Position numbers and translations under genes: made by a program
Part shown: piece by piece, positions 1-64,000 of the stretch
Layout of the letters: each line of letters begins with the position of its first letter
How positions within the stretch are numbered: the stretch's first letter is position 1
Notes under the pieces: model-generated
Told to the model about the DNA's origin: nothing
Databases searched by the model: none
Seen by the model: only the letters and a program-made list of their open reading frames with translations
Source of the DNA: a virus
IMG/VR virus record: IMGVR_UViG_3300032770_000001
Coordinates: 123,931-187,930 of that record
Strand: one strand, 5' to 3'
Length of the DNA stretch: 64,000 nucleotides

Positions 1-2
1 TC

Positions 3-275
3 ATCGCCGGGGTTGGCGTCTACGAGCTTCGCAATCATAAAACCAAGCTTTCAAAAGTTCTTGCCTGTGGGCTGATTGCATTCCACATCGATGGGGCTAT
101 CGCGGACATTTGCGATAGCAAACCCTTGTCGCGGCGGGTATTAGAAAGTATACGACCGGAGAAACGCGATGAGTCCCTCAATAGCACTAAGCTTAAACAG
201 CTTGAAAGACGCCTCGAAAAGTTACGGCAGCAAACCGTACTGGTTCGGCCTCGGCTTCATCCAACTGAAGCTTAA
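3..275 (+). CDS. partial hypothetical protein cut by left edge
   Basis: An open frame runs in from the left edge and stops at TAA 273-275. The first part is hydrophobic (VLACGLIAFHIDGAIADIC) and the tail is basic and coiled-coil-like (KLKQLERRLEKLRQQ). No start is visible because the gene begins outside the window. Its last 107 bases overlap the next gene, which is more than is usual here, so the frame may be only partly real. Confidence 0.4.
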   Translation: MAGVGVYELRNHKTKLSKVLACGLIAFHIDGAIADICDSKPLSRRVLESIRPEKRDESLNSTKLKQLERRLEKLRQQTVLVRPRLHPTEA

Positions 276-771
276 CGACGTTTCCCGCGTTCATTACTGG
301 TGTCCTTGGATTCCGGCCCATGAGCGGGAAGAGATTCACGATCATCGCTACAACTTCAAGTCTACGGTTGTCGCCGGGGTCTTGCATTTCGAGCTTTATG
401 AGCCTACGCCAATGCAGCGGGATCACGTTTTCACTCATGAATTGTTTCAGACGGATTGTGCGCCGGGGCATGAAGGCAACAAAGACCACAAAGTTTATCC
501 GGTGACTCTGGAACATCGCGGCACCTATGACGTGCACGCCGGGTCGAGTTACTGGTTCAGCGAAAAGCAATTCCACACGACTGAGGGCACGAGATTCGCC
601 ATCACGTATCTGGAACGCGAGGAGAAGACCAAGCAGTTTGCGAACGTAATTAAGCCTAAGGGAGCCCCGGTCTCCTGCCCGTTTGCGAAGACGTTACCGG
701 AAGATGAATGCTGGAGCTACATCGAACAGGCGATTGCAGCGGCGTACTTTTTGAAAGACAGTCATGGCTAA
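169..771 (+). CDS. cupin-like protein
   Basis: 200 aa. Residues about 50-75 hold an H-D-H cluster (EEIHDHRYNF) followed by a hydrophobic strand. A second conserved-looking segment near residue 125-145 (VHAGSSYWFSEKQFHTTEG) supplies another His. This two-part His layout is typical of small metal-binding cupins, so a beta-barrel oxygenase, isomerase or binding protein is likely; the substrate cannot be told. GGAG lies 7 bases before ATG 169. A TATTAG hexamer at 139-144 could be the -10 of a promoter giving a leader of about 18 bases. The stop overlaps the start of the next gene (ATGGCTAA), so the two are probably co-translated. Confidence 0.55.
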   Translation: MSPSIALSLNSLKDASKSYGSKPYWFGLGFIQLKLNDVSRVHYWCPWIPAHEREEIHDHRYNFKSTVVAGVLHFELYEPTPMQRDHVFTHELFQTDCAPGHEGNKDHKVYPVTLEHRGTYDVHAGSSYWFSEKQFHTTEGTRFAITYLEREEKTKQFANVIKPKGAPVSCPFAKTLPEDECWSYIEQAIAAAYFLKDSHG

Positions 772-1582
772 CATCAACACAATTTCGGACGTTTTCTTCA
801 CGTCCGACTGCCACTTCTACCACGGCAAGATTCTGTGGTTGGGTAACGGTCGTCCGTTCGGTCCGGCTGCCGCACTCAAGGAAGCGGGACGGGCGTGGCT
901 CACCGTCGAGCACGAGTTACGAACGGCTAAAACGGCTCTGGCTCTGAAACAGGGAAGCAGCGAGGCTGAAGTCAAGGCGCTCGAAGCCAAGGAACTCGCC
1001 CTGCGTGAAGCCCTGAAGCCGATGGAAGCGGAAGGTCTGAAGGAAATGAATGAGGTTCTGGTCGAACGACACAACAAAGTCGTTCGTAAGGGCTCTCGTG
1101 TCTACAATCTGGGTGATGTATTCCTGAACTGCACTTTGGAGCAGGCTTTGGCAATCCGCCGAATGCTGGCTGGTCAGCATTTCTTGCTGGAAGGCAATCA
1201 CGACAGCATCGCCGTGGAGATGGCAAAGCACGGCTCTTGGGTTTGGGTTAAGGACCGCAAACGCATTGACGTTCAGATTCCTGACGGCATCGTTGCTCAG
1301 GGGCAAACGAAACACAAGATCATGCTGAGTCACTATGCACACTTGACTTGGCACGGCTCGAACAAAGGTGTCTGGCATTTGTACGGACACTCTCACAACC
1401 AACTGGAAGGATGGAAGGACACAGTATTGTCTAACATGCTCTCTTTTGACGTGGGCGTAGATTGCTGGGATTACACCCCGGTATCCCTCGAACAGGTCAT
1501 CGAGAAGATGAAGACGAAAATCCCGGTCTGGCAGGAGTGGCGAAACACCCTGAAGGCACGGGATATCGAAATGGAATTCTAA
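764..1582 (+). CDS. calcineurin-like metallophosphoesterase
   Basis: 272 aa. The metal-binding motifs of the family occur in order: D-x-H (SDCHFYH, about residues 14-20), GD (YNLGDVF, about 115), GNHD (LEGNHDS, about 143-149), an intermediate His (LSHYAH, about 188) and GHSH (HLYGHSH, about 206-212). These residues bind two divalent metals and hydrolyse phosphomono- or diesters. A charged helical insert rich in Glu, Lys and Ala (about residues 45-95) separates the first and second motifs and is unusual for small phage members. The start overlaps the preceding stop. The substrate is unknown; 2',3'-cyclic phosphate or nucleotide hydrolysis would suit a phage with RNA ligases, but this is a guess. 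Confidence 0.85.
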   Translation: MANINTISDVFFTSDCHFYHGKILWLGNGRPFGPAAALKEAGRAWLTVEHELRTAKTALALKQGSSEAEVKALEAKELALREALKPMEAEGLKEMNEVLVERHNKVVRKGSRVYNLGDVFLNCTLEQALAIRRMLAGQHFLLEGNHDSIAVEMAKHGSWVWVKDRKRIDVQIPDGIVAQGQTKHKIMLSHYAHLTWHGSNKGVWHLYGHSHNQLEGWKDTVLSNMLSFDVGVDCWDYTPVSLEQVIEKMKTKIPVWQEWRNTLKARDIEMEF

Positions 1583-1598
1583 TTGGTTCGGAGGGTTT

Positions 1599-1967
1599 GT
1601 GAGCGAGACGGTAAAGACATACGATGCGGCGGCTGGAGAGCCGATGCCGACTGGTAATGGCGTTGACGTGGCGGTCGTCGCAGCGCAGTGGTTCAAAAAC
1701 AACGGATACGATGAAATCGCCGAGGACATTGAAGCGCGTATCCGTTTAGGCGAACGCAAGTACGGCACCCGCCTGAAAGCGTTTAATGGACGTGTGGCGT
1801 TGATGGACTTATATCAGGAAGTCCTCGATGCCATCAATTACGCTCAGCAGTGTGTGATTGAGGACAAGCCGGACAAAGTCACGGCTCAGATCATCCTTGA
1901 CAAGCTGCAACTGCTGGCGGTACAAGTGCAGGGGCATTTGAAACATGGCGAACAAACTTCACTGTGA
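1599..1967 (+). CDS. MazG-like phage protein
   Basis: 122 aa, GTG start chosen because GGAGGG sits 6-7 bases upstream. The core (residues about 38-80: EDIEARIRLGERKYGTRL, then ALMDLYQEVLDAINYAQQ) matches a widespread phage family with a helical, acidic metal-binding layout related to MazG/dUTPase-type nucleotide pyrophosphohydrolases. A role in trimming the nucleotide pool is plausible. The E-x-x-D/E pairs fit such an enzyme but are not a strict MazG signature. The gene overlaps the next by 23 bases. Confidence 0.55.
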   Translation: MSETVKTYDAAAGEPMPTGNGVDVAVVAAQWFKNNGYDEIAEDIEARIRLGERKYGTRLKAFNGRVALMDLYQEVLDAINYAQQCVIEDKPDKVTAQIILDKLQLLAVQVQGHLKHGEQTSL

Positions 1968-2292
1968 TTGTTGCGGAGCAATCGACGGCACCAATCTCAC
2001 CGTCAAAAGCTCAAAAACAAACAGAACGGTAGCCTCTGCCGTTTACAAGGTGTGGCACGGCGTAACTTTCCACGGGCACACCATCGACATCTGCAACATT
2101 TGTCTCGAACAAGTAGAGGCTGTTCTAGGCTTCGAGTTGTTCGACAAAAAACCTAAGCCGACGCCGAAGGCATCGCGATTCGAAAACTCGAATCTCGAAT
2201 GCGGCAAGTGTCACCACAAAGCGCACGAACCCAACAAGTGCGACGAGCGGGTATGCGATGCCGCAGGTGACATGGATTGGTGCCCATGCTAG
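1945..2292 (+). CDS. zinc-ribbon hypothetical protein
   Basis: 115 aa. Two cysteine clusters suggest two zinc sites: CDCCGA near the N terminus pairing with CNIC (about residue 50), and CGKCHH with later Cys residues at the C terminus. A proline-lysine linker lies between them. Function unknown; such ribbons often bind nucleic acid or protein. It overlaps both neighbours, so translational coupling is likely. Confidence 0.6.
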   Translation: MANKLHCDCCGAIDGTNLTVKSSKTNRTVASAVYKVWHGVTFHGHTIDICNICLEQVEAVLGFELFDKKPKPTPKASRFENSNLECGKCHHKAHEPNKCDERVCDAAGDMDWCPC

Positions 2293-3350
2293 AAATCTAT
2301 CAGCGAGTTGCGGAACTCTACGTCAAGCGGATCAATGAGGTCTTCACGTCCGAAGACACCATGAAGGCTGAATTCTACAAGATGTTCCCCTTCCAGCCGG
2401 ACAAGAATGGCAAAATGGTGGAGTCCATTGAGTTCAGCCGCACCGACCACTGGAATGCTATTCTCTGGAAGATGTTCGAAGATGCGTGGCTTGAGGCCGG
2501 GCCGGAAGTGAAGTCTAAGCCGACCGGATATGACAAGCTCACCATCATGAAGTTGATTCATCCGCTTCTCGACTACAACCTGTTCACGCAGGTCTGCCTG
2601 AATCTTCAGGGTTATACTGGCATGGCGTACCGCCTCGGTGATGCGCAGGCTGTACTCAACAAGATCAAAGGTAGCTGGAAGCACCCGAAGCTCAACCCAT
2701 TCGCTCCCAAGGTGAAGCGGATCAAGGACGCCAAGGACAAGGATGAGGTCAAGTTCAACAGCATCATCGGTCGTGTCCGGTCGGTCAACTTGATTGCACA
2801 GTTCGACGGACAGTCCAGTTTTCGCGTGACCCCAAAGGGCTCTACTCCGGCGTTTGCTGATAGCCGCAATTTATCTATGATCGGCGTCGAGGGCGACCGC
2901 TATCTGAAAACTTTGCCGAACCTCAAGCCGTTCTACATCTCATGGCTGCCGGGTACGACGCCACAGTTTTACACGTCCAAGGAACAGAACTTTCAAACCT
3001 GCGGCAACAAGCCGGGAACAAACCCAATGGTACTGCATTTTCCCGGCATCGAATATCCGATCCTGTCGAGTTCTGGTGGTGACATCACCAATGAAGTCAT
3101 GTTCTCCCGGTTCGTCATGTACGAAGTTTTTCATGATTTCGACATCCTCAACGAGACATGTATCATGATCCCCCGGATGAACTCCGTGCTGGTGGTTACG
3201 CAGGTGGACGGTAAGCACATTAAGCAAACATTTGAGCGGTTGAAGGCTCAGTACCCTGTACTAGAATTCAACGAAGGTGTACGCTACAAAGAAGAGGAGG
3301 CAGTCGATGAAGTGGAAAGTGTTCCGCAATCTCCGTTCGGGGGAGCGTGA
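2286..3350 (+). CDS. hypothetical protein
   Basis: 354 aa from ATG 2286 (TTG 2277 and GTG 2280 are alternatives; no strong SD is visible). A soluble protein with alternating helical and strand-like segments, no membrane segment and no motif I recognise. A conserved-looking region around residues 150-260 contains many aromatic residues and a KxGxxP turn. It is one of the larger unknowns of this block and overlaps the 3' end of the zinc-ribbon gene. Confidence 0.7.
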   Translation: MLEIYQRVAELYVKRINEVFTSEDTMKAEFYKMFPFQPDKNGKMVESIEFSRTDHWNAILWKMFEDAWLEAGPEVKSKPTGYDKLTIMKLIHPLLDYNLFTQVCLNLQGYTGMAYRLGDAQAVLNKIKGSWKHPKLNPFAPKVKRIKDAKDKDEVKFNSIIGRVRSVNLIAQFDGQSSFRVTPKGSTPAFADSRNLSMIGVEGDRYLKTLPNLKPFYISWLPGTTPQFYTSKEQNFQTCGNKPGTNPMVLHFPGIEYPILSSSGGDITNEVMFSRFVMYEVFHDFDILNETCIMIPRMNSVLVVTQVDGKHIKQTFERLKAQYPVLEFNEGVRYKEEEAVDEVESVPQSPFGGA

Positions 3351-3471
3351 TGCAGTCAAACATACGAAAGATGGCGAGTCGCATACTTTCTGCCATGATC
3401 CACGCAATTGTGAGTGCGTTTGCACTCTCTGTAAACATGCGGCACGTCGCGTGAGAAAACTCCATGCCTAG
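3307..3471 (+). CDS. small Cys-rich protein
   Basis: 54 aa. The start at ATG 3307 is set by GAGGAGG seven bases upstream, inside the end of the preceding gene. The middle carries C-x-C-x2-C (CECVCTLC) and nearby His residues, suggesting one small zinc site. The N-terminal and C-terminal parts are basic. Function unknown. Confidence 0.6.
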   Translation: MKWKVFRNLRSGERDAVKHTKDGESHTFCHDPRNCECVCTLCKHAARRVRKLHA

Positions 3472-3931
3472 CCTCGTAAAACAAATCTCTGATCGGCAGG
3501 CATTTGTGGAGAAAGTTATCGCTTTCGTCGGCGATTTGCTCAATGCCAAGGGCAAGGTGCTCAAGCATGAAGAACACTCGGCGCACTGCTATTCTCTTCA
3601 TGAACTCGAACTCGATGGGTTCAAGTTTCAGGATGAGGGCTCTTTTACAATGTTCGGCGGCGATGGCGTGACGATCTGGTACCAAGGATGGAAGGTCTTT
3701 GAGGTCGAATGGCATGACATCAAGAAAGTCGAAGTGAAAGAATTCGACACCAGTATGCCTTGTCCGGATTGGCGAACCCCATTGAAAAAGCTCATGCGCA
3801 CGGGCGTAGCACGCATTGCCAAAAAGATTGAAACTACCGAAAAGAAAGCCGCAGCCCATAATCAGAACGCTATGCAACGGGTGAAGGCACAGATGGATTT
3901 GGAAGAGGAAGCTAGGAGGCTCCATGTCTAA
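3464..3931 (+). CDS. hypothetical protein
   Basis: 155 aa. The N-terminal half looks like an alpha/beta domain with several Trp residues (TIWYQGWKVFEVEW); the C-terminal third is a charged helix (KKIETTEKKAAAHNQ). It overlaps the small Cys-rich gene by 8 bases. No family recognised. Confidence 0.65.
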   Translation: MPSLVKQISDRQAFVEKVIAFVGDLLNAKGKVLKHEEHSAHCYSLHELELDGFKFQDEGSFTMFGGDGVTIWYQGWKVFEVEWHDIKKVEVKEFDTSMPCPDWRTPLKKLMRTGVARIAKKIETTEKKAAAHNQNAMQRVKAQMDLEEEARRLHV

Positions 3932-4502
3932 ACGTAAATATCGTACAACCTTGCTGAATGGAACGGCTCCCGAAGGGGATAAGGCGTGGTGCGTACACTG
4001 CGATGAATATGCGTATGATGAAGAGGGAAAGGCCATCGGCCCTGATCCCTGCAAACCACACACCTGCGACTGCGAATGCCACACTAAGGCTCGTAAGCCG
4101 AAGTGCCTGTGTGCCGTAGTGGAAATTGAGAATCCGTGGGATTCCCCGGTCGGCTGCTGCATGGATTGCGACTGCTTCTGCCACGTCGCCGAACAGAAGG
4201 AAGCAGACCGTACTAAGAAAAAACGAGACGCTCTGTGGAAAGCGGAGTTGAAGCGGCAGGAGGACGAGCGGTTCAAGAAAGAAGGCGTGCACGACTGGGA
4301 GAAGAAAGTGTTGGAATACCTCCTGCTCGATCCTAGCAGTTTGGATTTTAAGTACCGTTCATTCTTGGAGGCGTTGGCTTTTTCTGACAAAGCCGCCGCA
4401 GCCGGGAAGAAAGAGACGGGCACCGCGTTTATGAAACGAATGGCGACCACGCCGTGGGGATCGGTCTTCATCGATGTCCACCGATTTCAGCCCGTAAAAT
4501 AA
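3924..4502 (+). CDS. Cys-rich zinc-binding hypothetical protein
   Basis: 192 aa; AGGAGG precedes ATG 3924. The first 95 residues hold about a dozen Cys plus His (WCVHC, CDCECH, CLC, CCMDCDCFCH), arranged as three or four zinc knuckles. A highly charged helix and a globular tail follow. Probably a nucleic-acid or protein binding scaffold. It is the last gene before the RNA island. Confidence 0.65.
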   Translation: MSKRKYRTTLLNGTAPEGDKAWCVHCDEYAYDEEGKAIGPDPCKPHTCDCECHTKARKPKCLCAVVEIENPWDSPVGCCMDCDCFCHVAEQKEADRTKKKRDALWKAELKRQEDERFKKEGVHDWEKKVLEYLLLDPSSLDFKYRSFLEALAFSDKAAAAGKKETGTAFMKRMATTPWGSVFIDVHRFQPVK

Positions 4503-4516
4503 TTTTCCGCAGGTAG

Positions 4517-4545
4517 TTGACAAAAGTCTGCTACCGTGGTATTCA
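4517..4545 (+). promoter_or_regulatory. sigma70-type promoter
   Basis: TTGACA at 4517-4522, a 17-base spacer, then TGG-TATTCA (hexamer 4540-4545), an extended -10. It would start RNA near 4552, at the head of a region ended by a strong terminator. Confidence 0.6.
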
Positions 4546-4551
4546 TATAGT

Positions 4552-4699
4552 AGAGCAATTTATGAACCGTGTCTTCCTAGCATCGTTGCGACTGTATAGC
4601 TACCTTAGCGGTGGCTTCGGCGAACGTGTGCGTTGGCGCGGTTGGTAAAAGGCTAACAAAACGTTCGAGAGAAGCCGCCAAGGAATTGGCGGCTTTTCC
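4552..4699 (+). ncRNA. candidate small RNA or tRNA leader
   Basis: About 148 bases between a consensus -35/-10 promoter and an intrinsic terminator, directly before the first tRNA. Short hairpins are visible, for example AACG/CGTT around 4622-4633. A 28-codon frame from ATG 4561 ends at TAA 4645-4647 and has no good SD, so the RNA is more likely noncoding than a message. It could be a free small RNA or an attenuated leader for the tRNAs. Confidence 0.45.
4672..4699 (+). terminator. intrinsic terminator
   Basis: AAGCCGCCAA (4672-4681), loop GGAA, TTGGCGGCTT (4686-4695) and a run of T. The stem is a perfect 10-base-pair helix. Confidence 0.8.
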
Positions 4700-4716
4700 A
4701 TTTTTACTGAGATTTT

Positions 4717-4805
4717 GCATGGGTAGTCAAGCGGCCAACGACAGGAGTCTGTAAAACTCCCGCTCTTAGTGAGCTACGCAGGTTCAAATCCTGCCCCATG
4801 CACCA
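4717..4805 (+). tRNA. tRNA-Tyr(GTA)
   Basis: The acceptor GCATGGG/CCCATGC pairs fully and ACCA is encoded. The anticodon arm is GGAGT-CTGTAAA-ACTCC, giving GTA. The long variable arm fits bacterial type II tRNA-Tyr. The T arm is GCAGG-TTCAAAT-CCTGC. Confidence 0.93.
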
Positions 4806-4806
4806 T

Positions 4807-4899
4807 GCACGTCTGGCTGATTGGTAAGGCAGCGGGCCGTAACCCCGTCTCACCCCAAGGGGTGACTCGATGGAAGTTCGATTCTTCCGGCGTGCACCA
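4807..4899 (+). tRNA. type II tRNA, apparent anticodon GTA
   Basis: The acceptor GCACGTC/GGCGTGC pairs with one G-U, the T arm is GGAAG-TTCGATT-CTTCC and CCA is encoded. The variable arm is long (TCACCCC/GGGGTGA). The anticodon arm reads GCGGG-CCGTAAC-CCCGT, placing GTA at 34-36, but base 33 is C instead of the near-universal U. Likely a second, divergent tRNA-Tyr; the identity is less sure than the fold. It starts one base after the first Tyr gene. Confidence 0.65.
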
Positions 4900-4905
4900 A
4901 ATTTT

Positions 4906-5133
4906 ATGAGAGTCGTTCAGACAGCATTGACGAAGAGAACCGAGACGGGCACCGCCCATCTCATCGCTTGGCTCCCGGTTGATCCGCGAGTGAAGCGCGG
5001 CACTGTTGTGTCGTTGGACAAGGACGACTCGAATCGCTGGACGGTTGAAGCGCAGTACGCAACTCAAGAGTCAGAGGAAATTAACGACAAATGGGGATTG
5101 AGGCTGCCGAAGTCGCAACGCACCGAGCGGTAA
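4906..5133 (+). CDS. hypothetical protein
   Basis: 75 aa from ATG 4906, seven bases after the tRNA; a longer frame would begin inside the tRNA and is rejected. There is no clear SD. The middle (AWLPVDPRVKRGTVVSLDKDD) looks like a small beta domain. The tail overlaps the next gene by 43 bases. Confidence 0.5.
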   Translation: MRVVQTALTKRTETGTAHLIAWLPVDPRVKRGTVVSLDKDDSNRWTVEAQYATQESEEINDKWGLRLPKSQRTER

Positions 5134-5366
5134 TTCAGTACGACGACGGCAAATCGCCGAAGTCGGACAAAGACAAGGTGCCGCAGTGCACGCGCCGTGG
5201 ACGCCCGTTAGGGTTCTACGTGCTGCTGCCAGACGGCACCGAACGACCGCTGAACATCGGGTTCATGCGTGTCGGTGAGATGAGTGCTCTTGAGAGCCTC
5301 TTAAACGAGATAATGTGCTTTCAAGGGCACATGACATGCGCAGGTGATGGGAACTGGCATACCTAG
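5091..5366 (+). CDS. hypothetical protein
   Basis: 91 aa. The frame is soluble and has plausible codon use, with a strand-rich part (GFYVLLPDGTERPLNIGFM). Its last 29 bases overlap the 5' end of the following tRNA-Leu, so transcripts processed into tRNA would lose its stop. No family recognised. Confidence 0.45.
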   Translation: MGIEAAEVATHRAVIQYDDGKSPKSDKDKVPQCTRRGRPLGFYVLLPDGTERPLNIGFMRVGEMSALESLLNEIMCFQGHMTCAGDGNWHT

Positions 5367-5415
5367 TCGAATGAGATTCGGCTGTTTGTGGGTTCGAAGC
5401 CCACTCTGCGCACCA
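5338..5415 (+). tRNA. tRNA-Leu(GAG), short variable loop
   Basis: The acceptor GCGCAGG/TCTGCGC pairs with one G-U, CCA is encoded, and the T arm is GTGGG-TTCGAAG-CCCAC. The long D region (GGGAACTGGCATACCTA) is Leu-like. The anticodon arm GTCGA-ATGAGAT-TCGGC gives GAG. The variable region is only five bases, whereas bacterial tRNA-Leu normally has a long arm. Confidence 0.8.
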
Positions 5416-5432
5416 AGATATGGTAGACTCCG

Positions 5433-5441
5433 TGGTATTAG
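5433..5441 (+). promoter_or_regulatory. extended -10 motif TGGTATTAG
   Basis: TG-n-TATTAG at 5433-5441 lies upstream of the HNH gene. RNA starting about 5448 would begin at the ATG of a five-codon frame (MRSAT) whose TGA overlaps the HNH start ATG 5462, so the mini-frame could couple translation. Confidence 0.45.
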
Positions 5442-5461
5442 TTAATCATGAGGTCTGCCAC

Positions 5462-6250
5462 ATGAAGCTGAAGTACACGAAGGAAATGTTAGAGCCGTTG
5501 GTGCGAGAGAGCACCAGTTTTCGGCAGGTCATTGACAAGCTGGGTATACGTCAGGGCGGCGGCACTCAGGCTAACCTTGTTCGTCGCATTAAGGCGCATG
5601 GATTAGACACGTCTCATTTCCTCGGACAGGCGCACGGTCGCGGTAAGCTTCGCGTTCGTTTAATTGCTTCGGAGGTTCTCGTCAATAATCGGACAGGTCG
5701 CAGAGAACACACCGATGTGCTTAGACGGGTGATGTTGGAATCGGGCGTCCCGTACCACTGTGAGCTATGTCCTAATGATGGAACTTGGCAGGGCCGACCG
5801 ATAGTTTTGGAGATCGATCACCGGAACGGAAACAATCTGGATAATCGATTGGAGAATCTTCGATTCCTCTGTCCGAACTGCCATAGCCAACAGGTGACGG
5901 ATGGTTCGAAAAATATTGCACTTCGTGAATTTGAGAAAAAACAAGGCTGGGTTTTGAAGGATAGTACGACGCCAACGGAGTTCATGGCTAAGCACTACGA
6001 GGAATTGGCTAATAAAGTGCGCGAGCGATATCCGGATATGGCGTCAATGTTGGAGAGAATTGCGGATAAAGTCCGCTCCTACCTCAGCATGAACAAGGCA
6101 ACGGTTCGCGTGTTCATTCGTGCTGACGGACAAGGCGCTACTTTTTATGTGCAGGGCGATGAGGAATGTGATGCGATTGCAAAAGTCCGCGATCTGGCTC
6201 GCGACCTCACGAAAGAAGCGCAGGAGGGTACAAGATTTCGTTTAGTTTGA
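5462..6250 (+). CDS. HNH homing-type endonuclease
   Basis: 262 aa. Residues about 95-145 form a Cys-framed HNH nuclease: CELC, then LEIDHRNGNNLDNRLENL with the catalytic DH pair, then CPNCHSQ. The N-terminal 60 residues look like a DNA-binding region (FRQVIDKLGIRQGGGTQ, similar to an IENR/NUMOD-type helix-turn-helix). The C-terminal 80 residues form a separate helical and strand domain. ATG 5462 is preferred because AGGTC lies 6-10 bases upstream and it is coupled to a mini-frame stop; ATG 5420 in frame is an alternative. It sits within the tRNA-Leu array and probably moves as a mobile gene. Confidence 0.85.
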   Translation: MKLKYTKEMLEPLVRESTSFRQVIDKLGIRQGGGTQANLVRRIKAHGLDTSHFLGQAHGRGKLRVRLIASEVLVNNRTGRREHTDVLRRVMLESGVPYHCELCPNDGTWQGRPIVLEIDHRNGNNLDNRLENLRFLCPNCHSQQVTDGSKNIALREFEKKQGWVLKDSTTPTEFMAKHYEELANKVRERYPDMASMLERIADKVRSYLSMNKATVRVFIRADGQGATFYVQGDEECDAIAKVRDLARDLTKEAQEGTRFRLV

Positions 6251-6297
6251 TGTGCTTTGTTGTATCAACGTCAAGTTTTGATGTAACAAAGCACATC
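6249..6297 (+). repeat. long inverted repeat after HNH gene
   Basis: GATGTGCTTTGTT (6249-6261) pairs perfectly with AACAAAGCACATC (6285-6297), and inner bases TATCAA/TTGATG extend the stem. There is no T run, so it is not a standard terminator. It begins in the HNH stop codon and ends two bases before a tRNA. Confidence 0.7.
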
Positions 6298-6299
6298 GG

Positions 6300-6385
6300 G
6301 CCGGAATGGTGGAATTGGCAGACACACTCCGTTCAGCGCGGAGCGGTTAACAGCCATGGGGGTTCAAGTCCCCCTTCCGGCACCA
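6300..6385 (+). tRNA. tRNA-Leu(CAG)
   Basis: Acceptor GCCGGAA/TTCCGGC with encoded CCA, anticodon arm CTCCG-TTCAGCG-CGGAG (CAG), a variable arm of medium length and T arm GGGGG-TTCAAGT-CCCCC. Confidence 0.93.
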
Positions 6386-6479
6386 AGTTCGGGTCGCGGC
6401 GAATGCGAGGGATGTTTTCCGGAAAACGCTACCTCGGTCACGCCGATAAAAACCGCGTGATGAGCGACCTGACCATTTT

Positions 6480-6565
6480 GCGGCTGTGGTGGAATGGCAG
6501 ACACGCAGCGTTGAGGGCGCTGTTCTCGAAAGGGAGTGAAGGTTCAAGTCCTTTCAGCCGCACCA
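6480..6565 (+). tRNA. tRNA-Leu(GAG)
   Basis: Acceptor GCGGCTG/CAGCCGC with CCA, anticodon arm CAGCG-TTGAGGG-CGCTG (GAG) and a regular type II variable arm. It is the second GAG isoacceptor in the window, here in canonical form. Confidence 0.93.
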
Positions 6566-6579
6566 GTTTTAGTACGTTT

Positions 6580-6598
6580 CCGATTTTCGGAAAATCGG
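6580..6598 (+). repeat. short hairpin between tRNAs
   Basis: CCGATTTT / AAAATCGG with a 3-base loop, just before the tRNA-Leu(TAG). It may guide processing or stop transcription weakly; a TTGACA follows but has no -10 before the tRNA. Confidence 0.4.
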
Positions 6599-6610
6599 AT
6601 TTGACAAAAT

Positions 6611-6689
6611 GCGTGGGTGAGGCAATTAGGCAGACCTCTTACGCTTAGAACGTAAGGTTTTGGGGGTTCGATTCCCCCTCCACGCACCA
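6611..6689 (+). tRNA. tRNA-Leu(TAG), short variable loop
   Basis: Acceptor GCGTGGG/TCCACGC with CCA, anticodon arm TTACG-CTTAGAA-CGTAA (TAG) and T arm GGGGG-TTCGATT-CCCCC. The variable region is about six bases, again lacking the long arm of bacterial tRNA-Leu. Confidence 0.88.
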
Positions 6690-6694
6690 GTTTC

Positions 6695-6772
6695 GCCGGG
6701 ATGATGCAATTTGGCAGACATCTTCGCCTCAAAATCGAAGTTCTGCGGGTTCGAGTCCCGCTCCCGGCACCA
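6695..6772 (+). tRNA. tRNA-Leu(CAA)
   Basis: Acceptor GCCGGGA/TCCCGGC with CCA and T arm GCGGG-TTCGAGT-CCCGC. The anticodon stem TTCGC/TCGAA has one C-T mismatch next to loop CTCAAAA, giving CAA. The variable region is short. Confidence 0.82.
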
Positions 6773-6823
6773 AACCTCTCAAAACAAAGCACTTAAACCT
6801 AGCTAAAAACGACTCCCCGCAGG

Positions 6824-6829
6824 TAGAAT
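6824..6829 (+). promoter_or_regulatory. -10-like TAGAAT, leaderless start
   Basis: TAGAAT within AGGTAGAAT ends six bases before ATG 6836, so RNA would begin at the start codon. Confidence 0.5.
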
Positions 6830-6835
6830 AAGGGT

Positions 6836-7063
6836 ATGGAAATCACCTTGGCTACCATCATCTCGGCGGAACTCGCGGCACAGGAAAAGCAGATTCCTCT
6901 TCCGGTCGGTGCAGTCATGATCGGCAAGCTGTTCACAGTCATCGAAAATGATGGCTCAGCCGCTATCGCCGAAGAGGTCACTGATGCTATACTGGCTGCG
7001 CGTGTTCGCCTGACGCCGGAGCATCAAGTCGGACAGAAGGTGCGATTCGTCCATTTCAACTGA
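6836..7063 (+). CDS. hypothetical protein
   Basis: 75 aa. Residues 20-50 (IPLPVGAVMIGKLFTVIENDG) look like a small beta barrel; the rest is helical. No SD at normal distance; the start follows a TAGAAT motif, so the message is probably leaderless. First of a run of small cytosolic genes. Confidence 0.6.
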   Translation: MEITLATIISAELAAQEKQIPLPVGAVMIGKLFTVIENDGSAAIAEEVTDAILAARVRLTPEHQVGQKVRFVHFN

Positions 7064-7072
7064 GAGGCTCTC

Positions 7073-7252
7073 ATGTCGATCCCCGTACCGATCACCAAAG
7101 AAGAAGTCAAGAAGATCACCAGAGAACTCAAGAAGCCGCAGGACGTGATCTGTCTTGACGTGGACTCCCACCTTAAGACCCTGCTCGTTGGGCAGAGCAT
7201 GTTGCTGCTCGGCAAGACCGTCAAGGCAAAAATCGTCAAGGGTTACAAATGA
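7073..7252 (+). CDS. small hypothetical protein
   Basis: 59 aa. GAGAGG lies just upstream. Lys/Val-rich, with an N-terminal charged helix (TKEEVKKITRELKK) and a hydrophobic C-terminal part (LLVGQSMLLLGKTV). The stop overlaps the next start (ATGA). Confidence 0.55.
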   Translation: MSIPVPITKEEVKKITRELKKPQDVICLDVDSHLKTLLVGQSMLLLGKTVKAKIVKGYK

Positions 7253-7569
7253 AGCGCGGCCTGTGGGAGATTTTGGTTCCGGTCGTCAATAACCGGGGCA
7301 AGAAAATCCCTGTCAAATTTCATCAGGGTTGGGACGCCAAGGTGCGTGCCATCAGCGGCGGCTTGACTATCCGTAAGCCGGAGAAGGGTCAGTGGGTTCA
7401 CCCGGAATCGAAGTCCCTGTTCGCCGAGAAAATGATCCCGGTGAAATTCATGGGCACCCGTGACGAGGCGGACCAGATCGCACAGATGACGCTGGAGTAT
7501 TACGACCAGCAGGCGGTCATGTGCTACAAGATCGCGGAAGAAGTCATCATGAAGGTTCGTTCCAGCTAG
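7249..7569 (+). CDS. hypothetical protein
   Basis: 106 aa. Beta-rich N-terminal half with basic residues (VNNRGKKIPVKFHQGWDAKVR), helical C terminus. Coupled to the preceding gene by ATGA. No family recognised. Confidence 0.6.
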   Translation: MKRGLWEILVPVVNNRGKKIPVKFHQGWDAKVRAISGGLTIRKPEKGQWVHPESKSLFAEKMIPVKFMGTRDEADQIAQMTLEYYDQQAVMCYKIAEEVIMKVRSS

Positions 7570-7570
7570 G

Positions 7571-7576
7571 TATTAT
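7571..7576 (+). promoter_or_regulatory. -10-like TATTAT, leaderless start
   Basis: GGTATTAT ends five bases before GTG 7582; no -35 is visible. Confidence 0.5.
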
Positions 7577-7581
7577 CTAGT

Positions 7582-7863
7582 GTGGATGACCGCGACACGT
7601 TCGACCGCAAGTGCGTAGAGTTGCACATGGCGGTCTATTTTCACATGCAGGCGATTCAGTTCGCCGACGAGCGCAACGCCGAGCCGGGGGAGATGCGTGA
7701 ACTCCTGAAACGGCGAACCGATCTGGTTCAGGAAGCGTTGGATTACGTCTACGAGCATTGGGAGTATCTGGACGAGCCGACCAAGAAAGATTGGGAAGCT
7801 GCGGCTGCGGAGTTCCCACTAGCGAGAGAGAATGAAAACAGCGAAGCTACCGACGAAGATTGA
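7582..7863 (+). CDS. hypothetical helical protein
   Basis: 93 aa, GTG start. No SD; the start lies just after GGTATTAT, suggesting a leaderless message. Mostly amphipathic helix, very acidic C terminus (ENENSEATDED). Overlaps the NADAR gene by 32 bases. Confidence 0.55.
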   Translation: MDDRDTFDRKCVELHMAVYFHMQAIQFADERNAEPGEMRELLKRRTDLVQEALDYVYEHWEYLDEPTKKDWEAAAAEFPLARENENSEATDED

Positions 7864-8479
7864 CAGTTTCCGGGGCGTATACCGCTTCCTGTCGAACTTC
7901 TACGAGAACTGCCCGGTGAAGCTGTGGGTGAGCACCAAGGGCAAGGTCTTTGCGAATTACGATGGGCTCTACGGAATTGTCGAGCACATCAACTCGTTCA
8001 ATCATCTGCCGGACGATCATCCGGATCGCGATTTTCTGTACTGGATTGAGACTTACGACAACGTCGAGAATGCGTATCAGGCGGCGAAGTCCCTCGACAT
8101 AAACGTTCGTGAGAAGTTCCGTGTTCGCGGCCTGCGTCCGTGGGATGCGAAGAAGCTTGGCGGCACAGTGAAACTACGTCCTGATTGGGATACAGGCACC
8201 GGGACTATGCCGCCGTTTAAGATTGTGGTCATGCTCGGTTTGCTGATGCAGAAATTTGAGCCGACCATGCTACGGCGTCGTCTGCTTTCAACGATGACGG
8301 CTGAATTGATTGAGGGCAACAACTGGCACGACACGTATTGGGGCGTCTGCGACGGGAATTGCAACGAAGGTCCGCATGAACCGTTCGGCACCAACCATCT
8401 CGGCAGGCTGCTGATGATCGTGCGAGGGTATCACGGAGGTTTGTACGATGGCACGAGTATTCTTACAGCGCGTCAGTGA
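7832..8479 (+). CDS. NADAR (YbiA-like) family protein
   Basis: 215 aa. Family landmarks occur in order: FRGVYRFLSNFYENC near residue 13, ENAYQAAKSLD near 80, RPWDAKKLGG near 105, MLGLLMQKF near 133, then LIEGNNWHDTYWGVC (about 155-170) and GTNHLGRLLM (about 187). NADAR proteins act on N-glycosidic bonds of NAD- or ADP-ribose-linked compounds; some reverse ADP-ribosylation of guanine in DNA placed by DarT-type toxins, others (RibX/YbiA) act on riboflavin intermediates. In a phage, protection against host ADP-ribosylation or handling of NAD breakdown products is a reasonable inference. The start has GAGAGAG upstream and lies inside the preceding gene. Confidence 0.85.
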   Translation: MKTAKLPTKIDSFRGVYRFLSNFYENCPVKLWVSTKGKVFANYDGLYGIVEHINSFNHLPDDHPDRDFLYWIETYDNVENAYQAAKSLDINVREKFRVRGLRPWDAKKLGGTVKLRPDWDTGTGTMPPFKIVVMLGLLMQKFEPTMLRRRLLSTMTAELIEGNNWHDTYWGVCDGNCNEGPHEPFGTNHLGRLLMIVRGYHGGLYDGTSILTARQ

Positions 8480-8627
8480 CGCGCTGGATTGGCTGTACGA
8501 GTTCCGGATTCCGATTGTTCTGGTGATCCTGCTCGTCCTGATGTTTGCGTTTCATAGCTGCGAGTTCCGCATTTCGATTGATTCGCGCCCTTCGGAGACG
8601 ACGACCGAACAAGGTGCTCGAAAATAA
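8448..8627 (+). CDS. small membrane protein
   Basis: 59 aa. GGAGG lies eight bases before ATG 8448. One transmembrane segment (IPIVLVILLVLMFAFHSC, about residues 22-39), a short cytosolic N terminus and a polar tail. It overlaps the NADAR gene by 32 bases in another frame. Confidence 0.65.
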   Translation: MARVFLQRVSDALDWLYEFRIPIVLVILLVLMFAFHSCEFRISIDSRPSETTTEQGARK

Positions 8628-8630
8628 TTG

Positions 8631-8659
8631 TTGACAGTGAATCGACTTTCTGGTATTGT
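8631..8659 (+). promoter_or_regulatory. sigma70-type promoter
   Basis: TTGACA 8631-8636, 17-base spacer, TGG-TATTGT (8654-8659). It would start RNA near 8666, ahead of a structured leader and the tRNA-Pro genes. Confidence 0.65.
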
Positions 8660-8665
8660 ATATGT

Positions 8666-8928
8666 GTAGTCGGCCATGCGACAAGCTTCCTTCTAAACTT
8701 GCTCATTGGCGAACAAAAACAGCTTTCGCGATATCCGACTCATATATTAGGAGCTAGTCTTCAAATGACATTGATGCGACCAACGCCGACGTTTCGACCG
8801 TGCACACCTACCGTGCGCGGGGGAATCGGACACACCCTTTAGGGTTCCGGTCGCACCCCGCGCTGCTAGGCGACGGGGCTCTGGCAAGTTGTGAATTTCC
8901 CAACATTACTGCCATTTTTACCCCGTCC
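8666..8928 (+). ncRNA. structured leader or ncRNA before tRNA-Pro array
   Basis: No convincing gene lies here. Perfect helices are GCGCGGGG (8815-8822) with CCCCGCGC (8856-8863), enclosing ACCC-TTTA-GGGT, and GACGGGG (8871-8877) with CCCCGTC, enclosing GGCA/TGCC and GTTG/CAAC. A 25-codon frame (8765-8842) runs through the first helix and is probably chance. The RNA may be a leader removed during tRNA processing. Confidence 0.45.
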
Positions 8929-8940
8929 TTGTGCGTAAGT

Positions 8941-9015
8941 CAGGGCGTGGTGTAGTGGTTGCATCCCGCATTTGGAATGCGGTGGTCGCTGGTTCGACCC
9001 CAGCCGCCCTGACCA
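8941..9015 (+). tRNA. tRNA-Pro(TGG)
   Basis: Acceptor CAGGGCG/CGCCCTG, CCA encoded, anticodon arm CCGCA-TTTGGAA-TGCGG (TGG), T arm GCTGG-TTCGACC-CCAGC. It begins with C1-G72, as bacterial tRNA-Pro does. Confidence 0.94.
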
Positions 9016-9020
9016 ATCAT

Positions 9021-9097
9021 CAGGGTAGAGTTGGGTCTGGTTCAATCCCCGCCTCGGACGCGGGTGTTCGCGGGTTCAAATCCCGCTGCCCTGACCA
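9021..9097 (+). tRNA. tRNA-Pro(CGG)
   Basis: Acceptor CAGGGTA/TGCCCTG, CCA encoded, anticodon arm CCCGC-CTCGGAC-GCGGG (CGG), T arm GCGGG-TTCAAAT-CCCGC. Confidence 0.94.
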
Positions 9098-9113
9098 AAT
9101 TTCTGAGGTCAGT

Positions 9114-9272
9114 ATGTTTGAGGCGAGTGAGTGGCGGCATAAAGGTTGTGGTGGTCAGCCCTGTGAGTTTGAGCCGGGGCGGTGGGCTTGCACGGGGTGC
9201 AAGCGTGCATGGTACGCTGGAGCGAACTTTTTCACGTACCTCGCAAACGTGGTCTTTGAAAAGAGAGTCTGA
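9114..9272 (+). CDS. small zinc-binding protein
   Basis: 52 aa from ATG 9114 (GAGGTCAG upstream). It contains GCGGQPC then CTGCKRAWY, a single zinc-ribbon-like knuckle, and an aromatic helix. Embedded between tRNA genes. Function unknown. Confidence 0.5.
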   Translation: MFEASEWRHKGCGGQPCEFEPGRWACTGCKRAWYAGANFFTYLANVVFEKRV

Positions 9273-9420
9273 GGTGGAGCGACAGAGGTGGGCAAGTGGC
9301 ATCGCTGCCTGTGTCGTTGTACGAAGCGTGGGGGCTTGCTCCTGCGTTAGTCCACAGTACAGCCTGCCCAACCGATGCCGGATGGCTGCCGAGTCGCCCA
9401 TAAATTTCGTTTCGAGGAAT

Positions 9421-9497
9421 CAGGATGTAGCTTAGCTTGGTAAAGCGCGTGCTTGGGGTGCACGAGACCGGGAGTTCAAATCTCCCCATCCTGACCA
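9421..9497 (+). tRNA. tRNA-Pro(GGG)
   Basis: Acceptor CAGGATG/CATCCTG, CCA encoded, anticodon arm CGTGC-TTGGGGT-GCACG (GGG), T arm GGGAG-TTCAAAT-CTCCC. Confidence 0.94.
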
Positions 9498-9529
9498 AAA
9501 ATTTGAGAAGTAACAAGACCGAGGAAGGT

Positions 9530-9586
9530 ACATGGATGCTGGGGCGGTGTGCGCACACGTGAGTTCAATGCTCACTCCATGTACCA
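9530..9586 (+). other. tRNA-like element lacking D and anticodon arms
   Basis: A perfect seven-base-pair acceptor ACATGGA/TCCATGT (extendable to ten pairs, 9527-9536 with 9576-9585), a perfect T arm GTGAG-TTCAATG-CTCAC and an encoded ACCA. Only about 22 bases lie between acceptor and T arm, enough for a single hairpin (GTGT-GCGC-ACAC). It has the top half of a tRNA without a decoding half. Confidence 0.55.
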
Positions 9587-9656
9587 TCGGATATTCCGAC
9601 ACGCTAAGATTGTACGGTGCGTGACATCGAGTGGAAGTCTCGAAACAGGTTTTTGA

Positions 9657-9728
9657 TGCGGGGTAGTGTAGTAGCGCACGGAAGTCTCATAAACTTCCAG
9701 ACCAGTGCGACTCTGGCGACCGCAACCA
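9657..9728 (+). tRNA. degenerate tRNA, anticodon CAT
   Basis: The anticodon arm GGAAGT-CTCATAA-ACTTCC (CAT) is sound and ACCA is encoded. The acceptor pairs only at TGCGG/CCGCA, and the T arm CCAG-TGCGACT-CTGG has a non-canonical loop. Could be a weak tRNA-Met or tRNA-Ile2, or a decaying gene. Confidence 0.6.
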
Positions 9729-9731
9729 TTT

Positions 9732-9807
9732 CGGTGTGTAGCTCAATGGCTAGAGCACTCGGTTTGGGGCCGAGGGGTTGGGGGTTCGAGTCCCTCCACG
9801 CCGACCA
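9732..9807 (+). tRNA. tRNA-Pro(TGG), second copy
   Basis: Acceptor CGGTGTG/CACGCCG with CCA, anticodon arm CTCGG-TTTGGGG-CCGAG (TGG). The sequence differs from the first TGG isoacceptor, so it is not a recent duplicate. Confidence 0.92.
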
Positions 9808-9822
9808 TTTTGGAGAACGAAC

Positions 9823-10483
9823 ATGATTGTTGAAATTCGAGCAGCGGAAGGTGGAGATGACGCAAAGCTTCTCGTGTCCGACCAACTCACGATCTATGCG
9901 AGATTGGCGGCTCGGAGGGGTCTTTGAGTTTGAGATAACCGAAGAACGTCCCGGCATAGCGGTGTTTCAGGTGACGGGACAGGGAGCCCCGGCGTTGTTT
10001 GCAAATGAGAGCGGGGGGCACCGTTGGCAGCGAGTTCCGCCGACCGAACGATACGGACGACGGCAGACATCGACAATCACTGTCGCAGTTTTCGAGGAGC
10101 CGAAGGTCGAAGAGATCAACATTCGTGCTCAGGATTTAGAGTGGGATACGTTCCGGAGCCGTGGTAAGGGCGGACAGAACGTTAACAAGGTCGAGACGGC
10201 TGTTCGCGTGACGCACAAGCCGAGTGGCTTGGTCGTGCGTTGTGAGAATGGCCGTAGTCAGTGGCATAATAAGCGAACCGCTTTGCAGATTCTTGCGGCA
10301 CGGTTGGAAGCGCGAGATCGAGAGCAGAGACAAAGCGTAGTGGTTGCAGATCGTCGGTCGCAGATCGGCACAGGGCAGCGAGGCGACAAACGTCGTACAG
10401 CAAACGAGCGACAGGATCAAGTCACGGATCATGTCACCGGGCAGAAATGGCGCTATACTGATTACGTGAAGGGGAACTGGTAA
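9823..10483 (+). CDS. peptide chain release factor, +1 frameshifted
   Basis: Two frames join. ATG 9823 (GGAG upstream) codes 34 residues beginning MIVEIRAAEGGDDAKLL, matching the EIRA-x-GGDEA start of the class I release factor core, and meets TGA 9925-9927. After a +1 slip on CTT-T the second frame continues EFEITEERP to TAA 10481-10483, giving about 219 aa. It holds ESGGHRWQRVPPTE (stop-codon-reading loop, PxT type at about residues 72-74, as in RF1) and RGKGGQNVNKVET with the catalytic GGQ at about 116-118. The N-terminal domain 1 of full RF1/RF2 is missing, as in PrfH. The stop overlaps the start of an RNA ligase gene. It likely hydrolyses peptidyl-tRNA at UAA/UAG or on damaged ribosomes. 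Confidence 0.88.
9914..9928 (+). promoter_or_regulatory. programmed +1 frameshift site
   Basis: GGAGG-GGT-CTT-TGA: an SD-like GGAGG (9914-9918), three bases, then CTT (9922-9924) and in-frame TGA (9925-9927). This mirrors the bacterial prfB signal (AGGGGG, three bases, CTT TGA), where slow UGA termination promotes a +1 slip. Confidence 0.88.
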
Positions 10484-11094
10484 TGGAACAGTATCCGAGT
10501 ATCGACGGTAGCAGCAAAGCACCCATAGGGGTTCCGTGCATCGCTTTTTATAAGTACGACGGCTCTAACCTTCGATGGGAGTGGAACCCCAAGAAGGGCT
10601 GGTTCAAGTTCGGTACGCGGACGCAGTTGTTCGGTAAGGATGATCCGTTGTGGGGCAAGGCGGTGCCGATTTTCATGAACCAACTGGCGGATGAGATCGT
10701 GTACCGGGTCAAGCACGTGGAGCGGGGCTGTCAGCGGATCACGGCGTTCACGGAGTTTTTCGGATCGGGGACATTCGCCGGACAGCACCCGGAGATGACT
10801 GGCGGCAGCGAGGAGAAGGAATTGAGGCTCTTCGATGTCTACCTGTTCAAGCGGGGCTTGATGAAACCTCGGCAGTTCGTGAAGAGTTTTGGCGATCTAC
10901 CGCAGGCGGCTCAGGTGATCTATGATGGAAACCTGAACCGACAGTTCATCGAAGACGTTCGGATGGGGCTGTACCCAGTGAATGAGGGGGTGGTTGCGAA
11001 GGGTGACGATTTCATGGTGAAGATCAAGACCTACGCATACCTGAAGCGGCTGAACGAAGTTTACGGAACTGCATATCGGAACTATTGGGAGTAA
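10483..11094 (+). CDS. RNA ligase (Rnl2-like nucleotidyltransferase)
   Basis: 203 aa. Ligase motifs in order: I at K24 (FYKYDGSNLRW; Lys forms the AMP adduct), III (AFTEFFGSG, about 88-96), IIIa (LRLFDVYLF, about 110-118), IV (NEGVVAKG, about 167-174) and V (MVKIKTYAY, about 178-186). It is close to a minimal catalytic core, with little room for an accessory domain. It joins 5'-phosphate and 3'-OH RNA ends using ATP. The start overlaps the release factor stop (TAATG), so both are made together; repair of cleaved tRNA or rRNA is the natural inference. Confidence 0.85.
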   Translation: MEQYPSIDGSSKAPIGVPCIAFYKYDGSNLRWEWNPKKGWFKFGTRTQLFGKDDPLWGKAVPIFMNQLADEIVYRVKHVERGCQRITAFTEFFGSGTFAGQHPEMTGGSEEKELRLFDVYLFKRGLMKPRQFVKSFGDLPQAAQVIYDGNLNRQFIEDVRMGLYPVNEGVVAKGDDFMVKIKTYAYLKRLNEVYGTAYRNYWE

Positions 11095-11096
11095 TT

Positions 11097-11168
11097 TTGA
11101 AGGCGATTTTTCAGTTTGTTCGCAGGATTTTTCGCCGGGGCGAGTATCGTCCTATAGGGTGTTGGTGA
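11097..11168 (+). CDS. possible 23-aa peptide
   Basis: TTG start with GGGAG seven bases upstream, overlapping nothing and ending two bases before a tRNA. Basic and aromatic (MKAIFQFVRRIFRRGEYR). It may be a real small peptide or chance. Confidence 0.3.
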   Translation: MKAIFQFVRRIFRRGEYRPIGCW

Positions 11169-11170
11169 GG

Positions 11171-11247
11171 CGGGGATTAGCTCAGCTTGGTAGAGCGCAC
11201 GCTTCGGGAGCGTGAGGTCGCAGGTTCGAATCCTGCATCCCCGACCA
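11171..11247 (+). tRNA. tRNA-Pro(CGG), second copy
   Basis: Acceptor CGGGGAT/ATCCCCG with CCA, anticodon arm CACGC-TTCGGGA-GCGTG (CGG), T arm GCAGG-TTCGAAT-CCTGC. Confidence 0.94.
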
Positions 11248-11286
11248 ATATCAAACCCTTTAGATAGACCGATATTTGGAGTCCCC

Positions 11287-11712
11287 TTGGCAAACGACGA
11301 TAGTTTTTTTGAAGGTGGAGAGCGGCAGGAGAACCTGAACCGCCATAACGCCCGGAAGGGTGGGTATGACCCGTTTAGGGTCACCGCAGGTCAAGAAAGA
11401 CGCGGTGAGCGTATTACGTGGGTCGATGTCTGGCTGGCTAATCCAGACGGAGCCGCCAATCACGATGAGGCTGAGGCACTCTCGGTAGGCGACGTAATGA
11501 AACACGTAGCGTCAGAGAACGATTTGTATGTAGGTTTTGAGAAAGAACTGGCTGAGGTTCAGCGAGAGTCTTTCGATGAGTCAGGTGTCAAGCTGGCGAA
11601 CATGGGGTCGAGAGAGTTCTTCAAAGACTCCCCACCCCCGGCACCAGTACCCGCCCCACGTGTGGCGGCACCAGTGAAGAAGTCGGATGACGATTTCTTC
11701 CCAAAATTTTAA
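11287..11712 (+). CDS. hypothetical protein
   Basis: 141 aa from TTG 11287 (TTGGAG upstream); a longer frame starts inside the tRNA and is not used. A globular centre (ERITWVDVWLANPDG) is followed by an acidic helix, a proline-alanine linker and a short tail DDDFFPKF that resembles an acidic C-terminal peptide such as those bound by SSB-type partners, though this is weak. It ends one base before the next tRNA. Confidence 0.55.
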   Translation: MANDDSFFEGGERQENLNRHNARKGGYDPFRVTAGQERRGERITWVDVWLANPDGAANHDEAEALSVGDVMKHVASENDLYVGFEKELAEVQRESFDESGVKLANMGSREFFKDSPPPAPVPAPRVAAPVKKSDDDFFPKF

Positions 11713-11713
11713 C

Positions 11714-11791
11714 GCCTGTGTAGCTCAGACTGGCTAGAGCGCCCGTCTCATAAGCGGGAGGTCGGGGGTTCGATGCCCTCCACAGGCACCA
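11714..11791 (+). tRNA. tRNA-Met or tRNA-Ile2 (CAT)
   Basis: Acceptor GCCTGTG/CACAGGC with CCA, anticodon arm CCCGT-CTCATAA-GCGGG (CAT) and a complete D arm. The fold is canonical. Elongator Met and lysidine-modified Ile2 cannot be separated from sequence by eye. Confidence 0.9.
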
Positions 11792-11914
11792 GTTTTAGGG
11801 AGACCGGGAACCTGCGGGCCCTTCCGAGGCTATAGCACCAGCGGCAACGGTGATTAACTGCCCAAACACAGTATCGGATACCCGGCAATTCTATTCAACA
11901 GGAGGATGAAGCAG

Positions 11915-11950
11915 ATGGCTAACCCTAGCATCACCGTACATACCGTGTAA
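11915..11950 (+). CDS. possible leader peptide
   Basis: An 11-codon frame (MANPSITVHTV) preceded by AGGAGG at a good distance (11900-11905). It ends 29 bases before the next gene. A leader or mini-cistron is possible. The rest of 11792-11979 holds no gene I can support. Confidence 0.3.
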   Translation: MANPSITVHTV

Positions 11951-11979
11951 GGTGTGGACGGTGGGAGGTAAAAAGCCAA

Positions 11980-12297
11980 ATGCGTCACCCTCGCACCCGC
12001 GACGAACGTCGCGCTGTACGCGAGCAGATCATTGCTCGTCGCAAATTTATCGCAACCCAGATTTGGGACATTCCGTCCTACGTCCGCCCTCCGCATGAAG
12101 GCGAATGGAACCGTTGGTCGAAGCCAGAGGAATGGGAGCCATTTCAGTGGGGTCGCTACCACAAGTGGAACATGAACTGTGGCGATACCATGTGTCATGG
12201 TGCGAAGTATTTCAAATGCGCTTCCAAGCGTCGTAAAGCACGCAAGGAAGCCGAGTCAACCGCCGAGTTTCGTCGTCGAAATAAGGCCATCGATTGA
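11980..12297 (+). CDS. basic hypothetical protein
   Basis: 105 aa; GGGAGG precedes ATG 11980. Arg/Lys-rich at both ends, with a Trp-rich centre (WNRWSKPEEWEPFQWGRYHKW) and a CGDTMCHG pair that could bind metal. Probably nucleic-acid binding. Function unknown. Confidence 0.6.
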   Translation: MRHPRTRDERRAVREQIIARRKFIATQIWDIPSYVRPPHEGEWNRWSKPEEWEPFQWGRYHKWNMNCGDTMCHGAKYFKCASKRRKARKEAESTAEFRRRNKAID

Positions 12298-12327
12298 CAA
12301 TGAAAAGACTTTGGACTAGCGTATTAT
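12294..12327 (+). promoter_or_regulatory. candidate promoter for structured RNA
   Basis: TTGACA at 12294-12299 and TATTAT at 12322-12327. The 22-base spacing is too long for a textbook sigma70 site, yet the same TTGACA-before-RNA arrangement occurs at 4517 and 8631. Confidence 0.4.
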
Positions 12328-12336
12328 TTATTGCGG

Positions 12337-12832
12337 GGTCTGGTTAAACCCTAGTGGCGATGACCACTCCCCGGTTTTACCCCGGCACCCGATACGCAAC
12401 GGGGCGCTAGTGATTAGGAAGGGTCGAGGCGAACTGCGTGCCCCCAAGGTGGGGCTAGCCGAAAGCCCGGATAACGTCCGACGTGGTGCCCGGTTCTAGT
12501 CAACCGTCGTGCGTCTACCTTTCGGGGAATTACAAGTACCCGAAAGGACGTGATGATGCAGTGCACTTGCCGGGGTTCTTTGATCTTTGATAGTTTTAGA
12601 GTCGAGTGGCCCGTGATTCAACTGGTTCAGTGGTTTCAGTAAGAGGGTCGAATGGCCTGTCAGGGACAAATAGATACTCCCTGAGCGATGTTAGACCGCT
12701 ATCCCCAGTATAAAAAACGCAGCAGCGGGGGCAGTATCCGTAAGGACTGCGGGAGGCTCCACGAAAAGGTGCTAGACAACCTGTGGGAGGCCGTATCGGG
12801 GTTCTAGCTAAACCGACCTGTGCTCGACTCTA
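12337..12832 (+). ncRNA. large structured noncoding RNA, part A
   Basis: About 500 bases without a supportable gene. Strong helices: AGTGG/CCACT, GCCCC/GGGGC, CGACG/CGTCG, CCTTTCGGG (12518-12526) with CCCGAAAGG (12539-12547), TCAGGGA/TCCCTGA, and a ten-pair closing helix TAGAGTCGAG (12597-12606) with CTCGACTCTA (12823-12832). A GTAA tetraloop caps GCAGT..CC/GG..ACTGC. The density of perfect helices points to a folded RNA, not a message. Confidence 0.6.
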
Positions 12833-12839
12833 ATTTTTA

Positions 12840-12932
12840 TGGCGGATGCCCGGATAGCGTAAGCAGTCACGTGAAAGTCGTGTTAACAGCCGGGGCGGGG
12901 ATGTTGGCGTAAGCCAAGCGAACCATCCGCCA
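12840..12932 (+). ncRNA. structured RNA module with GTAA loops
   Basis: Closed by a perfect nine-pair helix TGGCGGATG (12840-12848) / CATCCGCCA (12924-12932). Inside are CACG/CGTG, GCCCGG/CCGGGGC and TTGGC-GTAA-GCCAA. The outline recalls a tRNA-sized three-way junction but it lacks a T arm, so it is not called a tRNA. Confidence 0.55.
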
Positions 12933-12937
12933 AGGTT

Positions 12938-13016
12938 TTGCCGCTGTGGTATGAAACGCTACCAAATGGGCACGGTTCCGAAAGGACGCAATGGCCCTGC
13001 CAGCGGCAACGTTTTT
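12938..13016 (+). ncRNA. structured RNA module ending in T run
   Basis: Perfect nine-pair helix TTGCCGCTG (12938-12946) / CAGCGGCAA (13001-13009) followed by CGTTTTT. Inside are TGGTA/TACCA, GGGC/GCCC and a TCC-GAAA-GGA hairpin. It may act partly as a terminator; it ends three bases before the initiator tRNA. Confidence 0.55.
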
Positions 13017-13018
13017 GA

Positions 13019-13095
13019 TGCGGGGTGGAGCAGTCAGGTAGCTTGTCGGGCTCATAACCCGAAGGTCGGCGGTTCAAATCCGTCCCCCGCTTCCA
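13019..13095 (+). tRNA. initiator tRNA-fMet(CAT)
   Basis: Bacterial initiator marks are present: no pair at 1-72 (T-T), acceptor GCGGGG/CCCCGC from position 2, and three G-C pairs in the anticodon stem (TCGGG-CTCATAA-CCCGA). The D arm and T arm closely follow the bacterial fMet pattern. CCA is encoded and the discriminator is T instead of A. Confidence 0.92.
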
Positions 13096-13106
13096 AGTGT
13101 TCGCCG

Positions 13107-14104
13107 CCGTGGGTTGTTAGTTGTACTCAGAGTGCCGTCAGGAACAGCAAGATCGTACTAGTACCTGAGAGCGCAACCCACGGTTTAGAGGCGATTGCCG
13201 TCACCTGCGGATGTAGTACGGTCTGGGCGTCAGGTGCGCCGGGTCGGTGACCCAGACCGGAGCGACATCGTTGACCGGACATTCCGGTTTCGTTAGCAGG
13301 TCCTCATGGGACATCAGCATGGTGCCTGAGTAGTGCTGAAGTTCGAGGAACCGCGAAAGCGTGAAACCTGTGAAGCGATCCTCAGGCCGATCTTTGAAAA
13401 GTTTGCGGCGGCGTTCCCGGTGTCCCGTCAATAGACTGGTTCCTGACCGGATACGTGAGTAATCGTTCTTCAAGGGGTGAAATAAAAGAACGGCGCAGAA
13501 CAGGTTCCTGCGCGTGGGGCTGTGATTTTCCAGCTACTACCTCTCGCCGCAATATAACAAATCTGCAAGTTGCATTCCGATGCCCGAAGCGCCCGATGAG
13601 GGTTTGCGGACGGTAGCGTGACTTGCGGAGGGTAGGTGAACGGCTTCACAGCCGCCGTCGAAAGACGGGCAAGTCCGCCGTAAATTCGGGACGACGTTCA
13701 CCCGGTCAGGCACTACTAAAACAGAACCGTGGGGTGCCGTCAGTCGAGAGACTGGATGTTTCTGATTGCGCATGGCATGGCGAGGTCTCCCTATGTTTGG
13801 ACGGAGGCAGGCCCTTTTCGACAAGGGACATACGTCAGAGCGGAATCACGGTGGGTATGTGGTTGGAACCATCCATGTAGTGGCCTGACGCCTAATTTCA
13901 GTTTCCGGTCGTGGCGGAAAAGAGACGATAAACAAATAGAGACGCTAAAACTCGCTGAGAGGATGTACCCTGATTTCGACAGGGATTCTCAGCCTGTGAG
14001 ACTCTGTAGGTAGCACCCACGTCTGACAGATGTTAGTGGCTCGAAAGAGCAGCAGAGTCATGCACCGTGGAGAATCGGGAATCGGTGCCGACTGGAAGAT
14101 TTTT
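13107..14104 (+). ncRNA. large structured noncoding RNA, part B
   Basis: About 1 kb with little coding potential on the + strand. Helices include CCGTGGGTTG (13107-13116)/CAACCCACGG (13174-13183), CGGTCTGGG/CCCAGACCG, ACCGGA/TCCGGT, CGTTCTT/AAGAACG, GCGCAG/CTGCGC, CCGTC-GAAA-GACGG, CAGTC-GAGA-GACTG, CCCTT/AAGGG, CGTCAG/CTGACG, TTTCCG/CGGAAA, GCTGAGA/TCTCAGC, GACTCTG (14000-14006)/CAGAGTC (14053-14059) and GCTC-GAAA-GAGC. ACTTGC (13621)/GCAAGT (13669) interlocks with GGTGAACG (13635)/CGTTCACC (13695), a pseudoknot. It ends in TTTTT. Size, GNRA loops and place beside tRNAs recall the phage RNAs GOLLD and ROOL; membership is not shown. Confidence 0.65.
13201..13473 (-). CDS. uncertain leftward ORF inside structured region
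   Basis: 90 aa on the minus strand from a TTG, without a visible SD. The second half (MLMSHEDLLTKPECPVND) reads like protein, but the DNA is also part of a hairpin-rich region. It could be a small antisense gene or chance. Confidence 0.25.
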   Translation of the reverse strand: MKNDYSRIRSGTSLLTGHRERRRKLFKDRPEDRFTGFTLSRFLELQHYSGTMLMSHEDLLTKPECPVNDVAPVWVTDPAHLTPRPYYIRR

Positions 14105-14173
14105 GGAGACAACATGAATAGCACTCACACCCCGACCGGATGACCCTTGCTCATCCTTCGGAGGTAAGGTAAT

Positions 14174-14431
14174 ATGGCATGTGACACCTGTATCTTTCTG
14201 AACAACGTTCGGACCCGCCCGGTAGGGAAGGGAAAGGACGAGCAGAAAGGCGAGAAGCTGGAGCCCTGCTCCATGAAATATGCCTGCAATCCGTTTTGGG
14301 ACGGAGCGCAGGGAGTGGGCAAGGTCGTGACTGAGTCGTACTGTGCGACCTGCTCGGAAGTAGCTGACAAATGTGGATGCACGCAAGGATTGCGTGTGAT
14401 CCGGCAGCGCAAGCTGCATTATGCTCGGTAA
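14174..14431 (+). CDS. Cys-rich hypothetical protein
   Basis: 85 aa; GGAGGT lies 12 bases upstream of ATG 14174. Eight Cys (CDTC, PCSMKYAC, YCATC, CGC) suggest two zinc or iron-sulfur sites. The middle is basic (RPVGKGKDEQKGEK). Unknown role. First protein gene after the long RNA region. Confidence 0.6.
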   Translation: MACDTCIFLNNVRTRPVGKGKDEQKGEKLEPCSMKYACNPFWDGAQGVGKVVTESYCATCSEVADKCGCTQGLRVIRQRKLHYAR

Positions 14432-14433
14432 CC

Positions 14434-14520
14434 ATGAAGATTGACGACGGAACATTGATGGCGATTGGACTGCTGGTGTTTGCAGCGTTTTACATTCTGT
14501 CTCCATTGATCGTCGGGTAA
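14434..14520 (+). CDS. 28-aa membrane peptide
   Basis: MKIDDGTLM is followed by one hydrophobic helix (AIGLLVFAAFYILSPLIVG). It starts two bases after the previous stop. A small inner-membrane peptide is likely; role unknown. Confidence 0.5.
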   Translation: MKIDDGTLMAIGLLVFAAFYILSPLIVG

Positions 14521-14766
14521 GTTCGTGCGGCTGACTCGCCTTGAGCAGGGCTATCTTAGGTGCCCTGAGCGCACACAAGCTTCAGCAGCGACGGAGTTAT
14601 GACCCGTAGGGGGTTATGAGCCCTTTGGCTGCTGAGAGGGAAGTGAGTACCAGTGGCAACCGCGAAAGCGCCGATGCCCACGCCCTCCGTCCAGTTGCCT
14701 ACACGTGCGCAACCTTTGCTTTTGGACGTGAATATTAAAATGCGAAGGAACGTCATCATAACGTGG
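14521..14766 (+). other. structured intergenic stretch
   Basis: No gene seen. Helices CAGGGC/GCCCTG nested in GTGCG/CGCAC (about 14524-14574), and CAGCAG/CTGCTG farther on. May be a leader RNA or terminator region. Confidence 0.35.
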
Positions 14767-14772
14767 TATTAG
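14764..14772 (+). promoter_or_regulatory. extended -10 TGGTATTAG, leaderless start
   Basis: TG-n-TATTAG (hexamer 14767-14772) ends five bases before ATG 14778. Confidence 0.5.
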
Positions 14773-14777
14773 GTAAT

Positions 14778-15104
14778 ATGGCTGCTGAAATTCTCGAAGA
14801 CGTTTACTTGCACATTGGCAACGGTGGGGTCCAGTTTCAGGTCCACCGGGACAATAAAGGGCGTTGCCTCCTGAAGGTTGGAGCATCGCATTTCGGTCAG
14901 AAGACCAACACGATGGAGTTGCTTGTGACTCCCGATAGCCTGCGGCAGATCGGCGAAGCTTTTGTTCGCGCATCGCAGCAAGAGTTCCCCGGCAAGCCGT
15001 ATGTTTACAGCGCCGAGGTTCCGGTGTACACTGGTTCTGGTAACGCCGAAAGCAGCACGGGCGGCGATGAACCAAAGCAGGAACCGCAGCAATTGACAGT
15101 TTAA
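14778..15104 (+). CDS. hypothetical protein
   Basis: 108 aa from ATG 14778. N-terminal beta-rich domain (VYLHIGNGGVQFQVHRDN), a helix and a Ser/Gly/Glu-rich C-terminal tail. No SD; it follows a TGGTATTAG motif, so probably leaderless. No family recognised. Confidence 0.6.
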   Translation: MAAEILEDVYLHIGNGGVQFQVHRDNKGRCLLKVGASHFGQKTNTMELLVTPDSLRQIGEAFVRASQQEFPGKPYVYSAEVPVYTGSGNAESSTGGDEPKQEPQQLTV

Positions 15105-15151
15105 CGTTCCCGAACGCAAACCGGGTGGTGGATCGTATCACTGAGACGTGA

Positions 15152-15190
15152 TGCCCCTGCGGGGCAACCAAAAGTTGCCCCCGTTGTTTT
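15152..15190 (+). promoter_or_regulatory. competing hairpins (attenuator-like)
   Basis: GGGGCAAC (15161-15168) can pair with GTTGCCCC (15174-15181), followed by a T-rich tail, as a terminator. The same GGGGCA can instead pair with TGCCCC (15152-15157). The two folds exclude each other. Confidence 0.5.
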
Positions 15191-15202
15191 ATCAAAGATT
15201 TT

Positions 15203-15385
15203 ATGGCAGAAACGACCGAACGTTATATCGTGACTCACCACCAGCCATCTGAGTGGTACAACGTTTGGGATAAACTGTGGACGACTGATGTCGTAAAAGT
15301 CAGCAGTCTCACAGGACGCGGCAAAGAGATTGCCGACAAGATTTGCGCAGACTTGAACGCTCACCCGTTCCCGCCTGCGGAATGA
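15203..15385 (+). CDS. small hypothetical protein
   Basis: 60 aa. Trp/His-rich first half (YIVTHHQPSEWYNVWDKLW) and helical second half. No clear SD. It lies just after an attenuator-like hairpin. The length and features suggest a compact alpha/beta protein of unknown role. Confidence 0.5.
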   Translation: MAETTERYIVTHHQPSEWYNVWDKLWTTDVVKVSSLTGRGKEIADKICADLNAHPFPPAE

Positions 15386-15449
15386 GTTTTCGAACTATTA
15401 GGATCATTACTGAATGAAGCTCTACGACTACACTCTCGACTTGTTTACC

Positions 15450-15467
15450 AGCCCCTTCCGGGGCTTG
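15450..15467 (+). terminator. weak hairpin terminator
   Basis: AGCCCC-TTCC-GGGGCT followed by TGT, just before tRNA-Phe. An 18-codon frame (15414-15470) covers it and is probably chance. Confidence 0.35.
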
Positions 15468-15481
15468 TAATACGTGTGTCT

Positions 15482-15558
15482 GGGGCGGTAGCTCAGTCCG
15501 GTAGAGCGAGGGCCTGAAAAGCCCTGCGTCGTAGGTTCAAATCCTACCCGTCCCACCA
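15482..15558 (+). tRNA. tRNA-Phe(GAA)
   Basis: Acceptor GGGGCGG/CCGTCCC with one G-U, CCA encoded, anticodon arm AGGGC-CTGAAAA-GCCCT (GAA), T arm GTAGG-TTCAAAT-CCTAC. Confidence 0.94.
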
Positions 15559-15584
15559 AATTTCTCAATCACACAATTCAAATT

Positions 15585-16070
15585 TCAAGGGGACGTAGCT
15601 GATGTGGTCTTAGCGCGGGCCTGAAAAACCTGAGATGGAGGTTCGATTCCTCTCGTCCCCACCAATTTTCTTCGCGCCGTAACTTTCCGATGACAATTCG
15701 CGCAACGTACCTCGCACTTGGCGATCTCCCGTTTGATGGAGTCTAAACTGTATCCGCTTCTGACCATGAAACAAATCTCCAGCCGTTTCTTACCACGAAC
15801 ATGGTCAAAATCAAGGCATACCGGATCAGTCTCCGGGCAGTCCACGCAGCCATGAGTCGCGAGATATGATTGGACATACCGTTTGTTCCGTAACCTATCC
15901 GCACGCTTTCGAGCCCTGACCTTAGTTGCTCGCGTTTTCGAGTTCGCGTAGTATCCGGTATTGTAGTTGGACATACAGGTCTTGCAGTGTGAACGGCGAG
16001 TGCCGAGGGTTTTATTCCGGAAATGGAACTCGCCCTCGGCTTTATTCGCATTGCATTTCGTACAAATCAT
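15585..16070 (-). CDS. HNH endonuclease
   Basis: 161 aa leftward; ATG overlaps the stop of the gene upstream of it (ATGA). The N terminus has a Cys zinc knuckle (CTKCNANK and CKTC). The nuclease is CVDCPETDPVCLDFDHVRGKK with the DH pair, then CANCHRK. A basic helix (KVRARKRADRLRNKRY) lies between and should touch DNA. The last 27 codons run antisense through the second tRNA-Phe, so the gene end and the tRNA share DNA. Likely a mobile homing nuclease. Confidence 0.8.
   Translation of the reverse strand: MICTKCNANKAEGEFHFRNKTLGTRRSHCKTCMSNYNTGYYANSKTRATKVRARKRADRLRNKRYVQSYLATHGCVDCPETDPVCLDFDHVRGKKRLEICFMVRSGYSLDSIKREIAKCEVRCANCHRKVTARRKLVGTRGIEPPSQVFQARAKTTSATSP
15589..15664 (+). tRNA. second tRNA-Phe(GAA), imperfect anticodon stem
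   Basis: Acceptor GGGGACG/CGTCCCC and T arm GGAGG-TTCGATT-CCTCT are sound and CCA is encoded. The anticodon stem CGGGC/ACCTG has a C-A mismatch beside loop CTGAAAA. The opposite strand carries the end of an HNH gene. Confidence 0.8.
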
Positions 16071-16858
16071 ACAATTGCAGCCACGAAGGGCACCGCAAAT
16101 CCGCCACGTAGACACTCTAATGCAAGCACGCCTTTGGGGGTCAGGGTGTAACCGTAAATAGGACGGCTGATGTCGATGCTGTCGGAAATACGACCCAATG
16201 CACCGGGCTCGTCATTCGCTTTTTTCTCGATCCAGCCAATACGTTCGGCTAAACGACGATGGTCTGCCGGGAGATAAAGCCCCGCAGCCTCGTAGTCCGA
16301 TTTCGGAATCCCGAAAGAAATGGCTTGCCCTTCGACCTCTTCAAGGACCGCGATCATAATCAGTTCGTGAAAACGACGTTGAATTGGATTTTTGCGATCA
16401 TCCTCGCGTTTTAACTGATGGACGAGTGAACGATAAAAAGCACGAAGGTTGACGACACCCGCAGCCGCGTTAATGCGCTCGCGCATCTCAATGAGAGGCA
16501 GTTTGCGCTGTTCTTCTGGTGTCGGTAGAGTTGCTGCGACGTTAGGTAAAACTGAACCGTAACGACGCTCGTGTTCTTTGAGACGGGTAGCTAGAAGATC
16601 GATGGCCTCTTCAAGGACTTGCGGCTTGAAAACTCGCAAATAATCCTTCCAGATCATGACGTGTTCATCGTCTTGAGGAAATCCGAAGGGTTGGATGATT
16701 TTTTCGGTCCAAAGAGCGTCCAAAAGCGGGACGATGATAGCGCAATCAGCTTCGAACTGTTTTGCTTTGTTGTGGTTGTGGATGTAATTACGGCGGGAAT
16801 CCGCCAATTGAGGCTCTGGGGTTACCAGAGAAGGATCGTGATACGGTGTTGTAGTCAT
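16067..16858 (-). CDS. hypothetical protein
   Basis: 263 aa leftward; GGAGA lies eight bases upstream of its ATG. Largely helical and charged, with a possible winged-helix end (YGYTLTPKGVLALECLRGG). No catalytic motif recognised. It could be a DNA-binding or replication-associated protein, but that is only the impression given by the fold pattern. Confidence 0.65.
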   Translation of the reverse strand: MTTTPYHDPSLVTPEPQLADSRRNYIHNHNKAKQFEADCAIIVPLLDALWTEKIIQPFGFPQDDEHVMIWKDYLRVFKPQVLEEAIDLLATRLKEHERRYGSVLPNVAATLPTPEEQRKLPLIEMRERINAAAGVVNLRAFYRSLVHQLKREDDRKNPIQRRFHELIMIAVLEEVEGQAISFGIPKSDYEAAGLYLPADHRRLAERIGWIEKKANDEPGALGRISDSIDISRPIYGYTLTPKGVLALECLRGGFAVPFVAAIV

Positions 16859-16969
16859 TGTGACTATCTCCTATGGGTGTTTTTTGTTTCGCGATAGTCG
16901 GCACCGAGTTGGGTGTCTAGCTATCTACATAAGAGATGCCATAGTCCACCAAATGGTTTCACTTTCGTT

Positions 16970-17053
16970 CTATTTTTTCACACCGTGTGCGTGTTTGAAG
17001 TGGTCGATCAGTAGAAATGCGCTGAACGTCACCAGTACCAGAATGACTGTCAT
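16970..17053 (-). CDS. 27-aa membrane peptide
   Basis: Leftward frame MTVILVLVTFSAFLLIDHFK with GGAG nine bases before ATG. One transmembrane helix, then a His/Lys tail. Good SD and composition support it despite the size. Confidence 0.5.
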   Translation of the reverse strand: MTVILVLVTFSAFLLIDHFKHAHGVKK

Positions 17054-17258
17054 GATGGTTTTCTCCACAGGTACTAAGGCACGTCGCGTGCCACGTCTAT
17101 CCCCCGTGTTATCAGTAAGTCGTCAACACCACCTGTTGCGATTCTCATCGCTGCTTTTCTCAACCCCAGTGTTGATGCGATTTTTTGCTGTGGCGAAATT
17201 AAGCGGCCATTGATGTATTTCTAAGCATCAAAAATCACAGACTATTCTGCAAAATCGC
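17054..17258. other. divergent intergenic region
   Basis: No gene seen. A perfect hairpin GGCACG-TCG-CGTGCC (17078-17092) lies upstream of the leftward peptide gene. The region separates leftward and rightward transcription. Confidence 0.4.
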
Positions 17259-17267
17259 TGGTATTAA
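17259..17267 (+). promoter_or_regulatory. extended -10 TGGTATTAA, leaderless start
   Basis: TG-n-TATTAA (hexamer 17262-17267) ends five bases before ATG 17273 of the primase zinc-finger gene; no -35 seen. Confidence 0.55.
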
Positions 17268-17272
17268 ACAGT

Positions 17273-17977
17273 ATGTCCGATCAGTACCAGCAGGCACCGG
17301 AAGTAGTCGATCTCGAATTTCACCGCAGCGCAGCCGACACGTTCTATCGCATGGGCAGCATCGCCCGTGGAATCAATCCAGCCCGAATCGAACGTATTCA
17401 AACTGAAATCGACTTTACCGATCTGGTGGATGACCTAACGGGTAGACGTGGCGAGAAAATCTCTTGCCCATTCCACGGCAGGGACAGCACGCCGTCGTTC
17501 TTCACTCGTGGTGGTTTCGGTTTCTGCTTCGGCTGTCCACCGGGGCAGCAATATTACGATCAGATTCGTTTCGTCCAAAAGTTCAACGATATCTCGTGGT
17601 TCCAAGCTCTTCGTTGGATCGAGAAGGAATACGAACTTCCTCCGCTGCCGGAATACGCAAGCGAAGAAGAGATCGAGGACGAGATCACGACGGAAGTTTT
17701 CTTGGTCGATCTGGAAGAAGAGTATTTTCGCAAGGCAGCTAAGGATTCACTGCAACATCTTGATCCGGGGCTTGCCGAAGAGTACGCCCTGATCTATTTC
17801 AACGCCCGTGAACAAGACGAAGGGGCCAATGAAGCACGCAAAGCCGGGGAGCACGAAGAAGCGTCCCGCATGAAAAACAAAGCGACAACTATGTTGGCGA
17901 GAGTATTAGGTCAACAGGTGGTCAATCAGATTCTTGACGATAAAGAAGCGCGGAACGAGAAGTTGTGGCGAGTGTAA
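17273..17977 (+). CDS. primase zinc-finger (CHC2) protein
   Basis: 234 aa. Residues about 62-90 form the DnaG-type zinc-binding domain: ISCPFH, then DSTPSFF, then FGFCFGC (CHC2 ligands C-H-C-C), followed by the typical helix (DQIRFVQKFNDISWFQALRW). The C-terminal 130 residues are an acidic helical region. It lacks a TOPRIM domain; one occurs in a separate protein at 34482-35228, so the primase seems split. The stop overlaps the polymerase start (TAATG). The message is predicted leaderless. Confidence 0.8.
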   Translation: MSDQYQQAPEVVDLEFHRSAADTFYRMGSIARGINPARIERIQTEIDFTDLVDDLTGRRGEKISCPFHGRDSTPSFFTRGGFGFCFGCPPGQQYYDQIRFVQKFNDISWFQALRWIEKEYELPPLPEYASEEEIEDEITTEVFLVDLEEEYFRKAAKDSLQHLDPGLAEEYALIYFNAREQDEGANEARKAGEHEEASRMKNKATTMLARVLGQQVVNQILDDKEARNEKLWRV

Positions 17978-20900
17978 TGGACTTTGAAATCGACAACATC
18001 GACGACGAACCAATAGAGGAAATTGCCGAGGAAGAAGTTGCGGACGAGCAGGTAATCTCCGAAACTATCGCCTCCCTCCCTATTGCGGAACCGGAACAGC
18101 AATCATTGCTCAATGACATCGTTGTGCCGAAGAAGACCCGCAAGCGCAAGCCGAAGACCGAGACTGCGGACGGTGAGGTCGTCGTTACCAAGCGCACCAA
18201 GAAAACCAAGAAGGTCAAAGAACCGTCCGACCTGCGCTACATCTTCCGTAAGGCAATGAAAGCTCTCGACATCGAGAAGCTCAAAAAGCCGTGGATGGCT
18301 GAGAAAGCTTTCCGCCTGCTCGACACGGAAGAAGCTCTGGAACGTTGGGTGGACGGCATCCTGTCCGACACATCCCGACACTACACTTACGGCAATGAAA
18401 CCTGCCCCGTCATCGCAGTTGACACCGAGACGATGGGTCTGGATACGCGCATTCTCGTGGACATCCAGCAGCGTCCGGATGGTGGTTACGATCTCATTTA
18501 CGAAGTCAAGATCGAGATTGCAGGCATCTGTCTTTCCCCGGATGGGGTTGAAGGCATTTACATTCCGATCAATCACGAGAAAGGTAATAACGTTTCTCGC
18601 GAGGCTGTTCGTCGCATTCTGCAAAAGCTGTTTGACCGCAGCCATCTGGTATTCTACAACGCCAAGTTCGACCGCGAAGTTCTACGCCTGTGCTGCGGCA
18701 TCAATCTGCGTGGCTACCCGCACTTCGAAGATGTGCAATCCCTTGCTTTCATCAATGACCCGAAAGCGGACCTCGGCGATAAGAAGCAGAAATACACTGG
18801 ATCGAGCGGCGGCTTGAAAGCCCTCTCGAAGAACGTTCTGCGCGATTCTAATGGCAATCCGATTGAGCAGATCGAACTGGAAGAGATCGGTCGTTTCAAA
18901 GCATCATGGTGCCCAATAACGCAACAATCTTTCTGCACCTGTACGCCTGAAGAAAGAAAAGCGGCTTCCGATCAGGGCAAGAAGCACTCTCACGTCAATC
19001 AGTACGTTCCGTTTGTATGGGTTCCGACTAATGTGGCGTTATGGTACGCCGCTGGTGACGCTATCTGCACGTGGCTGCTCTGGGATAAGATGAAAGACCT
19101 CGCCCGGAGCCGCCGTCTACCGCACCGCATTGACCACGAACTGGTGGACTCGTTGGTATTCGTCGAGCGTCAACGTTTCCTGATCGATGTGGATCGCCAC
19201 ACCCGGACATCGAATTGGCATACTCGCCTGCTCGATGGGCTCAACGCCAAATTGCGTGAACTGGCTTTGGAAGCTGGTTACCCCGAAATTAAAACGGACG
19301 AGGGCGTCGTTCTCGACGATGACAAGTTCAATCCAGATAGTCCGCCTCAGGTCGGCAAACTTCTCTACACGATCAAGAAGTATGAAGCCACGCATTTCAG
19401 CAAGAAGACTGGCAACGCCTCTTGCGATGCGGATGCCATCGATGATTTGTTGAAGGAACATCCGGAGGATGAATTCCTCAAAACCTACGTCAAGTACAAA
19501 GGCTACTCGGCCCTGCACCCGTCAAATTTGCGCTATGATCCGAAGGACAACTCTGCTCGTATTCACCTGCGGCAGTCTACGGTCGCTGGCGGTCGTCTAT
19601 CGGCGTCAGGCGGCAAGTTCGAAGAGGATGGCGGATTCGGTCTCAACCCTCAGGGCGTCAAGAAGGTTGAGCCCGGTAAGATGTGGCGTGTCATGGGTCA
19701 GATTCTTAAACCGGATTCTATTCCGGTGGAAGAGATCGAAGCGCATGAAGAGAGCGAACTGCACCCATCATGCTTCTTTGAGGATAAAGAGCACAACAAG
19801 AAGAAAGCTCCCGGCATCATCAACAACCATATCGGGCTCTACACGGGCTACGCGATCTGTCTGGTGCCGACCTGCACCACCTGTAAGGAAAAGTTCGGCA
19901 TTCTCATCAAAGACGGGTTCATGGATGCCAACCAGACCGTCAATCTGCGCTGCCTGTTCATAGCGCCTCCGGGTTGGACATTCTTCTCGGTTGACTACTC
20001 CAACATCGAAATGCGTGCCGCCGCGAACTGCTCCGGTGAACCCGCATTCATCAAGGAATTCCTTGAGGGCGAGGGCGACTTCCACAGCTTAACCGCATCA
20101 AAGGTCTTCCCCGAATTTAACGATCCAAGCACGCCTCCGGGCAAGAAAAAAGCTCTCCGCGATCTGGCTAAGATCATCAACTTCGCCTTGCTGTACGGCG
20201 GCACATCGCACGCGATCTATCTGAACATGAAGGAAGTCGATCCCAACATCACCAAAGAAGATTGCGAGAAGATGGTGAACAAATATTGGGAAGGCGTGCC
20301 TAAGTTCGCTGAGTTCGTAAACGCGAAACAGTACAAAGCTCGCACCGAATTCATCTGCGAAACCAGCACGGGCCGCGTCATTAGCTTCCTGTCGGCTATG
20401 GAGGCTTTACGCATCCATGCTCCGACCGCCGAAGAAAAGCAAAACCTCTACAACTACTACGGCATACGTCGTGAGGCTGAGACCGCCAAAGCACGGCATG
20501 ACATGGAAGCTTACGATGAACTCCGTGGCAAGATGGACGCCTTGTGGAAGGATGCAGACTCAGGCGTGCGCAATGCCATGGAGTACAACAAGTTCGTCGG
20601 CAAGATTCAACGTGTCGCCGTCAATGCTCCGATTCAGGGTCTCTGCGGTGATTTCATGCGTATCGCCCTGAACCGCCTGCGCATGTGGGTGGAGAACGAT
20701 CCGGAAATCTCTTCGATCTTCCGCCTGCACACGTCGGTACACGATGAAGTTGACTTCTCAGTGAAGAACGAGTACATCCCGTTCATTCTGCCGCGTGTCA
20801 CCCGCCTCATGAAGCTGCGTAAGTACCACACGCAGATGAACTGGATGGTGCCGATTGAGTGCGATGCTGAGTACGGACGTTCGTGGGATGTTGACTGGAA

Positions 20901-22416
20901 CACAACTGACCCGAAGAAGCCAGCCGCATGGACGCACGTGGATGGCATGGAGAACTACATTCCGGATGAATTTGATCCGGCATCGGTCATGCGCCTCATC
21001 AAAGCGATCACGTCATTCGAACCCGCCCGTGTGGATAAGGTCAAGAACTGGCTTAAGGACAGCATCCACGCCCGTGCATACGAATGTGTCAAAGCTCTCG
21101 ATAAAGCCTTGGAGAAGAAGGACACCAAGGAAGTAACTCGCGTGCTCATTGCTATGCTCCAGTTGCATGAATACTGGACAATCGATCATACGCCGGATGG
21201 CAAGGAATTCGACGCTTCGCTGGAGAAGCTCGAAGCTTACGAGGCCCGTATGGGTCTGAGCAAAGCGGATCGTGGCATCAAGCCGGAGTTCGGCTATCTC
21301 GGTGCGATCCCATTAGAGTGCAATGTCATTCGCCCGAAGATCGAAATTCTTGGCGAAGAAGTAGTACCGGAGCAAGCGCAGATCGTTGTGTCGGAAACCG
21401 AGATCAACGCAACCAATCCAGAAACGCAGACACAGCAGACCATCACGCTCATGGTTGAAGATCAACAGCCTGAGGTCTTGGCTGAGAGCCCCGCAGATGT
21501 GGTGACCGTGGCCTACGATGCGGATTATGACGAGCCGAACGTGGTTTCACATGAAAAAGTTGTCGAACGCCCGTTGCGGGAAGTGCCTAAAGCGGGGATT
21601 CGATATCTGGCAAGTAAGCTTCCGGCATTTCCTGAAGCCCCGCACAAGGACGATAAACAAGCCTACGTCGATTGGGGCGTCGAAGTAGAACGGTTGTTTA
21701 AGAATGAGATCGCGCCACACATTGGGCTCACAGTCAAATTCAACGCGGAAAAGAAAACCAATGTCGGGGCAATCGATTTTGTTATCGACCATTCCTACCT
21801 CGCTGATTTGAAATATCAAGGCAAGCCGTTTTTCTCATGCTGCTTGAAGAACCCGAAACACGATTTGAACCCGCAAACCACGGTTAGCTACAACTATGAC
21901 GACACCAAATACGCCGATGACGTGTGGGTGATTTTCTTGGTCAATTGGGAGATTCTGAAGGGATCAGACGTTCCCGGTTATGATTACGCCGGAGCACCGT
22001 GGCAGCGAGTTTTCGTTAATCCAATGGGCGGTGTGTGGCGTATCAAAGTTTCTGACATTAAAAAGTTCATCGCCGAGGGCATGGCTCCGCTTCATGAGTA
22101 TGACCGCGAATTGGACGCCAACGGCATGATGAATGAGAGTCACAGCTATTTGCTCGATCTGTCATGGCCGGGATTCGAGCAAATTGCATGGTTCGATTAC
22201 GAATCTACGTCAGAACCTATCGAGCCGAAAATATACCCGATTCAGGACTCAATCATCGGCAATCAGGAGTTAAAAACCCGTCTTCAGACGGCATTAGGAA
22301 CCGGACCGCACACAGTTACAGTCAGCATCCTTGGAAAGCAGTATCAATTAACAGGGAAGGCTTTGGATTACGTGCCGGACGAGTTCTTGAAACATGAGGA
22401 GCTTGTCCATGCTTAA
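17977..22416 (+). CDS. DNA polymerase I family (A) with nuclease-like C-terminal domain
   Basis: 1479 aa from ATG 17977 (GTG 17965 is an in-frame alternative). After an acidic/basic N-terminal tail comes a 3'-5' exonuclease: D149-x-E151 (VDTETMG), N228/D232 (YNAKFD) and Y357/D361 (YAAGDA). Polymerase: GGRLSASGG, motif A with D673 (VDYSNIEMR), motif B R728/K732 (RDLAKIINFALLYGG) and motif C H922-D923-E924 (SVHDEVDF). An insert of roughly 90 residues before motif A carries CTTC. Beyond about residue 1020 lies a long extension; near its end D1267, D1277 and K1279 (AIDFVID and ADLKYQ) fit a PD-(D/E)xK nuclease core. Replicates phage DNA. Family members are usually 600-1000 aa. Confidence 0.92.
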   Translation: MDFEIDNIDDEPIEEIAEEEVADEQVISETIASLPIAEPEQQSLLNDIVVPKKTRKRKPKTETADGEVVVTKRTKKTKKVKEPSDLRYIFRKAMKALDIEKLKKPWMAEKAFRLLDTEEALERWVDGILSDTSRHYTYGNETCPVIAVDTETMGLDTRILVDIQQRPDGGYDLIYEVKIEIAGICLSPDGVEGIYIPINHEKGNNVSREAVRRILQKLFDRSHLVFYNAKFDREVLRLCCGINLRGYPHFEDVQSLAFINDPKADLGDKKQKYTGSSGGLKALSKNVLRDSNGNPIEQIELEEIGRFKASWCPITQQSFCTCTPEERKAASDQGKKHSHVNQYVPFVWVPTNVALWYAAGDAICTWLLWDKMKDLARSRRLPHRIDHELVDSLVFVERQRFLIDVDRHTRTSNWHTRLLDGLNAKLRELALEAGYPEIKTDEGVVLDDDKFNPDSPPQVGKLLYTIKKYEATHFSKKTGNASCDADAIDDLLKEHPEDEFLKTYVKYKGYSALHPSNLRYDPKDNSARIHLRQSTVAGGRLSASGGKFEEDGGFGLNPQGVKKVEPGKMWRVMGQILKPDSIPVEEIEAHEESELHPSCFFEDKEHNKKKAPGIINNHIGLYTGYAICLVPTCTTCKEKFGILIKDGFMDANQTVNLRCLFIAPPGWTFFSVDYSNIEMRAAANCSGEPAFIKEFLEGEGDFHSLTASKVFPEFNDPSTPPGKKKALRDLAKIINFALLYGGTSHAIYLNMKEVDPNITKEDCEKMVNKYWEGVPKFAEFVNAKQYKARTEFICETSTGRVISFLSAMEALRIHAPTAEEKQNLYNYYGIRREAETAKARHDMEAYDELRGKMDALWKDADSGVRNAMEYNKFVGKIQRVAVNAPIQGLCGDFMRIALNRLRMWVENDPEISSIFRLHTSVHDEVDFSVKNEYIPFILPRVTRLMKLRKYHTQMNWMVPIECDAEYGRSWDVDWNTTDPKKPAAWTHVDGMENYIPDEFDPASVMRLIKAITSFEPARVDKVKNWLKDSIHARAYECVKALDKALEKKDTKEVTRVLIAMLQLHEYWTIDHTPDGKEFDASLEKLEAYEARMGLSKADRGIKPEFGYLGAIPLECNVIRPKIEILGEEVVPEQAQIVVSETEINATNPETQTQQTITLMVEDQQPEVLAESPADVVTVAYDADYDEPNVVSHEKVVERPLREVPKAGIRYLASKLPAFPEAPHKDDKQAYVDWGVEVERLFKNEIAPHIGLTVKFNAEKKTNVGAIDFVIDHSYLADLKYQGKPFFSCCLKNPKHDLNPQTTVSYNYDDTKYADDVWVIFLVNWEILKGSDVPGYDYAGAPWQRVFVNPMGGVWRIKVSDIKKFIAEGMAPLHEYDRELDANGMMNESHSYLLDLSWPGFEQIAWFDYESTSEPIEPKIYPIQDSIIGNQELKTRLQTALGTGPHTVTVSILGKQYQLTGKALDYVPDEFLKHEELVHA

Positions 22417-22852
22417 GGCTTTCGCTGTGAACGTGAAGGACTCGCCGTTCCCGTATCGCACGATCTATCACGAGACGATTGGAAAAGCGAAGTACCAATT
22501 TTGGACGGACATCCGCGAGCCGTACCCGGACATAAAGTACACGGATATAACGGGTTACCGGATCAAGGACGCGAGCGATGATCGCATTCATCGTGAATTC
22601 GCACGTACAGCAACCTATAGAGGAGTCCCCTTCGCAAAGATCGGGATGACCGTTGAAGTAGATGGAGTGAAAGGTGAAATCACCGGGAAAAATTCCGCCG
22701 CAAACTTTGATATCCTCTTCCTCGAAGGCGATTTCAAAGGGCAAATCCTCAACTGCCATCCCAACTGGCGGGTCAGATACTTCGACGAAAACGGCTCCGT
22801 CATTAAAGAATTTCAAGATGGCGAAGACGCGCAAGAAAAAGTCCAAGAGTGA
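22409..22852 (+). CDS. hypothetical protein
   Basis: 147 aa from ATG 22409, set by GAGGAG seven bases upstream inside the polymerase end. The second half (VPFAKIGMTVEVDGVKGEITG) resembles a small SH3/KOW-like barrel. It lies between the polymerase and the portal block. Role unknown. Confidence 0.6.
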   Translation: MLKAFAVNVKDSPFPYRTIYHETIGKAKYQFWTDIREPYPDIKYTDITGYRIKDASDDRIHREFARTATYRGVPFAKIGMTVEVDGVKGEITGKNSAANFDILFLEGDFKGQILNCHPNWRVRYFDENGSVIKEFQDGEDAQEKVQE

Positions 22853-23669
22853 TCCCAAGTTCATCTCCTGTCCCAAATGTGGCGGACCAATCGATTATTT
22901 CAACACCTGCCGAAACTGCGGTCGCGGGTGGACGCCTGAGCTAAGCGAGGCCGAAAAGCTCGAACTCGAAGAAGAGCGGAAGCAAGCTGAAGAGCGCGGC
23001 GAGGAGCCGGAAACCGACATCATCGCCGGAGTAGCCATGTCCGCAAATATTCTTGGCGAAGAAGTGCGTAAGGTCGGCACTCCTAAGTACAGCCGCCTGC
23101 CGCAGACCTACAAAGACTGGCAGATCGCCGATACTGACAACGATTTCGAGATTTCGCGTAAGCGATCTTTGATGCGGCTGGACAACCGCAAAATCTATAA
23201 CGCCATGGGGTTAGCTGTTCGTGCGCATGAAAATCAGCGCATGGTGCTGCTAACGCTTTCTCGTTTATACGAGTTTCTGGATGAGAAAGAACGTTCCGGA
23301 TTCCAAGCCACGGCTGAGACGCTCAAGCGTGCAATGGCCGAACTGACCAAACTCCGTGGCGAGAAAATCGCGGCTGCGGCTGAGATGGAACGGGCGATGG
23401 CGGAAGAATTTCAGGCAGCGCGGCACGCCCGATTGAGCCGCGTTCCGGAGACTAAGAAGAAAAAGTCGCACGGCAAGTTCAGCGGCGTGGTGATGGGTGG
23501 TTTGACTAAGGTCACCGATCCCGGAGCCGACACGGAAGGTTTTGAAACGGCGGTTCCGGTTGAATTGAGTCCGGAAGAGTTGATGGAGCAGGTGAAAGAT
23601 CGGCTGGCGCTGCGGAGCAAGGAAACCCCGCAGAAAGAAGAACTTGACGAGGAAAAGTTCGAAGAGTAA
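22818..23669 (+). CDS. zinc-ribbon and coiled-coil protein
   Basis: 283 aa from ATG 22818, overlapping the previous gene by 35 bases; an upstream in-frame start is rejected because it lies deep in that gene. N terminus: basic, then CPKCGG and CRNCGRGW, a zinc ribbon. The rest is long charged helices and an acidic end. Being directly before the portal gene it may serve packaging or head assembly, but no terminase motif is visible. Confidence 0.6.
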   Translation: MAKTRKKKSKSDPKFISCPKCGGPIDYFNTCRNCGRGWTPELSEAEKLELEEERKQAEERGEEPETDIIAGVAMSANILGEEVRKVGTPKYSRLPQTYKDWQIADTDNDFEISRKRSLMRLDNRKIYNAMGLAVRAHENQRMVLLTLSRLYEFLDEKERSGFQATAETLKRAMAELTKLRGEKIAAAAEMERAMAEEFQAARHARLSRVPETKKKKSHGKFSGVVMGGLTKVTDPGADTEGFETAVPVELSPEELMEQVKDRLALRSKETPQKEELDEEKFEE

Positions 23670-23711
23670 ACGATAAAACCAGCTTTTTGAGTGCTTTAAC
23701 AGAGGCAAGTA

Positions 23712-26309
23712 ATGGCAGAGAAACCACTTCCAAAGCGTGAGCGGGGCACCCACACCAAAATCGGTAGCACGGCAATTAAGCGTCCGGTTTCCAAGGGACC
23801 GGACGGTAAGGAATACGCCTCGGCTGGACGCTACACCCACATGAACAAAAAGGGTGAGGTCGTGGAAGACTCGATCTCGGCGCAGCTTCGCGCCATCAAA
23901 GCTCAGGCTCAGTCCGGTGTAGTGAGTAACAACCCGAACGCCGGATGGGGCATGTACGAGGCAGCTAAGATCGCTGCCGGATTGTTCAACGACGGCGGAC
24001 TGGGCACCGCCGACATCGCCGATTCCAATAACATCGGCTACTACAGCTATGAATTCCCGGTTGACGCTCTCGAACTCCCGGCGTCCCGTGCAGAAGAACT
24101 CCGTTTCTACCGTCTGGCATACGACCGCGATCCAATCGTTGGTCGCGCTATCGACTTGCACACGGAACTCCCGGTCAGCAAGATGACCATGGAGAAGCCG
24201 AAGTCTTCCTCTGAAGAGTACGCCGACTACGTGTTCGACGACTTCCAACGCATGGTCAATCGTACCCGCCTGTTCCAAGTCATCATCGATGCTGCCCGTG
24301 AATACTGGTGCATCGGCGAGACTTTCATGTTCATTGAAGACCCCGAAGAGATTGAGCCGTGCAAGGAAGCCGCCAAGACCCTCGATAAGGAAGGTAAGGG
24401 CGGCGGTAGCGGCACTGAGCAGGGCATGGAATCAGCGTGGCATCCGCCGATGGGCGGCTCAGCCGACTCGATTCTGGACTACCTCCAGCCCGAAAAGCGT
24501 TCCTCATGGATCAAGAAACGTGCCTCCGTGCTGGATGAAATCAAGAAGGCGGGTATCGCTTTTGATTTCTACGAAAATCCGGATGCGGTCGATTCTCGCA
24601 TTAAGGAAAAGCGTGCTGATCTCAACAAGCTGACCCGGAAGCTCGCTAAGGAAGTGGGTGTTCCAGCGAAGACTCTTGCCAAGCTCATTATCGACGCCGA
24701 CAGCGGCGACAAGAAGACCGCGAAAGCGGCAAAGATCAAGATGGCAAAGCTCATCGGTCGCACATTAGGTGACGATGAGCATCCGCTTCAAGTTACGGCG
24801 GATATGACCAAGGTTGCGCAACCTCCTGCCGCTCCTCCTGCGGAGCCTGCGGCTGGTGGTGCGGGTGCCGGGGCTCCTCCGGGGGCTGATGTCCCTGTGG
24901 ATGCTCCCGGTGCTGAGGGTGGTGAAGGTGCTCCTCTCGGTGAGGGCGGTTTGGGCGACATCGAGGGTATGGGCGGTGGTGGGGCTCCTCCGATGGGTGG
25001 AGGCGGGGGCGGTGGTCCGATTGGTACGCCCGGTGGGGCGGTGCCGGATGTCAAGGGCGCTATAGCCATGGGTGCGACCATCAGTGCTCAGCGTGAGTTG
25101 ATGGAACTCAAGCACCTGTTGAAACTCCTCGAAAAGCAGAAAGAACTGCTCAAGGAATTGAAAGAGACTCGTGAAGAGAAGCGCGAGGAGATGGAGTTGT
25201 TCTCGCACATTACGAACAAGGACTACGAGGGTCCGGATCGTGTGCAGATTCTTCCGCCTGAACAGATTGAGATCACCAACGAAGGCACGCTCACTGACGG
25301 CCCGACGATCTATTACAAACCGCCTGAGGCACAGAAACAGGCGTACCTCGAAGACCCTGAAGTTCCGAATCAGGTCAAGGACGTGATTCAGAGCGAGGGC
25401 AAGATTCCGCTCAACCAAGACCCGTTCTCCGGTTCTTACGTGATTCACTTTGCGCGTAAGAAGTCCGGCTACGAACTGCATGGTCGCTCGATCCTGCAAC
25501 GCTGTATTCGCACGATCATCTACCGTGAAAAGCTCCGTCAGGTGCAGTCCACGTTGGCGTCTCGCAACATGACGCCGAAGCGTTTGATCGTGGCTCCTGA
25601 CATTCCGGCATCCGAAGTCATGGCTCTCCGTGCACACATCGACGAAGCCATCGCCGATCCGGACTACTCAGTGGTTGTCAATTATGAGTGCCGCTGGGAA
25701 GAAATTGGTTCGGAAGGCCGTCTGCTCACGCTTGACGCCGAATGGAACCACACCAACTCGGACTTGGCAATCGGTCTCGGTCTGTCGCCGGAAATTCTGA
25801 TCGGCGAAGGCATGTACTCCGGCAACCGCATTCAGTTGGAAATCATGAACGTGTCGTACCTCCAGTTCCGCGACCTTCTCACGTATGTGATTGAAGAACA
25901 AATCTTCAAGCCCTACGCCATGAAGAAGGGCTTCTACGAAATGGACAAGTACGGTCGCCCACGTTGGATTTACCCGAAGGTCACGTTCAGCCGCATGGCT
26001 CTCCGCGACTCCGGTGACCTGTACGACATGCTCTTCAATTTGTACTCGAAGGGCTCGCTGCCAGTCGAAGTTATTTACGAGTTCCTGAACCTCGATCCTG
26101 AGGATTGCGAACGTAAGCTGGAAGAGTCGCTGTTCACCGTTAAGGACGCGAAGTTCAGTCAGTTGCTCGACAACATCTACAACTCGATGGGCGAGTGGCT
26201 CATGGCGAACACCGATCTGGGTAAGCGCATCACCGAGGGTCTGCAACTGAACGAGGTTGACGCCGATCTGCAAGACGAAGGACCTGAGGGTTCAGGCGAA
26301 GGTATGTAA
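23712..26309 (+). CDS. portal protein
   Basis: 865 aa; AGAGG upstream of ATG 23712. The N-terminal core has FYRLAYDRDPIVGRAIDLHTE (about 134-155 region) and the crown/wing segments FQVIIDAAREYWCIGETFMF. The C-terminal core has IHFARKKSGYELHGRSILQ, a helix-rich stem, LGLSPEILIGEGMYSGNR and FSRMALRDSGDLYDM, all typical of large-phage portals. Residues about 373-455 are a Gly/Pro/Ala-rich insert and a charged coiled coil (LMELKHLLKLLEKQKELLKE) follows. Twelve copies normally form the ring through which DNA is packaged. A segment at residues about 624-660 is echoed by a separate small protein at 53578. Confidence 0.85.
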   Translation: MAEKPLPKRERGTHTKIGSTAIKRPVSKGPDGKEYASAGRYTHMNKKGEVVEDSISAQLRAIKAQAQSGVVSNNPNAGWGMYEAAKIAAGLFNDGGLGTADIADSNNIGYYSYEFPVDALELPASRAEELRFYRLAYDRDPIVGRAIDLHTELPVSKMTMEKPKSSSEEYADYVFDDFQRMVNRTRLFQVIIDAAREYWCIGETFMFIEDPEEIEPCKEAAKTLDKEGKGGGSGTEQGMESAWHPPMGGSADSILDYLQPEKRSSWIKKRASVLDEIKKAGIAFDFYENPDAVDSRIKEKRADLNKLTRKLAKEVGVPAKTLAKLIIDADSGDKKTAKAAKIKMAKLIGRTLGDDEHPLQVTADMTKVAQPPAAPPAEPAAGGAGAGAPPGADVPVDAPGAEGGEGAPLGEGGLGDIEGMGGGGAPPMGGGGGGGPIGTPGGAVPDVKGAIAMGATISAQRELMELKHLLKLLEKQKELLKELKETREEKREEMELFSHITNKDYEGPDRVQILPPEQIEITNEGTLTDGPTIYYKPPEAQKQAYLEDPEVPNQVKDVIQSEGKIPLNQDPFSGSYVIHFARKKSGYELHGRSILQRCIRTIIYREKLRQVQSTLASRNMTPKRLIVAPDIPASEVMALRAHIDEAIADPDYSVVVNYECRWEEIGSEGRLLTLDAEWNHTNSDLAIGLGLSPEILIGEGMYSGNRIQLEIMNVSYLQFRDLLTYVIEEQIFKPYAMKKGFYEMDKYGRPRWIYPKVTFSRMALRDSGDLYDMLFNLYSKGSLPVEVIYEFLNLDPEDCERKLEESLFTVKDAKFSQLLDNIYNSMGEWLMANTDLGKRITEGLQLNEVDADLQDEGPEGSGEGM

Positions 26310-26348
26310 TCTGCCTTTCCCACGCCTTTAGTAGGGGATAGCTGCCTC

Positions 26349-29300
26349 GTGATTACAACACTCGACACCCAGTCATGGTCTAAAGAACTCGTTACCGGAA
26401 ATGCCCAATTTATTGAGATTTCCGGCATCCTGTACGTGGTGTCTAACGTCCGGGCTGACAACACTTTTGCCATCCTGCAATCGACTCCGGCTCCCCCGGC
26501 TCCCGGCCCCGGCGCTCAATTCACTCCGGTCGCTCCGGTCGCTCAGTATACTTTCCCAGTACCGAACACCAGCTTCGATCCGGTTGTAGCCTATGACTCG
26601 GTTACGGCTGGCGGTCCGTATTTGCACATTATCGGGACGCAGAACAACCCGGACAACCCGCAGTTGAATGATCTCGTCAAGTTCACCTTCAACATCAACA
26701 CACCGAACACCTTGACTCCGGTGATACTGACTTCGGCGTCTTCGATCCGCAATGGATACGACATCATCACGCTGGCAAATGGTCATCGTGTTGTCGCTGT
26801 AACTACTGTCGATGCCACAATGCAGGGGGCTGAGGTTCCGCCCCTCTTCCAAGCCACGATCACCGCGACTTCGCTCGCCGGAGCCCCGACGCAACCAGTC
26901 CTGACGGTAACGGCGAACAACACGTTCTCACAGGGCCAGCTTGTCAAGCTGAACGGTTTGACCACATCGACTTTCTTGAACGGGCAGATCGTGCAAGTGC
27001 TCGCCGCGACCAGTACGCAATTCACAGCGATATTCAATGGCTCGAACTATGGAACCACTGGTGATACAGGTACGGCTACCCCGGTGTATTCCGGCGAAAA
27101 CCTGCTGGTGTTCGAACTGGACACTTCCGACAATTACATCGCGAACACGCTTCAGATTCTTGCGTCTTCTCCGGCTCGTTCAGGGAATACGTTTAGCTCG
27201 GTTTCGCTCGTCACCCCAATCGATACGGTCAACAACTTCGGCAATGGTCTGAACGTAGAGGTCTATTGGGAAGCGCATCCCAAAGTCTTCAATTTCACCG
27301 ATCAACTCTTCACGATAAACGTCGCCAATCGCCAACTCGTGGCTGAGATCACACAGGTTGCGATCACCACCAATGTTCTGACGGTCACGGCAAACAACAA
27401 TTTTCAACCGACGCAGCAGGTGCTTCTCAACGGTTTGACCACCGCCACATTCCTGAATGGTCAAACGGTCACCATCACTTCAAATATCAGTGGCACCGCG
27501 TTTACGGCGAACTTTACTCATGCCGACTATACGCAGGCGCTCGATACGGGTACTGCTACGCTCACATCCGGCATTCCGGACTGGGATGTCAACCCCACAC
27601 CCCTGTTTACGTTCACCGGGCGATACACCGATGACCGTTTGACGGTGACGCCGGACAGCTTTGGCAATCGCTATTTGAGTCAGACCTACTGGACACAAAC
27701 CAACCACCCCGAAGGTATCACTGGGAACGTAGTTCTCGGAACACTTCAAGCTGGCGGTTCATGGTTCTTCCACCCAATTTTGGGTAGTCCAACTGGCGGG
27801 TCTATCATCCAAGCGTCCTTGTCAGTCGCACAGAACGGCGATGTCAACATGGCATACTTGCTTCAGCCGTTCGATCAGATACTTCCGTTGCCGCCGCAAG
27901 GCACGCTGCCGTCGTATCCGCTGCATGTGGCTACGATCAATCCGACGACGCTACAGAACACGGATGTTCCGGGCTTCTACAATCAGCAGCTTTTCACGTG
28001 GCTTCGTTCGGCAAAGGGCGCTATCGACAATACGTCACTTTGGGCGATTGTGGGTGAGCGTTCACAGATCACGACGGTGCCATCCGAGATTTACACGATT
28101 CCGGCGAGCGGCATCGTTCAGGTCGTAAACCACTCTCAATACTGGGAGAATGTCAGCGTCACTTATACGGCGAACAACGTGGTTTTGACTGAAGTTGAAA
28201 GTGATCCAGCACAGACGCAATATCAGGTTGAGCCGAGTGAAGGTAACTACGTTTTCAGCCTGTCGGATGCAGGCAATCAGATTGAGATCAGCTACAGCTA
28301 CGTTAGTTCGATTCTGCCTGTTTATGAGTCGCTGTTCAACGTGCCTCCGATTGCTCAGATGAACCCCCCGCCCCCAAGTCCGGCAATCGTGTATCGTGGG
28401 CAGCCGCTTACAATTTCAGCAGCACAGACTTCAGATGCGGACAGCGATCCGATCAAGTTCGTGTGGACAGAGAACTTCCCGATCCCTTCGCCTCTGGAGT
28501 GGAGTTCGGTCACGATTTACGGCATCGGTGATATCGTCGATTATTTCGGCGTGAACTACATTAGCCAGATCGCCGACAATCAGAACAACAACCCGGCGAA
28601 CCTCGGCACATCTCTTTGGCTCCCGCTCAACACTGCGAGTCTCGTGAGCGTTATTCCGTCTCAGACAGGGGTGACGGCAAGTCTATTCATTGAACCGGGC
28701 ATCGGCGGTAAAGCAACGACATTTGCTGTTGGTTTGGCGGCTATCGATCTATTCCCTGACAACGTGACGCCGCGCCATCCGGCCCTTAACGTGACTTCAA
28801 TTCAAATCACGGGTTCGACCGTCACTTTTACGGTCAATAATACCCCCGCTGGGCTCCCAGTTCTGCCGCTGATTGCGAGCGAGCAGTTGATGTCGTATTC
28901 GATTGTTCTGTCTCCTCCGGCGACTCCGACTCTCGGTACTTATTCTTCAATTGGAGCATCGGCTGCGACCTACTTCTTCATCGTTACCTACCTCAATTCG
29001 GTGGGTGAGACAATCGGCAGTGGTGAAGCAACAATTACCACGCTCGTGGATCAACTACCGCAGGTGACATCCCCAGTAGCCAACGGCGATGCGGTCGCTT
29101 ACAACGTGTATGCTTCAGGCGTCTCCGGTTTTGAAGTATTGCAGACGCCAACACCCATTCCTTTGGGCACGCCGTGGCAGTTCCCCGCCTCCGGGTATCT
29201 GTCAGGCGCAGTTCTTCCCACGGCTAGCACGGCAGCAGAAACATTTTTGAACGAGCAGGTACTTTTGGTGCTGGCTTCGCCGCCCCCGACGCCAACTACA

Positions 29301-31520
29301 TTTTCGGCAAATGTCACCACGGTTCCGGCTGGGTATACGTCCTCTCCTGTTGCAGTCACGGGATATGCGATCCCACAGTTCCAGTACGCTTTGCTGCCAA
29401 TTCAAGTGCCGTTTAACAACCCGCCGACAACTACATTCCCCACCCCGGTCTGGCTCGGATCGTTCGCCCTGACTGATGTTGCTGCTGCGAGCGGTGGAAC
29501 AACTGTTTATACAGGCACGATCACAGGCGGGGGAGCTAATGCTTACGCCGGGTATATCTTCACCGTTGAAGACTTTACCAACAGCCTGAACAATGGCATT
29601 TTTACGTGCGTGGCTTCGACTACCACAACTCTGACCTTGAACAACGTGTTTGGTCAGGCACAGACTTTGCAAACAGCCACAGCGACCAGCAATACGTTGG
29701 TGACCCCTGCTCCGCGTAACTCCGAGATCACTATCACGCCGGGGACGATTACGCAGCCAACCGTGCAGTACCCGGTGCAATACAGTGGCATCACCGATCA
29801 GGACGATGTTGTTTCTTACACGTGGGCTCAACTTTCCGGTACGCCCGTGACGATCCCCCACAATATCGTCGATCAGCCATCGTTGACGTTCTTCACCAAT
29901 GGAGCAAACATCCTCGGCGAGACCCTAGTCTTCCAGATCATAGTCAATGACGGTGTCAACCCGCCTGAGGTAACCCTGTGCTACATTCCGGTCGCGGCAT
30001 ACGTTCCAAGCAATCCGGATACGCTTCAGATTTCTCGTTCTATCTACAGCGGAAACATCTCACAGCGTAACCAGACAGGGACTTGGGGCACGCTCGACAT
30101 TTCCGGGCTATACAACAATCTGAGAACCGTGAAGCGGAACTCGGTCAATGACGGTACAGACCGCTACATCGCAATCTCTTCAGCTTCGGTGCTGGTGTAC
30201 GGCGGTATCAATCCAACTTTGGTGCTGTTGCGCAAGCTGTTCACGCCGAACAACAGTCCGATAATGGACGCAGTTCACACTGAAGACGATTACACACTAG
30301 TGATCGATAATCAGGGTAATCTATTCCGTTACTCCACGGCTCCGATCATCAACACGGACAACCCGGATACTACCATCGTCCTGAGCCGCTATACGACGTT
30401 TGCATTCAACAAGATTTTCTCCACCTTCAGTTACGCCAACCAGCGCATCATCTTGCTTGGTGGGCCGAACGGTCTGATGTTGATGCAGGTGACAAGTGAC
30501 ACCCTTCAGGTCGTTAGCACCTATCTCATCAGCGTCGAAGACAACCTGCTTTACGGTGCAGATAACGTACAGTTCTTCCGCACGGCAGGCGTGGAAAACT
30601 TGCGCACGGGGCAGGTTTTGATCGGATCGGTATTGAACGCCAATGCCAGAGTTACGGCTGTTCGCATTCTAAACAACGCCTTGTTCGTGAACTGCCAGAA
30701 CAATTTCCGTGTCGGCGATGAGGTCACCCTAACGGGACTGACTGGCGCTACTTTCCTCAACAACAGAACGTTCGAAGTCATTGCCTCCACGTCCACAAGT
30801 TTCGAAGCATCCATTCAGCACATCGATTATGGGGCTGGATTGGCACTCACGCAGGTCGCTTCCGCCGTCGGTCCGTCGGCAGTGTACACGGGAACGATTA
30901 CTGGCGGCACTGGAAACGCCTATGCTGGTTATGTTGCAACCGTGGCTGGCTTTACCAACCCACAGAACAACGGCACATTCCCGGTTACGGCTTCCAGCAG
31001 TACAACCCTGACTTTGACGAACGCGGCAGCCGTAGCTGAAACTGCCACGGCGACTGTTGCCTTAAGCATTATGGACACGGGCAACGCGGTAGCCAGCAAC
31101 GACGGCAGCACCTACGAAACCCTGATTGATCTGGCTCACGGGCAGATCATTGGCACGTGGGATGCCTCCAAACTCATCAACCAGTTCGTGAACACGGGTG
31201 AAATCTTGTTTGAGCCGAACAGTGCATATTCTGGGGCTCCAATCGCTCCTGTTCAAAACGCTCCGTCCTCGGTGGTCACGCCCAACGGCACCATCGTTAC
31301 GATCAGTTGGACACAGTTCCGCCCCGATCTGGCAACGGGGTACGTGGTTCTTTATTCAATTGATGGTGTTACCTACCAACCGCTCCAGACGGTCGGGTCC
31401 GGTCAAATCCAGAGCATCAGCGTACAGCTTGCTGGCGGTCAGACTTATGACTTCCAGATTCAGGCTACCTCACTGGATGGACTCTCGCCGCTGTCGAATG
31501 TGCGAAGTATTTCGATCTAA
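26349..31520 (+). CDS. giant repeat-containing structural protein
   Basis: 1723 aa, GTG start after AGGGGAT. Low in Cys/Lys, rich in Thr, Ser, Asn and Val, as in phage fibre, tail or decoration proteins. Repeated modules: type 1 (N-F...V-LNGLTT-TFLNG...) near residues 185, 344 and 1445, and type 2 (GTITGG-NAYAGY...F-NGF) near 1055 and 1513. A PKD-like domain lies near 670-720 (PLTISAAQTSDADSDPIKF) and a fibronectin III domain at the C terminus (VTISWTQF and YDFQIQATSLDGLS). It likely sits on the virion surface or tail and binds host glycans or receptors; exact place unknown. Confidence 0.75.
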   Translation: MITTLDTQSWSKELVTGNAQFIEISGILYVVSNVRADNTFAILQSTPAPPAPGPGAQFTPVAPVAQYTFPVPNTSFDPVVAYDSVTAGGPYLHIIGTQNNPDNPQLNDLVKFTFNINTPNTLTPVILTSASSIRNGYDIITLANGHRVVAVTTVDATMQGAEVPPLFQATITATSLAGAPTQPVLTVTANNTFSQGQLVKLNGLTTSTFLNGQIVQVLAATSTQFTAIFNGSNYGTTGDTGTATPVYSGENLLVFELDTSDNYIANTLQILASSPARSGNTFSSVSLVTPIDTVNNFGNGLNVEVYWEAHPKVFNFTDQLFTINVANRQLVAEITQVAITTNVLTVTANNNFQPTQQVLLNGLTTATFLNGQTVTITSNISGTAFTANFTHADYTQALDTGTATLTSGIPDWDVNPTPLFTFTGRYTDDRLTVTPDSFGNRYLSQTYWTQTNHPEGITGNVVLGTLQAGGSWFFHPILGSPTGGSIIQASLSVAQNGDVNMAYLLQPFDQILPLPPQGTLPSYPLHVATINPTTLQNTDVPGFYNQQLFTWLRSAKGAIDNTSLWAIVGERSQITTVPSEIYTIPASGIVQVVNHSQYWENVSVTYTANNVVLTEVESDPAQTQYQVEPSEGNYVFSLSDAGNQIEISYSYVSSILPVYESLFNVPPIAQMNPPPPSPAIVYRGQPLTISAAQTSDADSDPIKFVWTENFPIPSPLEWSSVTIYGIGDIVDYFGVNYISQIADNQNNNPANLGTSLWLPLNTASLVSVIPSQTGVTASLFIEPGIGGKATTFAVGLAAIDLFPDNVTPRHPALNVTSIQITGSTVTFTVNNTPAGLPVLPLIASEQLMSYSIVLSPPATPTLGTYSSIGASAATYFFIVTYLNSVGETIGSGEATITTLVDQLPQVTSPVANGDAVAYNVYASGVSGFEVLQTPTPIPLGTPWQFPASGYLSGAVLPTASTAAETFLNEQVLLVLASPPPTPTTFSANVTTVPAGYTSSPVAVTGYAIPQFQYALLPIQVPFNNPPTTTFPTPVWLGSFALTDVAAASGGTTVYTGTITGGGANAYAGYIFTVEDFTNSLNNGIFTCVASTTTTLTLNNVFGQAQTLQTATATSNTLVTPAPRNSEITITPGTITQPTVQYPVQYSGITDQDDVVSYTWAQLSGTPVTIPHNIVDQPSLTFFTNGANILGETLVFQIIVNDGVNPPEVTLCYIPVAAYVPSNPDTLQISRSIYSGNISQRNQTGTWGTLDISGLYNNLRTVKRNSVNDGTDRYIAISSASVLVYGGINPTLVLLRKLFTPNNSPIMDAVHTEDDYTLVIDNQGNLFRYSTAPIINTDNPDTTIVLSRYTTFAFNKIFSTFSYANQRIILLGGPNGLMLMQVTSDTLQVVSTYLISVEDNLLYGADNVQFFRTAGVENLRTGQVLIGSVLNANARVTAVRILNNALFVNCQNNFRVGDEVTLTGLTGATFLNNRTFEVIASTSTSFEASIQHIDYGAGLALTQVASAVGPSAVYTGTITGGTGNAYAGYVATVAGFTNPQNNGTFPVTASSSTTLTLTNAAAVAETATATVALSIMDTGNAVASNDGSTYETLIDLAHGQIIGTWDASKLINQFVNTGEILFEPNSAYSGAPIAPVQNAPSSVVTPNGTIVTISWTQFRPDLATGYVVLYSIDGVTYQPLQTVGSGQIQSISVQLAGGQTYDFQIQATSLDGLSPLSNVRSISI

Positions 31521-31547
31521 ATTCGAGTATTTATATTCAGGTGACCT
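31521..31547 (+). promoter_or_regulatory. conserved 5' leader,  first copy
   Basis: ATTCGAGTATTTATATTCAGGTGAC-like leader, nearly the same as the one before ATG 52162. It contains a TATTTA hexamer and an AGG(T/A)GA SD. Confidence 0.5.
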
Positions 31548-32618
31548 ATGGATGGAATGGCTTCCGCATTATCTCAGCAAACTGGCGTCGGCGCTGTAAT
31601 CATCAACAACACAACTGATCTCAGCCGTGCTCTGAAGTTCATTCAGGACGCTCTACCGAACGGGGCGGCATACATCATCGTCCAGTTCGTGGATAAACAA
31701 CTGACTTTCTACCGTTCCGGCAATGAGGGTTACGTGATGTCCAGAGAGTTCGGTATGCACCAGAATCTCGACATCGAAACCTGTGTCTCCCTTGCACATT
31801 TCAAGGATTGTCTCGAAGCGATGACCGGACGGGTCGATGTTAGCTTGGACGACAAGGGCATCCTCACGCTAGTGACCTACACCCAGTCGGCTAGCGCCTC
31901 TACTACATCTTTGGTGCACACCAAGCCGTTGTCCTCGACCGGGTTGACGCAACACAAGACCGGGCTTCCCAAGATCAAGTTCAGCCCGTTGCTTTTCCGT
32001 AACCTTGACGTGAAAGACATCAAGAACGATTTCAAAATCGCGATCAAGGACAATCGAGTCCTACTGTCGCCCAATTCCGGAGAGATTCTATGGACGCCGC
32101 AGTTCCCCATTGATACCAACATTGCTCCGACTGCCAAGTTTTTGCGCATGGTCGCCTCTAACGAGAAGGTCAGTGAGCTTTTCCTGACGGAGCGTGACTA
32201 TTGGGGTGCGGCCATCGGCGACTTTGTGGTCTACATCAAAGGCGTGCCGGACTATCGAAATTCTTTTGCCAATGCCAACGGTCCGTCTAAGGAAATCTGT
32301 CAGTTTACCTCCGAAGCTCTGATGTCCGGGCTCCGTATGGCGAACCTGCGAGCCGGAGACACCGATCTTGTGGATTTCGACCCCAAGGTTGGAATTGTCT
32401 TCCGTGACGCGCAATCAGAAACCCGCACGATTTGTACGCTGGATGCTGTGGAGTTCCCCAAGTTCCGTATCAAGGGGGTACAGACAGCTTTGCTGTACAA
32501 CATGCTCCGACAGACGGAAGACGAGTTGATTGTCCTTTCCGAGATCGAGACGGCAGTTTTGCCGACCTATCGTTTCACACGCGGAAATATCGCGGTAAAC
32601 GTCAAGCTGAGCTACTAA
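31548..32618 (+). CDS. possible DNA sliding-clamp-like protein
   Basis: 356 aa with AGGTGA upstream. Alternating strands and short helices in about three similar parts, such as YIIVQFVDKQLTFYRS, LRMVASNEKVSELFLTERD and LLYNMLRQTEDELIVLSEIET, resemble the three-domain beta-clamp layout, and the length fits (about 360-370 aa). The set of replication genes around it and a clamp loader at 45866 support this. No single decisive motif exists, so it may be another beta-rich protein. Confidence 0.4.
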   Translation: MDGMASALSQQTGVGAVIINNTTDLSRALKFIQDALPNGAAYIIVQFVDKQLTFYRSGNEGYVMSREFGMHQNLDIETCVSLAHFKDCLEAMTGRVDVSLDDKGILTLVTYTQSASASTTSLVHTKPLSSTGLTQHKTGLPKIKFSPLLFRNLDVKDIKNDFKIAIKDNRVLLSPNSGEILWTPQFPIDTNIAPTAKFLRMVASNEKVSELFLTERDYWGAAIGDFVVYIKGVPDYRNSFANANGPSKEICQFTSEALMSGLRMANLRAGDTDLVDFDPKVGIVFRDAQSETRTICTLDAVEFPKFRIKGVQTALLYNMLRQTEDELIVLSEIETAVLPTYRFTRGNIAVNVKLSY

Positions 32619-32647
32619 AAGCCAGTATCTATTGAGAGAGGTCTTTT

Positions 32648-32992
32648 ATGAGCGAAGAAGTAGAGAACATGGATTATGAATTGGAAGGCGACGACGAGAT
32701 CACTTTCGACGATGCCCCTCCGCAAGTGAAGCCATCCCTGTCTCCGGCCCCAAAGCCGAAGGCGGTCAAAGTGGCAGCACCAAAACCAAAGAAAGCGAGA
32801 AAACCCAAAGTGGCAACCAAACCCGCAACTGCAAAGGTCACGAAAAAGCACCGCGTCGAGACGATTGACAACAACAAGCTCGCCGGGTATCTGGACAACC
32901 TCACGAACAACGAAGGTTACGAACTGATCTCCGTGTCCGGGTCGTCCAGCATCATGGGCGCATTCACCGTCGTTTCTGTAAAGAACAGCTAA
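32648..32992 (+). CDS. Lys/Ala/Pro-rich small protein
   Basis: 114 aa; GAGAGG upstream. Acidic start, then a histone-like basic stretch of repeated AxxPKxxK, then a short globular end (LAGYLDNLTNNEGYELISVSG). The basic stretch suggests DNA binding; the role is unknown. Confidence 0.55.
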   Translation: MSEEVENMDYELEGDDEITFDDAPPQVKPSLSPAPKPKAVKVAAPKPKKARKPKVATKPATAKVTKKHRVETIDNNKLAGYLDNLTNNEGYELISVSGSSSIMGAFTVVSVKNS

Positions 32993-33005
32993 CGAAGGGA
33001 CTGCG

Positions 33006-33173
33006 ATGAAAAAGTCGCTGCAAGAAGCGTGCGAAAAATCGTACCGGGATTACTACGCCCCGTATTCGCTCGACGACAACGGCAATCGCGTAGAACCGTC
33101 GCTTCACGCCTGTGAATATGGTTCATGGGAGGCAGCGTTCGAGGCTGGGGTCAAAGCAGCTTCCAAAAAGTAA
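33006..33173 (+). CDS. small hypothetical protein
   Basis: 55 aa; GAAGG upstream. The pattern YRDYYAPYS then YGSWEAAFEAG recurs loosely in the C-terminal part of the protein at 53970. TAATG overlap with the next gene. Confidence 0.55.
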   Translation: MKKSLQEACEKSYRDYYAPYSLDDNGNRVEPSLHACEYGSWEAAFEAGVKAASKK

Positions 33174-33871
33174 TGGATGCAGCACTCGTAGCACGCATCG
33201 GCTCCGTCCGCTCCGGTGTGAATCGAATCGGACAGCAGCTTGCATACGAGACCTCGACCATTACTCGGCTCAATACCCGTATCACAGAACTGGAAGAGGA
33301 AAAGGCCCAGCTTGTTAAAGCAACCGGGCTGATTGATCGTTGTATCCAGATCATATCCGCCAACGGCATTGGCAAGATCGAAAGTATTGTGTCGGATGGA
33401 CTCCGGCGTGTGTTTGACGATCCTACCCTCAGTCTGGTGATAGACAAGAAGTCACAGGCTCGCGGTAACGTTTATCGTCTCTTGGTCAAACAGGGCGACG
33501 GCGAACCGTATGACCCGATGCTGTCGTTTGGCGGCGGCGTGGTTAATGTGGTCGCGTTTCTGCTTCGGCTGATTCTCATCAAACGGTTCAAGCTCGCTAA
33601 ACTGATTGTACTCGACGAACAGTTCAACGGCGTTTCCGCAGATCGTCAACCCGCAGTTTCGGCCCTTCTTCGCACGTTGACGGATAAGTACGGATACACT
33701 ATTCTAGCTGTTACGCACCAGCCGATCTTAGCCGACGCTGCCGACAATGTTTATCAAGTGCTGGTTCGGACGCCGCAGCCGCCGCTCCTCAAAAAGGTTG
33801 AGGGGACAGATTTGGACATGTTGAAGGTGATGCTCCGTGAGCGATCCGCTGCTGAAGAAAATCAAGCTTAA
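33173..33871 (+). CDS. C-terminal half of an SbcC/Rad50/RecN-type ATPase
   Basis: 232 aa. After a short coiled coil (NTRITELEEEKAQL) come the C-terminal ABC motifs: signature-like LSFGGGVVNVVAF (about 121-133), Walker B LIVLDEQF (about 151-158), D-loop NGVSADR and the switch His in LAVTHQP (about 185-191). Walker A and the N-terminal half are absent, and no partner half is adjacent. In this family the two halves form one ATPase that acts on DNA ends. It may pair with a Walker A protein elsewhere in the phage or host. The stop region overlaps the next gene by 35 bases. Confidence 0.7.
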   Translation: MDAALVARIGSVRSGVNRIGQQLAYETSTITRLNTRITELEEEKAQLVKATGLIDRCIQIISANGIGKIESIVSDGLRRVFDDPTLSLVIDKKSQARGNVYRLLVKQGDGEPYDPMLSFGGGVVNVVAFLLRLILIKRFKLAKLIVLDEQFNGVSADRQPAVSALLRTLTDKYGYTILAVTHQPILADAADNVYQVLVRTPQPPLLKKVEGTDLDMLKVMLRERSAAEENQA

Positions 33872-34478
33872 GTCTCCCGAAGAGATCATTGAACGGGCAC
33901 GCGATATCATCTCTCGGCACCGCCGCCGCTTCCTGCAACGCAACTCCCGTCCCTGCCCGGTTAACTGTAAAATGGCCGAGATGATGGGTCGAAAGATCAT
34001 CGGCTGTACGGGTTGTGGTTCTCACGATCCGAATCAATGCCTGAAAGCCGACCAATTTAGTCCCCTTTACACCAAAGAAGAGCTTTTCAAACAATTTGCA
34101 GCCCAACTCCGTGATCCGGGCGTCCTTCTCAGGGAGTACCGGGACGTGGTAGTATTTTTGTGGGTAATGGGGGCTTTCGAAGAAGAGTCGCAGGTGGATG
34201 AAACCATCGTACCCCTCGTGGAGAAAAAGCATGTACAAACCGGAGTTCGACCCGAATTGTCCACCAGCGGCACAACTGGCGGTCATGAAGTTGAAGAACG
34301 AAATTATAACGTGGCGAGTCCTAGCGATCTTGCTGCTTCTCGCCGTCGTGTGTCTGATGGCTCTTCAGGTGATTCAGGACAGAACTATAACCGGACAGAG
34401 AGCCCTGATACGTCTTCAACAGCAGGACAGCGCCGACCTTGGGGCGTGCAAGGTCGCTCTCGCTCAGCAGCAAAATAA
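33837..34478 (+). CDS. Cys-containing protein with doubtful 3' end
   Basis: 213 aa, GTG start. Residues 1-120 look real: a basic helix, then CPVNC, CTGCGSHD and QCLK forming a zinc site, then a helix-rich part. The remaining third is low-complexity Ser/Arg/Gly and overlaps by 248 bases a convincing membrane protein in another frame. A lost stop or a true long overlap are both possible. Confidence 0.5.
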   Translation: MSDPLLKKIKLKSPEEIIERARDIISRHRRRFLQRNSRPCPVNCKMAEMMGRKIIGCTGCGSHDPNQCLKADQFSPLYTKEELFKQFAAQLRDPGVLLREYRDVVVFLWVMGAFEEESQVDETIVPLVEKKHVQTGVRPELSTSGTTGGHEVEERNYNVASPSDLAASRRRVSDGSSGDSGQNYNRTESPDTSSTAGQRRPWGVQGRSRSAAK

Positions 34479-34485
34479 GAAATGA
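34231..34485 (+). CDS. single-pass membrane protein
   Basis: 84 aa; GGAG before ATG 34231. A cytosolic start, one transmembrane helix (VLAILLLLAVVCLMALQVI, about residues 31-49) and a polar helical tail rich in Gln. The layout resembles an inner-membrane spanin subunit, but its neighbours are replication genes. The stop overlaps the next start. Confidence 0.6.
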   Translation: MYKPEFDPNCPPAAQLAVMKLKNEIITWRVLAILLLLAVVCLMALQVIQDRTITGQRALIRLQQQDSADLGACKVALAQQQNKK

Positions 34486-35228
34486 GAACTCAATACGACG
34501 TGCCGACAGTCTTGTCGCTGGTGGACGAGAAGTTCGCCGATGCAACTGCTCGCGGCAAGACCTTCACCAAGTTCTCGGTAACGAAAGACAAGATTGTCGA
34601 ACTGCGTGGTTGGCAACAGACCCTTGATTTGTTTGAGAAGCATTTCGATCAAGTCCTGACTGACCTTAAGATCGTTTACGTTCCTCGGCAAATCCCTCCC
34701 GGTCCGATGGTAATCTTCCCCATCCGAGATGTGGATGGTGAATACAAGTACGCTCAAACCAAACCGCTCGAAGGCAGTGAGTTCTTCCATCCGGAGAAGA
34801 AATATTACTACATCGGTCGCGAACCTATCGGCCCTCGTTGGTTGGGCAACGATCCGGCAACGATCAAACTCATCCTGCAAAAACGTGTCGTCATCGTGGT
34901 GGAGGGTCCGTTTGACTTCCTCGCGGCTCGATTACTCTGCCCGAATGCGCCGATTATGAGCCCTCTGACCAAAACTCTCGGCCCGAAACACATCGCCTAT
35001 CTGCGGATGCTTGGAGTCAAAGAGGTCGTGTTCATGTACGACAGTGAGGTCAGCGGCAAGGGGCAGGGAGCCGCCAAGTACCAATCCAAGCAACTTCAGG
35101 ATTTGCCATACATGAAGACCAGCATTCTCCGTATCGCAGGCGGCGGCGATCCTTCCAAAGTTCTGCAATCCCCCCTCTACGCAAAGCAACTAAAAAAGCA
35201 AATAGATACTTGTCTTTTCGGTCGCTAA
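34482..35228 (+). CDS. TOPRIM-domain (DnaG-like catalytic) protein
   Basis: 248 aa. A probable primase-specific N-terminal region (IFPIRDVDGEYKY, matching the PVRDxxG part of DnaG RNA-polymerase domains) is followed by TOPRIM: VVIVVEGPFDFLAA with the key Glu, VVFMYDSEVSGKGQGA in place of D-x-D, and GGGDPSKVL. It lacks a CHC2 zinc finger, which is supplied by the protein at 17273. Together they look like a primase in two pieces. The site normally written D-x-D reads YDSE here, a possible variation. Confidence 0.75.
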   Translation: MRTQYDVPTVLSLVDEKFADATARGKTFTKFSVTKDKIVELRGWQQTLDLFEKHFDQVLTDLKIVYVPRQIPPGPMVIFPIRDVDGEYKYAQTKPLEGSEFFHPEKKYYYIGREPIGPRWLGNDPATIKLILQKRVVIVVEGPFDFLAARLLCPNAPIMSPLTKTLGPKHIAYLRMLGVKEVVFMYDSEVSGKGQGAAKYQSKQLQDLPYMKTSILRIAGGGDPSKVLQSPLYAKQLKKQIDTCLFGR

Positions 35229-35230
35229 GG

Positions 35231-35236
35231 TATTAA
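35231..35236 (+). promoter_or_regulatory. -10-like TATTAA, leaderless start
   Basis: AAGGTATTAA ends six bases before GTG 35243. The ATG two bases earlier is followed by TGA, so GTG is the real start. Confidence 0.5.
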
Positions 35237-35242
35237 GCTTAT

Positions 35243-35554
35243 GTGAGCGACTTTGATGAAGTTTTTCGTGTAAACAAGGAAATTCGAGAAGACCCCAACC
35301 GCCCTTATTTCACGGGCACGTTCGATCTTCAAGACGAAATCTCTTGTGAACTGGCTCTATTCGAAGCCGACCAGATGGTCGATTCGTATCTGGAGAAGTT
35401 CCGCACACGCTTCAAAGACCCAAAGATGTTCGAAGACCTTTGTCAGGTTTACCGGAAGAAATTCCGCACGAACCTCAGAGAATTCCAACGTCAATCACGG
35501 GAGATTATCGATCAGTATGGCTACCACAAAGAAGACGAGGACGGCAACGTCTAA
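35243..35554 (+). CDS. helical hypothetical protein
   Basis: 103 aa, GTG start with no SD, predicted leaderless. Mostly amphipathic helices with many Asp, Glu, Arg and Phe (LEKFRTRFKDPKMFEDL). It overlaps the next gene by 38 bases. No family recognised. Confidence 0.6.
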   Translation: MSDFDEVFRVNKEIREDPNRPYFTGTFDLQDEISCELALFEADQMVDSYLEKFRTRFKDPKMFEDLCQVYRKKFRTNLREFQRQSREIIDQYGYHKEDEDGNV

Positions 35555-35807
35555 AGCCGAAGGTATGTTCGCGGCGGACTGTCAGGACATTCCAGACCGT
35601 CATCCGCTCGAAGGTGTCGCGTCGTTTCTGCGTGCTCAGCAACCCGCGTATCTACGCTGGGAGCCGAAGACGAAGTTCGAAGAGGTCGCCAAATCGATCA
35701 TCATCCGGGCGCAAGCGGGGTTGCTCACTGACAACGTGGGGGCTCTAGCGGATTACATTCAGAGAGAATTACGTTGTCACAGAAAGCACGTTAAGAGAGG
35801 AGGCTAA
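35517..35807 (+). CDS. hypothetical protein
   Basis: 96 aa from ATG 35517 with GGGAG upstream. Basic N terminus, then helical (FEEVAKSIIIRAQAGLL) and a basic end. One base separates its stop from the next start. Unknown function. Confidence 0.55.
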   Translation: MATTKKTRTATSKAEGMFAADCQDIPDRHPLEGVASFLRAQQPAYLRWEPKTKFEEVAKSIIIRAQAGLLTDNVGALADYIQRELRCHRKHVKRGG

Positions 35808-35808
35808 C

Positions 35809-36978
35809 ATGGGCGTTGATACTCACAAAGTAGAAGTCGTTCCCGTAGTGCTGGAACCACATCCAGACCCGGAGACGACCGCACTGTCCGTGGTGAAGAT
35901 TTACAACTTCACCGTGGTCGTTCGCACTGAAGACTGGAAGGGAGTGGAGCGAGCCGCGTATGTGCAGCCCGACTCTATCCTTCCCGACAAGCCGGAGTTC
36001 CGTTTCCTGAAGATTACCGGGAACATCAAGCGTGAACTTGATGCTCTTGAGGGACTCACCGGGCCGGAGGCCGACGCACAGCGTGCGGCTCTTGAAGCCA
36101 AGATCGATATGAACACCAAGTATCTGTGCATTACGGTGCGCAAGCTTCGTGGTGTCATGTCGATGGGGATGTTGCTGCCGCTGCCTCCGGGATATGAGAA
36201 CGCGGAGTACGGCACCGATCTGGCTGATGTGCTCGGCATCACGCATTACGAGCCGCCAACTGAAGAGGAGCAGGTCAAGTCCCGCCGTCACGCAGGTGAC
36301 GATGTCGGACCGCCTCCTCCGTCCTGCATCTACGCTCCGTCTTATGACGTGGAGTCTGCGTACAAGTACGCTTCTCTGTTCGAGCCGGGTGAGATGGTCT
36401 ACGTATCGGAGAAAATCGACGGGCAGAACGCTCGTTTCGTGGCAACCGATGCTGACAACGAATGGCGTCGTGAAGAGACTCCGGGTGGACAGGTAAGCTC
36501 TGTTCGCGATATCACTCTCTACGCTGGTAGCCGCAACGAGTGGAAAAAGAAGGAAGGCGGCTCCAACTGGTGGAGAGTGCAGGAGCAGAACGAGTGGATT
36601 CCACGCTGGTGCTACGACAATCAGGATCGCGTCATGTACGGCGAGACCTTTGGTTGGGTAGCCAAATTGAAGTACGGCGCTAAGCAGGGACAGTTGTTCT
36701 TCCGCGCCTTTGACGTGTTGGACGGAACGGAATACTGGGACGCGGAGAAGTTCATCGCTGAGTTCCACGAATCCCTCCGTGCCCCTTCACTCGGCATCAT
36801 GCCGTTCGATTGGGAAAAGCTCGTCAAACTGGCGGACGGTCCGTCCCTTATTCCGGGGGCGAACAATATTAGGGAAGGGATTGTAATTAAACCTGTTAAA
36901 GAGCGTCGTCATTACAAACTCGGACGTGTTTTTGTCAAACTGGTGAGCAATGCCTATCTCGAACAGTCCAGCCGCTAA
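35809..36978 (+). CDS. RNA ligase, DraRnl (Rnl5)-like
   Basis: 389 aa; AGGAGG before ATG 35809. The N-terminal ~140 residues resemble the OB domain of Deinococcus DraRnl: EPHPDPETTALSVVKI, AAYVQPDSILPDK and RKLRGVMSMGMLLPLP. The catalytic part has motif I at about K202 (SEKIDGQNARF), III (RVMYGETFG), IIIa (FFRAFDVLDG), IV (REGIVIKPV) and V (RVFVKLVS). Rnl5 enzymes seal nicked RNA or RNA/DNA hybrids in an ATP-dependent way. It is the second RNA ligase of the window. The end overlaps an HNH gene by 29 bases. Confidence 0.88.
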   Translation: MGVDTHKVEVVPVVLEPHPDPETTALSVVKIYNFTVVVRTEDWKGVERAAYVQPDSILPDKPEFRFLKITGNIKRELDALEGLTGPEADAQRAALEAKIDMNTKYLCITVRKLRGVMSMGMLLPLPPGYENAEYGTDLADVLGITHYEPPTEEEQVKSRRHAGDDVGPPPPSCIYAPSYDVESAYKYASLFEPGEMVYVSEKIDGQNARFVATDADNEWRREETPGGQVSSVRDITLYAGSRNEWKKKEGGSNWWRVQEQNEWIPRWCYDNQDRVMYGETFGWVAKLKYGAKQGQLFFRAFDVLDGTEYWDAEKFIAEFHESLRAPSLGIMPFDWEKLVKLADGPSLIPGANNIREGIVIKPVKERRHYKLGRVFVKLVSNAYLEQSSR

Positions 36979-37513
36979 CGCTCTCGATCTATCGGGACAG
37001 ACGTTCGGTCGATTGACCGTGATGTCTCGTTCCGGTCGGTCGCGAGGTAGGCAAGCTGTTTGGCTCTGCTCGTGCACTTGCGGGGCTGAAACGCACGTCC
37101 GTGCAACCCAGCTACGCAAAGGCAAAACCAAATCTTGCGGTTGTCTGAAGGCTGAACGCTACCACTGGACCGGGTATCAGGAGATCAGCGGAGAGTTTTG
37201 GTCGAATCAGAAAACGCACGCTCAGTCTCGTGGGCGGTCGTTCACGCTGTCGATTGAGCAAGCTTGGGAATTGTTTGTTCAGCAAGGGCGAAAATGTGCC
37301 TATACGGGGCTGCCGTTGACCTTTTCCGGTTGCTACCACCGCGATAAAGCAGCGCAGACTGCTTCTCTGGATCGCATAGACAGCGCAGGCAACTACACGT
37401 CGGATAACGTTCAGTGGGTGCACAAGGACGTGAACATGATGAAACAGAAACTTTCTCATGAACGGTTCATCGAACTGTGCAGACTCATAGGAGAAAACCA
37501 ATGTCGAATTTGA
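36950..37513 (+). CDS. HNH endonuclease
   Basis: 187 aa. The start ANALDLSGQTFGRLTV and the zinc knuckle CSCTCGAE...CGCLK form a common DNA-binding head of phage HNH enzymes. The nuclease core is CAYTGLPLTF followed by SLDRIDSAGNYTSDNVQWV and a helix. A homing-type mobile gene placed right after the RNA ligase, overlapping both neighbours. Confidence 0.82.
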   Translation: MPISNSPAANALDLSGQTFGRLTVMSRSGRSRGRQAVWLCSCTCGAETHVRATQLRKGKTKSCGCLKAERYHWTGYQEISGEFWSNQKTHAQSRGRSFTLSIEQAWELFVQQGRKCAYTGLPLTFSGCYHRDKAAQTASLDRIDSAGNYTSDNVQWVHKDVNMMKQKLSHERFIELCRLIGENQCRI

Positions 37514-37872
37514 TGTCAGCCATCATACAGTTGAGAACGTTTGTCGCGAACCCACCGAATTGGCCCGGAGAAGAAGCCATCGTTGAGTTTCATAGCATTC
37601 TTGACCGCCTCGAAGAACACGATCTGGACATGTCGGATTACCGCATCCCAGCCGAGAAGGTGGATTTCCCTATCATCGGTTATCAGCGCGGAGCATTCCG
37701 GGGGCCTGCGGGTCGCCCTATCCGTGGAGATGTAAAGCGGGTGGATGAGGGGTATTTCAGCCGTCAAATCAAAGGGGCATTAGCCTACGCGGAAGCCAAT
37801 CTGGAACGTGAATCTGACGAAGAAGAGATCAACGCCGCCATTCTGGAAAACCTGCCGAAGTCGGTGAACTAA
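37501..37872 (+). CDS. hypothetical protein
   Basis: 123 aa from ATG 37501 with GGAG upstream. Helical N terminus and C terminus around a loop with Arg/Gly/Pro (GYQRGAFRGPAGRPIRG). It overlaps the HNH gene by 13 bases. Function unknown. Confidence 0.6.
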   Translation: MSNLMSAIIQLRTFVANPPNWPGEEAIVEFHSILDRLEEHDLDMSDYRIPAEKVDFPIIGYQRGAFRGPAGRPIRGDVKRVDEGYFSRQIKGALAYAEANLERESDEEEINAAILENLPKSVN

Positions 37873-37878
37873 CCGCTA

Positions 37879-38130
37879 ATGACTGCGCTGTCCTCGATCT
37901 GGGATGTGGCGACTGACCTGACATGGGTCAACGCCCTCTCAGCGGGGGCGGCGTTTCTTGTTAACAAGCTGTTTCCCAATAAGCCAGATAAAGACGATGA
38001 CGACAAAGGCCCGTCTGATGAACCCCACCTGCCTTTGCCGACCGGGGGTGATTGGAACTGGGAAAAATTCAACCGGGAACTCGACGAAATTGGCAAAGAT
38101 ATTCACCCAGACGCGGTATTGACTAAGTAG
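37879..38130 (+). CDS. small possible membrane protein
   Basis: 83 aa. An N-terminal hydrophobic stretch (WVNALSAGAAFLVNKLF) then a strongly acidic linker and helix. Weak membrane potential. Unknown function. Confidence 0.5.
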   Translation: MTALSSIWDVATDLTWVNALSAGAAFLVNKLFPNKPDKDDDDKGPSDEPHLPLPTGGDWNWEKFNRELDEIGKDIHPDAVLTK

Positions 38131-38131
38131 C

Positions 38132-38359
38132 ATGAGCAGATATGTCCCCATCGATGATGAAATGACGCACACTCTCCAACCGGAGAACAGCGTCTTCGTG
38201 ATCTACAACCTTGAACGCTTGCGTCTTGTTGGCGCAGACATCCGCGAAGGATTCACCACCAAACAGGCACAGGCTTTCCTCGATCTCCATGGCGACGATC
38301 TCCGCACGCTGCTCGAAACAACCGTCAAAGAATTCATGAAGAAGAAAGTAGGCAAATAA
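38132..38359 (+). CDS. hypothetical protein
   Basis: 75 aa. A short strand part (SVFVIYNLERLRLVG) then helices and a lysine tail. The stop overlaps the next start (TAATG). No family recognised. Confidence 0.55.
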   Translation: MSRYVPIDDEMTHTLQPENSVFVIYNLERLRLVGADIREGFTTKQAQAFLDLHGDDLRTLLETTVKEFMKKKVGK

Positions 38360-38835
38360 TGCCCGTATCATTTGAACAAGTAGTGGAAATGATCCGCAAG
38401 GAAAACGAATACGCCACGAAGTGGGCGAAGGGCTCCCGCAAGATTTCCAAGGTGGAAGGCGTCAGCGACGGCGACGTACACGCTGGCACCACAGGTCCGG
38501 CAGGACAGCCGTTCGGCATCTCCGACTGGTGGATTTTCGCACGCAAGTATTTCAACGAGATTCCCGATGTCATGGCGAACTACACGCCGGACGGCGGCTC
38601 AGCCCGTATCCGCATTATCAAGGTCATTTCGCTGCTCGTCCGCTGCCTGATGATCTACGGTCGCCCCTCTGATCTGGAGCGTCTCGCTGGCAAGTCCAGC
38701 CGTGACTTCCCGATTCTCGGCGGCGGTATTTCGACATTCGACGAATTGAGCAGCGCAGAAGGTTGCCTGATTCCGACTGCGGAGACTGGTAAGCTACGCA
38801 ATGAAGCGCCAAGCTGCGATCCGCTGAAGAGCTAA
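38359..38835 (+). CDS. hypothetical protein
   Basis: 158 aa, coupled to the previous gene by TAATG. Helical, with a hydrophobic helix (IRIIKVISLLVRCLMIYG, about residues 85-102). A Gly/Asp-rich loop precedes a Trp-rich segment. Unknown role. Confidence 0.6.
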   Translation: MPVSFEQVVEMIRKENEYATKWAKGSRKISKVEGVSDGDVHAGTTGPAGQPFGISDWWIFARKYFNEIPDVMANYTPDGGSARIRIIKVISLLVRCLMIYGRPSDLERLAGKSSRDFPILGGGISTFDELSSAEGCLIPTAETGKLRNEAPSCDPLKS

Positions 38836-38837
38836 AC

Positions 38838-39161
38838 ATGTCACGCACCATAGGACAACGAGTCGGCGCGGTCTCCCACTCCGAGGAAGATACTATCTTC
38901 ATTTTTGGATATGGTACCTACGCTGGGGATGAAGTGCCGGATTCCGCTGGCGGCTGGATGGGGAAGATGCTCGCGGAAGAGAAAGTCACCAACCCGAAGA
39001 TCGTCCTCGACAACGGCAAGGTGGTTTGGGGCTGCGAGTGTTGGTGGGGGTCGGAAGAACAGATTCAAAAGGCAGCAGCAGGTTTTCAACACGTAGTAGA
39101 AATCGACATTGAGGAGGCACGTAAAGATGCCGAACAGAGCAACAACGACAGTAACTCGTGA
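38838..39161 (+). CDS. hypothetical protein
   Basis: 107 aa. Beta-rich with Gly/Trp (IFIFGYGTYAGDEVP, WGCECWWGSE). The centre recalls small phage proteins of unknown fold. The 3' part contains GAGGAGG used by the next gene, with a 35-base overlap. Confidence 0.6.
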   Translation: MSRTIGQRVGAVSHSEEDTIFIFGYGTYAGDEVPDSAGGWMGKMLAEEKVTNPKIVLDNGKVVWGCECWWGSEEQIQKAAAGFQHVVEIDIEEARKDAEQSNNDSNS

Positions 39162-39426
39162 GCAGTTCATGGAAGCTTGCGAAGCGGTATGGTCGGAAAT
39201 CGAGTACCAGAACAGCCTTGAACGCCGCACTGGTGATGAAGCCAAGGAACCAGCCGGGTTTTTCACCCTCGGTCATGTTTACCTGAATCGTGGCGAAGCA
39301 CTGTGGGCTGACAACGCTGGGACCGAAGCCTGCCTGCCGAGTCTTCGTAAACTGGCTGCGATCTTCGTCCGTGGCATGGTCTATTGCGGCATCACCTATC
39401 GTGAAACGCCTACGACCGTTGCGTAA
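39127..39426 (+). CDS. hypothetical protein
   Basis: 99 aa from ATG 39127, set by GAGGAGG nine bases upstream. Helical with Trp and Glu at the start (EQFMEACEAVWSEIEYQ). Unknown. Confidence 0.6.
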   Translation: MPNRATTTVTREQFMEACEAVWSEIEYQNSLERRTGDEAKEPAGFFTLGHVYLNRGEALWADNAGTEACLPSLRKLAAIFVRGMVYCGITYRETPTTVA

Positions 39427-39465
39427 TATTCCGAACTGATTTACTATCGCTGGAGAGGTTTTTGA

Positions 39466-39783
39466 ATGCGTTACTACCCAGTCAAAATTCAGCGAATCAT
39501 CTCGGTTCAGTACAAGAAACTCAAGCCCGGTGAACAGGCTGTAAATCGCACTGACACCATTCCCACAACTGAACGTCGCAACGGTTCTACCTTCGGCTAC
39601 ACTGGCGTCCAGAAGGAATTCTTCCGCGTCGTCAGCAAGCTACTTGGCGAGTGCGGTCATGAACACAAGACGGAAGCCTCGGCTCAGCCTTGCTTCAAGC
39701 GTATGAAGAAGGAATGGTCAGCGATCCGTTCCAACCAATCCAAGACCGCGTATGCGCGGCGTCAGCAGGTTGCTCAAGCATGA
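39466..39783 (+). CDS. basic hypothetical protein
   Basis: 105 aa; GGAGAGG upstream. Strand-rich and basic with a CGHEHKTEASAQPC motif that may hold a zinc ion. TACTAT upstream could be a -10. Its stop overlaps the next start. Confidence 0.6.
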   Translation: MRYYPVKIQRIISVQYKKLKPGEQAVNRTDTIPTTERRNGSTFGYTGVQKEFFRVVSKLLGECGHEHKTEASAQPCFKRMKKEWSAIRSNQSKTAYARRQQVAQA

Positions 39784-40103
39784 ATACTCTCCGTGCAGTA
39801 GCCACAGCATACGACAATCACGCCAATCGTCTCGCCCGTCGCCATGAGGGGAAGTTGAAGAGAGTGGTCGGCCACACCCGCAAAGAAGGCAAGCGTGTGG
39901 CGATTACCATCGCCGATGTCATCGACAACTATCGCACTAACGCCGACCGCGTGCGTGCCTTGATTCCGCCTGACGAAGTCCCGGCTGAGACACAGTGGAG
40001 TCTTGAAGCTTCGGAAACCCCGGCTCTCGGTCCGGGATCGACGGTGACCGCGAAAGACAAGGTCGCCAATCCGAAAGAGCTTTTGGAGAAATTCACCAAA
40101 TGA
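39780..40103 (+). CDS. hypothetical protein
   Basis: 107 aa, ATGA-coupled. Basic N terminus (ANRLARRHEGKLKRVVGH), then a helix and a Pro-rich end. Possibly nucleic-acid binding. Confidence 0.55.
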   Translation: MNTLRAVATAYDNHANRLARRHEGKLKRVVGHTRKEGKRVAITIADVIDNYRTNADRVRALIPPDEVPAETQWSLEASETPALGPGSTVTAKDKVANPKELLEKFTK

Positions 40104-40849
40104 ACATCCCCATCGTGGTTGCGGCGATTGTTGCTGCAATTCCGGCTTACGGCATGTACAAGGTGAAGACTACGAAGTCCAGCATAGAGAACGGCTGGAC
40201 GTATCTTCCCTATGCCGTTGAGCGTTTTGGCTGGGTTGATGGTTTCCGCCGCTGGTGGAGATATCATGCTTCCCCGGCTGCTCAGTACGAAACTTTCCGT
40301 TACTGGCGGAAGCGCCGTTCATTGATCGACCGCCGCGAGAAGAAATCATGGAGCCAGACTGTCCACATCATCGACCGGGACGGCGACTTCTACATCGTCG
40401 AATGCCCCCAGTGTAACGACGTGCACGGTCTCTGGTGCCATCGTCCGTGGGAGAAAATCACGGATGAGCAGTGGGAAGCTGGCGTTCGCGAGACTTACTG
40501 CGACCAATGCCAGAAAGACCGCAAGTCGCATTTCCATTGCAGCCGTTGCGACATCGGCATCGATCTGCATTGGGAAGATGGCTACCATCGCATGAAGGAT
40601 CACCGTGAAGGTCGTCCTCCACTGCCAATCCAAGCGGTGAAAGACGACAACGGCAAGTGGCACCTTGGCATTCATGCTGACGCTCCGTGGTGGTGGACAC
40701 GCCGTGAGGTCTGCCGCGATTATCGCCCTGAGACTGGAAAAGATGCTCATGGGCATGAAAAGTACAGAACGTATCCCAACCCCAAGAACTGGATGTGCGG
40801 GATGCAAGCGCAGTGTGAACAAGCGAGAGTACCGGGAGCGACGAGTTGA
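40100..40849 (+). CDS. membrane-anchored zinc protein
   Basis: 249 aa, ATGA-coupled. A hydrophobic start (IPIVVAAIVAAIPAYGMY) could anchor it in the membrane. Later come several zinc-type pairs (CPQCND, CDQCQKD, CSRCDIG, CGMQAQC) in a Trp/His-rich chain. Role unknown. Confidence 0.6.
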   Translation: MNIPIVVAAIVAAIPAYGMYKVKTTKSSIENGWTYLPYAVERFGWVDGFRRWWRYHASPAAQYETFRYWRKRRSLIDRREKKSWSQTVHIIDRDGDFYIVECPQCNDVHGLWCHRPWEKITDEQWEAGVRETYCDQCQKDRKSHFHCSRCDIGIDLHWEDGYHRMKDHREGRPPLPIQAVKDDNGKWHLGIHADAPWWWTRREVCRDYRPETGKDAHGHEKYRTYPNPKNWMCGMQAQCEQARVPGATS

Positions 40850-41061
40850 AGAGAGTCAAAGTCCCGGTCACTGATCGTCAGTTTCCTCCGGAAGTTCTGA
40901 TGGTCAATGACGACATGGGCGAGATAACGATCAAGATGAAGTTCATTGACCGTTACGAGGCAGGACGGTTCTACAACGAAGCCTTGGTAGCCGGATGGCG
41001 GCGTTACCGGGGTTTTTCGTTAGACCTTCTGGTGGACTCGAAAAAGAAAGCGAGAGCATAA
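40846..41061 (+). CDS. small hypothetical protein
   Basis: 71 aa from TTG 40846, overlapping the previous stop by four bases. Mixed strand and helix, basic end. Unknown. Confidence 0.5.
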   Translation: MKRVKVPVTDRQFPPEVLMVNDDMGEITIKMKFIDRYEAGRFYNEALVAGWRRYRGFSLDLLVDSKKKARA

Positions 41062-41062
41062 C

Positions 41063-42394
41063 ATGTTCGGACGTGGTAATTGGGCCGTATTCGGCATCAA
41101 GAAAGAAAGCCTCAAGAAGTTTCGCAAGAACCTGAACAATGAAGTGGTCATGCTGGACGTGAGCCAGCTTGGTGCCTCGATCAAAGCGAAGTTCCTGAAT
41201 CAGACCAGCTACGGCATCAACCCCTTCGCCGATCCCCGCAAGGATGAAAAGCTGACGGTCGCCAAGCACTCCACGCTAGCGGAATACTTTGCACAGCCGA
41301 AGGATGTGCGCGAACTCCTCTCCGAAGGTGAACTGGAAGTGACGCAGCAAGGCTACGGTCTGGCTGAGGAATTCGAACTCCCTGATCCCGGTGCTGATGG
41401 CGTCGAAAGCCACTACTACGGGCTCTGGTTCGTCATCAACGAACAGGAAGATGTCACCGATCCGGCGTCCAAGAAGGAAGCCATTTCCTACAAGGACATG
41501 ACCAAGCCCTTCAAGTTCCTGAACAAGGATGAGAAGAAGGCAGTCGAAGCACAGGTCAAGCTGACCGCTGTCCCCGCCCGTAAGCAATTCGCCGTGTTGC
41601 TTGATTTCGCCGACGAACGTGCCTATGTCGAATCCTCTAGCCAAGACGATGTGCTGGCGGTGCAGACGGTGCTCAATCAGCTTGGGGCCGACATTTTCTC
41701 GATGGCGTGGCAGTTTGACGATTGGGATTGGACAATTCGCTTTCTCAACAAGGTCAACTCCGAGACCCATTACGAAGAGCAGATGGCAGAGCGTGCCGAT
41801 GAACTGACCCGTTTCCGCCCGGATGAAATCGCCAAGATGGACGACCGCATGATGGAGTCCATCGTCAGCAATTTCTTCGCTCTATCGCAGTTGGACACCG
41901 GGGACTGGTGCGGCTTGACAACCCCGACCCGCATCCGCCTCTATCCGACTACCGACCCAGCGACGGTCGCCAACGTTAGCACAGCGTTCAGCCTGCTGCG
42001 AGTGACCGACAAAGCGATGGTCGCCTCTGCTTCACTGGTTTTCCAGTCCCTTGAGTCCTATGTCGTCAAGAAGACGGACGAAGAGAAGCAAGTGCGTAAA
42101 GACCTGTTCACTCTCGATCTCAACGACAACATCAATTTGAACGATGCCGGAGCCGGAATGCTCCGTGGCTTCGATATGCCCCAATTCAAGAAGGACATCA
42201 AGACGGCGATCAAAGCCCAAGAAGGCGGCTTGTCCATCGCCGAATACTGGAAGAACTGGCTCCAGTCCATGCGTGAGGCTGTTTACAAATTCACCGACAA
42301 CGTGACCGAGACTCTCGCCATCGACAAAAAGAAGTACGGACTCAAGCCATTTGCTGTTGAAGTCAATGAGCCGGAGTCTGTGGAGGTCGAATGA
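41063..42394 (+). CDS. hypothetical protein, weakly RdgC-like
   Basis: 443 aa, acidic and soluble. The order of a basic N-terminal strand part (WAVFGIKKESLKKFRKNL), a middle strand-turn-helix (KQFAVLLDFADERAYVES) and a helical C terminus faintly recalls RdgC-type DNA-binding proteins, but no diagnostic motif is seen. It is one of the larger proteins of the block and may act in replication or recombination. Otherwise unknown. Confidence 0.6.
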   Translation: MFGRGNWAVFGIKKESLKKFRKNLNNEVVMLDVSQLGASIKAKFLNQTSYGINPFADPRKDEKLTVAKHSTLAEYFAQPKDVRELLSEGELEVTQQGYGLAEEFELPDPGADGVESHYYGLWFVINEQEDVTDPASKKEAISYKDMTKPFKFLNKDEKKAVEAQVKLTAVPARKQFAVLLDFADERAYVESSSQDDVLAVQTVLNQLGADIFSMAWQFDDWDWTIRFLNKVNSETHYEEQMAERADELTRFRPDEIAKMDDRMMESIVSNFFALSQLDTGDWCGLTTPTRIRLYPTTDPATVANVSTAFSLLRVTDKAMVASASLVFQSLESYVVKKTDEEKQVRKDLFTLDLNDNINLNDAGAGMLRGFDMPQFKKDIKTAIKAQEGGLSIAEYWKNWLQSMREAVYKFTDNVTETLAIDKKKYGLKPFAVEVNEPESVEVE

Positions 42395-42591
42395 CGCTCG
42401 GCTACCAACACGACTTTCGCAAGTATCCAGACCTGCCGGAACGCTGCATCATCTGTGCGAGACTGCGTACCCCAGAAAACGAACAGCTTGAGTGTGTCAA
42501 ACCTGAGCCGCCATTGTCCCGCGAATACATGGCTCGGCTAGTTTCAGTTGCACAACTTCGCGATTACGTTGAATCTGCTGGAGGAAAATGA
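42391..42591 (+). CDS. small hypothetical protein
   Basis: 66 aa, ATGA-coupled to the previous gene. CIICARLRTPENEQLEC could bind a metal. Its end carries GGAGG for the next gene. Confidence 0.5.
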   Translation: MTLGYQHDFRKYPDLPERCIICARLRTPENEQLECVKPEPPLSREYMARLVSVAQLRDYVESAGGK

Positions 42592-42869
42592 TGAAACCGC
42601 AGGACATGGATGGACAGAAAGTCATTGACTTCATGCTGAAGAGCATTGAAGCTCGCAAACAAAGCATCATCGCCAACCGTGAGAAGATTTACGATCTCAT
42701 TCTCGAAGGCAAGGACGATGAAGCGAACGCCCTCGTCGAGCAGATGATGGTCAGCATGGCAGTGGTCAACTATTTCGCCGATGAGATCGCGATGGTCGAG
42801 ACGGCGAAGAAGCTGAAGGACCTGCTGGAGATGCCGAAGAGCCCGACTGTTCCTGTTGCCGAAGCATGA
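42588..42869 (+). CDS. helical small protein
   Basis: 93 aa; GGAGG upstream and ATGA overlap. Almost entirely helix, with Met-rich centre (VEQMMVSMAVV). Unknown role. Confidence 0.55.
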   Translation: MMKPQDMDGQKVIDFMLKSIEARKQSIIANREKIYDLILEGKDDEANALVEQMMVSMAVVNYFADEIAMVETAKKLKDLLEMPKSPTVPVAEA

Positions 42870-43225
42870 CCACTGACCCACTTTCGCTAGGCGAAAGCTG
42901 GGCACCAGAGGTCAACAAGGCGTTTGGGGAGAGTGTATTACAGGGCGGTTGCGACCTGAATAAAGTACCTGTGGGCGGCTTCGTCATACTGACTACACGG
43001 CAGACCCGGTACGTGATCGAGAAGCTGGAAGACGGCTTTAAGATCGCCGGGAATGACAAGTATTGCCCTGTCCCGACGAAGTGCACTATTATGGGTTCAG
43101 TCTTCCATCGGGAAGGAAGTATGATTAGGTCGCGCTGGCTCGGTCGCGGGATGTTTATGGAGTTCGGTACGGCGGCTTTCCCCCGGCTGATAAGCTCCGA
43201 GATTACGGACGTGGTAGAGATATGA
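42866..43225 (+). CDS. hypothetical protein
   Basis: 119 aa, ATGA-coupled. A beta-rich fold with Gly and aromatic residues (VGGFVILTTRQTRYVIEKL). No family recognised. Confidence 0.55.
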   Translation: MTTDPLSLGESWAPEVNKAFGESVLQGGCDLNKVPVGGFVILTTRQTRYVIEKLEDGFKIAGNDKYCPVPTKCTIMGSVFHREGSMIRSRWLGRGMFMEFGTAAFPRLISSEITDVVEI

Positions 43226-43614
43226 ATTTTGACATCCATGTTGAACGGGCGATCTCACCGAACATAGTGGACTTCCGCGTAGAAGCTTGGGATAAAAAGC
43301 AACGGATCGCAGCGTTTTACGTGCGGAGAGTTGACACGTCTAAGGGCTATCTCAATGTACTTCAGCAAATAGCTGAGCAGGCTCCGAAATGTTGCAACGA
43401 CTTTACGGTGACGCACACCCGGTGGAATAACGAGGGTACGCCATATCAACGCCGCATTTCCGAATGGATCGAACACTGTCCCCATCATATCGGCATTGGT
43501 TTTCCGGCTTACCACGTTTCTGGAACGAAGAAAGACGATGACCGGATGTTCGAATGCACGTATTGCGGGTGCGTGTTTCCTGAATCGCAGGGAATTGAGG
43601 TTGACTCGCGGTGA
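43222..43614 (+). CDS. zinc-ribbon hypothetical protein
   Basis: 130 aa, ATGA-coupled. Alpha/beta N-terminal domain; the end holds FECTYCGCVFPES, and ECPHH earlier, giving a possible zinc ribbon. Unknown role. Confidence 0.55.
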   Translation: MNFDIHVERAISPNIVDFRVEAWDKKQRIAAFYVRRVDTSKGYLNVLQQIAEQAPKCCNDFTVTHTRWNNEGTPYQRRISEWIEHCPHHIGIGFPAYHVSGTKKDDDRMFECTYCGCVFPESQGIEVDSR

Positions 43615-43826
43615 CTGGCGAGCAGATTCGACAAATGCTCGATGAACTCGAAGGGTGTTATTGCCAGCGGTGGATCGAAGATCGAATGGGCGGTTATGTC
43701 GATACTCGACTGGATCGCCGAAAGGCACGAAAGGTAATTGAAAAATGGCTGAAGATGAATTCCTCACAACAGACCCGGACTATTCGTCAATCCAATACGA
43801 AGAGCCGAAACCGCGTGTCGGCGTAG
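43611..43826 (+). CDS. small hypothetical protein
   Basis: 71 aa, GTG start overlapping the previous stop. Helical and charged; its last third overlaps the Nudix gene by 82 bases. The end may be less meaningful than the start. Confidence 0.4.
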   Translation: MTGEQIRQMLDELEGCYCQRWIEDRMGGYVDTRLDRRKARKVIEKWLKMNSSQQTRTIRQSNTKSRNRVSA

Positions 43827-44269
43827 CGACCATCGTCCATAAAGGCCCGAACATCTTGCTCGGCAAGTCCAAAAAGAAGGGCACCGAAGGACAATGGGTG
43901 ATCCCCGGTGGTGGGATTCGCGAGTACGAGACCATTCAGGAAGCCTCGACACGCGAAATCGCCGAAGAGACGGGTGTTGTCTGTGGTAATCAGGAGATGC
44001 TCTTCCTGTCCGAACGTGTGAATAAAGCCGAGAAAGAGCACCGCATCGTGATCTATGTCGTGGGGCAATGGCTTTCCGGCGAGATCAAAGCTGGCGATGA
44101 CCTGAGCGAGGTTCGCTGGGTTGATCCACGCGATCTCGGTCTGTATCAGCACCAGATGGGCGAAATGACCATCGATGCTTTCATGAAATACAGCATGGTG
44201 CTGAAAGCTAAAGCCATGTCCGGGCGTCCCATCGCACAGATGGAAGTGCCGCCCAATCAGGTGAACTAG
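43745..44269 (+). CDS. Nudix hydrolase
   Basis: 174 aa. A full Nudix box lies at about residues 57-79: GGGIREYETIQEASTREI then AEETGV (Gx5Ex7REUxEExGU). Strands before it (GVATIVHKGPNILLG) and after match the fold. The family cleaves NDP-X compounds such as oxidised nucleotides, ADP-ribose or capped RNA ends. With a NADAR gene in the same phage, ADP-ribose or NAD processing is one option. AAGG precedes the ATG. Confidence 0.88.
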   Translation: MAEDEFLTTDPDYSSIQYEEPKPRVGVATIVHKGPNILLGKSKKKGTEGQWVIPGGGIREYETIQEASTREIAEETGVVCGNQEMLFLSERVNKAEKEHRIVIYVVGQWLSGEIKAGDDLSEVRWVDPRDLGLYQHQMGEMTIDAFMKYSMVLKAKAMSGRPIAQMEVPPNQVN

Positions 44270-44278
44270 GAGGAAGTA

Positions 44279-44506
44279 ATGTCAAGCGAATTGAGAAGAA
44301 CAATTACAATCGAAAACGGTGAAGACACACGCTTCGAACTCAATCTGAACACAGGAAATATTTCTCTGCTTACCGTAGCCGACGATGACACGGTGATCGG
44401 AAATCTAGAAATTCATCCGACCGCTCTATCGGATATTGTTTCCGAGTATAAAAAGCGGTTCGTTGACATGGGGAATGGCAAGTCCGAACCCCTTTCGGTT
44501 GACTGA
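44279..44506 (+). CDS. small beta-rich protein
   Basis: 75 aa; AGGAGG before ATG 44279. Strand-rich (TRFELNLNTGNISLLTV) with a short helix. The final base is shared with the next start. Unknown. Confidence 0.55.
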   Translation: MSSELRRTITIENGEDTRFELNLNTGNISLLTVADDDTVIGNLEIHPTALSDIVSEYKKRFVDMGNGKSEPLSVD

Positions 44507-44691
44507 TGCTGACCTATCGTTACGTTGATGATGGCTGGTACTGTCAGGACTTCTGGATCGAGGATGAGAACGGTAAACGTTTCGCCATGACCCAGAGCGA
44601 AGACGCCGCCAAGGAAATCTGCGAGGCTGTGAACAAAGCCCGTGCAGTGGAGACCTTTGATGCAGAAATCCCCGGCACAATCGCCGATTAA
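44506..44691 (+). CDS. small hypothetical protein
   Basis: 61 aa, TGATG-coupled. A strand part followed by one acidic helix (SEDAAKEICEAVNKARA). Overlaps the next gene by 32 bases. Confidence 0.5.
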   Translation: MLTYRYVDDGWYCQDFWIEDENGKRFAMTQSEDAAKEICEAVNKARAVETFDAEIPGTIAD

Positions 44692-44848
44692 GCCGTTCTG
44701 CCGCTGGCATATCGCAACGGTCGAAAACCCGGCAGGCACCGACTGCTCGGCGCACATGTGCGAGGGTCGTGTGTTCGAGTGCCCTTACGTTTCGATTGCG
44801 GACTCGCAGGCGCAGGAATATCCTTGTGCAGATGCGGAGGCTCTATGA
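44660..44848 (+). CDS. small hypothetical protein
   Basis: 62 aa from ATG 44660. Contains CSAHMC and CPYV, with a further CR, so a zinc site is possible. No strong SD. Stop overlaps next start. Confidence 0.45.
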   Translation: MQKSPAQSPIKPFCRWHIATVENPAGTDCSAHMCEGRVFECPYVSIADSQAQEYPCADAEAL

Positions 44849-45468
44849 ACCCAAAGGAACTTTTCAAAGCCTGCACCACTCAATGTATCTGGTGTAAGGA
44901 ACAGTGGCCTGTCGTGGCTAGCGGCGGACACATGCTGCACGTCGGTCCCTTCACCAAAGATAAACACCTATTCTCATGGCCTTGCGCAGCGGAACCCATC
45001 CGTCAGGCGTTTGAGTATGTCACTTACAAAGGCGGCAAACAGATCGCATGGAAGCCGCGTAGTGCTAAGGTTCTGTTCGACATCATCACCAAGCGACATG
45101 GGCGTAATGGCGGACTGTGCAAGAACGTCATGAGCCCGGACAACCGTAGTTTCTGGCGCACGGGGAGTCGAGCGGTTCTCGAAGTAGCGAGTTGGCCCGA
45201 ATGGAAACAGAGTTGCAACTTTGACGGTAGACGGTCAAAGCCCGTTACTCAAGAACGCTTGAAGGAAACCCGTGACGAACTCGCGTTCTACGATGAATGC
45301 GATTTCGCCTGCCGCCAACAATGCACCGAGAATCTCCAATACCGTCCCAAGCTGGATCGTAACTGGAATGAGCCGACCTGCAACGATGGTATGGGCTGCA
45401 TGACCTGCTGGGAGCGGTATGAGAAGGCCAAAGAGGAGTGGGAGACCGCTAACCCCTGCTGTTACTAA
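44845..45468 (+). CDS. Cys-rich hypothetical protein
   Basis: 207 aa from ATG 44845, chosen because GGAGG lies 5-9 bases upstream and the start overlaps the prior stop; a longer frame is not supported. Several Cys clusters (CIWCKEQW, CDFACRQQC, CMTCWE, PCCY) and many Trp. A multi-zinc phage protein of unknown role. Confidence 0.6.
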   Translation: MNPKELFKACTTQCIWCKEQWPVVASGGHMLHVGPFTKDKHLFSWPCAAEPIRQAFEYVTYKGGKQIAWKPRSAKVLFDIITKRHGRNGGLCKNVMSPDNRSFWRTGSRAVLEVASWPEWKQSCNFDGRRSKPVTQERLKETRDELAFYDECDFACRQQCTENLQYRPKLDRNWNEPTCNDGMGCMTCWERYEKAKEEWETANPCCY

Positions 45469-45846
45469 ATGTTCATTCTCCAGACCATCTTTCCGCAAAT
45501 CGGCGAATTCTTCCGTAAACAGGTCGATCTGCCGAAGATACTTGACGACGCTATCGCCAAGATCAAGATGCCCCACAACCCTGTGGGGAGATTTGCTTTC
45601 TGTTTCTTCTCGGAACTGATCTCATTCTTCATCATCGCCACGAACTTCCGGGCACTTGCCAAGGGTTATCTGTTTTGGACGGTGGGGACGGATGGTTTGA
45701 TCGTTCTTCAGAATTCCATCGTCAGCAAGCTCATGATCGAGAATGAGAAGTCACGAGATGGCATCTCCATCGCAGCCTTTACCATAGGTGGTATGTGCGG
45801 TTCCGCCCTCTGCATTATTCTAACGAAGCGCCTGTGGGGAGGCTAA
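45469..45846 (+). CDS. membrane protein with two or three helices
   Basis: 125 aa, starting directly after the previous stop. Hydrophobic segments FCFFSELISFFIIATNF (about 44-60), a moderately hydrophobic segment near 66-85 and IAAFTIGGMCGSALCII (about 100-116). A soluble amphipathic N terminus precedes. Could be a holin-like or other phage inner-membrane protein; no family recognised. Confidence 0.6.
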   Translation: MFILQTIFPQIGEFFRKQVDLPKILDDAIAKIKMPHNPVGRFAFCFFSELISFFIIATNFRALAKGYLFWTVGTDGLIVLQNSIVSKLMIENEKSRDGISIAAFTIGGMCGSALCIILTKRLWGG

Positions 45847-45852
45847 CTACAG

Positions 45853-45858
45853 TATTGA
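45853..45858 (+). promoter_or_regulatory. -10-like TATTGA, leaderless start
   Basis: AGTATTGA ends seven bases before ATG 45866 of the clamp-loader gene. Confidence 0.45.
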
Positions 45859-45865
45859 ACTATGT

Positions 45866-47137
45866 ATGAATCTGATCGCCCAATATCCGACTGAGTGGAA
45901 TGCTGTCGTAGGGCAACAACGAGCCATCAGCATCCTTCAGCACATCCTCAGAAATAGGCATTTCATGACGCGGGGCTTCTTGCTCTATGGCGTCCTCGGC
46001 ACGGGCAAGACAGCGACCACGAATCTGCTGGCACGGGCGTTGCTTTGCGAGGTTGATCCTCTCGGCTGCGGTAAGTGCTCATCCTGCCTGATGGTCACCA
46101 AGGACAACTTCGAAGGTTTCGCTAACCATAGCGATTATAAGGGCGTAGACGCAGCGGAGAAATCCGGTGTGCAGGACGCACGTGATCTGATCGACATCAT
46201 GACCGGAACCCCCAATGAGGGTAAACGCCGGGTAGTGGTGATCGACGAAGCTCACCGTCTTTCCAAGGAAGCATGGGATGTGTTCCTAAAACCCCTCGAA
46301 CAGGGGCGAGAAAACGATATGCGGACGATTTTCATCTTCGTCAGCAATCAACCCGACCTGATCGCAGGCACCATTCGGTCACGGCTCACGCGCATTCCGT
46401 TTGAGCGGCTCCATGCAGACACAATTCGAGGTTATCTGGCTCAAGTTGCGGCTGCCAATAACATCGAATATGAGCTTGACGCTCTTTCCATCATCGCTCG
46501 GTATTCTAAAGGCGTCGTTCGGGAAGCCAAGAACATCCTCGGCACCGTAGCGGCATGTGGTAAAGTCACCACTGAATTGACCAAGATGATTCTGGATACT
46601 TCTCTGGAAGACATCTCGGTCAAAATGCTTCTCGCAGTTGCCCGGAAGGACTTCCGGCAGACTATCGATCTCGCCGACGAACTTGGACGTAAGGCAGCAC
46701 CGTCTAAGTGTGTTGAGACCCTGTTCTCCGTTTATGGTCGGGCAATCTTTCAGCCGGAAGAGGACATGCAGAAGATCGCTAACGGGTTGCCGAATGTCCG
46801 TGAGGTTACCGATCTGTTCATCGCTTGGTCGATGACGAAGGACCTACCCACCGACATTCTGCCCGTGATAGGATATGAACTGTTGCAGCTTGTAGCTGGC
46901 GGCGTCCCCGGCGTTAAATCAAAAACCGGACAGCGGCAACCGCGAATGGCGGTGAATGCTGGTTCCGTATTGTCGATGCTAAAGACCCCATCAGACGCGG
47001 CAATTCGTGAAGGGGCTTTGCCTGAGATTGTAGAGACGGCTGATGATGTCGCCGCGTTCTTAAACACGCCCCCACCAGTTACAATAGCGGCACCCAAGGT
47101 GAGGTTAGATGCAGGAAATCCAGAAGACCCAATGTGA
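45866..47137 (+). CDS. DnaX-like clamp loader AAA+ ATPase
   Basis: 423 aa. Family order is intact: VVGQQRAISILQHILR, Walker A GVLGTGKTA (about 43-51), zinc Cys set (C-x7-C-x2-C-x2-C, about 63-77), Walker B VVVIDEAHRL (about 122-131), sensor 1 FIFVSN and the SRC-type Arg (IRSRLTRIPF, about 171-180). The C-terminal third is a helical collar. It would load a sliding clamp on primed DNA, consistent with the phage's own polymerase. No SD; a TATTGA element seven bases upstream suggests a leaderless message. Confidence 0.9.
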   Translation: MNLIAQYPTEWNAVVGQQRAISILQHILRNRHFMTRGFLLYGVLGTGKTATTNLLARALLCEVDPLGCGKCSSCLMVTKDNFEGFANHSDYKGVDAAEKSGVQDARDLIDIMTGTPNEGKRRVVVIDEAHRLSKEAWDVFLKPLEQGRENDMRTIFIFVSNQPDLIAGTIRSRLTRIPFERLHADTIRGYLAQVAAANNIEYELDALSIIARYSKGVVREAKNILGTVAACGKVTTELTKMILDTSLEDISVKMLLAVARKDFRQTIDLADELGRKAAPSKCVETLFSVYGRAIFQPEEDMQKIANGLPNVREVTDLFIAWSMTKDLPTDILPVIGYELLQLVAGGVPGVKSKTGQRQPRMAVNAGSVLSMLKTPSDAAIREGALPEIVETADDVAAFLNTPPPVTIAAPKVRLDAGNPEDPM

Positions 47138-47351
47138 GGATCGAGTGAACAGACCCAAGAAACCGATTGAGATCATGATCCTCGGCGACTCCGAGGGGGT
47201 TGACCAGATCGTTGAGTCCATCGCCATCGCCAAGACGGAAGAACGCTGTGGTTGCCCGTGTCATCAGGGGGCTCCGGGTCGTTGGCACTGTTTTGCCGAT
47301 TGCTGTGCTTTGGCTGGGATTCTGCTTCGAGGAAATGTGAGCACGAAATGA
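47109..47351 (+). CDS. small Cys-rich protein
   Basis: 80 aa; GAGG upstream, overlapping the clamp loader by 29 bases. Ends with CGCPCH, HCFADCC, a likely zinc site. Stop overlaps the next start. Unknown. Confidence 0.5.
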   Translation: MQEIQKTQCEDRVNRPKKPIEIMILGDSEGVDQIVESIAIAKTEERCGCPCHQGAPGRWHCFADCCALAGILLRGNVSTK

Positions 47352-47650
47352 GTGAACGAATTGAGATCATCGATGGTCTGACTGCTTCGTTCGCATGGGA
47401 GGCACACATTCTTAGTTGCCCGGAATGCAAGGGCACGCGGGATAACGGATGGATTTTCCCCATCCTTCGCGTCGATAAGCCCTGTCCTGAGGCTGTTCGA
47501 CTGAATGATCTGGTGGAGAAAAGCGGATTCCTGTACAGCACCCCCAAGATCAGTCTGGAAGAGTTCAAGAAACGCCGCTTCGATTCTGAAGAAAGAGAGC
47601 AGACGTATCGCAGCGTCCTGCGAGGAGATGGAAATGCTGATGACCGATGA
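47348..47650 (+). CDS. hypothetical protein
   Basis: 100 aa from ATG 47348 (GAGGAAATG just upstream and stop-start overlap). CPECKG suggests half of a zinc knuckle. The rest is charged helix. Overlaps the next by 17 bases. Confidence 0.5.
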   Translation: MSERIEIIDGLTASFAWEAHILSCPECKGTRDNGWIFPILRVDKPCPEAVRLNDLVEKSGFLYSTPKISLEEFKKRRFDSEEREQTYRSVLRGDGNADDR

Positions 47651-47882
47651 AACCGCTGCGGGTGTGATGCTGACTACTCACTGTATGGCTCAGGAGAAGG
47701 TTTTTGGGTTGACCATTACCTTCCCACCGGAAGTTGAGGACATCGCTAACATCCCATTCCAAGAATTGACCGAGGAGCAGGGCAAGAAACTGATCGAAGC
47801 CGGAATGAGGGCGAGACATGAGGCGCTATACGGTAAAGATAACCGACCCGAAATGGGAACCGAACTGCGGTCGAATAGTTGA
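47634..47882 (+). CDS. hypothetical protein
   Basis: 82 aa from ATG 47634, with GAGGAG six bases upstream. Strand-helix mix (KVFGLTITFPPEVEDI). Overlaps the next small gene by 65 bases. Unknown. Confidence 0.45.
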   Translation: MLMTDETAAGVMLTTHCMAQEKVFGLTITFPPEVEDIANIPFQELTEEQGKKLIEAGMRARHEALYGKDNRPEMGTELRSNS

Positions 47883-47979
47883 GTTCGACATTACGGAAAA
47901 CAGCCGTTTCATACCGATCATTGAAGAGATGATCTACGAGGCGGACATCGTCGGGCTCAAGGAATTGATGGACAAATGA
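47818..47979 (+). CDS. small hypothetical protein
   Basis: 53 aa (MRRYTVKITDPKWEPNCG...). GAGG-like bases upstream and an ATGA overlap with the next gene support it. Beta-hairpin start and acidic helix at the end. Confidence 0.5.
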   Translation: MRRYTVKITDPKWEPNCGRIVEFDITENSRFIPIIEEMIYEADIVGLKELMDK

Positions 47980-48341
47980 GCTACCCTCACGGACAGATTA
48001 AGGCATACACGCTGGGGCTCCAATCGAGCTACGACCATGCTCTGGAAGTCGAGCCCATGCCCGTCATGAAGATCGGCAAGCGTTCGCTGCCCGACGACGT
48101 GTATCCGGGCGGTTGGGTATGGCGTTCCTATGAAGACGCCAAAGAGTATATGGACGGTCACAAAGACGATGAATTCTTTCGTGGTCGGCAATTCGCCGTG
48201 TACCGTCTGACCCTGCCGAATGGTTGGGATATGGATGTCTATGGTCCGGACGCTGACGGCATCCACAACCTGCTACACGACGCCGTGATCGTAGGCCGCG
48301 TTATCAAGATGGATATGACTCGTGAACCGGGAGACTACTGA
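47976..48341 (+). CDS. hypothetical protein
   Basis: 121 aa. An alpha/beta protein with a Trp-rich core (YPGGWVWRSYEDAKEYM) that resembles small phage proteins of the ADP-ribosyl- or toxin-immunity type only very loosely. ATG overlaps prior TGA. Unknown. Confidence 0.6.
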   Translation: MSYPHGQIKAYTLGLQSSYDHALEVEPMPVMKIGKRSLPDDVYPGGWVWRSYEDAKEYMDGHKDDEFFRGRQFAVYRLTLPNGWDMDVYGPDADGIHNLLHDAVIVGRVIKMDMTREPGDY

Positions 48342-48688
48342 TGTCAGTTGCAAAGAAATATCGCGAAGGAACGATTTATCGTCTCGGTGATATGCGGGAA
48401 GAGCACCCAGTCAAGGTGTCTCAACTCAAGCCGGGGGAATCCATCAAGGTCGTGACCATTGACCCCGACACCAAGGGCGTCAGCACGCTTTATACGGTCT
48501 ATCGGGCACCCCGCCGCAAGGACGAGAGCCCAATCGAATACTATAAGCGCACCAAATGCGTGGATGACCGCTACTACTTCAAGTTCGAGGGGCGCTACTA
48601 CTGCAACCCGGCTCACTGTCGCAAAACATGGACGAACAAGAAGAAGCGTGACGAGCATCTCAAAATGGCTTACGCCATGCTCGGCTAG
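48341..48688 (+). CDS. hypothetical protein
   Basis: 115 aa. Basic; the C-terminal half contains YYCNPAHCRKTWTNKKKRDEH, a single C2H2-like zinc finger. Probably binds nucleic acid. Overlaps the prior stop by one base. Confidence 0.6.
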   Translation: MSVAKKYREGTIYRLGDMREEHPVKVSQLKPGESIKVVTIDPDTKGVSTLYTVYRAPRRKDESPIEYYKRTKCVDDRYYFKFEGRYYCNPAHCRKTWTNKKKRDEHLKMAYAMLG

Positions 48689-48696
48689 GAGATCGT

Positions 48697-48954
48697 ATGG
48701 GGCACTACGCATCGGAAATGGACCCGGACTGGGGTAAGATTCAGGATCGAACTGACCGACTCTGGAAATTGAAGAAAGACCTCGCCAAAGTCCCGATGTC
48801 GGAATTCAAGGCTGGTGATGCCTACGAACTCAGTCAGCTTTATTCGGTCGTGGATTTCGGCCTGTTGTCAGATGAGACTATCGAACGTTTCGAAAAGATT
48901 GCTAGACGATTCAAATCCCGTCCCCGGTGGAAGATCGATGGCGACATGGTATAG
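48697..48954 (+). CDS. hypothetical protein
   Basis: 85 aa; TAGGAGATCGT before ATG 48697. Helical and charged. Overlaps the following gene by 17 bases. No family recognised. Confidence 0.55.
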   Translation: MGHYASEMDPDWGKIQDRTDRLWKLKKDLAKVPMSEFKAGDAYELSQLYSVVDFGLLSDETIERFEKIARRFKSRPRWKIDGDMV

Positions 48955-49267
48955 ATTCGAGGACTATCTGTCCGCCGATGATTGGGGTTCTTACGTCAAC
49001 GTCCGGCTGCGCACTTTCGAGGTCATCAAAGAGACCCCCAAAGGCGTCTGGCTCCGGCTGTACGAGTTCACCAACATGAAGCGGTTCGTCCGCAATGACA
49101 GTAGAAAGAAATTCGCCTGCCCCACGAGGGAGCAGGCGTTAGAGTCCTTCCTTGCCCGGAAGACCAAGCAAGCCAAAATCCTCAAGGCGCAACTGCGGCG
49201 TGTGGAGGAAGCGATCCAGATCGCAAAGCAGCAAGACGCAAGGCGTCCGATTCTAAGCTTGACTTGA
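48938..49267 (+). CDS. hypothetical protein
   Basis: 109 aa from ATG 48938. Aromatic beta start (WYRFEDYLSADDWGSYVNVR) and a basic coiled-coil end (KQAKILKAQLRRVEEAIQIA). Ends convergently four bases before the leftward GIY-YIG gene. Confidence 0.55.
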   Translation: MATWYRFEDYLSADDWGSYVNVRLRTFEVIKETPKGVWLRLYEFTNMKRFVRNDSRKKFACPTREQALESFLARKTKQAKILKAQLRRVEEAIQIAKQQDARRPILSLT

Positions 49268-49270
49268 TTG

Positions 49271-49807
49271 TTACTGAAATCGAGCCCGAATTCCCGCTAG
49301 AAGACGCTCCCGTTTAACGGGATCAGTCCACTGGTTTCTGGCGGCGGTCGCAATGCTTTTATTGTGTTTTGCGGTATGTTTCTTACCCTTACGGGTTTGA
49401 CCCATTTTCAACCTAGTTTCTATCGAGAGTTCTTTCCCCTTCCAATGTGATCTCCCGGTCGGCACACCCGCATGAGCTAATCTCATTTTTGCGCGGCTTT
49501 CGTCGGTATGTTGTCCACCAAACCCCGCCCCACCTGCGGTACGGTTGTAGCCCGAAGGGATCATTGAGTTGTACTCAGTGATATAGCGTGCTTCTAGGGC
49601 ATTAAGCTCTTTGCGGGAGGTTGCTCTATCGATCTCAACTATTGTGAAAACCTTCGAACCGTATTTTCGAATTGCACAGTGGATCGGAAAGCGGCTTTTG
49701 CCACGAGCAGCCTTTAGATGAAGACCCCACCGTCTCTCTAATGACTGACATGTCTGTCCGACATAAAGTTTTTTGTTTATGGTGTTGCGGATGAGGTAAA
49801 CGATCAT
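49271..49807 (-). CDS. GIY-YIG homing endonuclease
   Basis: 178 aa leftward; ATG overlaps the stop of the zinc-ribbon gene (ATGA), which decides the start. VYLIRNTINKKLYVGQT gives the GIY-YIG-type core; the catalytic Arg follows in ERRWGLHL and the Glu in LNALEARYI. A Lys/Arg/Gly C-terminal region with repeated NUMOD-like motifs (ESRAKMRLAH, LSIETRLKMGQTRKGKKH) should bind DNA. Inserted on the opposite strand between two rightward blocks. Confidence 0.85.
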   Translation of the reverse strand: MIVYLIRNTINKKLYVGQTCQSLERRWGLHLKAARGKSRFPIHCAIRKYGSKVFTIVEIDRATSRKELNALEARYITEYNSMIPSGYNRTAGGAGFGGQHTDESRAKMRLAHAGVPTGRSHWKGKELSIETRLKMGQTRKGKKHTAKHNKSIATAARNQWTDPVKRERLLAGIRARFQ

Positions 49808-49989
49808 GGTTTTTTCTTCCGATGCCATTTTTGGGGACGGTTCCAATACGGGTTTTTGCAATTTCCACAAGCAGTTGGGATAGGGGTTGTCCAAACCCCA
49901 TTTTCTAGGACCGGACGAGGAATCCATCGGTGTCCGCATCGCTCGCAAGTGCATTCGGTCGCCTGCAACGAAATTTGTCGTTGTCCCAC
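49804..49989 (-). CDS. small zinc-ribbon protein
   Basis: 61 aa, GTG start. CTCERCGHRWIPR and CGNCKNPYWNRP form one zinc ribbon, as in proteins often coded with or fused to homing nucleases. The start is placed six bases after a TATAAA element with no SD, so it is probably leaderless. Coupled to the GIY-YIG gene. Confidence 0.6.
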   Translation of the reverse strand: MGQRQISLQATECTCERCGHRWIPRPVLENGVWTTPIPTACGNCKNPYWNRPQKWHRKKKP

Positions 49990-49995
49990 GATATA

Positions 49996-50001
49996 TTTAT
50001 A
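49996..50001 (-). promoter_or_regulatory. -10-like TATAAA on minus strand
   Basis: GGTATAAA read leftward ends six bases before the GTG at 49989. Confidence 0.45.
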
Positions 50002-50031
50002 CCAAAGTCTAAACTTTTGTTCAAACTGCGG

Positions 50032-50037
50032 TATTAC
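50032..50037 (+). promoter_or_regulatory. -10-like TATTAC, leaderless start
   Basis: GCGGTATTAC ends eight bases before ATG 50046; TACATA (50035-50040) is an alternative hexamer five bases away. Confidence 0.45.
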
Positions 50038-50045
50038 ATATCTGT

Positions 50046-51290
50046 ATGATCTTGGAATATGGTGATACTTCCAAACTCAAGGGCCTTTCATGGTATATGC
50101 TTGAACTCAGAAGCGACAAAACCGTTGAGCCCACCATGAAGCGACTCGGCGGCGAGTTGAAGGGAATTTTCCGCAACGACCCCATCGAAGTCTTCGTTCC
50201 AGTCCAGAACCGCGACCTCGACACTTTCGATATGTCCACGCTCCAGTACGTGTTCGTCCGGAGCAATAATTTCCAGTCCCTTCTCCGGCTCAGACAGGTG
50301 ACCGGGGCGTGCGGATTGGTGACCAAAGGTGAGTCCAACCGTCCCTCCGATGCCATCCCCGTGGACGATGAATACGTGCAGGGGCTCGTCCACGACGCCG
50401 AGGAGGAGCACCGCAAGCGTGCGGTCGGCATCGAGGTCGGCAGCTTCGTTCGTATCCTCCAAGGGCAGACTCGTGACTTTTGCGGCACCGTGGAGATCGT
50501 CGGCGATGGCAAGGCGGTCGTCAAGATCACCCTGTTGACCAAGTACATCATGCTGGAGACCCCGATCCGCAATCTTTTGAAGCTCCCGGACGTACCCGCC
50601 AACAAGCGGGTCTACTATTTCGGTCCGCTGGTGAACGACCTGAGCCCGGAGGAACTCTCCCTGATCGAACAAGACCTCCATCTTGACGATTCCATGCCCG
50701 TAGAGGTCATGGAAGAGCAGCAGGCTGAGGAGCCTAAACGTCATTCGCGGCAGCGCACGGTCACGGCATTGGTCAAGAAGCTGGTTCTGCTGGAAGGGCT
50801 GCATAATCCGTTGGAAATTGCCCGTGTGGTGCTCGAAGCCCTCAAGAACGATGAGATTAAGGCTCCCAAGAACCTGTTCATCATCTACGGGATCATCAAA
50901 GACCGCCTGATGAAGGACTATTTTTTGGTGAAAGACCCGGAAGTCAAGACCTATCGTGACGTGATCCACAAATACGGCAAGGCTTACAAGTTTTCTGCGA
51001 ATCAGATTGCTAAGTTAGACGCGGCAATCAACATCCCGATCAACACGTCGGAGCCAGCCGATGAGGTCGTGGTGGTCGAGAAGAAGCAACGCGGTCCGAA
51101 AAAACGCCGCAAGCTTCCTCACGACAAGTGCAACACCTGCTACCACACCCGCGAGCAGCATAAGCCGACTCCGAAGGGTAGCTGGGGACGTTGTTCCGGC
51201 ATCAGCGATCACACGATTCACTCGTGGGTCAAGCCGGGAACCTCAAACCCGTGCACGTGTGTCCGATTTAAGGAAAGAGCAGTCAAGTAG
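50046..51290 (+). CDS. NusG-like protein with C-terminal zinc domain
   Basis: 414 aa. Residues about 15-110 have an NGN-like pattern (LSWYMLELRSDKTVEPTMKRL ends in a helix; VFVPVQ; LQYVFVRSN). About 128-176 form a KOW-type segment (VGSFVRILQGQTRDFCGTVE then ITLLTKYIMLETP). After an acidic linker comes a helical region and a C-terminal zinc domain (DKCNTCYHTREQHKP, then CSGISDHTIHSW and CTCVRF). NusG proteins bind RNA polymerase and ribosomes; a phage version could alter host termination. Bacterial NusG is about 180 aa, so the extension is notable. Predicted leaderless. Confidence 0.7.
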   Translation: MILEYGDTSKLKGLSWYMLELRSDKTVEPTMKRLGGELKGIFRNDPIEVFVPVQNRDLDTFDMSTLQYVFVRSNNFQSLLRLRQVTGACGLVTKGESNRPSDAIPVDDEYVQGLVHDAEEEHRKRAVGIEVGSFVRILQGQTRDFCGTVEIVGDGKAVVKITLLTKYIMLETPIRNLLKLPDVPANKRVYYFGPLVNDLSPEELSLIEQDLHLDDSMPVEVMEEQQAEEPKRHSRQRTVTALVKKLVLLEGLHNPLEIARVVLEALKNDEIKAPKNLFIIYGIIKDRLMKDYFLVKDPEVKTYRDVIHKYGKAYKFSANQIAKLDAAINIPINTSEPADEVVVVEKKQRGPKKRRKLPHDKCNTCYHTREQHKPTPKGSWGRCSGISDHTIHSWVKPGTSNPCTCVRFKERAVK

Positions 51291-51329
51291 AAAAAGTAGC
51301 GTAACGCCAAAAGGCGTAATGGAGTGTTT

Positions 51330-52130
51330 ATGGCAACAGCAACATCACCAAAAACAGGCGGCGAACTGGGTAAGATTCGCGCATTTCTTCTGGATCACGA
51401 GCGTCTTCTGATCGTCCTCGTGGCAGCGGTTGTGATCTATCTCGGCTACGTGAAGGTCACCAACATCATCGCCAATCACGATAATGCGCAATTACAGCAA
51501 CAGAAGCTCATCAACGAGCAACAAGCGGCGAAGAACCAAGCCATGCTCGAACAGCAGCAGAAGGACGATGTCCTGCGTCAGCAGGAGGAAGCGGCTCGCG
51601 AGGCTGAGGCGCAGAAACTTCAGGCTCAGAATCAGGCTCTCGTGAACGCGAACACGGCCTTAGCAGCCGCCCTGAGCAAACAGCAAAAGCAAGACGCTAC
51701 GCTCGCTCCGACCGAATTGGCAGCCCGCTGGCAGCAATTGGTGCCCGCAGCCCCGCCTGCGAGCGTTACAGTCGCGGCAGACGGCAATATGCAGACAACT
51801 CCAGCAGCAGCCGTGGCGACGGTTCAGCAATTGGAGCAAGTCCCGGCCTTGACTCAGCAGCTAGCTAATGAGAAGACGCAGGAAGCCAACGATCAGACCA
51901 TGTTAGCTTCCGCGAACACAGCCATTGGAAACCTCAACTTGAGTCTTACGGACCGAGACAAGCGCATCGATGGTTTGAACCTCACCATTACGGGCAATCA
52001 GAAGCAGTGCGAGGATGAAAAGAAGGTCATCAAGGATCAGGCCCGCAAATCGAAACGTCGCTGGTTCATCATCGGCTATGTCGCGGGGTTTGTGTCCCGT
52101 CAGGTCATAAAAAGCTACACGGGACTGTAA
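51330..52130 (+). CDS. membrane protein with coiled coil
   Basis: 266 aa; GGAG before ATG 51330. A transmembrane helix at about residues 25-42 (LLIVLVAAVVIYLGYV), then a long Gln/Ala/Glu-rich coiled coil, a Pro/Ala linker and a basic end with a weaker hydrophobic stretch (WFIIGYVAGFVS). Resembles tail- or lysis-related membrane proteins. A small hairpin ACGCC/GGCGT precedes it. Confidence 0.6.
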   Translation: MATATSPKTGGELGKIRAFLLDHERLLIVLVAAVVIYLGYVKVTNIIANHDNAQLQQQKLINEQQAAKNQAMLEQQQKDDVLRQQEEAAREAEAQKLQAQNQALVNANTALAAALSKQQKQDATLAPTELAARWQQLVPAAPPASVTVAADGNMQTTPAAAVATVQQLEQVPALTQQLANEKTQEANDQTMLASANTAIGNLNLSLTDRDKRIDGLNLTITGNQKQCEDEKKVIKDQARKSKRRWFIIGYVAGFVSRQVIKSYTGL

Positions 52131-52161
52131 AAATTCGAGTATTACATATTCAGGAGACAAC
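52131..52161 (+). promoter_or_regulatory. conserved 5' leader, second copy
   Basis: AATTCGAGTATTACATATTC then AGGAGA, nearly identical with the leader before 31548. TATTAC could be a -10 and AGGAG the SD. Confidence 0.5.
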
Positions 52162-52566
52162 ATGAAAATCATTTTCCTATTCGACCAGCTTGATGCAGAA
52201 GGCAAGGTCGTTTCCGCCAACACCAACCCCTACGTCGTTGCACCAGAGAACCTGCAAATGAAGCAGCTTGCTCCGGGGCAGACGGGGATCGGACTCACCG
52301 TGTCGCAGAAGAACGATAAGGGTGAGGATGTTCCACAGTTCGTTTCGATCATCCAATTCCCGGTCAATACAATTCCGGCACTTCCGACGCTCGACGCCGA
52401 AATCGAATACCTGAAGAGCTTGCTCACGCAGAAGATCGCGGCTCAGTCGGTGGAAGCGGAAGTCGCCAAGGCAAAGGCTGCGGCAGCAACAGCGACTCCG
52501 GCAGCGGAAGCACCGAAGGTTAATGGTGCGGCTAAGCCGAAGAAGGCGAAGAAAAGCTCGAAGTAA
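52162..52566 (+). CDS. hypothetical protein
   Basis: 134 aa; AGGAGA upstream. A beta-sandwich-like N-terminal domain (KIIFLFDQLDAEGKV), a helix and an Ala/Lys-rich tail. It shares its leader with the gene at 31548, suggesting common control. Unknown role. Confidence 0.6.
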   Translation: MKIIFLFDQLDAEGKVVSANTNPYVVAPENLQMKQLAPGQTGIGLTVSQKNDKGEDVPQFVSIIQFPVNTIPALPTLDAEIEYLKSLLTQKIAAQSVEAEVAKAKAAAATATPAAEAPKVNGAAKPKKAKKSSK

Positions 52567-52575
52567 GTTCAGGAC

Positions 52576-52602
52576 GTAAGTGGCGATGATCCAGTCACTT
52601 AC
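52576..52602 (+). terminator. hairpin after 52566
   Basis: GTAAGTG (52576-52582) pairs with CACTTAC (52596-52602). There is no T run, so it may slow polymerase or protect RNA. Confidence 0.35.
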
Positions 52603-52641
52603 CCCTGAATGAGAGCGGTTCACGCAATATTGGAGTATTGA

Positions 52642-52881
52642 ATGGACGCAGTGAAGGTTCTCAATCGCGAGTACGCGGATAACCCGTATGTGTTCGAGGA
52701 TGATCCGTCTTGGTTGCTCATCGCGCTTAAAGCGGGTGAGATCAAGACAGAGTTCCGCAGCGAGGACTACTGGTACTACGTGGTTCGGACTCCGTCCGGC
52801 TTAAAGGACGCGACACCCGGCGATCTGATCGTTCACTTGGCGGATGGTTCGCTCGATGTTTTCGTTCGGAAGGACAACTAA
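52642..52881 (+). CDS. hypothetical protein
   Basis: 79 aa; GGAG six bases before ATG 52642. Compact alpha/beta with aromatic residues (EDYWYYVVRTPSGL). Followed directly by the next gene. Confidence 0.55.
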   Translation: MDAVKVLNREYADNPYVFEDDPSWLLIALKAGEIKTEFRSEDYWYYVVRTPSGLKDATPGDLIVHLADGSLDVFVRKDN

Positions 52882-53574
52882 ATGAAGGTTGAAAAAGTCA
52901 CAGTACATCGGCTGACTGTCGAACGTGAATGTGGTTGCACGGCGACCCGTGAGTATACGGACCCACAATACAAAGAGCCCATTGACAAGGGTGTCTACGA
53001 AGCTTGCAAGAAACACAAGGCGAAGGCCGATCTTGCCGAGATGATGGGCATGATTATGCTCGAAGACTTGGAGCGTGAAGCTCAGGTTCAGGCGGCTCCC
53101 CCGACCCCACAGTATGCTCCTCTCCGCGTGCCAAACGCGACTCCAACGACTTTAGACGGTACCACATCCGATGGTGGTGAAGTCACCAGTGTGCCGATCA
53201 CTCGTCCACGTCCACGTATACAAGCGGCTCCGGTTGCCAATGGCGGCGGGGGCGGTGGTCGCCAAGTTCCGCAAAGTAGCGGACAAGGGCCGCGTCGTGA
53301 TCCGACGCAGGTTCGCACCGTCAATCGCGATCATGCAGCGGTGGGACGCCGAGGTCAGTTGACTGGACGCGCCCCGGTCACTAGCGTCACGGCGAGTTCT
53401 CCGGCAGCGGGTGCTCCAAAGCGTGGCGAGGTAGTGCAGGTCGGCGATGTCGAACTGGCAACCCCCGGCTTTGATCTTGACATAGGTGAAGAAGTTCCAG
53501 AAGACCCACGTGCAACACGCCTTATTGAGGCGGCATTGTTGCCCGATCTCGAAGACGATCCAACACAGGCATAA
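52882..53574 (+). CDS. protein with low-complexity linker
   Basis: 230 aa. The N-terminal 75 residues carry ECGCTATREY and a helix; then a Gly/Pro/Thr/Arg-rich low-complexity centre; an acidic helical end (EEVPEDPRATRLIEAALL). Disordered linkers like this join interacting domains. Unknown. Confidence 0.55.
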   Translation: MKVEKVTVHRLTVERECGCTATREYTDPQYKEPIDKGVYEACKKHKAKADLAEMMGMIMLEDLEREAQVQAAPPTPQYAPLRVPNATPTTLDGTTSDGGEVTSVPITRPRPRIQAAPVANGGGGGGRQVPQSSGQGPRRDPTQVRTVNRDHAAVGRRGQLTGRAPVTSVTASSPAAGAPKRGEVVQVGDVELATPGFDLDIGEEVPEDPRATRLIEAALLPDLEDDPTQA

Positions 53575-53577
53575 ATC

Positions 53578-53970
53578 ATGAAAAAGTTAGACGTAAAAAA
53601 AGAAAAAGGACAGCCCGAAAAATCAGTCAAATCCGCTCGGTATGCGCATGTGACTCTCGTGTTGGCACCGGAGATTCCATGTTCCGAAGTTTCGGCACTG
53701 GAAAAGCATTATCAGGAAGCCATTGACGACCCGAACTATTCGGTTATCGTCAATTACGACCTGTATACCAAGGACGCCTTCTTTAACGTTGACGAAGAGT
53801 TCGTTGTGTTGACCGCTCCCGGTCTTCCCCTTGAAGAACTGCGCAAGTTTCGCAAAAAATTCGACCGTGCGGTACGTCTTTCCAAGAAGACGAAAGGCCG
53901 CGTGTACATTTTTGCCAATTACGATGTGACCGTTGAAACTCGCCTCGCGGCGGGATCGATTCTTCACTAA
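53578..53970 (+). CDS. small protein resembling a portal segment
   Basis: 130 aa. Residues 27-60 (LVLAPEIPCSEVSALEKH... DDPNYSVIVNY) match the portal segment at about residues 625-659 (LIVAPDIPASEVMALRAH... ADPDYSVVVNY) at roughly 22 of 34 positions. The rest (FVVLTAPGLPLEELRKF and a basic helix) has no portal counterpart seen. It may bind where the portal segment does, or be a duplicated fragment given a new job. Confidence 0.65.
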   Translation: MKKLDVKKEKGQPEKSVKSARYAHVTLVLAPEIPCSEVSALEKHYQEAIDDPNYSVIVNYDLYTKDAFFNVDEEFVVLTAPGLPLEELRKFRKKFDRAVRLSKKTKGRVYIFANYDVTVETRLAAGSILH

Positions 53971-54374
53971 TGCCTAAGACACGCAACCATCAGACGGGAC
54001 GCCAGATTACAGTCGAATGCATTCCGTGCTACGACGAAGAGGGCAGCCGCGCCTGTATTCGGCATCACCACAAAAACCCGCATCCAATCTATAACGACCC
54101 CACCAATCCGGCGTTAGCTCCGTTGACGGATGACAATCCGTTCATTCGCCGGGGTAAGCAGGATCGTGACGAGCGGAAAGCGATGCTGACTGCGTTCAAG
54201 AAAAAGTACATCGGGTATTATGCACCATCCTCGGCTCTGTTCGGCAGTGAGCCGTACATCGAGATCGATGGGGATTTGAATGTGCACGGTGCCAGTGCGG
54301 AACACGACATCGTGTTCTATCGCGCTGGATGGGATGCGGCTTTCGAGTACCTCAGAAAACGTCTCAATGGATAA
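53970..54374 (+). CDS. hypothetical protein
   Basis: 134 aa, TAATG-coupled. His/Cys-containing start (CIPCYDEEGSRACIRHHH), a charged helix, then YIGYYAPSS and AGWDAAFEYL near the end, which echoes the 55-aa protein at 33006. Unknown. Confidence 0.6.
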   Translation: MPKTRNHQTGRQITVECIPCYDEEGSRACIRHHHKNPHPIYNDPTNPALAPLTDDNPFIRRGKQDRDERKAMLTAFKKKYIGYYAPSSALFGSEPYIEIDGDLNVHGASAEHDIVFYRAGWDAAFEYLRKRLNG

Positions 54375-54555
54375 CGATTGGAATCCGAAGCATTTCGACG
54401 AGTGGGGTAATGAATACGTCCTCGACGAGAACGGTCGGCGGTTGCCGCCGATGCAGGCTGAGCCCAAAAAATCCAGTGGATTCACCTATTACGACAGTTC
54501 CCAACATTGCGGTCTTTGCGGTAGAATGGACTGTAGAGGAACCTGTTTCAAATGA
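54367..54555 (+). CDS. small zinc-binding protein
   Basis: 62 aa from ATG 54367. Trp/Asp-rich start; the end HCGLCGRMDCRGTCF holds four Cys, a compact zinc site. Overlaps both neighbours. Confidence 0.55.
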   Translation: MDNDWNPKHFDEWGNEYVLDENGRRLPPMQAEPKKSSGFTYYDSSQHCGLCGRMDCRGTCFK

Positions 54556-54884
54556 GATGTCAATGGGACGCATCGTCTTGGCCCTCAGGGGGCTATCTCT
54601 TAGAGTTTGATGAGAAACTTTGCTGCGGCAAACCCGGTCGTTTTCTAAACGACCCACAACACCCAGCTTGGCTCTGCGAAGATCACTACGCCGAATGGAT
54701 GTCCACTCCGGGAATCGCCGATGACATCTGCAACCTTTGTAAATCCTATCCTTGTGAACTCTGGTGCAAGTACGAGTATCCAATTGACTTGCGTCCTGTT
54801 ATAGTAGAGGCTGACCATGTCTCCGAAACAGAAACCCGGCAAGACCAAGGCGATTCAGGAAGCCCACGCGAAGGTACGCGCTGA
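54552..54884 (+). CDS. Cys-rich hypothetical protein
   Basis: 110 aa, ATGA-coupled. KLCCGKPG, WLCEDHY, CNLCKSYPCELWC give several metal-ligand pairs. Its last 68 bases overlap the next gene. Unknown. Confidence 0.5.
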   Translation: MRCQWDASSWPSGGYLLEFDEKLCCGKPGRFLNDPQHPAWLCEDHYAEWMSTPGIADDICNLCKSYPCELWCKYEYPIDLRPVIVEADHVSETETRQDQGDSGSPREGTR

Positions 54885-55200
54885 GCAACATTACGGCATC
54901 AGCCTGAACAATGAAGATCGCCGGAACATCGTCAAGATGATTCAGGGAGATGGGGAAGGTGCACAGTTCGTTGGGCGCACGTCCAACCGTGCCTCTTTGT
55001 GGAAGGTCGATTACAACGACGTTTCCATGAACGTGGTATACGACAAGACCCGGCATTCCATCAACACCGTTTTACCCACAAATGCTGTGGAATTCTCGTG
55101 CTCCGTGAAGCAATCTCAGACCACTCCCGATTGTATTGAATGTCAGCAAACGCCCTGCCAGTGCCCCGGTAATTGGTCGGACTACGACTTCTCTAAGTAG
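54817..55200 (+). CDS. hypothetical protein
   Basis: 127 aa; GAGG before ATG 54817. Basic N terminus, a middle alpha/beta part (NRASLWKVDYNDVSMNVVYD) typical of small nucleases or toxin-like folds, and a CIECQQTPCQC end. A TATAGT hexamer lies upstream. Function not known. Confidence 0.55.
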   Translation: MSPKQKPGKTKAIQEAHAKVRAEQHYGISLNNEDRRNIVKMIQGDGEGAQFVGRTSNRASLWKVDYNDVSMNVVYDKTRHSINTVLPTNAVEFSCSVKQSQTTPDCIECQQTPCQCPGNWSDYDFSK

Positions 55201-55211
55201 GGGGTTCTGTT

Positions 55212-55745
55212 ATGCTTCTTTACTACACCAAAGGCTATCACAACGCTTTTGTTCGTTTCCTGCACAGCTTCTTCATCCAGATGCCGTTGACAGTCTGGTT
55301 TCGTTTCATCAGCATCCTGTTCTTTTGGCAGAAAGCCACATTCGTCAATCACAGTGGGCTGAGCGATCAGCAACTCGCAGACATCTGGAAGCAGGTGCAG
55401 CAGACAACTGCCACACAGCCGTTCCAGACTGGTGACGGAGCCAAACCCGGCGATCCGCGTGCTCTCACGCTCCAACCGAAAAACCTTACGGTCACGGCGG
55501 TGCCGGACTGGAAGATTTCCGATCTGATAAAGATCGACCCGGCGTGGGCGAAGGACAAAGACCCGTCAGGTTCATTTGCCGTCATCGACAACGGTCTGCT
55601 CGGCTACGAAACCGTGGCAGGCATCACGCTGTGCTGGTATAAGCCGCGCATCTACGGCGCTGCGAGTGTTATGGCGGCGGTTCTTCAATGGGAGTTCCAG
55701 AACGTCATCCTCAACAAGCTTGGCTACAGCGTCGAAGGTCGATAG
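55212..55745 (+). CDS. hypothetical protein with hydrophobic N terminus
   Basis: 177 aa. Residues 10-40 are hydrophobic and aromatic (FLHSFFIQMPLTVWFRFIS), possibly a membrane anchor. The rest is soluble (SDLIKIDPAWAKDKD...). Its end overlaps the end of the leftward operon by 22 bases. Confidence 0.55.
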   Translation: MLLYYTKGYHNAFVRFLHSFFIQMPLTVWFRFISILFFWQKATFVNHSGLSDQQLADIWKQVQQTTATQPFQTGDGAKPGDPRALTLQPKNLTVTAVPDWKISDLIKIDPAWAKDKDPSGSFAVIDNGLLGYETVAGITLCWYKPRIYGAASVMAAVLQWEFQNVILNKLGYSVEGR

Positions 55746-55927
55746 GCTTTAACGCCCCGGTACAGGGCTGAGGCTTGAACGATCAGCTTGTGGTCCGCCG
55801 CCAGTACGGGCTCGTAATGGGTGTCCCAATATCCGAGCCCGTACCCTTTCCAACACTGGAGGCTGATGGTGTGGGACAGCTTGGGGCGTCCGCACTTCCG
55901 GCAGCGTAATTCTACAGTATCCGCCAC
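55724..55927 (-). CDS. small zinc-binding protein
   Basis: 67 aa leftward, GTG start. CRKCGRPKLSH starts it, then CWKGYG. Last gene of the leftward operon; it overlaps the upstream gene by 16 bases. Confidence 0.5.
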   Translation of the reverse strand: MADTVELRCRKCGRPKLSHTISLQCWKGYGLGYWDTHYEPVLAADHKLIVQASALYRGVKAYRPSTL

Positions 55928-56070
55928 GCGACCAGTCTATCACGGAACAGGCAACCCGCCACGAATAGAACGATCAGCGTCGGCACAAAGACCGCGAAGA
56001 GCCGCCACGGTTTGAGAATCAGCATCGCGATCAGGTTGCAGATCAAAGCTACTCCGAGTGCGATAGGCAT
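55912..56070 (-). CDS. 52-aa membrane protein
   Basis: Leftward frame; GGAGGAAGT directly before ATG. Two hydrophobic helices (IALGVALICNLIAMLIL and LFAVFVPTLIVLFVAGC). The strong SD supports it. Confidence 0.6.
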   Translation of the reverse strand: MPIALGVALICNLIAMLILKPWRLFAVFVPTLIVLFVAGCLFRDRLVAWRIL

Positions 56071-56234
56071 ACTTCCTCCGATTTTGTGCCGTCCTGATGG
56101 ACGATGGTGTGGTCGTGCGACAGCATGAGAAGCATCCGATCAAGGATGTCCAGCGCCCATTTGTCCAGATCACGCGAGGACAACTGTTGCGGCATGTGCG
56201 CGTTGAGTCCTTGACCCTTCCACGGCTGCGTCAT
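56049..56234 (-). CDS. small hypothetical protein
   Basis: 61 aa leftward. Helical (SSRDLDKWALDILDRML). ATGA-coupled to the pilin-like gene upstream and overlapping the next by 22 bases. Confidence 0.5.
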   Translation of the reverse strand: MTQPWKGQGLNAHMPQQLSSRDLDKWALDILDRMLLMLSHDHTIVHQDGTKSEEVCLSHSE

Positions 56235-56386
56235 TGAATCTTGCTTCCAATCTGGCTGAACACGTTGCTAGCGTTCGAGCCGATGAGACGGACGACGCTC
56301 AGGGCGATCACCAAGATGATCGCCAGCATTACCGCGTATTCCGCAACATCCTGTCCTGATTCGTCCTTCCAAAGATACTTCAACAT
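56231..56386 (-). CDS. Flp/Fap pilin-like protein
   Basis: 51 aa leftward; GGAG lies nine bases before ATG. MLKYLWKDESGQDVAEYAVM is followed by a hydrophobic helix and a small tail, exactly the Flp-type (type IVb) pilin pattern: basic leader, G-Q-x-x-x-E-Y with the conserved Glu, long helix. Flp pilins are cut after the Gly and build thin adhesion pili in bacteria and archaea. No prepilin peptidase or assembly gene is nearby, so the phage copy may use host machinery, interfere with it, or serve another membrane role. Confidence 0.75.
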   Translation of the reverse strand: MLKYLWKDESGQDVAEYAVMLAIILVIALSVVRLIGSNASNVFSQIGSKIQ

Positions 56387-56403
56387 ATTGGGGGCTCCCT
56401 TCT

Positions 56404-56685
56404 TTATTGCCAGTCTGATGCGTCCGGAATTGGTGCACCTTCGTCGCACTTCTTCGACTCCTCGCGGAATCGCTCGATGTGCTTCTGACAGAAAGCTTCC
56501 AGTGCACCCATACTGTCGAAAAAGTCGGTGACGGTTCCATAACGGATACCCGCGTCCGGCTCCCCATGCCAACCGATGGCGTAAACTGGTTGACTCATCA
56601 CGCCCTGATCGGTCAGAACGGTCACGTCGAACAATTCGCAGACTTCTTTCACAGCCGGATAATCCACCTGTGTGCTGTTGCTCAT
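56404..56685 (-). CDS. hypothetical protein
   Basis: 93 aa leftward from ATG 56685 with GGAGGG upstream. Alpha/beta fold pattern with a Trp/His turn (YAIGWHGEPDAGIRYG). ATGA overlap with the gene before it. Unknown. Confidence 0.6.
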   Translation of the reverse strand: MSNSTQVDYPAVKEVCELFDVTVLTDQGVMSQPVYAIGWHGEPDAGIRYGTVTDFFDSMGALEAFCQKHIERFREESKKCDEGAPIPDASDWQ

Positions 56686-56957
56686 TTGACCCTCCGCGCC
56701 TCTACGAATCTGTAATTCTCCCATCCCTTAGTCTCGGCGTAAATACCACCAGCGTGCCATTTGTTGTCAGTCGTCTGGTAGGTGCTCATCCAAGCCGCAG
56801 GCGTATCGACGTGAAAGCTTTTCTTCTGCACCACGGTGCCGTCCGGCAGGGTCGCTTCGTAGGTCGATGCCTTCTTACCGCGAGTCGCTCCCACGCCGCC
56901 GCGTTGACCATAGGTGTTGCCTTCTTCGCCGTCGAATTTGCCGCGATAGTTGCTCAT
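56682..56957 (-). CDS. Gly-rich hypothetical protein
   Basis: 91 aa leftward. Gly/Arg-rich start then a beta-rich part (YEATLPDGTVVQKKSFHVD). Coupled through ATGA to both neighbours. Unknown. Confidence 0.55.
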   Translation of the reverse strand: MSNYRGKFDGEEGNTYGQRGGVGATRGKKASTYEATLPDGTVVQKKSFHVDTPAAWMSTYQTTDNKWHAGGIYAETKGWENYRFVEARRVK

Positions 56958-57250
56958 TGCTTCGGTTCCTCCGGGACGATTGTGTCGGTGTCAATCACGA
57001 ACCGCAACGGCTTGGTCTCGACGCCCCTTGCCGCCCGAATCCTCCGGGCGATGTCCGCCAGATTGATTGGCGGTAACGGAAGCGGATAGATGGTCGGAGC
57101 AGGTTTGGAATCACCAAACGATACTTCTACGACCGGGTTGCTCTGCTTCGACGTGACCGAGATCGTGTCGGCAGCTTTAACTCGACCTGACGGTTCCTGC
57201 GCGAACGCCGGAACCGCAAACACTATGCACAGCAGAATGCGATATCGCAT
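56954..57250 (-). CDS. secreted or periplasmic protein
   Basis: 98 aa leftward. A clear signal peptide (MRYRILLCIVFAVPAFA, cleavage likely before QEPSG). The mature part is Pro/Val-rich and probably extended. TAATG-coupled to the large gene upstream. A role at the cell envelope is likely; details unknown. Confidence 0.6.
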   Translation of the reverse strand: MRYRILLCIVFAVPAFAQEPSGRVKAADTISVTSKQSNPVVEVSFGDSKPAPTIYPLPLPPINLADIARRIRAARGVETKPLRFVIDTDTIVPEEPKQ

Positions 57251-58095
57251 TAGTCAAGCCCCCACTTTCTATTCATCTCTTTCACATCCAGCGGGTTGGT
57301 GCGGAAGCGGTTCGTCCAGAACTTGCGTGCTTCCTTCTCATCCTGCATTTCCCCGTCCATGTGGTAGTATTCCGGGTTGTTGTTAATCATCCACTCGATC
57401 ATTTCCTCGATCTCGGCAGGCGTCGGCTTGGGAGTGATCGTTCTGACCACGGCAGGCAGTTCCTCGTTGTGGTAATTGATGAACGGCTTGCCATTCATCG
57501 GAGCAAAACGGCCAACCGGGTCGTTCTCCGGCGTTGGCTTGTCCATCGAAACTTTGTGCGGCTCCGCGTTGATCGGGGGCATCGTGCACGGCATTTCAAA
57601 ACCAGCCGCCTTCGTCCGGCACTCCGGTCCGAAACCGCAGGCGACCGATTCGTCCACAGTCAGCTTCCGACCGCAGCGACCGCAGTGACCTTCATGGAAG
57701 AACTCAAGCTGCTCCGGCATGTGTTTCTTGGTCAGGTGCTCGAAGGTGAATTTGAAACCCTTAACCGAGGGGGCATCTTTGCCAGCGCACGCTTTGGCAC
57801 CGCCGTGGATGAACTTGCCGCCCTTGATGAAGCCGAAGTAGGCGTAGTCGGTCTCGTTGTTCGGGCCGTTCATGAGTTTCACGAAATAGACGGGCGGGGC
57901 ATCGACCGGGTCAGTGGCGCGTTTGGGCGCTTCTTCCAGCTTGAAGGTGAAGCGGTCGCCGGACTTCTTGCTGACCAGCGTGAAGCTGTAGCCGGAGAAC
58001 AGGTACGCGAAAGCCAGAACCGGGTCGGTGATTACGCCGGGTCGCGCTTTCTCTTCCTCAGGTTCGGGGTTGACAGCGTTGTTCAGTTCGTCCAT
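57250..58095 (-). CDS. DUF6011-like zinc-motif protein
   Basis: 281 aa leftward, first gene of a nine-gene operon. An N-terminal alpha/beta domain is followed by GHCGRCGRKLTVDES then CGFGPECRTK (about residues 135-160), the Cys pattern I associate with the DUF6011 family of zinc-binding proteins common in phages. The start has no SD but lies six bases after TGGTAGAAT. Function not known. Confidence 0.65.
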   Translation of the reverse strand: MDELNNAVNPEPEEEKARPGVITDPVLAFAYLFSGYSFTLVSKKSGDRFTFKLEEAPKRATDPVDAPPVYFVKLMNGPNNETDYAYFGFIKGGKFIHGGAKACAGKDAPSVKGFKFTFEHLTKKHMPEQLEFFHEGHCGRCGRKLTVDESVACGFGPECRTKAAGFEMPCTMPPINAEPHKVSMDKPTPENDPVGRFAPMNGKPFINYHNEELPAVVRTITPKPTPAEIEEMIEWMINNNPEYYHMDGEMQDEKEARKFWTNRFRTNPLDVKEMNRKWGLD

Positions 58096-58101
58096 GCTTA
58101 T

Positions 58102-58110
58102 ATTCTACCA
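58102..58110 (-). promoter_or_regulatory. extended -10 TGGTAGAAT on minus strand
   Basis: TG-n-TAGAAT (leftward) ends six bases before the ATG at 58095; it should drive the leftward operon as leaderless RNA. Confidence 0.55.
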
Positions 58111-58169
58111 GCTTGAGGGCTGGAAACGGTAATATTTTTCGACTTTATTACCATTATTTTCAACAACTT

Positions 58170-58343
58170 ATGGGTGTATTTGTTGCCAAACTCGTGATTT
58201 TAGTGGGGGTCGGATTCCTGCTGGGAATGGTAGCAGCCGGGATATCCGGGCTCGACCCTAAGATTGGTGTCGCTGTTTTCCTGCTTTTTGTGGTATGCTT
58301 CAGAAAGCGAGTTTTCAGCGAGGAGACGAATGCACAACGTTAG
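58170..58343 (+). CDS. small membrane protein
   Basis: 57 aa from ATG 58170. Two hydrophobic helices (VAKLVILVGVGFLLGMVAAG and IGVAVFLLFVVCF) and a basic tail. This holin-like layout beside a cell-wall hydrolase makes it a holin candidate. No SD visible. Confidence 0.5.
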   Translation: MGVFVAKLVILVGVGFLLGMVAAGISGLDPKIGVAVFLLFVVCFRKRVFSEETNAQR

Positions 58344-58569
58344 CTTGACGGTCGGTACTCGCACTCTTAAATATCAATACCTTGTCGGCAATCATACTGT
58401 TGGCATCATCACCCCAAAGCGCAAACGTTTCACGGTGAGAATCGGTGACATCCTGAGAGAAGCAAACGGACTCTTTCAGAACGAAGCCAAACCGGAAGCT
58501 GGCTCTTCGGACACCCGCGTACCCCCGGAATCGGTTGCAGCTTACGTGATGAAGCACAAGCTGTATTAG
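58330..58569 (+). CDS. hypothetical protein
   Basis: 79 aa; GAGGAG before ATG 58330. Basic beta-rich start (TLKYQYLVGNHTVGIITPKRK) and a helix at the end. Between membrane and lysis-type genes. Unknown. Confidence 0.5.
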   Translation: MHNVSLTVGTRTLKYQYLVGNHTVGIITPKRKRFTVRIGDILREANGLFQNEAKPEAGSSDTRVPPESVAAYVMKHKLY

Positions 58570-58577
58570 GAGGGCGG

Positions 58578-59318
58578 TTGCGATCACTCGTACTGGGAGC
58601 GTTGTTGTTTTCTATTCAGGTGAATGCTCTTGCCGTCGTTCACCCCAAAACTCCGCGTGTCTCGGTCCGTACAAAAGAGCACACAAGCCTGACACGTAAG
58701 CAGCGGCTTCGTCACCCGTTTTGGCACCCCATGTTTCCGCCAACGCATGAGTCACTCATCCGACAAAATGCCGAGATCGACCGTTTAGGTCTTGCCCGGA
58801 TGTACGATCAGGACGATATCGACACCCGCGTGCAGCAAGGGATATTGGTACCGCTTCCTTTGAGCGACCATCTGACTGTAGACCCGCATCTACCGGAGAA
58901 CCGCCGCTACTGTCTGCCACTGGCAGCGAAATTCCTAACCGATCTGAGCGACAAATTCTATGCCCGGTTCGGGGAGCCTCTGCGAGTCAATTCGGCGATC
59001 CGCAACGTGGAGTTCCAGAAGAGGCTCCGTCGTTACAACCACAACGCGGCTCCCTTTGATGGTGAGGCCGCATCCAGCCATCTGGCAGGTCTGACGGTCG
59101 ATCTGGAGCGCAAGCGATTGTCGAAGGCTCAGGTGCAGTGGGTTGATTTGCAGTTGCTTATCCTTCACTCCTACGGTATGGTAGAAGTGGAAGAAGAGTA
59201 TTATCAGCTTTGCTTTCACGTGATGGTTTTGGGGAGATACGCCGAACCATTCGTGGATGTGCAGACTGCAACTGTTGACACGCAATTGATCGAGGAATCG
59301 GATGCCGACCCTAGATAG
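58578..59318 (+). CDS. M15-like (DUF5715) cell-wall peptidase
   Basis: 246 aa, TTG start with AGGAGG upstream. A signal peptide (LVLGALLFSIQVNALA) points to export. Residues about 150-215 hold an M15/VanY-type pattern: SSHLAGLTVDLE with His-x6-Asp, then the final His in LCFHVMV, matching zinc-binding H, D, H. NSAIRNVEFQKRL is the usual R-containing strand before them. The set resembles DUF5715. Probably a peptidoglycan peptidase acting as endolysin or in host lysis. Confidence 0.7.
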   Translation: MRSLVLGALLFSIQVNALAVVHPKTPRVSVRTKEHTSLTRKQRLRHPFWHPMFPPTHESLIRQNAEIDRLGLARMYDQDDIDTRVQQGILVPLPLSDHLTVDPHLPENRRYCLPLAAKFLTDLSDKFYARFGEPLRVNSAIRNVEFQKRLRRYNHNAAPFDGEAASSHLAGLTVDLERKRLSKAQVQWVDLQLLILHSYGMVEVEEEYYQLCFHVMVLGRYAEPFVDVQTATVDTQLIEESDADPR

Positions 59319-59589
59319 AATCACCACGTCACAAGAGTTCGTAGACTATGTTCGGCTCCGGTCGGATTTGCCCAATTTGATGGAGTATTGGGCATGGAGA
59401 TATCTGGCTGTCGGAGATCAGGCGTACACCAGCAATGGCAAAACGCTAGAGGACATGTTCGATTCATTCGGTAATGATCCACGAAGAATCGAACAGGACT
59501 TCTACTGGTGGGTTGAGGCGCATTTCATTTCCGGCAAAATCAAAATCAATTTCGTAGGTGGACTTCATGCCAACACAACAGCCGTTTAA
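59302..59589 (+). CDS. hypothetical protein
   Basis: 95 aa, overlapping the hydrolase by 17 bases. Acidic, aromatic, helical (LMEYWAWRYLAVGDQ). Overlaps the next gene by 23 bases. Unknown. Confidence 0.5.
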   Translation: MPTLDRITTSQEFVDYVRLRSDLPNLMEYWAWRYLAVGDQAYTSNGKTLEDMFDSFGNDPRRIEQDFYWWVEAHFISGKIKINFVGGLHANTTAV

Positions 59590-59917
59590 CGGAATTCGTT
59601 TCTCGGTGAGGATCGATGTCATCACCGTCGCTATCATTTCAGTTGCCGTCTGCGCATTCACGTTGATGGCACTCGTTCACTATCACAAGCCAGCCTCGGC
59701 CCCGGTCGTCGCCTGCCAGCCGGAAGTGAAGCAGCCGACTATCGAAATCACGCAAACATTTTTCATCCCGGTGCCGAAGGTGATCGTGAAGAAGGTCTAC
59801 TTGCCGACTCCTCCCGATACGCAGGTCGTCCCGCAGCCGGAAGAGCAAACCGATCCGGTGTTCAAGCATCGCACGCCGATCATCACCAGCGCATTGAGAG
59901 AGCCACTACAACGATGA
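59567..59917 (+). CDS. single-pass membrane protein (spanin-like layout)
   Basis: 116 aa from ATG 59567. One transmembrane helix (ITVAIISVAVCAFTLMALV, about residues 19-37) and a Pro/Val-rich periplasmic part. Its place after a cell-wall peptidase suits a lysis role, but no lipoprotein partner is seen. Confidence 0.5.
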   Translation: MPTQQPFNGIRFSVRIDVITVAIISVAVCAFTLMALVHYHKPASAPVVACQPEVKQPTIEITQTFFIPVPKVIVKKVYLPTPPDTQVVPQPEEQTDPVFKHRTPIITSALREPLQR

Positions 59918-60267
59918 AGGTCAATTACCGGGGTTTCGAGATCGACGCACACCGCGAGAAATGCATGGCTGGCTACCCGCTGCTCTACTTCTACGTCATG
60001 CGCATTTCGGACGGTTTTTTCGTAGAGGATTCGTACACCGAGGGCTCTGATCGTGTGGTGGACTACATCGGCTACATGAAAGATCGGGTGGATGGGTTCA
60101 TTGCCGACCCCAAGGAAGAGGAGCTTCAAAGTTACGGACAATCGGACGAAGAATATGAGCGAGAGATCGCCGAACATCGAGCAGAGAACGAGAAGACTGA
60201 GCGGCAGCATGGGCTGCCATTATCGAAGAGGGCACGGGCAGCACGAGCAGCAGCGATCCAGAAATGA
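59914..60267 (+). CDS. hypothetical protein
   Basis: 117 aa, ATGA-coupled. A short beta-rich domain (YRGFEIDAHREKCMAGY) and a long charged helix with a basic Ala/Arg tail. Unknown role. Confidence 0.55.
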   Translation: MKVNYRGFEIDAHREKCMAGYPLLYFYVMRISDGFFVEDSYTEGSDRVVDYIGYMKDRVDGFIADPKEEELQSYGQSDEEYEREIAEHRAENEKTERQHGLPLSKRARAARAAAIQK

Positions 60268-60830
60268 TTACTCTAACCGCCGAACAATTAACAGCACCGT
60301 GCAACTACCGGGTTTTCGATAACTGGGGGCATGTGCTTTATGTTGGCTGTGGTGTGGCGGGAATGGGACGGGTGTTCGATTTTACCCCTGAACAGAAGGG
60401 GCGGGTTAAAGCGTTTCAGCGTTGTTCCGTCATTGAAGTTGAGTTCTTTCGCACCAAAGATAGAGCATTAAAAGCTGAAGGTGACTTGATTCACGAGTGG
60501 CATCCGAGGTTTAACGCTTTCTGTCCTCGGTGCAACCATTATGTCAAAAAACGACCGAAACGTCTTCAGGGACGCGGGGTTCTGTTCGGAAAATCGCGGC
60601 ACGCGATCCTTTCGCTGATGTTCGAGAATCCAGAGAAAGCCTATTCGACGAGAGAAGTAATGCGTTTGGTCGGGTCTAATGGTGCGGCACAGCGGGAGTT
60701 GAAGACACTTTCCCAACCCGGTACCTGCGTTTTGCGCAGAACGAAACGGGGAAATCAGGTTTTCTATCAGGCCGAGACCAACAGCCCGTACTACAACGAA
60801 TTGCGTAGTATGGTGCTCAAAGGTGCCTGA
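60264..60830 (+). CDS. GIY-YIG nuclease domain fused to winged helix
   Basis: 188 aa, ATGA-coupled. Residues 12-75: YRVFDNWGHVLYVGCG with Arg near 37 and the Glu in KAEGDLIHEWHP, a short GIY-YIG nuclease. Residues about 108-185: SRHAILSLMFENPEKAYSTREVMRLVG reads as a winged helix-turn-helix with a wing (VLRRTKRGNQVFYQAE). CPRCNHY may add zinc. The winged domain is of a type seen in bacterial regulators. This pairing is not the usual homing nuclease layout. Confidence 0.65.
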   Translation: MITLTAEQLTAPCNYRVFDNWGHVLYVGCGVAGMGRVFDFTPEQKGRVKAFQRCSVIEVEFFRTKDRALKAEGDLIHEWHPRFNAFCPRCNHYVKKRPKRLQGRGVLFGKSRHAILSLMFENPEKAYSTREVMRLVGSNGAAQRELKTLSQPGTCVLRRTKRGNQVFYQAETNSPYYNELRSMVLKGA

Positions 60831-60853
60831 TTTCTGGTAAGATAAGACTCATT

Positions 60854-61072
60854 ATGAAACTGACGATCAGCAAGAGCGAGAGCGGCAACTTCGTGGTCGA
60901 TGATCTCACTCGCCCCGGTTCCCCAGCCTGTGGCAGAGGCAGGACAATGCGGGAAGCCATCGGCGATTTTTTCCACGCCAATCAGAAAGACCTCGGAATC
61001 GAGTTTGACGTTGATGCCTCGGCGTGGCCTTCCGAACTTCGCCGCCGCCGTTACGAGTTGAGCAAACGATGA
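60854..61072 (+). CDS. small hypothetical protein
   Basis: 72 aa. Short beta-helix protein with a basic end, HicB-like in length only. A TGGTAAGAT hexamer lies 10 bases upstream and no SD is seen, so the leader is very short. Stop overlaps the next start. Confidence 0.5.
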   Translation: MKLTISKSESGNFVVDDLTRPGSPACGRGRTMREAIGDFFHANQKDLGIEFDVDASAWPSELRRRRYELSKR

Positions 61073-61254
61073 CCAGACAGAAGGCTCGCGAACGATTCGA
61101 AAAGATGAACATCGAGATCGAAAATTTGCTTCTCGAATGGACTGATCTCGGTGAAGAACTTGAGTATTTAATTGATAAGAGGAAGAGGTTCGTCAAGAAA
61201 CATGGAAAGTTCCTCCCCAAAAAAGAGATTGCAAGTGTCAAAGGACGGCACTGA
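61069..61254 (+). CDS. coiled-coil small protein
   Basis: 61 aa from ATG 61069 (ATGA overlap). One charged helix (FEKMNIEIENLLLEWTDL) and a basic end. Unknown. Confidence 0.5.
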   Translation: MTRQKARERFEKMNIEIENLLLEWTDLGEELEYLIDKRKRFVKKHGKFLPKKEIASVKGRH

Positions 61255-61384
61255 CTGGTACGATCTCCAGTACGAACATCTGGTGCCGGGTTGGAATACC
61301 GTTCGTGAAGTTGTCACCATCAACGGACTCGACTACGTTAACCAGACGGTGCGATTCAACGAATTGCCACTACCGAACGCTTAA
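61202..61384 (+). CDS. small hypothetical protein
   Basis: 60 aa from ATG 61202, overlapping the previous gene by 53 bases. Beta-rich with a WxxV pattern (DGTDWYDLQYEH). Unknown. Confidence 0.45.
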   Translation: MESSSPKKRLQVSKDGTDWYDLQYEHLVPGWNTVREVVTINGLDYVNQTVRFNELPLPNA

Positions 61385-61419
61385 GTACCAAGAAAATTTG
61401 AAGATAGGAGGTAAGTGAC

Positions 61420-61623
61420 GTGGAAGCAGCAACAGCAAAAGAGACAACTTGTGGCGCAATCAGCACTGTCTACGGTGTGACGTGTGTCAAGCCGAGTTCT
61501 CACGCATCCAGCCACAACCCCCAAGAGAAGCAGCACGTAGCTTCCAACGGTGTGAAGTGGCCCTCTCTCGCGGAACTTGATCCCAATGAGGGATTCAACG
61601 TCTTCGTGACCCACCGTATGTAA
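61420..61623 (+). CDS. small hypothetical protein
   Basis: 67 aa, GTG start with AGGAGG seven bases upstream. Contains two Cys and a Ser/His-rich loop. Unknown. Confidence 0.5.
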   Translation: MEAATAKETTCGAISTVYGVTCVKPSSHASSHNPQEKQHVASNGVKWPSLAELDPNEGFNVFVTHRM

Positions 61624-61639
61624 ACCAGAACTTCGTCTT

Positions 61640-61670
61640 CCCGACCCTTCAGTAGTAGGACGGGGTCGGG
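61640..61670 (+). promoter_or_regulatory. hairpin near SD of 61680
   Basis: CCCGACCC (61640-61647) pairs with GGGTCGGG (61663-61670). The last Gs belong to the GGGAGGG SD of the next gene, so folding could block ribosome binding. Confidence 0.4.
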
Positions 61671-61679
61671 AGGGCGACG

Positions 61680-61904
61680 ATGTCCCAACGCACAATTCAT
61701 CTAATCCACGGTGCTTGTGATGTTTACGTCGAACAGCTTGGGAAAGAGCATGTTCGCATCCGCATTTCCGAAAAAGACCCAGAAATAGTAAATCCCACAG
61801 ATTTTGAAATTGAGGGCACCCCCGCCCACATCGCCGACGCTCTCTCGAATGCTCTCTTTGTTCTCGTCCACGCAGAAGATTTCGGACAGAGAGGTATCAG
61901 TTAA
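61680..61904 (+). CDS. hypothetical protein
   Basis: 74 aa; GGGAGGG before ATG 61680. Beta start and an Ala/Leu-rich helix (HIADALSNALFVLVH). Unknown; possibly controlled by the hairpin over its SD. Confidence 0.5.
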   Translation: MSQRTIHLIHGACDVYVEQLGKEHVRIRISEKDPEIVNPTDFEIEGTPAHIADALSNALFVLVHAEDFGQRGIS

Positions 61905-62231
61905 TTGAGGGTCGATGATTTCACAGAAGCACTTTTCAGAATCCAACACAATATCAATGGAGGGTCGTTGAAGGTGAGAGAATTTTATTGCTTCTATTGT
62001 GGCAAGCTCCTCACACGTCCTAAGAAAACTCGCGATCACATGCAGCCAAAGAGTCGCAACGGATCGGCAGCAACTAGAAACATCGTTGACGCCTGCCGAC
62101 CATGCAATACTCTCAAGGGCTGCCTTACGCTAGAAGAATTTCGTCTCGTAATTGCGTTCCAAAAGGGTTTGGTCAAACCTGCGAAGATGTTGTTCCCCGG
62201 CGAGCTTGCAAGAAAACTTGCGAACGATTGA
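61905..62231 (+). CDS. small HNH endonuclease
   Basis: 108 aa, TTG start directly after the preceding stop. CFYCGKLLTRPKKTRDHMQPKS supplies the first Cys pair and the DH catalytic pair; ATRNIVDACRPCN gives the second Cys pair and the Asn. A minimal McrA/5-type HNH fold. It could nick DNA in packaging or act as a mobile nuclease. Confidence 0.75.
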   Translation: MRVDDFTEALFRIQHNINGGSLKVREFYCFYCGKLLTRPKKTRDHMQPKSRNGSAATRNIVDACRPCNTLKGCLTLEEFRLVIAFQKGLVKPAKMLFPGELARKLAND

Positions 62232-62282
62232 AACAAATCAGCTACAAGAATCACTATTGAGTAGACCTCATTTGGAGGCTTC

Positions 62283-62570
62283 GTGGGAATTCAGCAAGTC
62301 GTTCCTTTCAGCATCATTCTTGTCGGCGACGGAGTTACGACCACATTCAAATACACTCCAAGCCAACTCTTCGCAGTCAACTTCGCAGGTCCGAATTACC
62401 GCACAATCTATAGTGCAGCAACTCCCAGTGCGGTGACCGCTATGAGCAGCACTCTCGGTCACGTGACGGCATCGCTTTCAAGCGGAAAGATTCAACTCAT
62501 CTTCAGCACGCCGCCGCCAAATGGGTTGCAGGCTGAAGTTAACATCAATCTGTTCTTCGTAAGTCAGTAA
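62283..62570 (+). CDS. small virion-type beta protein
   Basis: 95 aa, GTG start, GGAGG upstream. Thr/Ser/Val-rich (GDGVTTTFKYTPSQLF) with a GKIQLIFSTPPPNG strand-turn. The last part resembles the start of the leftward protein at 62964-64000. Probably a structural or decoration protein. Confidence 0.55.
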   Translation: MGIQQVVPFSIILVGDGVTTTFKYTPSQLFAVNFAGPNYRTIYSAATPSAVTAMSSTLGHVTASLSSGKIQLIFSTPPPNGLQAEVNINLFFVSQ

Positions 62571-62597
62571 AGATAAAAAGAAAGGTGCCCGACTCAC

Positions 62598-62963
62598 ATG
62601 GCGATTTACATTCAGCAGAGCATTGAGCTTGGACTTTTTGGGGATGGTCTTGCTACGACCTTTTCCTATGATTTCAACAAAGCCCCGATTACTGCGGATT
62701 CAGACGGGGTTGCTTTAGCGGTAGGAAGCCCATCTTCACTCGGACCTGTGGTCTGGGTTGCCACGCCGCAGGTTGGGATTGATGGACAGGGAAATGCCAT
62801 CTACGATGAACCGAGCATCAATGCTCAGATCAACGGCACTATCGTGAGTTTTACTTTCGGTTCCGCTCTTAAAGCTTACGGATCGATCTTCACGGATGGA
62901 AATAGCAATCCGTGGCAAATTGGGCCGTACATTCTCGACGTTGCGTTCAACTACAATGGGTAA
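62598..62963 (+). CDS. small virion-type beta protein
   Basis: 121 aa. Starts IQQSIELGLFGDGLATTFSY, the same GDGxxTTF pattern as the previous protein. Gly/Ala/Ser-rich beta chain. Likely a related structural protein. It ends next to the end of the leftward gene. Confidence 0.55.
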   Translation: MAIYIQQSIELGLFGDGLATTFSYDFNKAPITADSDGVALAVGSPSSLGPVVWVATPQVGIDGQGNAIYDEPSINAQINGTIVSFTFGSALKAYGSIFTDGNSNPWQIGPYILDVAFNYNG

Positions 62964-64000
62964 TTAGAAGTTCGAAGTCTGCTTCACAGCGATAACTGTT
63001 ATGTGCGTTGTGGTTGAGGCGCTCGTGGTTAACGTCCACGCTGTGTTCGCGGTCGTCGCCGGAAGCGGCGGATCGAAGTCCATGTTAAGGAACTGACATC
63101 CTACCGCAGCGTCAACGTTCATATCGAAGATGTATGACACTGTTCCATCGGAAAGCGTCATAGTCAAAGCCGCTGCCGTTGCTGAGGAAGCAACGGAGAT
63201 ATTCAAGTCCGTGATGTCAGCAAAAACTCCCGCGCCCTGCGCTGCCAGAATCGTTTTAGCGCCTGTGGTAGTGCTCGTAGTTGACTGCGTTACGATCTGA
63301 CTGCGGCGGTACTCCTGCACAACTAGGTTGCCGTTGGGAGAACACTGGATCGGTGTTTGACTGCCGTTCGTGGGTGTGGGAGACGTGGTGCTGAACGTTG
63401 TCACCGCCCCGGCACTGACCAAACCGTTCGACGCAGTAGCCAAGCTGTTCATGCTGACAGCGGCCTGAGGACTGGTTCCCGTGAGAACGCTGCTGAGACG
63501 TGCACGGAAATAGGAATACCCCGTAACCGTGAATGTGATGAGTGTGCTGCCTGCGGCAACTGCCCATGAGGAGATTGGTTGGAAGTTCGCCGGAATGGTG
63601 CCTGTAATTGTGAACCAATTCGTATTGTCCGGCGATGCTTCAAAGACAATGGCCCCGCCCGTGACTGTTCCACTCGCGATGATCGGCACTACTACGGTTC
63701 CTGATCCGCTGAGGGCGATACTGATCGTGGTGTTGGCAGCCGTTCCGCTAGTCCATGTCGCAGTCGCACCGGAGAGGCTGGCTGAACCATTGAAGAGCAG
63801 ATCGCACCAGATCGAGATGACCTGACCGTTTGCGGGTGCGCTGTTGAACGTGATCGTCAGATTTCCGAAACTATCAACGGTAGCTGTTGCGTTGATGGGG
63901 GAACTTCCATCATTGTGAAAACTTGCACCGGACGGCACTGTATTCATGTTCAGGAGAGTGCCGACCTGCGTACTCGCCTGCATGAGTTTGTTGATGCCGA
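62964..64000 (-). CDS. partial structural protein at right edge
   Basis: Leftward open frame still open at the window edge (the codons before ATG 63983 read on as GINKL), so the true start may lie outside. Thr/Ser/Ala-rich, low-Cys, low-Lys beta protein with NATATVDSFGNLTITFNSAP near the visible start, similar in style to its neighbours, and a final SQ..TTGAKT segment with IFDMNVDAAVG. Probably fibre, tail or decoration protein. Confidence 0.6.
   Translation of the reverse strand, partial: GINKLMQASTQVGTLLNMNTVPSGASFHNDGSSPINATATVDSFGNLTITFNSAPANGQVISIWCDLLFNGSASLSGATATWTSGTAANTTISIALSGSGTVVVPIIASGTVTGGAIVFEASPDNTNWFTITGTIPANFQPISSWAVAAGSTLITFTVTGYSYFRARLSSVLTGTSPQAAVSMNSLATASNGLVSAGAVTTFSTTSPTPTNGSQTPIQCSPNGNLVVQEYRRSQIVTQSTTSTTTGAKTILAAQGAGVFADITDLNISVASSATAAALTMTLSDGTVSYIFDMNVDAAVGCQFLNMDFDPPLPATTANTAWTLTTSASTTTHITVIAVKQTSNF

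Follow-up and report, generated by a model that had tools for sequence, protein, structure and literature searches.

Release factors are the proteins that end translation. Here, we report a gene for an RF1-like release factor that is laid out in two reading frames within a stretch of 64,000 nt (the window), i.e., bases 123,931 to 187,930 of the 455,708-bp record of a huge phage. Re-reading of the window confirmed to the base what a first-pass annotation had noticed, i.e., a 0-frame that ends at CTT-TGA with GGAGG three bases upstream, followed by all remaining release factor motifs in the +1 frame. The features of the locus are listed below:

9732–9807, plus strand: tRNA-Pro (TGG), directly 5′ of the factor gene; a tRNA array surrounds the gene
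9812–9815, plus strand: SD-like GGAG, 7 nt upstream of the ATG, seen in the sequence
9823–9825, plus strand: ATG start, opening the 0-frame
9823–9927, plus strand: 0-frame ORF MIVEIRAAEGGDD...ARRGL with stop TGA; 34 codons, the first 34 residues of the factor and the start of domain 2
9914–9918, plus strand: internal SD-like GGAGG, 3 nt 5′ of the slip codon
9922–9927, plus strand: slip codon CTT and gate stop TGA; with a +1 slip, CTT is followed by GAG as the next codon
9925–9927, plus strand: gate stop TGA, closing the 0-frame after 34 codons
9926–10483, plus strand: +1-frame ORF from GAG (9926–9928) to TAA (10481–10483), with PxT loop (PPT) and GGQ domain
9823–10483, plus strand: whole recoded gene for a 219-aa RF1-like release factor without domain 1
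10483–11094, plus strand: downstream ORF overlapping through TAATG; by eye, KYDGSN, EGVVAKG, and VKIKT resemble nucleotidyltransferase/ligase motifs

The 0-frame ends as CGG AGG GGT CTT TGA G, where GGT (9919–9921) is the spacer between GGAGG and the slip codon CTT (9922–9924). An SD-like stretch 3 nt 5′ of the slip codon and CTT-T running into a stop are both features of the prfB type; the base 3′ of the gate TGA is G, so the C after the stop of prfB is missing. The 0-frame ORF shows third-position bias in its own frame and a Pfam PCRF match from residue 2. No stimulatory RNA structure is supported at the slip site (z-score −0.06). The cassette GGAGG-N3-CTT-T(GA/AG/AA) has a single occurrence in the entire 455.7-kb record; being unique there and kept in relatives, it is no chance match. 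Ribosomes translating the window's gene would presumably shift +1 at this CTT-TGA.

The fused product (read through CTT, then +1) is 219 aa long and carries both the PxT loop, as PPT within GGHRWQRVPPTERYGRRQTS, and the GGQ motif, as GKGGQN; Pfam places PCRF from residue 2 and RF-1 at residues 96–203. In the comparison with RF1, RF2, and PrfH that the first-pass annotation had called for, RF1 models scored highest (221.4 and 215.2 bits; E about 1e-65 for the best), with RF2 at 149 bits and PrfH at 107.2 bits, and the best PDB matches are RF1 structures whose alignment crosses the frame junction unbroken. Both the HMM scores and the PxT loop make the product RF1-like, in line with the initial assignment. 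All curated cutoffs lie above these scores (RF1 equivalog, 400–423 bits; PrfH, 166.65 bits), and the product is not an RF1 equivalog, as domain 1 is absent: the RF1 HMM matches begin only at RF1 position 107 or 115, just as the missing domain 1 had been described. It is not an RF2 either, with a PPT rather than an SPF loop and an RF2 score well below that of RF1, nor a PrfH, given the score under that cutoff and a neighboring ORF (10483–11094) that has no Pfam or PDB match. Judged from its recognition loop, the factor would read UAA and UAG. No other release-factor domain was found in the window's virus record.

Searching phage records by tblastn returned LR745208.1, whose factor has 49% amino acid identity and, at the corresponding codon, exactly the same 15 nt (CGGAGGGGTCTTTGA). 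A scan with this 15-mer gave 66 matches, 17 of which are loci encoding a relative, while the remainder look like chance matches; a single-protein scan of viral contigs gave no relatives. Scans of viral contigs and bacterial genomes, with identical proteins removed and the window included, yielded 147 sequences, of which 103 shift +1 at CTT-T, 30 contain an in-frame TGA, and 14 show neither feature, the last including ordinary RF1. Protein search patterns favored the GGHRWQR loop, so odd loops are perhaps under-sampled; a DNA pattern containing TGA was the sole source of just two members (L068 and L094) and hence added little to the TGA count. In 99 of the 103 shifted members, the distance from the Glu codon of the EIR motif to the stop is 93 nt; it is 96 nt in L042 and 123 nt in the bacterial L251, L256, and L258. 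In a first, unfiltered look at frame breaks, CTT preceded the stop at every clean +1 break; in the final set of 103, which was built with CTT as a requirement, it occupies the slip codon in 103/103 vs 11.8% of other Leu codons in the same genes. Most shifted members have GGAGG or a similar stretch at the 3-nt spacing, and 14 have no SD-like stretch of at least 4. The base after the gate stop is C in 72%, G in 22%, and T in 1% of shifted members. A cassette common to 103 distinct sequences bears out the initial call of a genuine prfB-like +1 frameshift signal.

Pooled pairs of relatives show substitutions by codon position of 35/29/140 upstream of the site in frame 0 and of 346/242/902 downstream in frame +1. 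In 43 of the 103, the stretch of the +1 frame from its last stop to the slip site is free of start codons, and separate initiation therefore cannot account for the second frame in those members. Both frames are selected as one joined protein, which is not a pseudogene.

The gene is not confined to phages: it is present in isolate myxobacterial chromosomes. Bacterial assemblies contribute 39 of the 103 shifted members; the isolates include Minicystis rosea DSM 24000, Nannocystis exedens DSM 71, N. poenicansa FL3, Archangium lansinium, and Pyxidicoccus fallax, and many other bacterial matches are MAG contigs, possibly phage. The isolate genomes checked have, beside the short gene, further, longer RF-1-domain genes; in Minicystis and Nannocystis, a gene for RF2 that bears the usual CTTTGA cassette was seen. 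Within Nannocystis, the gene lies within about 10 kb of gene order kept across species.

The gate stop itself is variable. It is TGA in 79, TAG in 22, and TAA in 2 of the 103 shifted members, and parsimony on a quick tree with the gate residue masked and many weak forks requires 20 gate-stop changes among them; for the TAG label alone there are 18 changes, 7 of which are forced by well-supported branches. Even the window's nearest kin differ, i.e., TGA in L009 and L011, TAG in L014 and L012. TAA is rare although it is a one-step intermediate and a common terminator, and nearly every gate uses one of the two stops that only one release factor reads (UGA or UAG). The RF1 loop PPT is retained in the window and in the majority of members, and for all 15 proteins that were scanned the best E-value came from an RF1 model. 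Other members have N, G, S, or L in place of the T of PxT, or a shorter loop, and stop specificity may be relaxed in these. The shortened stop-recognition loops were seen in shifted L002/L061, L021, L031, and L042, e.g., QRTSNGRIHSS and WQHAPTGKVHTS. We considered a match between loop type and gate codon and dropped it, as no association was found (Fisher p = 0.13).

Sensing of host RF2, which the first-pass annotation had suggested, is not supported as a general rule: TGA is exchanged for TAG or TAA in 24 members through about 20 or more gate changes, those among the nearest kin included. Since the gate stops interchange and loop type does not follow the gate, the conserved feature of the gated family is the need to bypass some stop and not RF2 sensing. 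A gate is lacking altogether in some relatives. Genome-wide usage of UGA is higher in phages whose gate is UGA (p = 0.02, n = 19), a weak and kinship-confounded trend. In the stretches read, all shifted phages sampled end ORFs with each of UAA, UAG, and UGA, except G016 (UAG and UGA), and because these stops are in use as terminators, neither UGA nor UAG is globally reassigned there.

Relatives without the shift mostly have an in-frame UGA early in the gene, as in the 30 mentioned above. In a clade of 18, every one of the 26 UGA codons falls in the first 140 nt past EIR, and every one of the 30 UGG codons falls beyond that stretch (p = 1.5e-16). We tried UGA = Trp in these sister phages and rejected it: UGA is an ordinary stop over 20 to 440 kb of several of them, it ends 20 to 23% of ORFs in W02 and G029 (440 kb each), no UCA-anticodon tRNA was seen in the same 440 kb of either, and the AT-rich phages have few in-frame UGA in long ORFs vs many UGG. 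Because they use the standard code, these sister phages are no argument that PPT factors cannot read UGA. The in-frame UGA codons are candidate readthrough gates in phages that, where checked, use the standard code; selenocysteine at these codons is possible as well. RNA-family matches near the in-frame UGA at eleven loci were tRNAs only (Rfam, gathering score). Two in-frame UGA, 24 or 39 nt apart, are present in L003, L005, L025, L029, L032, L044, L051, and L225. In L136, L144, and L237 the in-frame TGA sits exactly at the frameshift position (+93), after CTC, CTA, or CTG and before CTG or CTA, and here it looks like frameshifting was exchanged for readthrough at one site.

Around the window's gene, the tRNA region also encodes a NADAR-domain protein (7832–8479). 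At about 25.9 kb in the window's own record there are two CUA-anticodon tRNAs, i.e., possible UAG suppressors (L315 positions 5853–5930 and 5980–6053, minus strand); the phage otherwise uses UAG as a stop and has 61 tRNA genes and a tmRNA in all. G029 has three CUA-anticodon tRNAs.

The reading we favor, and consider rather probable, is an accessory RF1-type factor without domain 1 that would be made on demand, through bypass of its built-in stop, when termination is slow. As we picture it, the ribosome would pause with CTT in the P site and the stop in the A site while the upstream GGAGG pairs with 16S rRNA, and with slow termination the peptidyl-tRNA-Leu would slip +1 from CUU to UUU. A gate stop served by one factor should report shortage of that factor, i.e., RF2 for the UGA of the window. 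Slow reading of UGA, with host RF2 limiting, would raise synthesis of a factor that itself should read UAA and UAG; it could then take over UAA, and RF2 would be freed for UGA. UAA ends 58% of the longer ORFs of the window's phage. Classical self-regulation is not expected in the window, because a PxT-loop product should read UAA/UAG, and simple feedback by a UAA/UAG factor on its own synthesis would not lead one to expect a TGA majority at the gate; where the gate is TAG, as in some relatives, the circuit would limit itself. Host-RF2 sensing through the UGA gate is plausible in the window's phage, and both the response to release factor levels and the benefit of relieving RF2 are predictions of this reading. 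For the family, we give an even chance to the wider proposal that an unrecognized RF1-type family of phages and myxobacterial chromosomes, most of it behind a bypassable stop (UGA, UAG, or UAA frameshift, or UGA readthrough), serves as a termination-stress switch, in which the UAG gate would be the missing RF1 counterpart of prfB autoregulation and the UGA gate would couple an RF1-type factor to RF2 shortage.

If the factor had relaxed specificity and read all three stops, any gate would give negative feedback, i.e., plain autoregulation as in prfB/RF2. The interchangeable gate stops, the loop types that do not follow the gate codon, the often replaced T of PxT, and the loop shortening in four shifted proteins all fit this idea; the PPT kept by most members and the RF1 models as best match for every member scanned do not, and an all-stop reader would not predict the rarity of TAA at the gate. 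We regard it as unlikely.

We judge it decidedly improbable that the cassette acts as a throttle of fixed ratio, with no sensing, to limit the amount of a harmful factor; any leaky stop would then suffice. Release factor overexpression does lower fitness in B. subtilis (PMC12421855), and a gate persists while its stop codon changes and its bypass switches between frameshift and in-frame UGA. A weak ribosome-binding site, however, would achieve as much; the regulated prfB cassette has this exact SD spacing and this weak-termination context, and the TAA rarity points to single-factor stops.

A PrfH-like rescue factor tied to RNA repair on damaged ribosomes, with the ligase-like downstream gene as its partner, seems highly improbable. 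Domain 1 is missing as in PrfH and the ligase-like ORF overlaps the factor gene, but the PrfH score (107 bits) is under the cutoff and far below that of RF1, the PxT loop is kept, and there is no sign of RtcB. Three close relatives have the ligase-like ORF in the vicinity of the factor, and two others have a weak match there; it is not family-wide, and a conserved factor–ligase operon was rejected, the neighbor being lineage-specific.

A sequencing or assembly error, which the first-pass annotation had named as its refutation, or a decaying gene or two separate ORFs, has a negligible chance: the frame break itself is all that suggests it, together with one Nannocystis pusilla Na p29 copy (L239) in which two single bases are missing, probably assembly errors, and it is refuted by the same break in 103 distinct sequences, by selection in both frames, and by a second ORF that has no start codon in 43 members.

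The recoding mechanism is already known. Frameshifting in prfB responds to slow termination, and a UAG/RF1 counterpart has been called unknown (PMC5009743); no programmed frameshift was found in prfA (PMC12421855), no RF1 autoregulation is known (PMC8073009), and recoding of an RF1 gene is not reported in these three papers. RF1 and RF2 genes have been noted among the translation genes of huge phages (PMC7162821), in whose main text the word "frameshift" is absent. The literature searched, which included few subscription papers (priority is not proven), contains no description of the gene family, its RF1-type product, the domain-2 site, TAG gates, or a frameshift that alternates with in-frame UGA. 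Autoregulatory frameshifting had been thought limited to RF2, and genes of the present kind may be mis-annotated as pseudogenes or two ORFs. The repeated gate swaps make it testable whether the identity of the gate stop wires the gene to RF1 or RF2.

Compared with RF1 (prfA), the window's factor has a similar sequence, the PxT loop, GGQ, and RF1 structures as its top PDB matches, whereas domain 1 is missing, the score is far below the equivalog cutoff, and the gene is recoded. PrfH of the RtcB2–PrfH operon is likewise a release factor that has about 200 aa and lacks domain 1, but the window's factor has the PxT loop and an RF1-like sequence, with no RtcB partner seen. The class-I factor of Mimivirus and Megavirus (PMC3521657) is also a large virus's own factor with internal stops bypassed by frameshift and readthrough; that protein, however, is of eukaryotic/archaeal type and unrelated, and the Mimivirus factor uses frameshift and readthrough together, whereas in our family the frameshift and in-frame UGA are alternatives. 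With prfB the family shares the SD-like stretch 3 nt before CTT, the CTT-T slip, the A-site stop, the class-I product, and, in most members, the weak termination context, although the C usual after the prfB stop is G in the window. The product here is RF1-like and without domain 1, and the gate is TAG in 22/103, while 8,164 prfB motifs are 98.6% TGA and none is TAG (PMC12421855). The prfB site lies ahead of domain 1 and the site here within domain 2; as the shared cassette sits elsewhere in the fold, the two probably arose separately.

Follow-up and report, generated by a model that had tools for sequence, protein, structure and literature searches.

A noncoding tract inside a tRNA cluster of a giant soil phage is best explained as a row of small noncoding RNA genes that are separate from one another (u0, u1, u2 and probably u3, then d2 and d4) and lie among tRNA genes of the same strand. 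We put at about 0.6 the probability that these RNAs are stable and act in trans by binding to the machinery of translation or of tRNA maturation, with an expression, processing and target that we infer. The explanation is supported by covariation in u0, u1 and d4, by the independence of the modules, by more closing helices than shuffled sequence contains, by the adjacency of d4 to tRNA genes, by an RNase P RNA elsewhere in the genome, and by a short release factor with a candidate RNA ligase in the island. Annotation of phage tRNA clusters commonly stops at the tRNAs; here, at least three more RNA genes with phylogenetically supported folds are present. The units u0–u3 are previously undescribed and the d4 family had not been recognised before; the unexpected part is the d4 family together with its co-occurrence with RNase P RNA.

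A noncoding tract within a tRNA cluster

The window, by which we mean the whole stretch of 64,000 nucleotides analysed, corresponds to bases 123931–187930 of a 455,708-bp virus record (a jumbo-phage contig, G000). The noncoding tract occupies 12298–14173 inside a cluster of 16 tRNA genes. This cluster is adjoined by a DNA polymerase gene (17965–22413) whose nearest named relative is the polymerase of Tunturiibacter phage Tunturi_5, a 309-kb phage with a host among the Acidobacteriota (PMC11924767), and a clade of related phages was gathered by a DNA-polymerase search. An Rfam scan of the whole window returned tRNAs only. Within 11700–14200, a search at E values up to 10 gave two tRNAs, one spurious antisense match and nothing else, so that GOLLD, ROOL and OLE, for which the preliminary description had proposed a search, are matched neither at gathering nor at this relaxed cut-off. 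The features of the tract are the following.

12379–12576, plus strand: u0 RNA with a 9-bp closing helix; homologues in L002, L003, L007 and L010
12412–12417, plus strand: 5′ strand of the u0 pseudoknot (GATTAG), pairing with 12496–12501
12496–12501, plus strand: 3′ strand of the u0 pseudoknot (CTAGTC), pairing with 12412–12417
12596–12833, plus strand: u1 RNA with an 11-bp closing helix; homologues in L002, L005, L007 and L033/L019
12771–12776, plus strand: u1 P4 loop (GCTAGA), loop-loop partner of 12803–12808
12803–12808, plus strand: u1 P5 loop (TCTAGC), loop-loop partner of 12771–12776
12840–12932, plus strand: u2 RNA with a 9-bp closing helix; one homologue, in L003/L004 at about 3242–3365
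12938–13009, plus strand: u3, a probable RNA unit with a 9-bp closing helix, judged from structure only
13019–13095, plus strand: initiator tRNA-Met (ARAGORN; 59 bits with the Rfam tRNA model)
13107–13183, plus strand: d1, a long hairpin found in the window phage only (perfect 10-bp helix, z −4.2)
13291–13413, plus strand: d2, a conserved noncoding module also found in L002, L003, L005, L007 and L009
13902–14098, plus strand: d4 RNA, which belongs to a family of RNAs found across many phages (20 doubly changed pairs versus 9.3 shuffled)
13925–13929, plus strand: d4 motif 1 (ACGAT core), conserved across the family
14067–14083, plus strand: d4 motif 2, invariant loop GTGGAGAATCGGGAATC, whose flanking stem covaries over 40 distinct hairpins

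Closing helices bound four adjacent units

Between 12294 and 13016 we identified four closing helices that consist of nine or more Watson-Crick pairs without a mismatch, with lengths of 9, 11, 9 and 9 bp (12379–12387/12568–12576, 12596–12606/12823–12833, 12840–12848/12924–12932 and 12938–12946/13001–13009), which bound u0, u1, u2 and u3, respectively. The three such helices of the preliminary description are all present, and that of u0 is additional. Its suggestion that this order goes beyond chance is borne out as well: dinucleotide shuffles of the same interval contain a mean of 0.34 such helices, and one shuffle in 300 reaches four. Thermodynamic stability exceeds that of shuffles only weakly, with MFE z-scores of −1.21 for the whole tract and of −1.53, −1.53, −1.19 and −1.38 for u0, u1, u2 and u3 (those of u2 and u3 being computed on stretches with the complete closing helix), so that the proposed comparison of folding energies yields a marginal excess (z about −1.2 to −1.5). 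Since the folding energy is barely better than that of shuffles, energy alone is insufficient, and it is covariation among homologues that decides.

The GNRA loops reported earlier can be read directly as GUAA in u1 (CCGUAAGG), GUAA in u2 and GAAA in u3. The T-runs at 12834 and 13012, previously described as T-rich ends, are likewise real; their reading as terminators was rejected, since the runs are not conserved among the u1 homologues. These homologues carry different, mostly shorter T-runs 3′ of the helix, which makes A/U-rich spacers likelier than terminators, and a search for an excess of promoters or terminators found none. Every u1 copy has a stop in every frame, and the copies vary in length by 45 nt (203–248 nt), in agreement with the claimed absence of coding potential.

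Covariation in u1, u0 and u2

In L002 and L007, the homologues of u1 share 82% identity with it over 233 nt, and u1 is also present in L005; an invariant 17-mer recovers it in L019 and L023, which are the same contigs as L033 and L042. Over 57 pairs and five distinct sequences, 95.5% of cells are paired, compared to 29–47% when slid, and there are 16 doubly changed pairs versus 5.3 in shuffles, a number reached by none of the 500 shuffles. The P4 and P5 loops are complementary in all homologues, with two of the five aligned pairs changed on both sides: GCTAGA faces TCTAGC in the window, CTCGA faces TCGAG in L002, TCTAGT faces ACTAGG in L033 with one G-U pair, and the loops of L005 pair with one bulge. 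The invariant unpaired loop block of u1 is AGTATAAAAAACGCAGCAGC. Other matches to the u1 pattern (L015, L018, L020–L022 and L024) lie in unrelated sequence, and the single match in cellular genomes, on a Legionella contig, has no u1 homology.

For u0, five sequences give 14 doubly changed pairs versus 7.6 in shuffles, again with 0/500 shuffles reaching the observed value. Its pseudoknot helix is paired in 100% of cases and covaries at five of seven pairs, the strands reading CTAGTC and GATTAG in the window, CTAACC and GGTTAG in L010, and CTGTTTG and CAAGCAG in L003. A DNA pattern search for u0 was too unspecific and gave chance matches only.

The single homologue of u2, in L003/L004, lies directly 3′ of a tRNA-Met. 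Comparison of the two sequences reveals compensatory changes in P1 (C-G/U-A) and in an inner helix (G-C/U-A), and a pattern search for u2 added no new phage. A homologue of u3 was sought in the related phages and none was found; d1, which lies directly 3′ of the initiator tRNA, has none in the relatives either.

The structures were drawn from the same sequences that were scored, and five related sequences per family are few; thus the counts of doubly changed pairs, such as the 16 of u1 and the 14 of u0, are not counts of independent events. The stronger argument lies in the slide control and in the joint replacement of several pairs within one helix. The covariation proposed as a check is strong in related phages for u0 and u1 and suggestive for u2, where two sequences only can be compared. 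Taken together, these results support a structured noncoding RNA upstream of the initiator tRNA, as the preliminary description had it; what it called one region consists of four adjacent units, in an array that runs past the tRNA to 14098.

d4 belongs to a widespread phage RNA family

In six relatives, d4 displays 20 doubly changed pairs, which none of the 500 shuffles reaches. Members of the family, as we define it, share a covarying stem that carries the invariant loop GUGGAGAAUCGGGAAUC and, 5′ of it, the motif ACGAU..AAA, and they usually also have a closing helix; the window d4 has all three. Used as a pattern, GTGGAGAATCGGGAATC matched 44 stretches of viral contigs. At 38 distinct sites, a stem of at least 3 bp flanks the loop in 37 and ACGAT lies no more than 162 nt upstream in all 38. 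In a set of 40 distinct hairpins, pairing within the stem amounts to 87.5% (44% when shuffled), with a covariation score of 1.08 versus 0.22. Of the 42 loci, 23 have a closing helix with eight or more Watson-Crick pairs, compared to 1.9% of combinations in which the two ends come from different phages. Motif 1 (AGANACGATCNANAAA) shows strong conservation, but a surrounding stem scores scarcely above shuffled flanks and is thus unsupported.

The covariance model R3 finds all 42 retrieved d4 loci with E values below 0.002. About five-sixths of its matches cover the greater part of the model, and the remainder comprise little beyond the terminal hairpin, so that the pattern, and not the model, defines the outer members of the family. 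R3 also matches 21 of 22 whole records, most of which were chosen for carrying the d4 pattern, including LR756501, a 735-kb uncultured phage genome. A blastn search for named phages with d4 returned only this uncultured 735-kb record (LR756501/LR756503). Rfam 15 contains no family that matches d4 members (16 loci, at gathering), and at E values up to 10 four d4 loci gave weak matches only, all below gathering.

In all, the family extends over about 40 phage contigs, whose base compositions differ widely. tRNA genes are present in 31 of the 42 loci, at a median distance of 155 nt and nearly always on the same strand (294/298), while 11 loci have no tRNA in the retrieved DNA; downstream and neighbouring genes vary across the family. 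That d4 is so strongly conserved beside the tRNA arrays of such diverse large phages suggests that translation takeover includes a step not known so far.

The modules occur separately in relatives

Gene order differs between the relatives. We found u0 without u1 in L229 and L010, u1 without u0 in L227 and L220, and d4 without u0 or u1 in L218 and L219; u1 is joined directly to d4 in L220, u2 follows tRNA-Met in L229, and L002 has two d4 copies, the second weaker. Since some loci are fragments (L010 starts just 5′ of u0), single absences there weigh less. In L002, L003 and L007, u0 lies 5′ of a small ORF, and in the window it lies 5′ of u1. Because the units are separate in relatives and have different neighbours, the modules behave as independently inherited RNA genes and not as one giant RNA or as mRNA leaders. 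As judged from the alignments, covariation shows u0, u1 and d4 to be conserved RNA structures, each with a terminal helix of its own that closes it.

Alternative explanations

A single, very large ornate RNA (about 1.8 kb), similar to GOLLD or ROOL, with the tRNA inside and with u0–u3, d2 and d4 as domains of an RNA-only particle, would account for several structured modules in a row and for the complementary loops of u1. Moreover, GOLLD and ROOL occur near phage tRNA islands, and the GOLLD linker can hold tRNAs (PMC12286853). However, there is no Rfam match, and the separate inheritance of modules that each have their own closing helix makes such a molecule quite improbable. The positions of u0 5′ of a small ORF in L002, L003 and L007, and of the window d4 5′ of a short ORF and of ORF 14174, could instead mean that the units are leaders, of a riboswitch, T-box or attenuator-like type, which act in cis on the small genes next to them. 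We consider this improbable, since the neighbours on the 3′ side are not constant (in the window u1 comes after u0, and u1 itself precedes u2, a tRNA or d4), the neighbours of d4 vary across its family, and Rfam finds no T-box or riboswitch family; a riboswitch or T-box has a conserved downstream gene, whereas here the neighbours differ between relatives.

The location of the units between same-strand tRNA genes, with closing helices like those of excised stable RNAs, would also fit elements for tRNA-precursor processing, or spacers that are functionless once excised. This is unlikely, given that long invariant unpaired blocks (AGTATAAAAAACGCAGCAGC in u1 and the d4 loop) and conserved tertiary contacts exceed the needs of a spacer. 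Chance folding in GC-rich noncoding DNA is in keeping with MFE z-scores of only about −1.2 to −1.5 for u0–u3 and with the lack of homologues of u3 and d1; it is extremely improbable for the array as a whole, given the covariation of u0, u1 and d4 (0/500 shuffles for each), the invariant blocks and four helices where 0.34 are expected. For u0, u1 and d4 chance folding is refuted, and for u3 it is a possible explanation.

Comparison with known RNA systems

Testing of the units with ARAGORN, Rfam RF00005 and tmRNA models found the flanking tRNAs only, and the Rfam models of RNase P, which find a match elsewhere in the same genome, find none in the tract. Rfam thus rules out T-box, tmRNA, RNase P, GOLLD and ROOL for the tract, and the earlier remark that the units match neither tRNA, RNase P nor tmRNA is confirmed. 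The T4 RNAs rnaC and rnaD (species 1 and 2 stable RNAs) likewise have phage tRNA genes of the same strand as their neighbours. They are 119–139 nt long and share no homology with u0, u1 and d4, as the covariance models R1, R2 and R3, run with filters off, gave no meaningful score on either. By the same three models, u0, u1 and d4 are also absent from Tunturi_5.

YrlA (Y RNA-like) RNAs are structured and have paired ends; this candidate was dropped, as there is no Rfam YrlA match in the tract and no TROVE/Ro protein (PF05731) in G000. The packaging RNA of the phi29 type is small, with a closing helix and complementary loops. This is a resemblance only: there is no Rfam match, u1 lies in a tRNA array, and its loop-loop contact may be intramolecular. 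We also dropped the VIPR vrRNAs (PMC13142463), since visual inspection of the units revealed no tracts of YNNGG repeats.

ROOL and GOLLD are elaborate phage RNAs of unknown function that occur near tRNA islands and contain pseudoknots (PMC12286853). They are single molecules of about 660 nt (ROOL) and over 800 nt (GOLLD), whereas the RNAs described here are separate units of 70–240 nt without an Rfam match; in place of the one long contiguous molecule of GOLLD, ROOL or OLE, the relatives have separate modules. Given this and the lack of homology to rnaC and rnaD, u0, u1 and d4 would represent new RNA families, in kind like rnaC/rnaD and ROOL/GOLLD.

RNase P RNA in the same phage

This phage also has a gene for a class A RNase P RNA (G000:92128–92502, contig C1; L276:1457–1831), which scores 167.1 bits against a gathering threshold of 100. 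It sits outside the window, between tRNA genes of another tRNA cluster, and its conserved core (GAGGAAAGUC ... ACAGAACCC.GCUUA) is intact. Ten related phage records likewise have a class A RNase P RNA above the cut-off. Outside the clade, two d4 phages have short RNase P-like RNAs that score below gathering with the archaeal model: L269:851–1045 on the minus strand (25 bits), which abuts d4, and L275:1501–1675 on the minus strand (44 bits). Both adjoin tRNA genes. In the searchable literature, to which subscription journals do not belong, we found no report of a phage-encoded RNase P RNA, and the main texts of a jumbo-phage review and of the huge-phage survey are silent on it. From its presence in this phage and its relatives it would seem that some jumbo phages themselves carry out the processing of their RNA arrays.

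Proposed maturation and function

If the units are separate RNA genes, the array would be transcribed as a long precursor together with the tRNAs. Cleavage by RNase P, either the host's or the phage's own, and by an endonuclease in the A/U-rich spacers may then release each RNA, with the closing helix protecting its ends. The mature RNAs would act in trans, their invariant loops serving as putative sites for protein, the ribosome or tRNA-processing factors, possibly in the setting of translation takeover or RNA repair. In the window, 9827–11091 encodes a short release factor (prfA/prfH-like, 218 aa) without the N-terminal domain and, directly after it, a candidate RNA ligase (phrog_548, E 2e-6); these genes fit such a setting and prove nothing about the RNAs.

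A wider reading, which we offer tentatively and regard as doubtful, is that large phages carry a self-contained kit for the maturation and deployment of tRNA arrays, comprising the RNase P ribozyme of this clade, the widespread d4 as a general accessory RNA and the lineage-specific u0–u2. Within such a kit d4 might, for instance, act as the scaffold or guide with which arrays are processed, tRNAs repaired or ribosomes captured.

Other features of the tRNA clusters

The whole G000 record has 64 tRNA matches in several clusters, which look sorted by codon box: Tyr, Leu, Pro, Met and Phe in the window, and Ala/Val/Gly/Asp/Cys/Glu and Gln/His/Arg/Asn/Lys elsewhere. Two of the tRNAs read as having a CTA anticodon; despite these, TAG is the stop of nine of the 56 window ORFs. 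A probable divergent tRNA at 9647–9731 was missed by ARAGORN, and its homologue in L012 is called as tRNA-Met. At 7832–8476, a gene for a NADAR-domain protein adjoins the tRNA cluster. A conserved leader at 11793–11985, 5′ of ORF 11980, has about 80% identity in three relatives and contains a short ORF that has a ribosome-binding site to itself (MANPSITVHTV* in the window, MATNPSKTAHTA* in relatives); relatives of the ORF 11980 protein were sought and none was found. Just 5′ of the tRNA-Phe pair, a second conserved leader of about 50 nt (15431–15481) shows 83–87% identity in relatives, and further conserved noncoding modules of the cluster lie at 8748–8905 and 9511–9599.

Follow-up and report, generated by a model that had tools for sequence, protein, structure and literature searches.

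The gap of about 1 kb in the tRNA array of this virus, at positions 13107-14104 of the window (the whole stretch of 64,000 nucleotides analysed here), is, judging from comparison with related sequences, a series of structured, autonomous RNA modules running in the direction of the tRNA genes and not one giant RNA. The conserved units are separate modules of approximately 107-240 nt which are reshuffled between phages. One of them, module B, almost certainly belongs to a real RNA family that is not listed in Rfam and that is present in dozens of phage contigs. What is new is the RNA family itself, its setting being common to GOLLD, ROOL and the T4 RNAs C and D.

Modules in the gap between the tRNA genes

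The window covers bases 123,931-187,930 of a 455,708-base virus record and contains 16 tRNA genes, all on the + strand and all at 4.7-15.7 kb. The gap is located between tRNA-Met and the tRNA-Phe genes (15482 and 15589) and is without a conserved protein. Relatives were gathered via the family-A DNA polymerase gene, located at 17965-22416 in the window, and comprised Tunturi_5, a cultured Tunturiibacter phage, and the contigs L002-L013 from metagenomes; the tRNA array was syntenic in several of these. When the region and sequences of the family were compared by BLAST with named phages, and in one search with plasmids, no close relative appeared, the sole lead being a short match of the 5′ motif described below to LR756501. 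For two small proteins neighbouring the region no relatives were found. By eye, frames resembling HNH and LAGLIDADG homing endonucleases were seen inside the tRNA/RNA array of L003 (5090-5480) and L007 (6826-7175 and 7740-8050).

The gap was divided into modules by blastn and alignment with the relatives. These and the adjoining features are:

12594-12836, + strand: neighbouring conserved RNA module of about 240 nt, common to L002, L005, L007 and L046
13019-13095, + strand: tRNA-Met, upstream of the 1-kb gap
13100-13195, + strand: stem-loop domain that follows tRNA-Met directly and includes a perfect 10-bp helix (13107-13116/13174-13183); MFE z -3.9 for 13107-13183
13268-13418, + strand: likely outer boundaries of module A, taking in a further hairpin and a weak outer stem, from an alignment (A2) and RNAalifold; weaker than the core
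13290-13396, + strand: core of module A, with stem GCAGGT/ACCTGT, inner helices and a pseudoknot (13325-13331/13380-13386), from covariation
13450-13555, + strand: A2, conserved hairpins between A and B common to L002 and L003, from blastn (13453-13476) and alignment by eye
13556-13895, + strand: insert between A2 and B, without a blastn relative
13902-14098, + strand: module B, with closing stem P1 (13902-13911/14089-14098), motif ACGATAAACAAAT and a P4 hairpin with the 17-nt loop GTGGAGAATCGGGAATC, from model R2 and covariation

The initial annotation had described the gap as a single ornate RNA of about 1 kb beside tRNAs, rich in helices and GNRA tetraloops and ending at TTTTT. The density of helices was borne out, with 29 perfect local 6-bp helices versus 12.7 ± 4.6 in dinucleotide shuffles, as were the four GNRA loops closed by 4 bp, where about 1 is expected in shuffles, and the TTTTT, which is present at 14100-14104. 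A structured phage RNA beside tRNAs is thus what the region holds, but the units move separately and the single RNA of about 1 kb was not upheld. Module A occurs without B in L005 and L007, B occurs without A in L010, L046 and L039, and in L002 a copy of B (2679-2885) is located far from A; since each is found without the other, A and B are separate units.

A pseudoknot had also been proposed, from the interlocked helices ACTTGC/GCAAGT and GGTGAACG/CGTTCACC at about 13622-13701. These fall within the 340-nt insert for which blastn found no homologue, and the pair is not above chance: an interlock of 6+8 bp arises in 23% of shuffles of 13556-13895 and in 55% of whole-gap shuffles, and because such interlocks are frequent in shuffles this one is no evidence for a pseudoknot. 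The gap does contain a pseudoknot identified by covariation, but in module A, where the hairpin loop GCCTGAG pairs with a downstream CTCAGGC. The pairing reads GTCTGAG/CTCAGAC in L005 and GCCGGAG/CCCCGGC in L009. Over the core of module A, 92.6% of cells in five sequences were paired, with slid controls reaching 31-44%, and double substitutions were seen in 10 of the 27 pairs. Model R1, built from the same five sequences, detected module A once in each of seven of the 13 records (E<=3e-23), two of which, L004 and L007, were outside the model and are both close to L003. The compensatory changes relative to related phages that had been suggested as a check were accordingly found, in A as well as in B.

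Upstream of tRNA-Met, the module at 12594-12836 had a mean column identity of 78% and double substitutions in 12 of 54 predicted pairs, and no Rfam match was found for it. Further conserved non-coding blocks were observed at 12370-12581 and 12836-12937, the latter being relocated in L003 to a position directly after a tRNA-Met (3242). A helix resembling the one after tRNA-Met in the window was seen by eye in L005. At 11791-11978 a conserved leader with a small ORF (MANPSITVHTV) has a terminal hairpin just before the ORF at 11980, and similar peptides were noticed by eye in L005, L007 and L012.

The module B family

Module B was first recognised through its covarying closing stems. Model R2, made only from L002, L009 and L010, detected the window copy (E 2.9e-15), the copy in L003 (2.3e-14) and copies in further phages, the E-values of these purpose-built covariance models being rough. 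The family is characterised by a closing stem P1, an ACGAU..A..AAA motif, a P4 hairpin with the near-invariant 17-nt loop GUGGAGAAUCGGGAAUC, and a P4 3′ strand abutting that of P1; all four traits are found in the window at 13902-14098.

A scan for the exact P4 loop, made without reference to the upstream motif ACGAT..A..AAA or to pairing, gave 44 loci in viral contigs and 47 in prokaryote genomes. Motif and stem were present at 39 of the 44 viral loci versus 3 of the 47 cellular loci, the latter accepted by a loose motif regex and with L174 alone inspected closely. Three of the five remaining viral loci keep a paired stem; two of these three, L113 and L130, are copies of the L046 type with an inserted hairpin. 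With duplicates removed and the copies from the polymerase relatives added, the family counts 43 distinct members. The invariance of the loop is overstated, partly by construction, as the search that yielded most members required the exact 17-nt sequence, but in members reached by other routes (the window copy, L003, L009, L010 and LR756501) the loop varies only slightly. The member in LR756501, a megaphage of 735,411 bases, was reached via the 5′ motif and not the loop, and has P1 AGATTTTTATTGA/TCAATAAAAATCT, P4 GCG/CGC and the loop variant GAGTC. Usually a single copy is present per record; L002 contains two, one of them truncated.

In 39 distinct sequences 87.7% of the P4 cells were paired, compared with 44.4% in shuffles and 33-46% in slides, and both the number of double-substituted cells (94 versus 30.5) and the covariation score (1.085 versus 0.218) were raised. 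P1 is 8-13 bp long in most members, with a sequence that largely differs between them. The best P1 helix had a mean of 9.3 bp, a length biased upward by its choice as the best helix in a search, versus 6.5 bp in shuffles treated with the identical search. The P4 3′ strand abuts the P1 3′ strand in most members. P2, another hairpin placed around the ACGAU motif, is plausible in some members but was better than shuffle in only 25 of 43 and was rejected overall for lack of significance. A loop-loop pairing CGAU/AUCG is conceivable; both sides are invariant, hence covariation is uninformative.

Three further candidates were discarded. A weak match of model R3 in LR756504 was without other support, the R3 matches in Agrobacterium phage Atu_ph07 lie in apparent coding sequence and lack the loop, and L021, a match of the first B pattern, was set aside as coding-like by eye. 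Rfam 15 had no family over the B element at gathering score or at E<=1, except for the edge of an RNase P match in L131. No prior description of the family was found in Rfam or in the open-access literature, although metagenome-derived motif lists could hold one.

tRNA genes and RNase P RNA around module B

tRNA genes were present at 26 of the 39 viral member loci, and 223 of their 227 tRNAs were on the strand of the element, a descriptive figure; with nearly every 17-mer locus a member, the comparison for tRNA enrichment had just five viral non-members as its control, too few to be informative (Fisher p = 1.0). The element may be nearly flush with its neighbours, with 1, 2 and 5 nt to the upstream tRNA in L114, L133 and L098, respectively, and 4 nt to the downstream tRNA in L119. 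In the loop search, 13 of the 39 viral members came with a fetched stretch in which no tRNA was detected. Inspection of 11 members in stretches with no detected tRNA revealed no common neighbouring gene, which disfavours a cis element. Together with the same-strand and flush tRNA setting, this favours a trans-acting RNA derived from tRNA transcripts.

The record from which the window is taken also contains a bacterial type-A RNase P RNA, outside the window at record positions 92128-92502 (167.1 bits, cut-off 100). RNase P RNA scored over the Rfam cut-off in 7 of the 18 records searched, namely this one (L230) and six relatives (L225-L229 and L231; 139-255 bits). Since it is found in the window's record and in these relatives, the enzyme for cutting tRNA-array transcripts is, as read from the genomes, partly phage-encoded, and the release of module B by a phage RNase P RNA may be inferred. 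In L131, a weak RNaseP_arch match (851-1045, - strand; 25 bits, E 2.9e-5) with the core motifs GAGGAAG..ACAGAAG lies downstream of a B-family member, with a tRNA gene on its other side. It was rejected as the element itself and regarded as a neighbour, as it starts inside the P4 loop and has its conserved core downstream. Another sub-threshold match was seen in the phage of L106.

Two other RNA-like features were noticed in the relatives. A possible circularly permuted tRNA-like RNA, in the order T-arm, acceptor 3′ half, short spacer, acceptor 5′ half and D-arm, occurs in a conserved context in L010 (about 1110-1310, by eye), L012 (about 8427-8600) and L046 (about 8525-8680). In L005, a sub-threshold wcaG RNA match (7473-7553; 29.6 bits, E 0.16) is located just before a tRNA-Phe pair.

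Known RNAs and the proposed function of module B

Membership in GOLLD or ROOL, the assignment first suggested, found no support in the covariance models; the alternative of a new class was supported. The GOLLD model (RF02032) found nothing in the window's record, even at E<=10, and exceeded the cut-off in none of 11 records, with only sub-threshold hits in the controls. ROOL (RF03087) was absent from the cmscan of the window, which listed tRNAs only, and from a model search of the record, above chance level from the relatives, and likewise from the control genomes. The controls of both model searches held no true member, and those searches alone are weak negatives. GOLLD and ROOL are also structured phage non-coding RNAs beside tRNA islands, as here after the tRNA-Met ending at 13095, but they are single large RNAs, many GOLLD exceeding 800 nt and having a conserved 3′ region, in contrast to the 107-240-nt modules. 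GOLLD forms a homo-oligomeric RNA cage.

Orphan small RNAs in phage tRNA arrays have been known since the T4 RNAs C and D (species 1 and 2; AF158101, 70908-71171). These too are encoded as small RNAs within the tRNA array of a phage, and by analogy would be the nearest functional precedent for module B. They lack the loop and motif of the B family, and were rejected as homologues by reading of the sequence and by the search with model R3, which finds nothing in the T4 genome. RNase P RNA, although present in B-family phages (RF00010/RF00373) and in L131 directly downstream of a member, is a separate gene, and apart from the edge of the weak L131 match the B element has no match to it.

The B element acts, probably, in trans as a processed RNA. 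Module B would be transcribed as part of the tRNA-array precursor and cut out by the tRNA-processing machinery, the phage having an RNase P RNA gene of its own; the released RNA of about 110-240 nt would accumulate in stable form, its ends kept together by P1. Two conserved surfaces, the segment ACGAUnnAnAAAU and the P4 loop of 17 nt, would then be presented to a conserved partner. Trans action on translation or tRNA metabolism is thought likeliest because of the tRNA setting and the two near-invariant surfaces on variable stems; naming the translation or tRNA-processing apparatus as that partner is a guess, and a rather doubtful one.

That the whole 1 kb is instead one large RNA of GOLLD/ROOL-like architecture but new sequence, forming a multimer and having a variable 5′ part and conserved 3′ modules, is quite improbable. 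It would agree with the high helix density, with the order A, A2, B shared by the window, L002 and L003, and with the position next to tRNA-Met, which one GOLLD also adjoins (PMC12286853), but A and B are found separately, B has a closing stem of its own, and a GOLLD/ROOL match is absent. It is equally improbable that the modules serve to trim the tRNA precursor, be it as self-cleaving ribozymes or as processing signals, in the manner proposed for the HDV-like theta ribozymes linked to gut-phage tRNAs (PMC10879173). Elements flush with tRNAs and conserved unpaired loops on variable stems would fit such a role, whereas some members are far from detected tRNAs, the architecture differs from that of theta ribozymes, and the Rfam covariance models placed no self-cleaving family, HDV-like ones included, over the B element.

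It is also unlikely, if slightly less so, that module B works in cis, as a leader or something like a terminator, or is a mobile repeat coding for an RNA with no host-directed function. Module B changes place, is present twice in L002, lies in an array with apparent homing-endonuclease genes and in the window is followed by TTTTT; yet no common downstream gene was seen, one copy per record is usual, the compensatory constraint is strong, and the 17-nt loop is kept across very different phages.

The trans-acting RNA is the reading retained here, and its wider form is tentative, if plausible. In that form the family would be a new, widespread class of small RNAs in the tRNA arrays of phages, small contigs and the 735-kb megaphage alike; tRNA processing would set the RNA free, with a phage-encoded RNase P RNA perhaps taking part in some phages, and it would act in trans on a universally conserved target in host translation or tRNA metabolism. 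The family bears on the question of what long tRNA arrays are for in phages and what role their orphan small RNAs have. Because its members can be aligned and share two strongly conserved surfaces in many different phages, it makes mutational tests, pull-downs and structure work possible. The RNase P RNA in B-family phages suggests, moreover, that certain giant phages supply a tRNA-processing ribozyme of their own.
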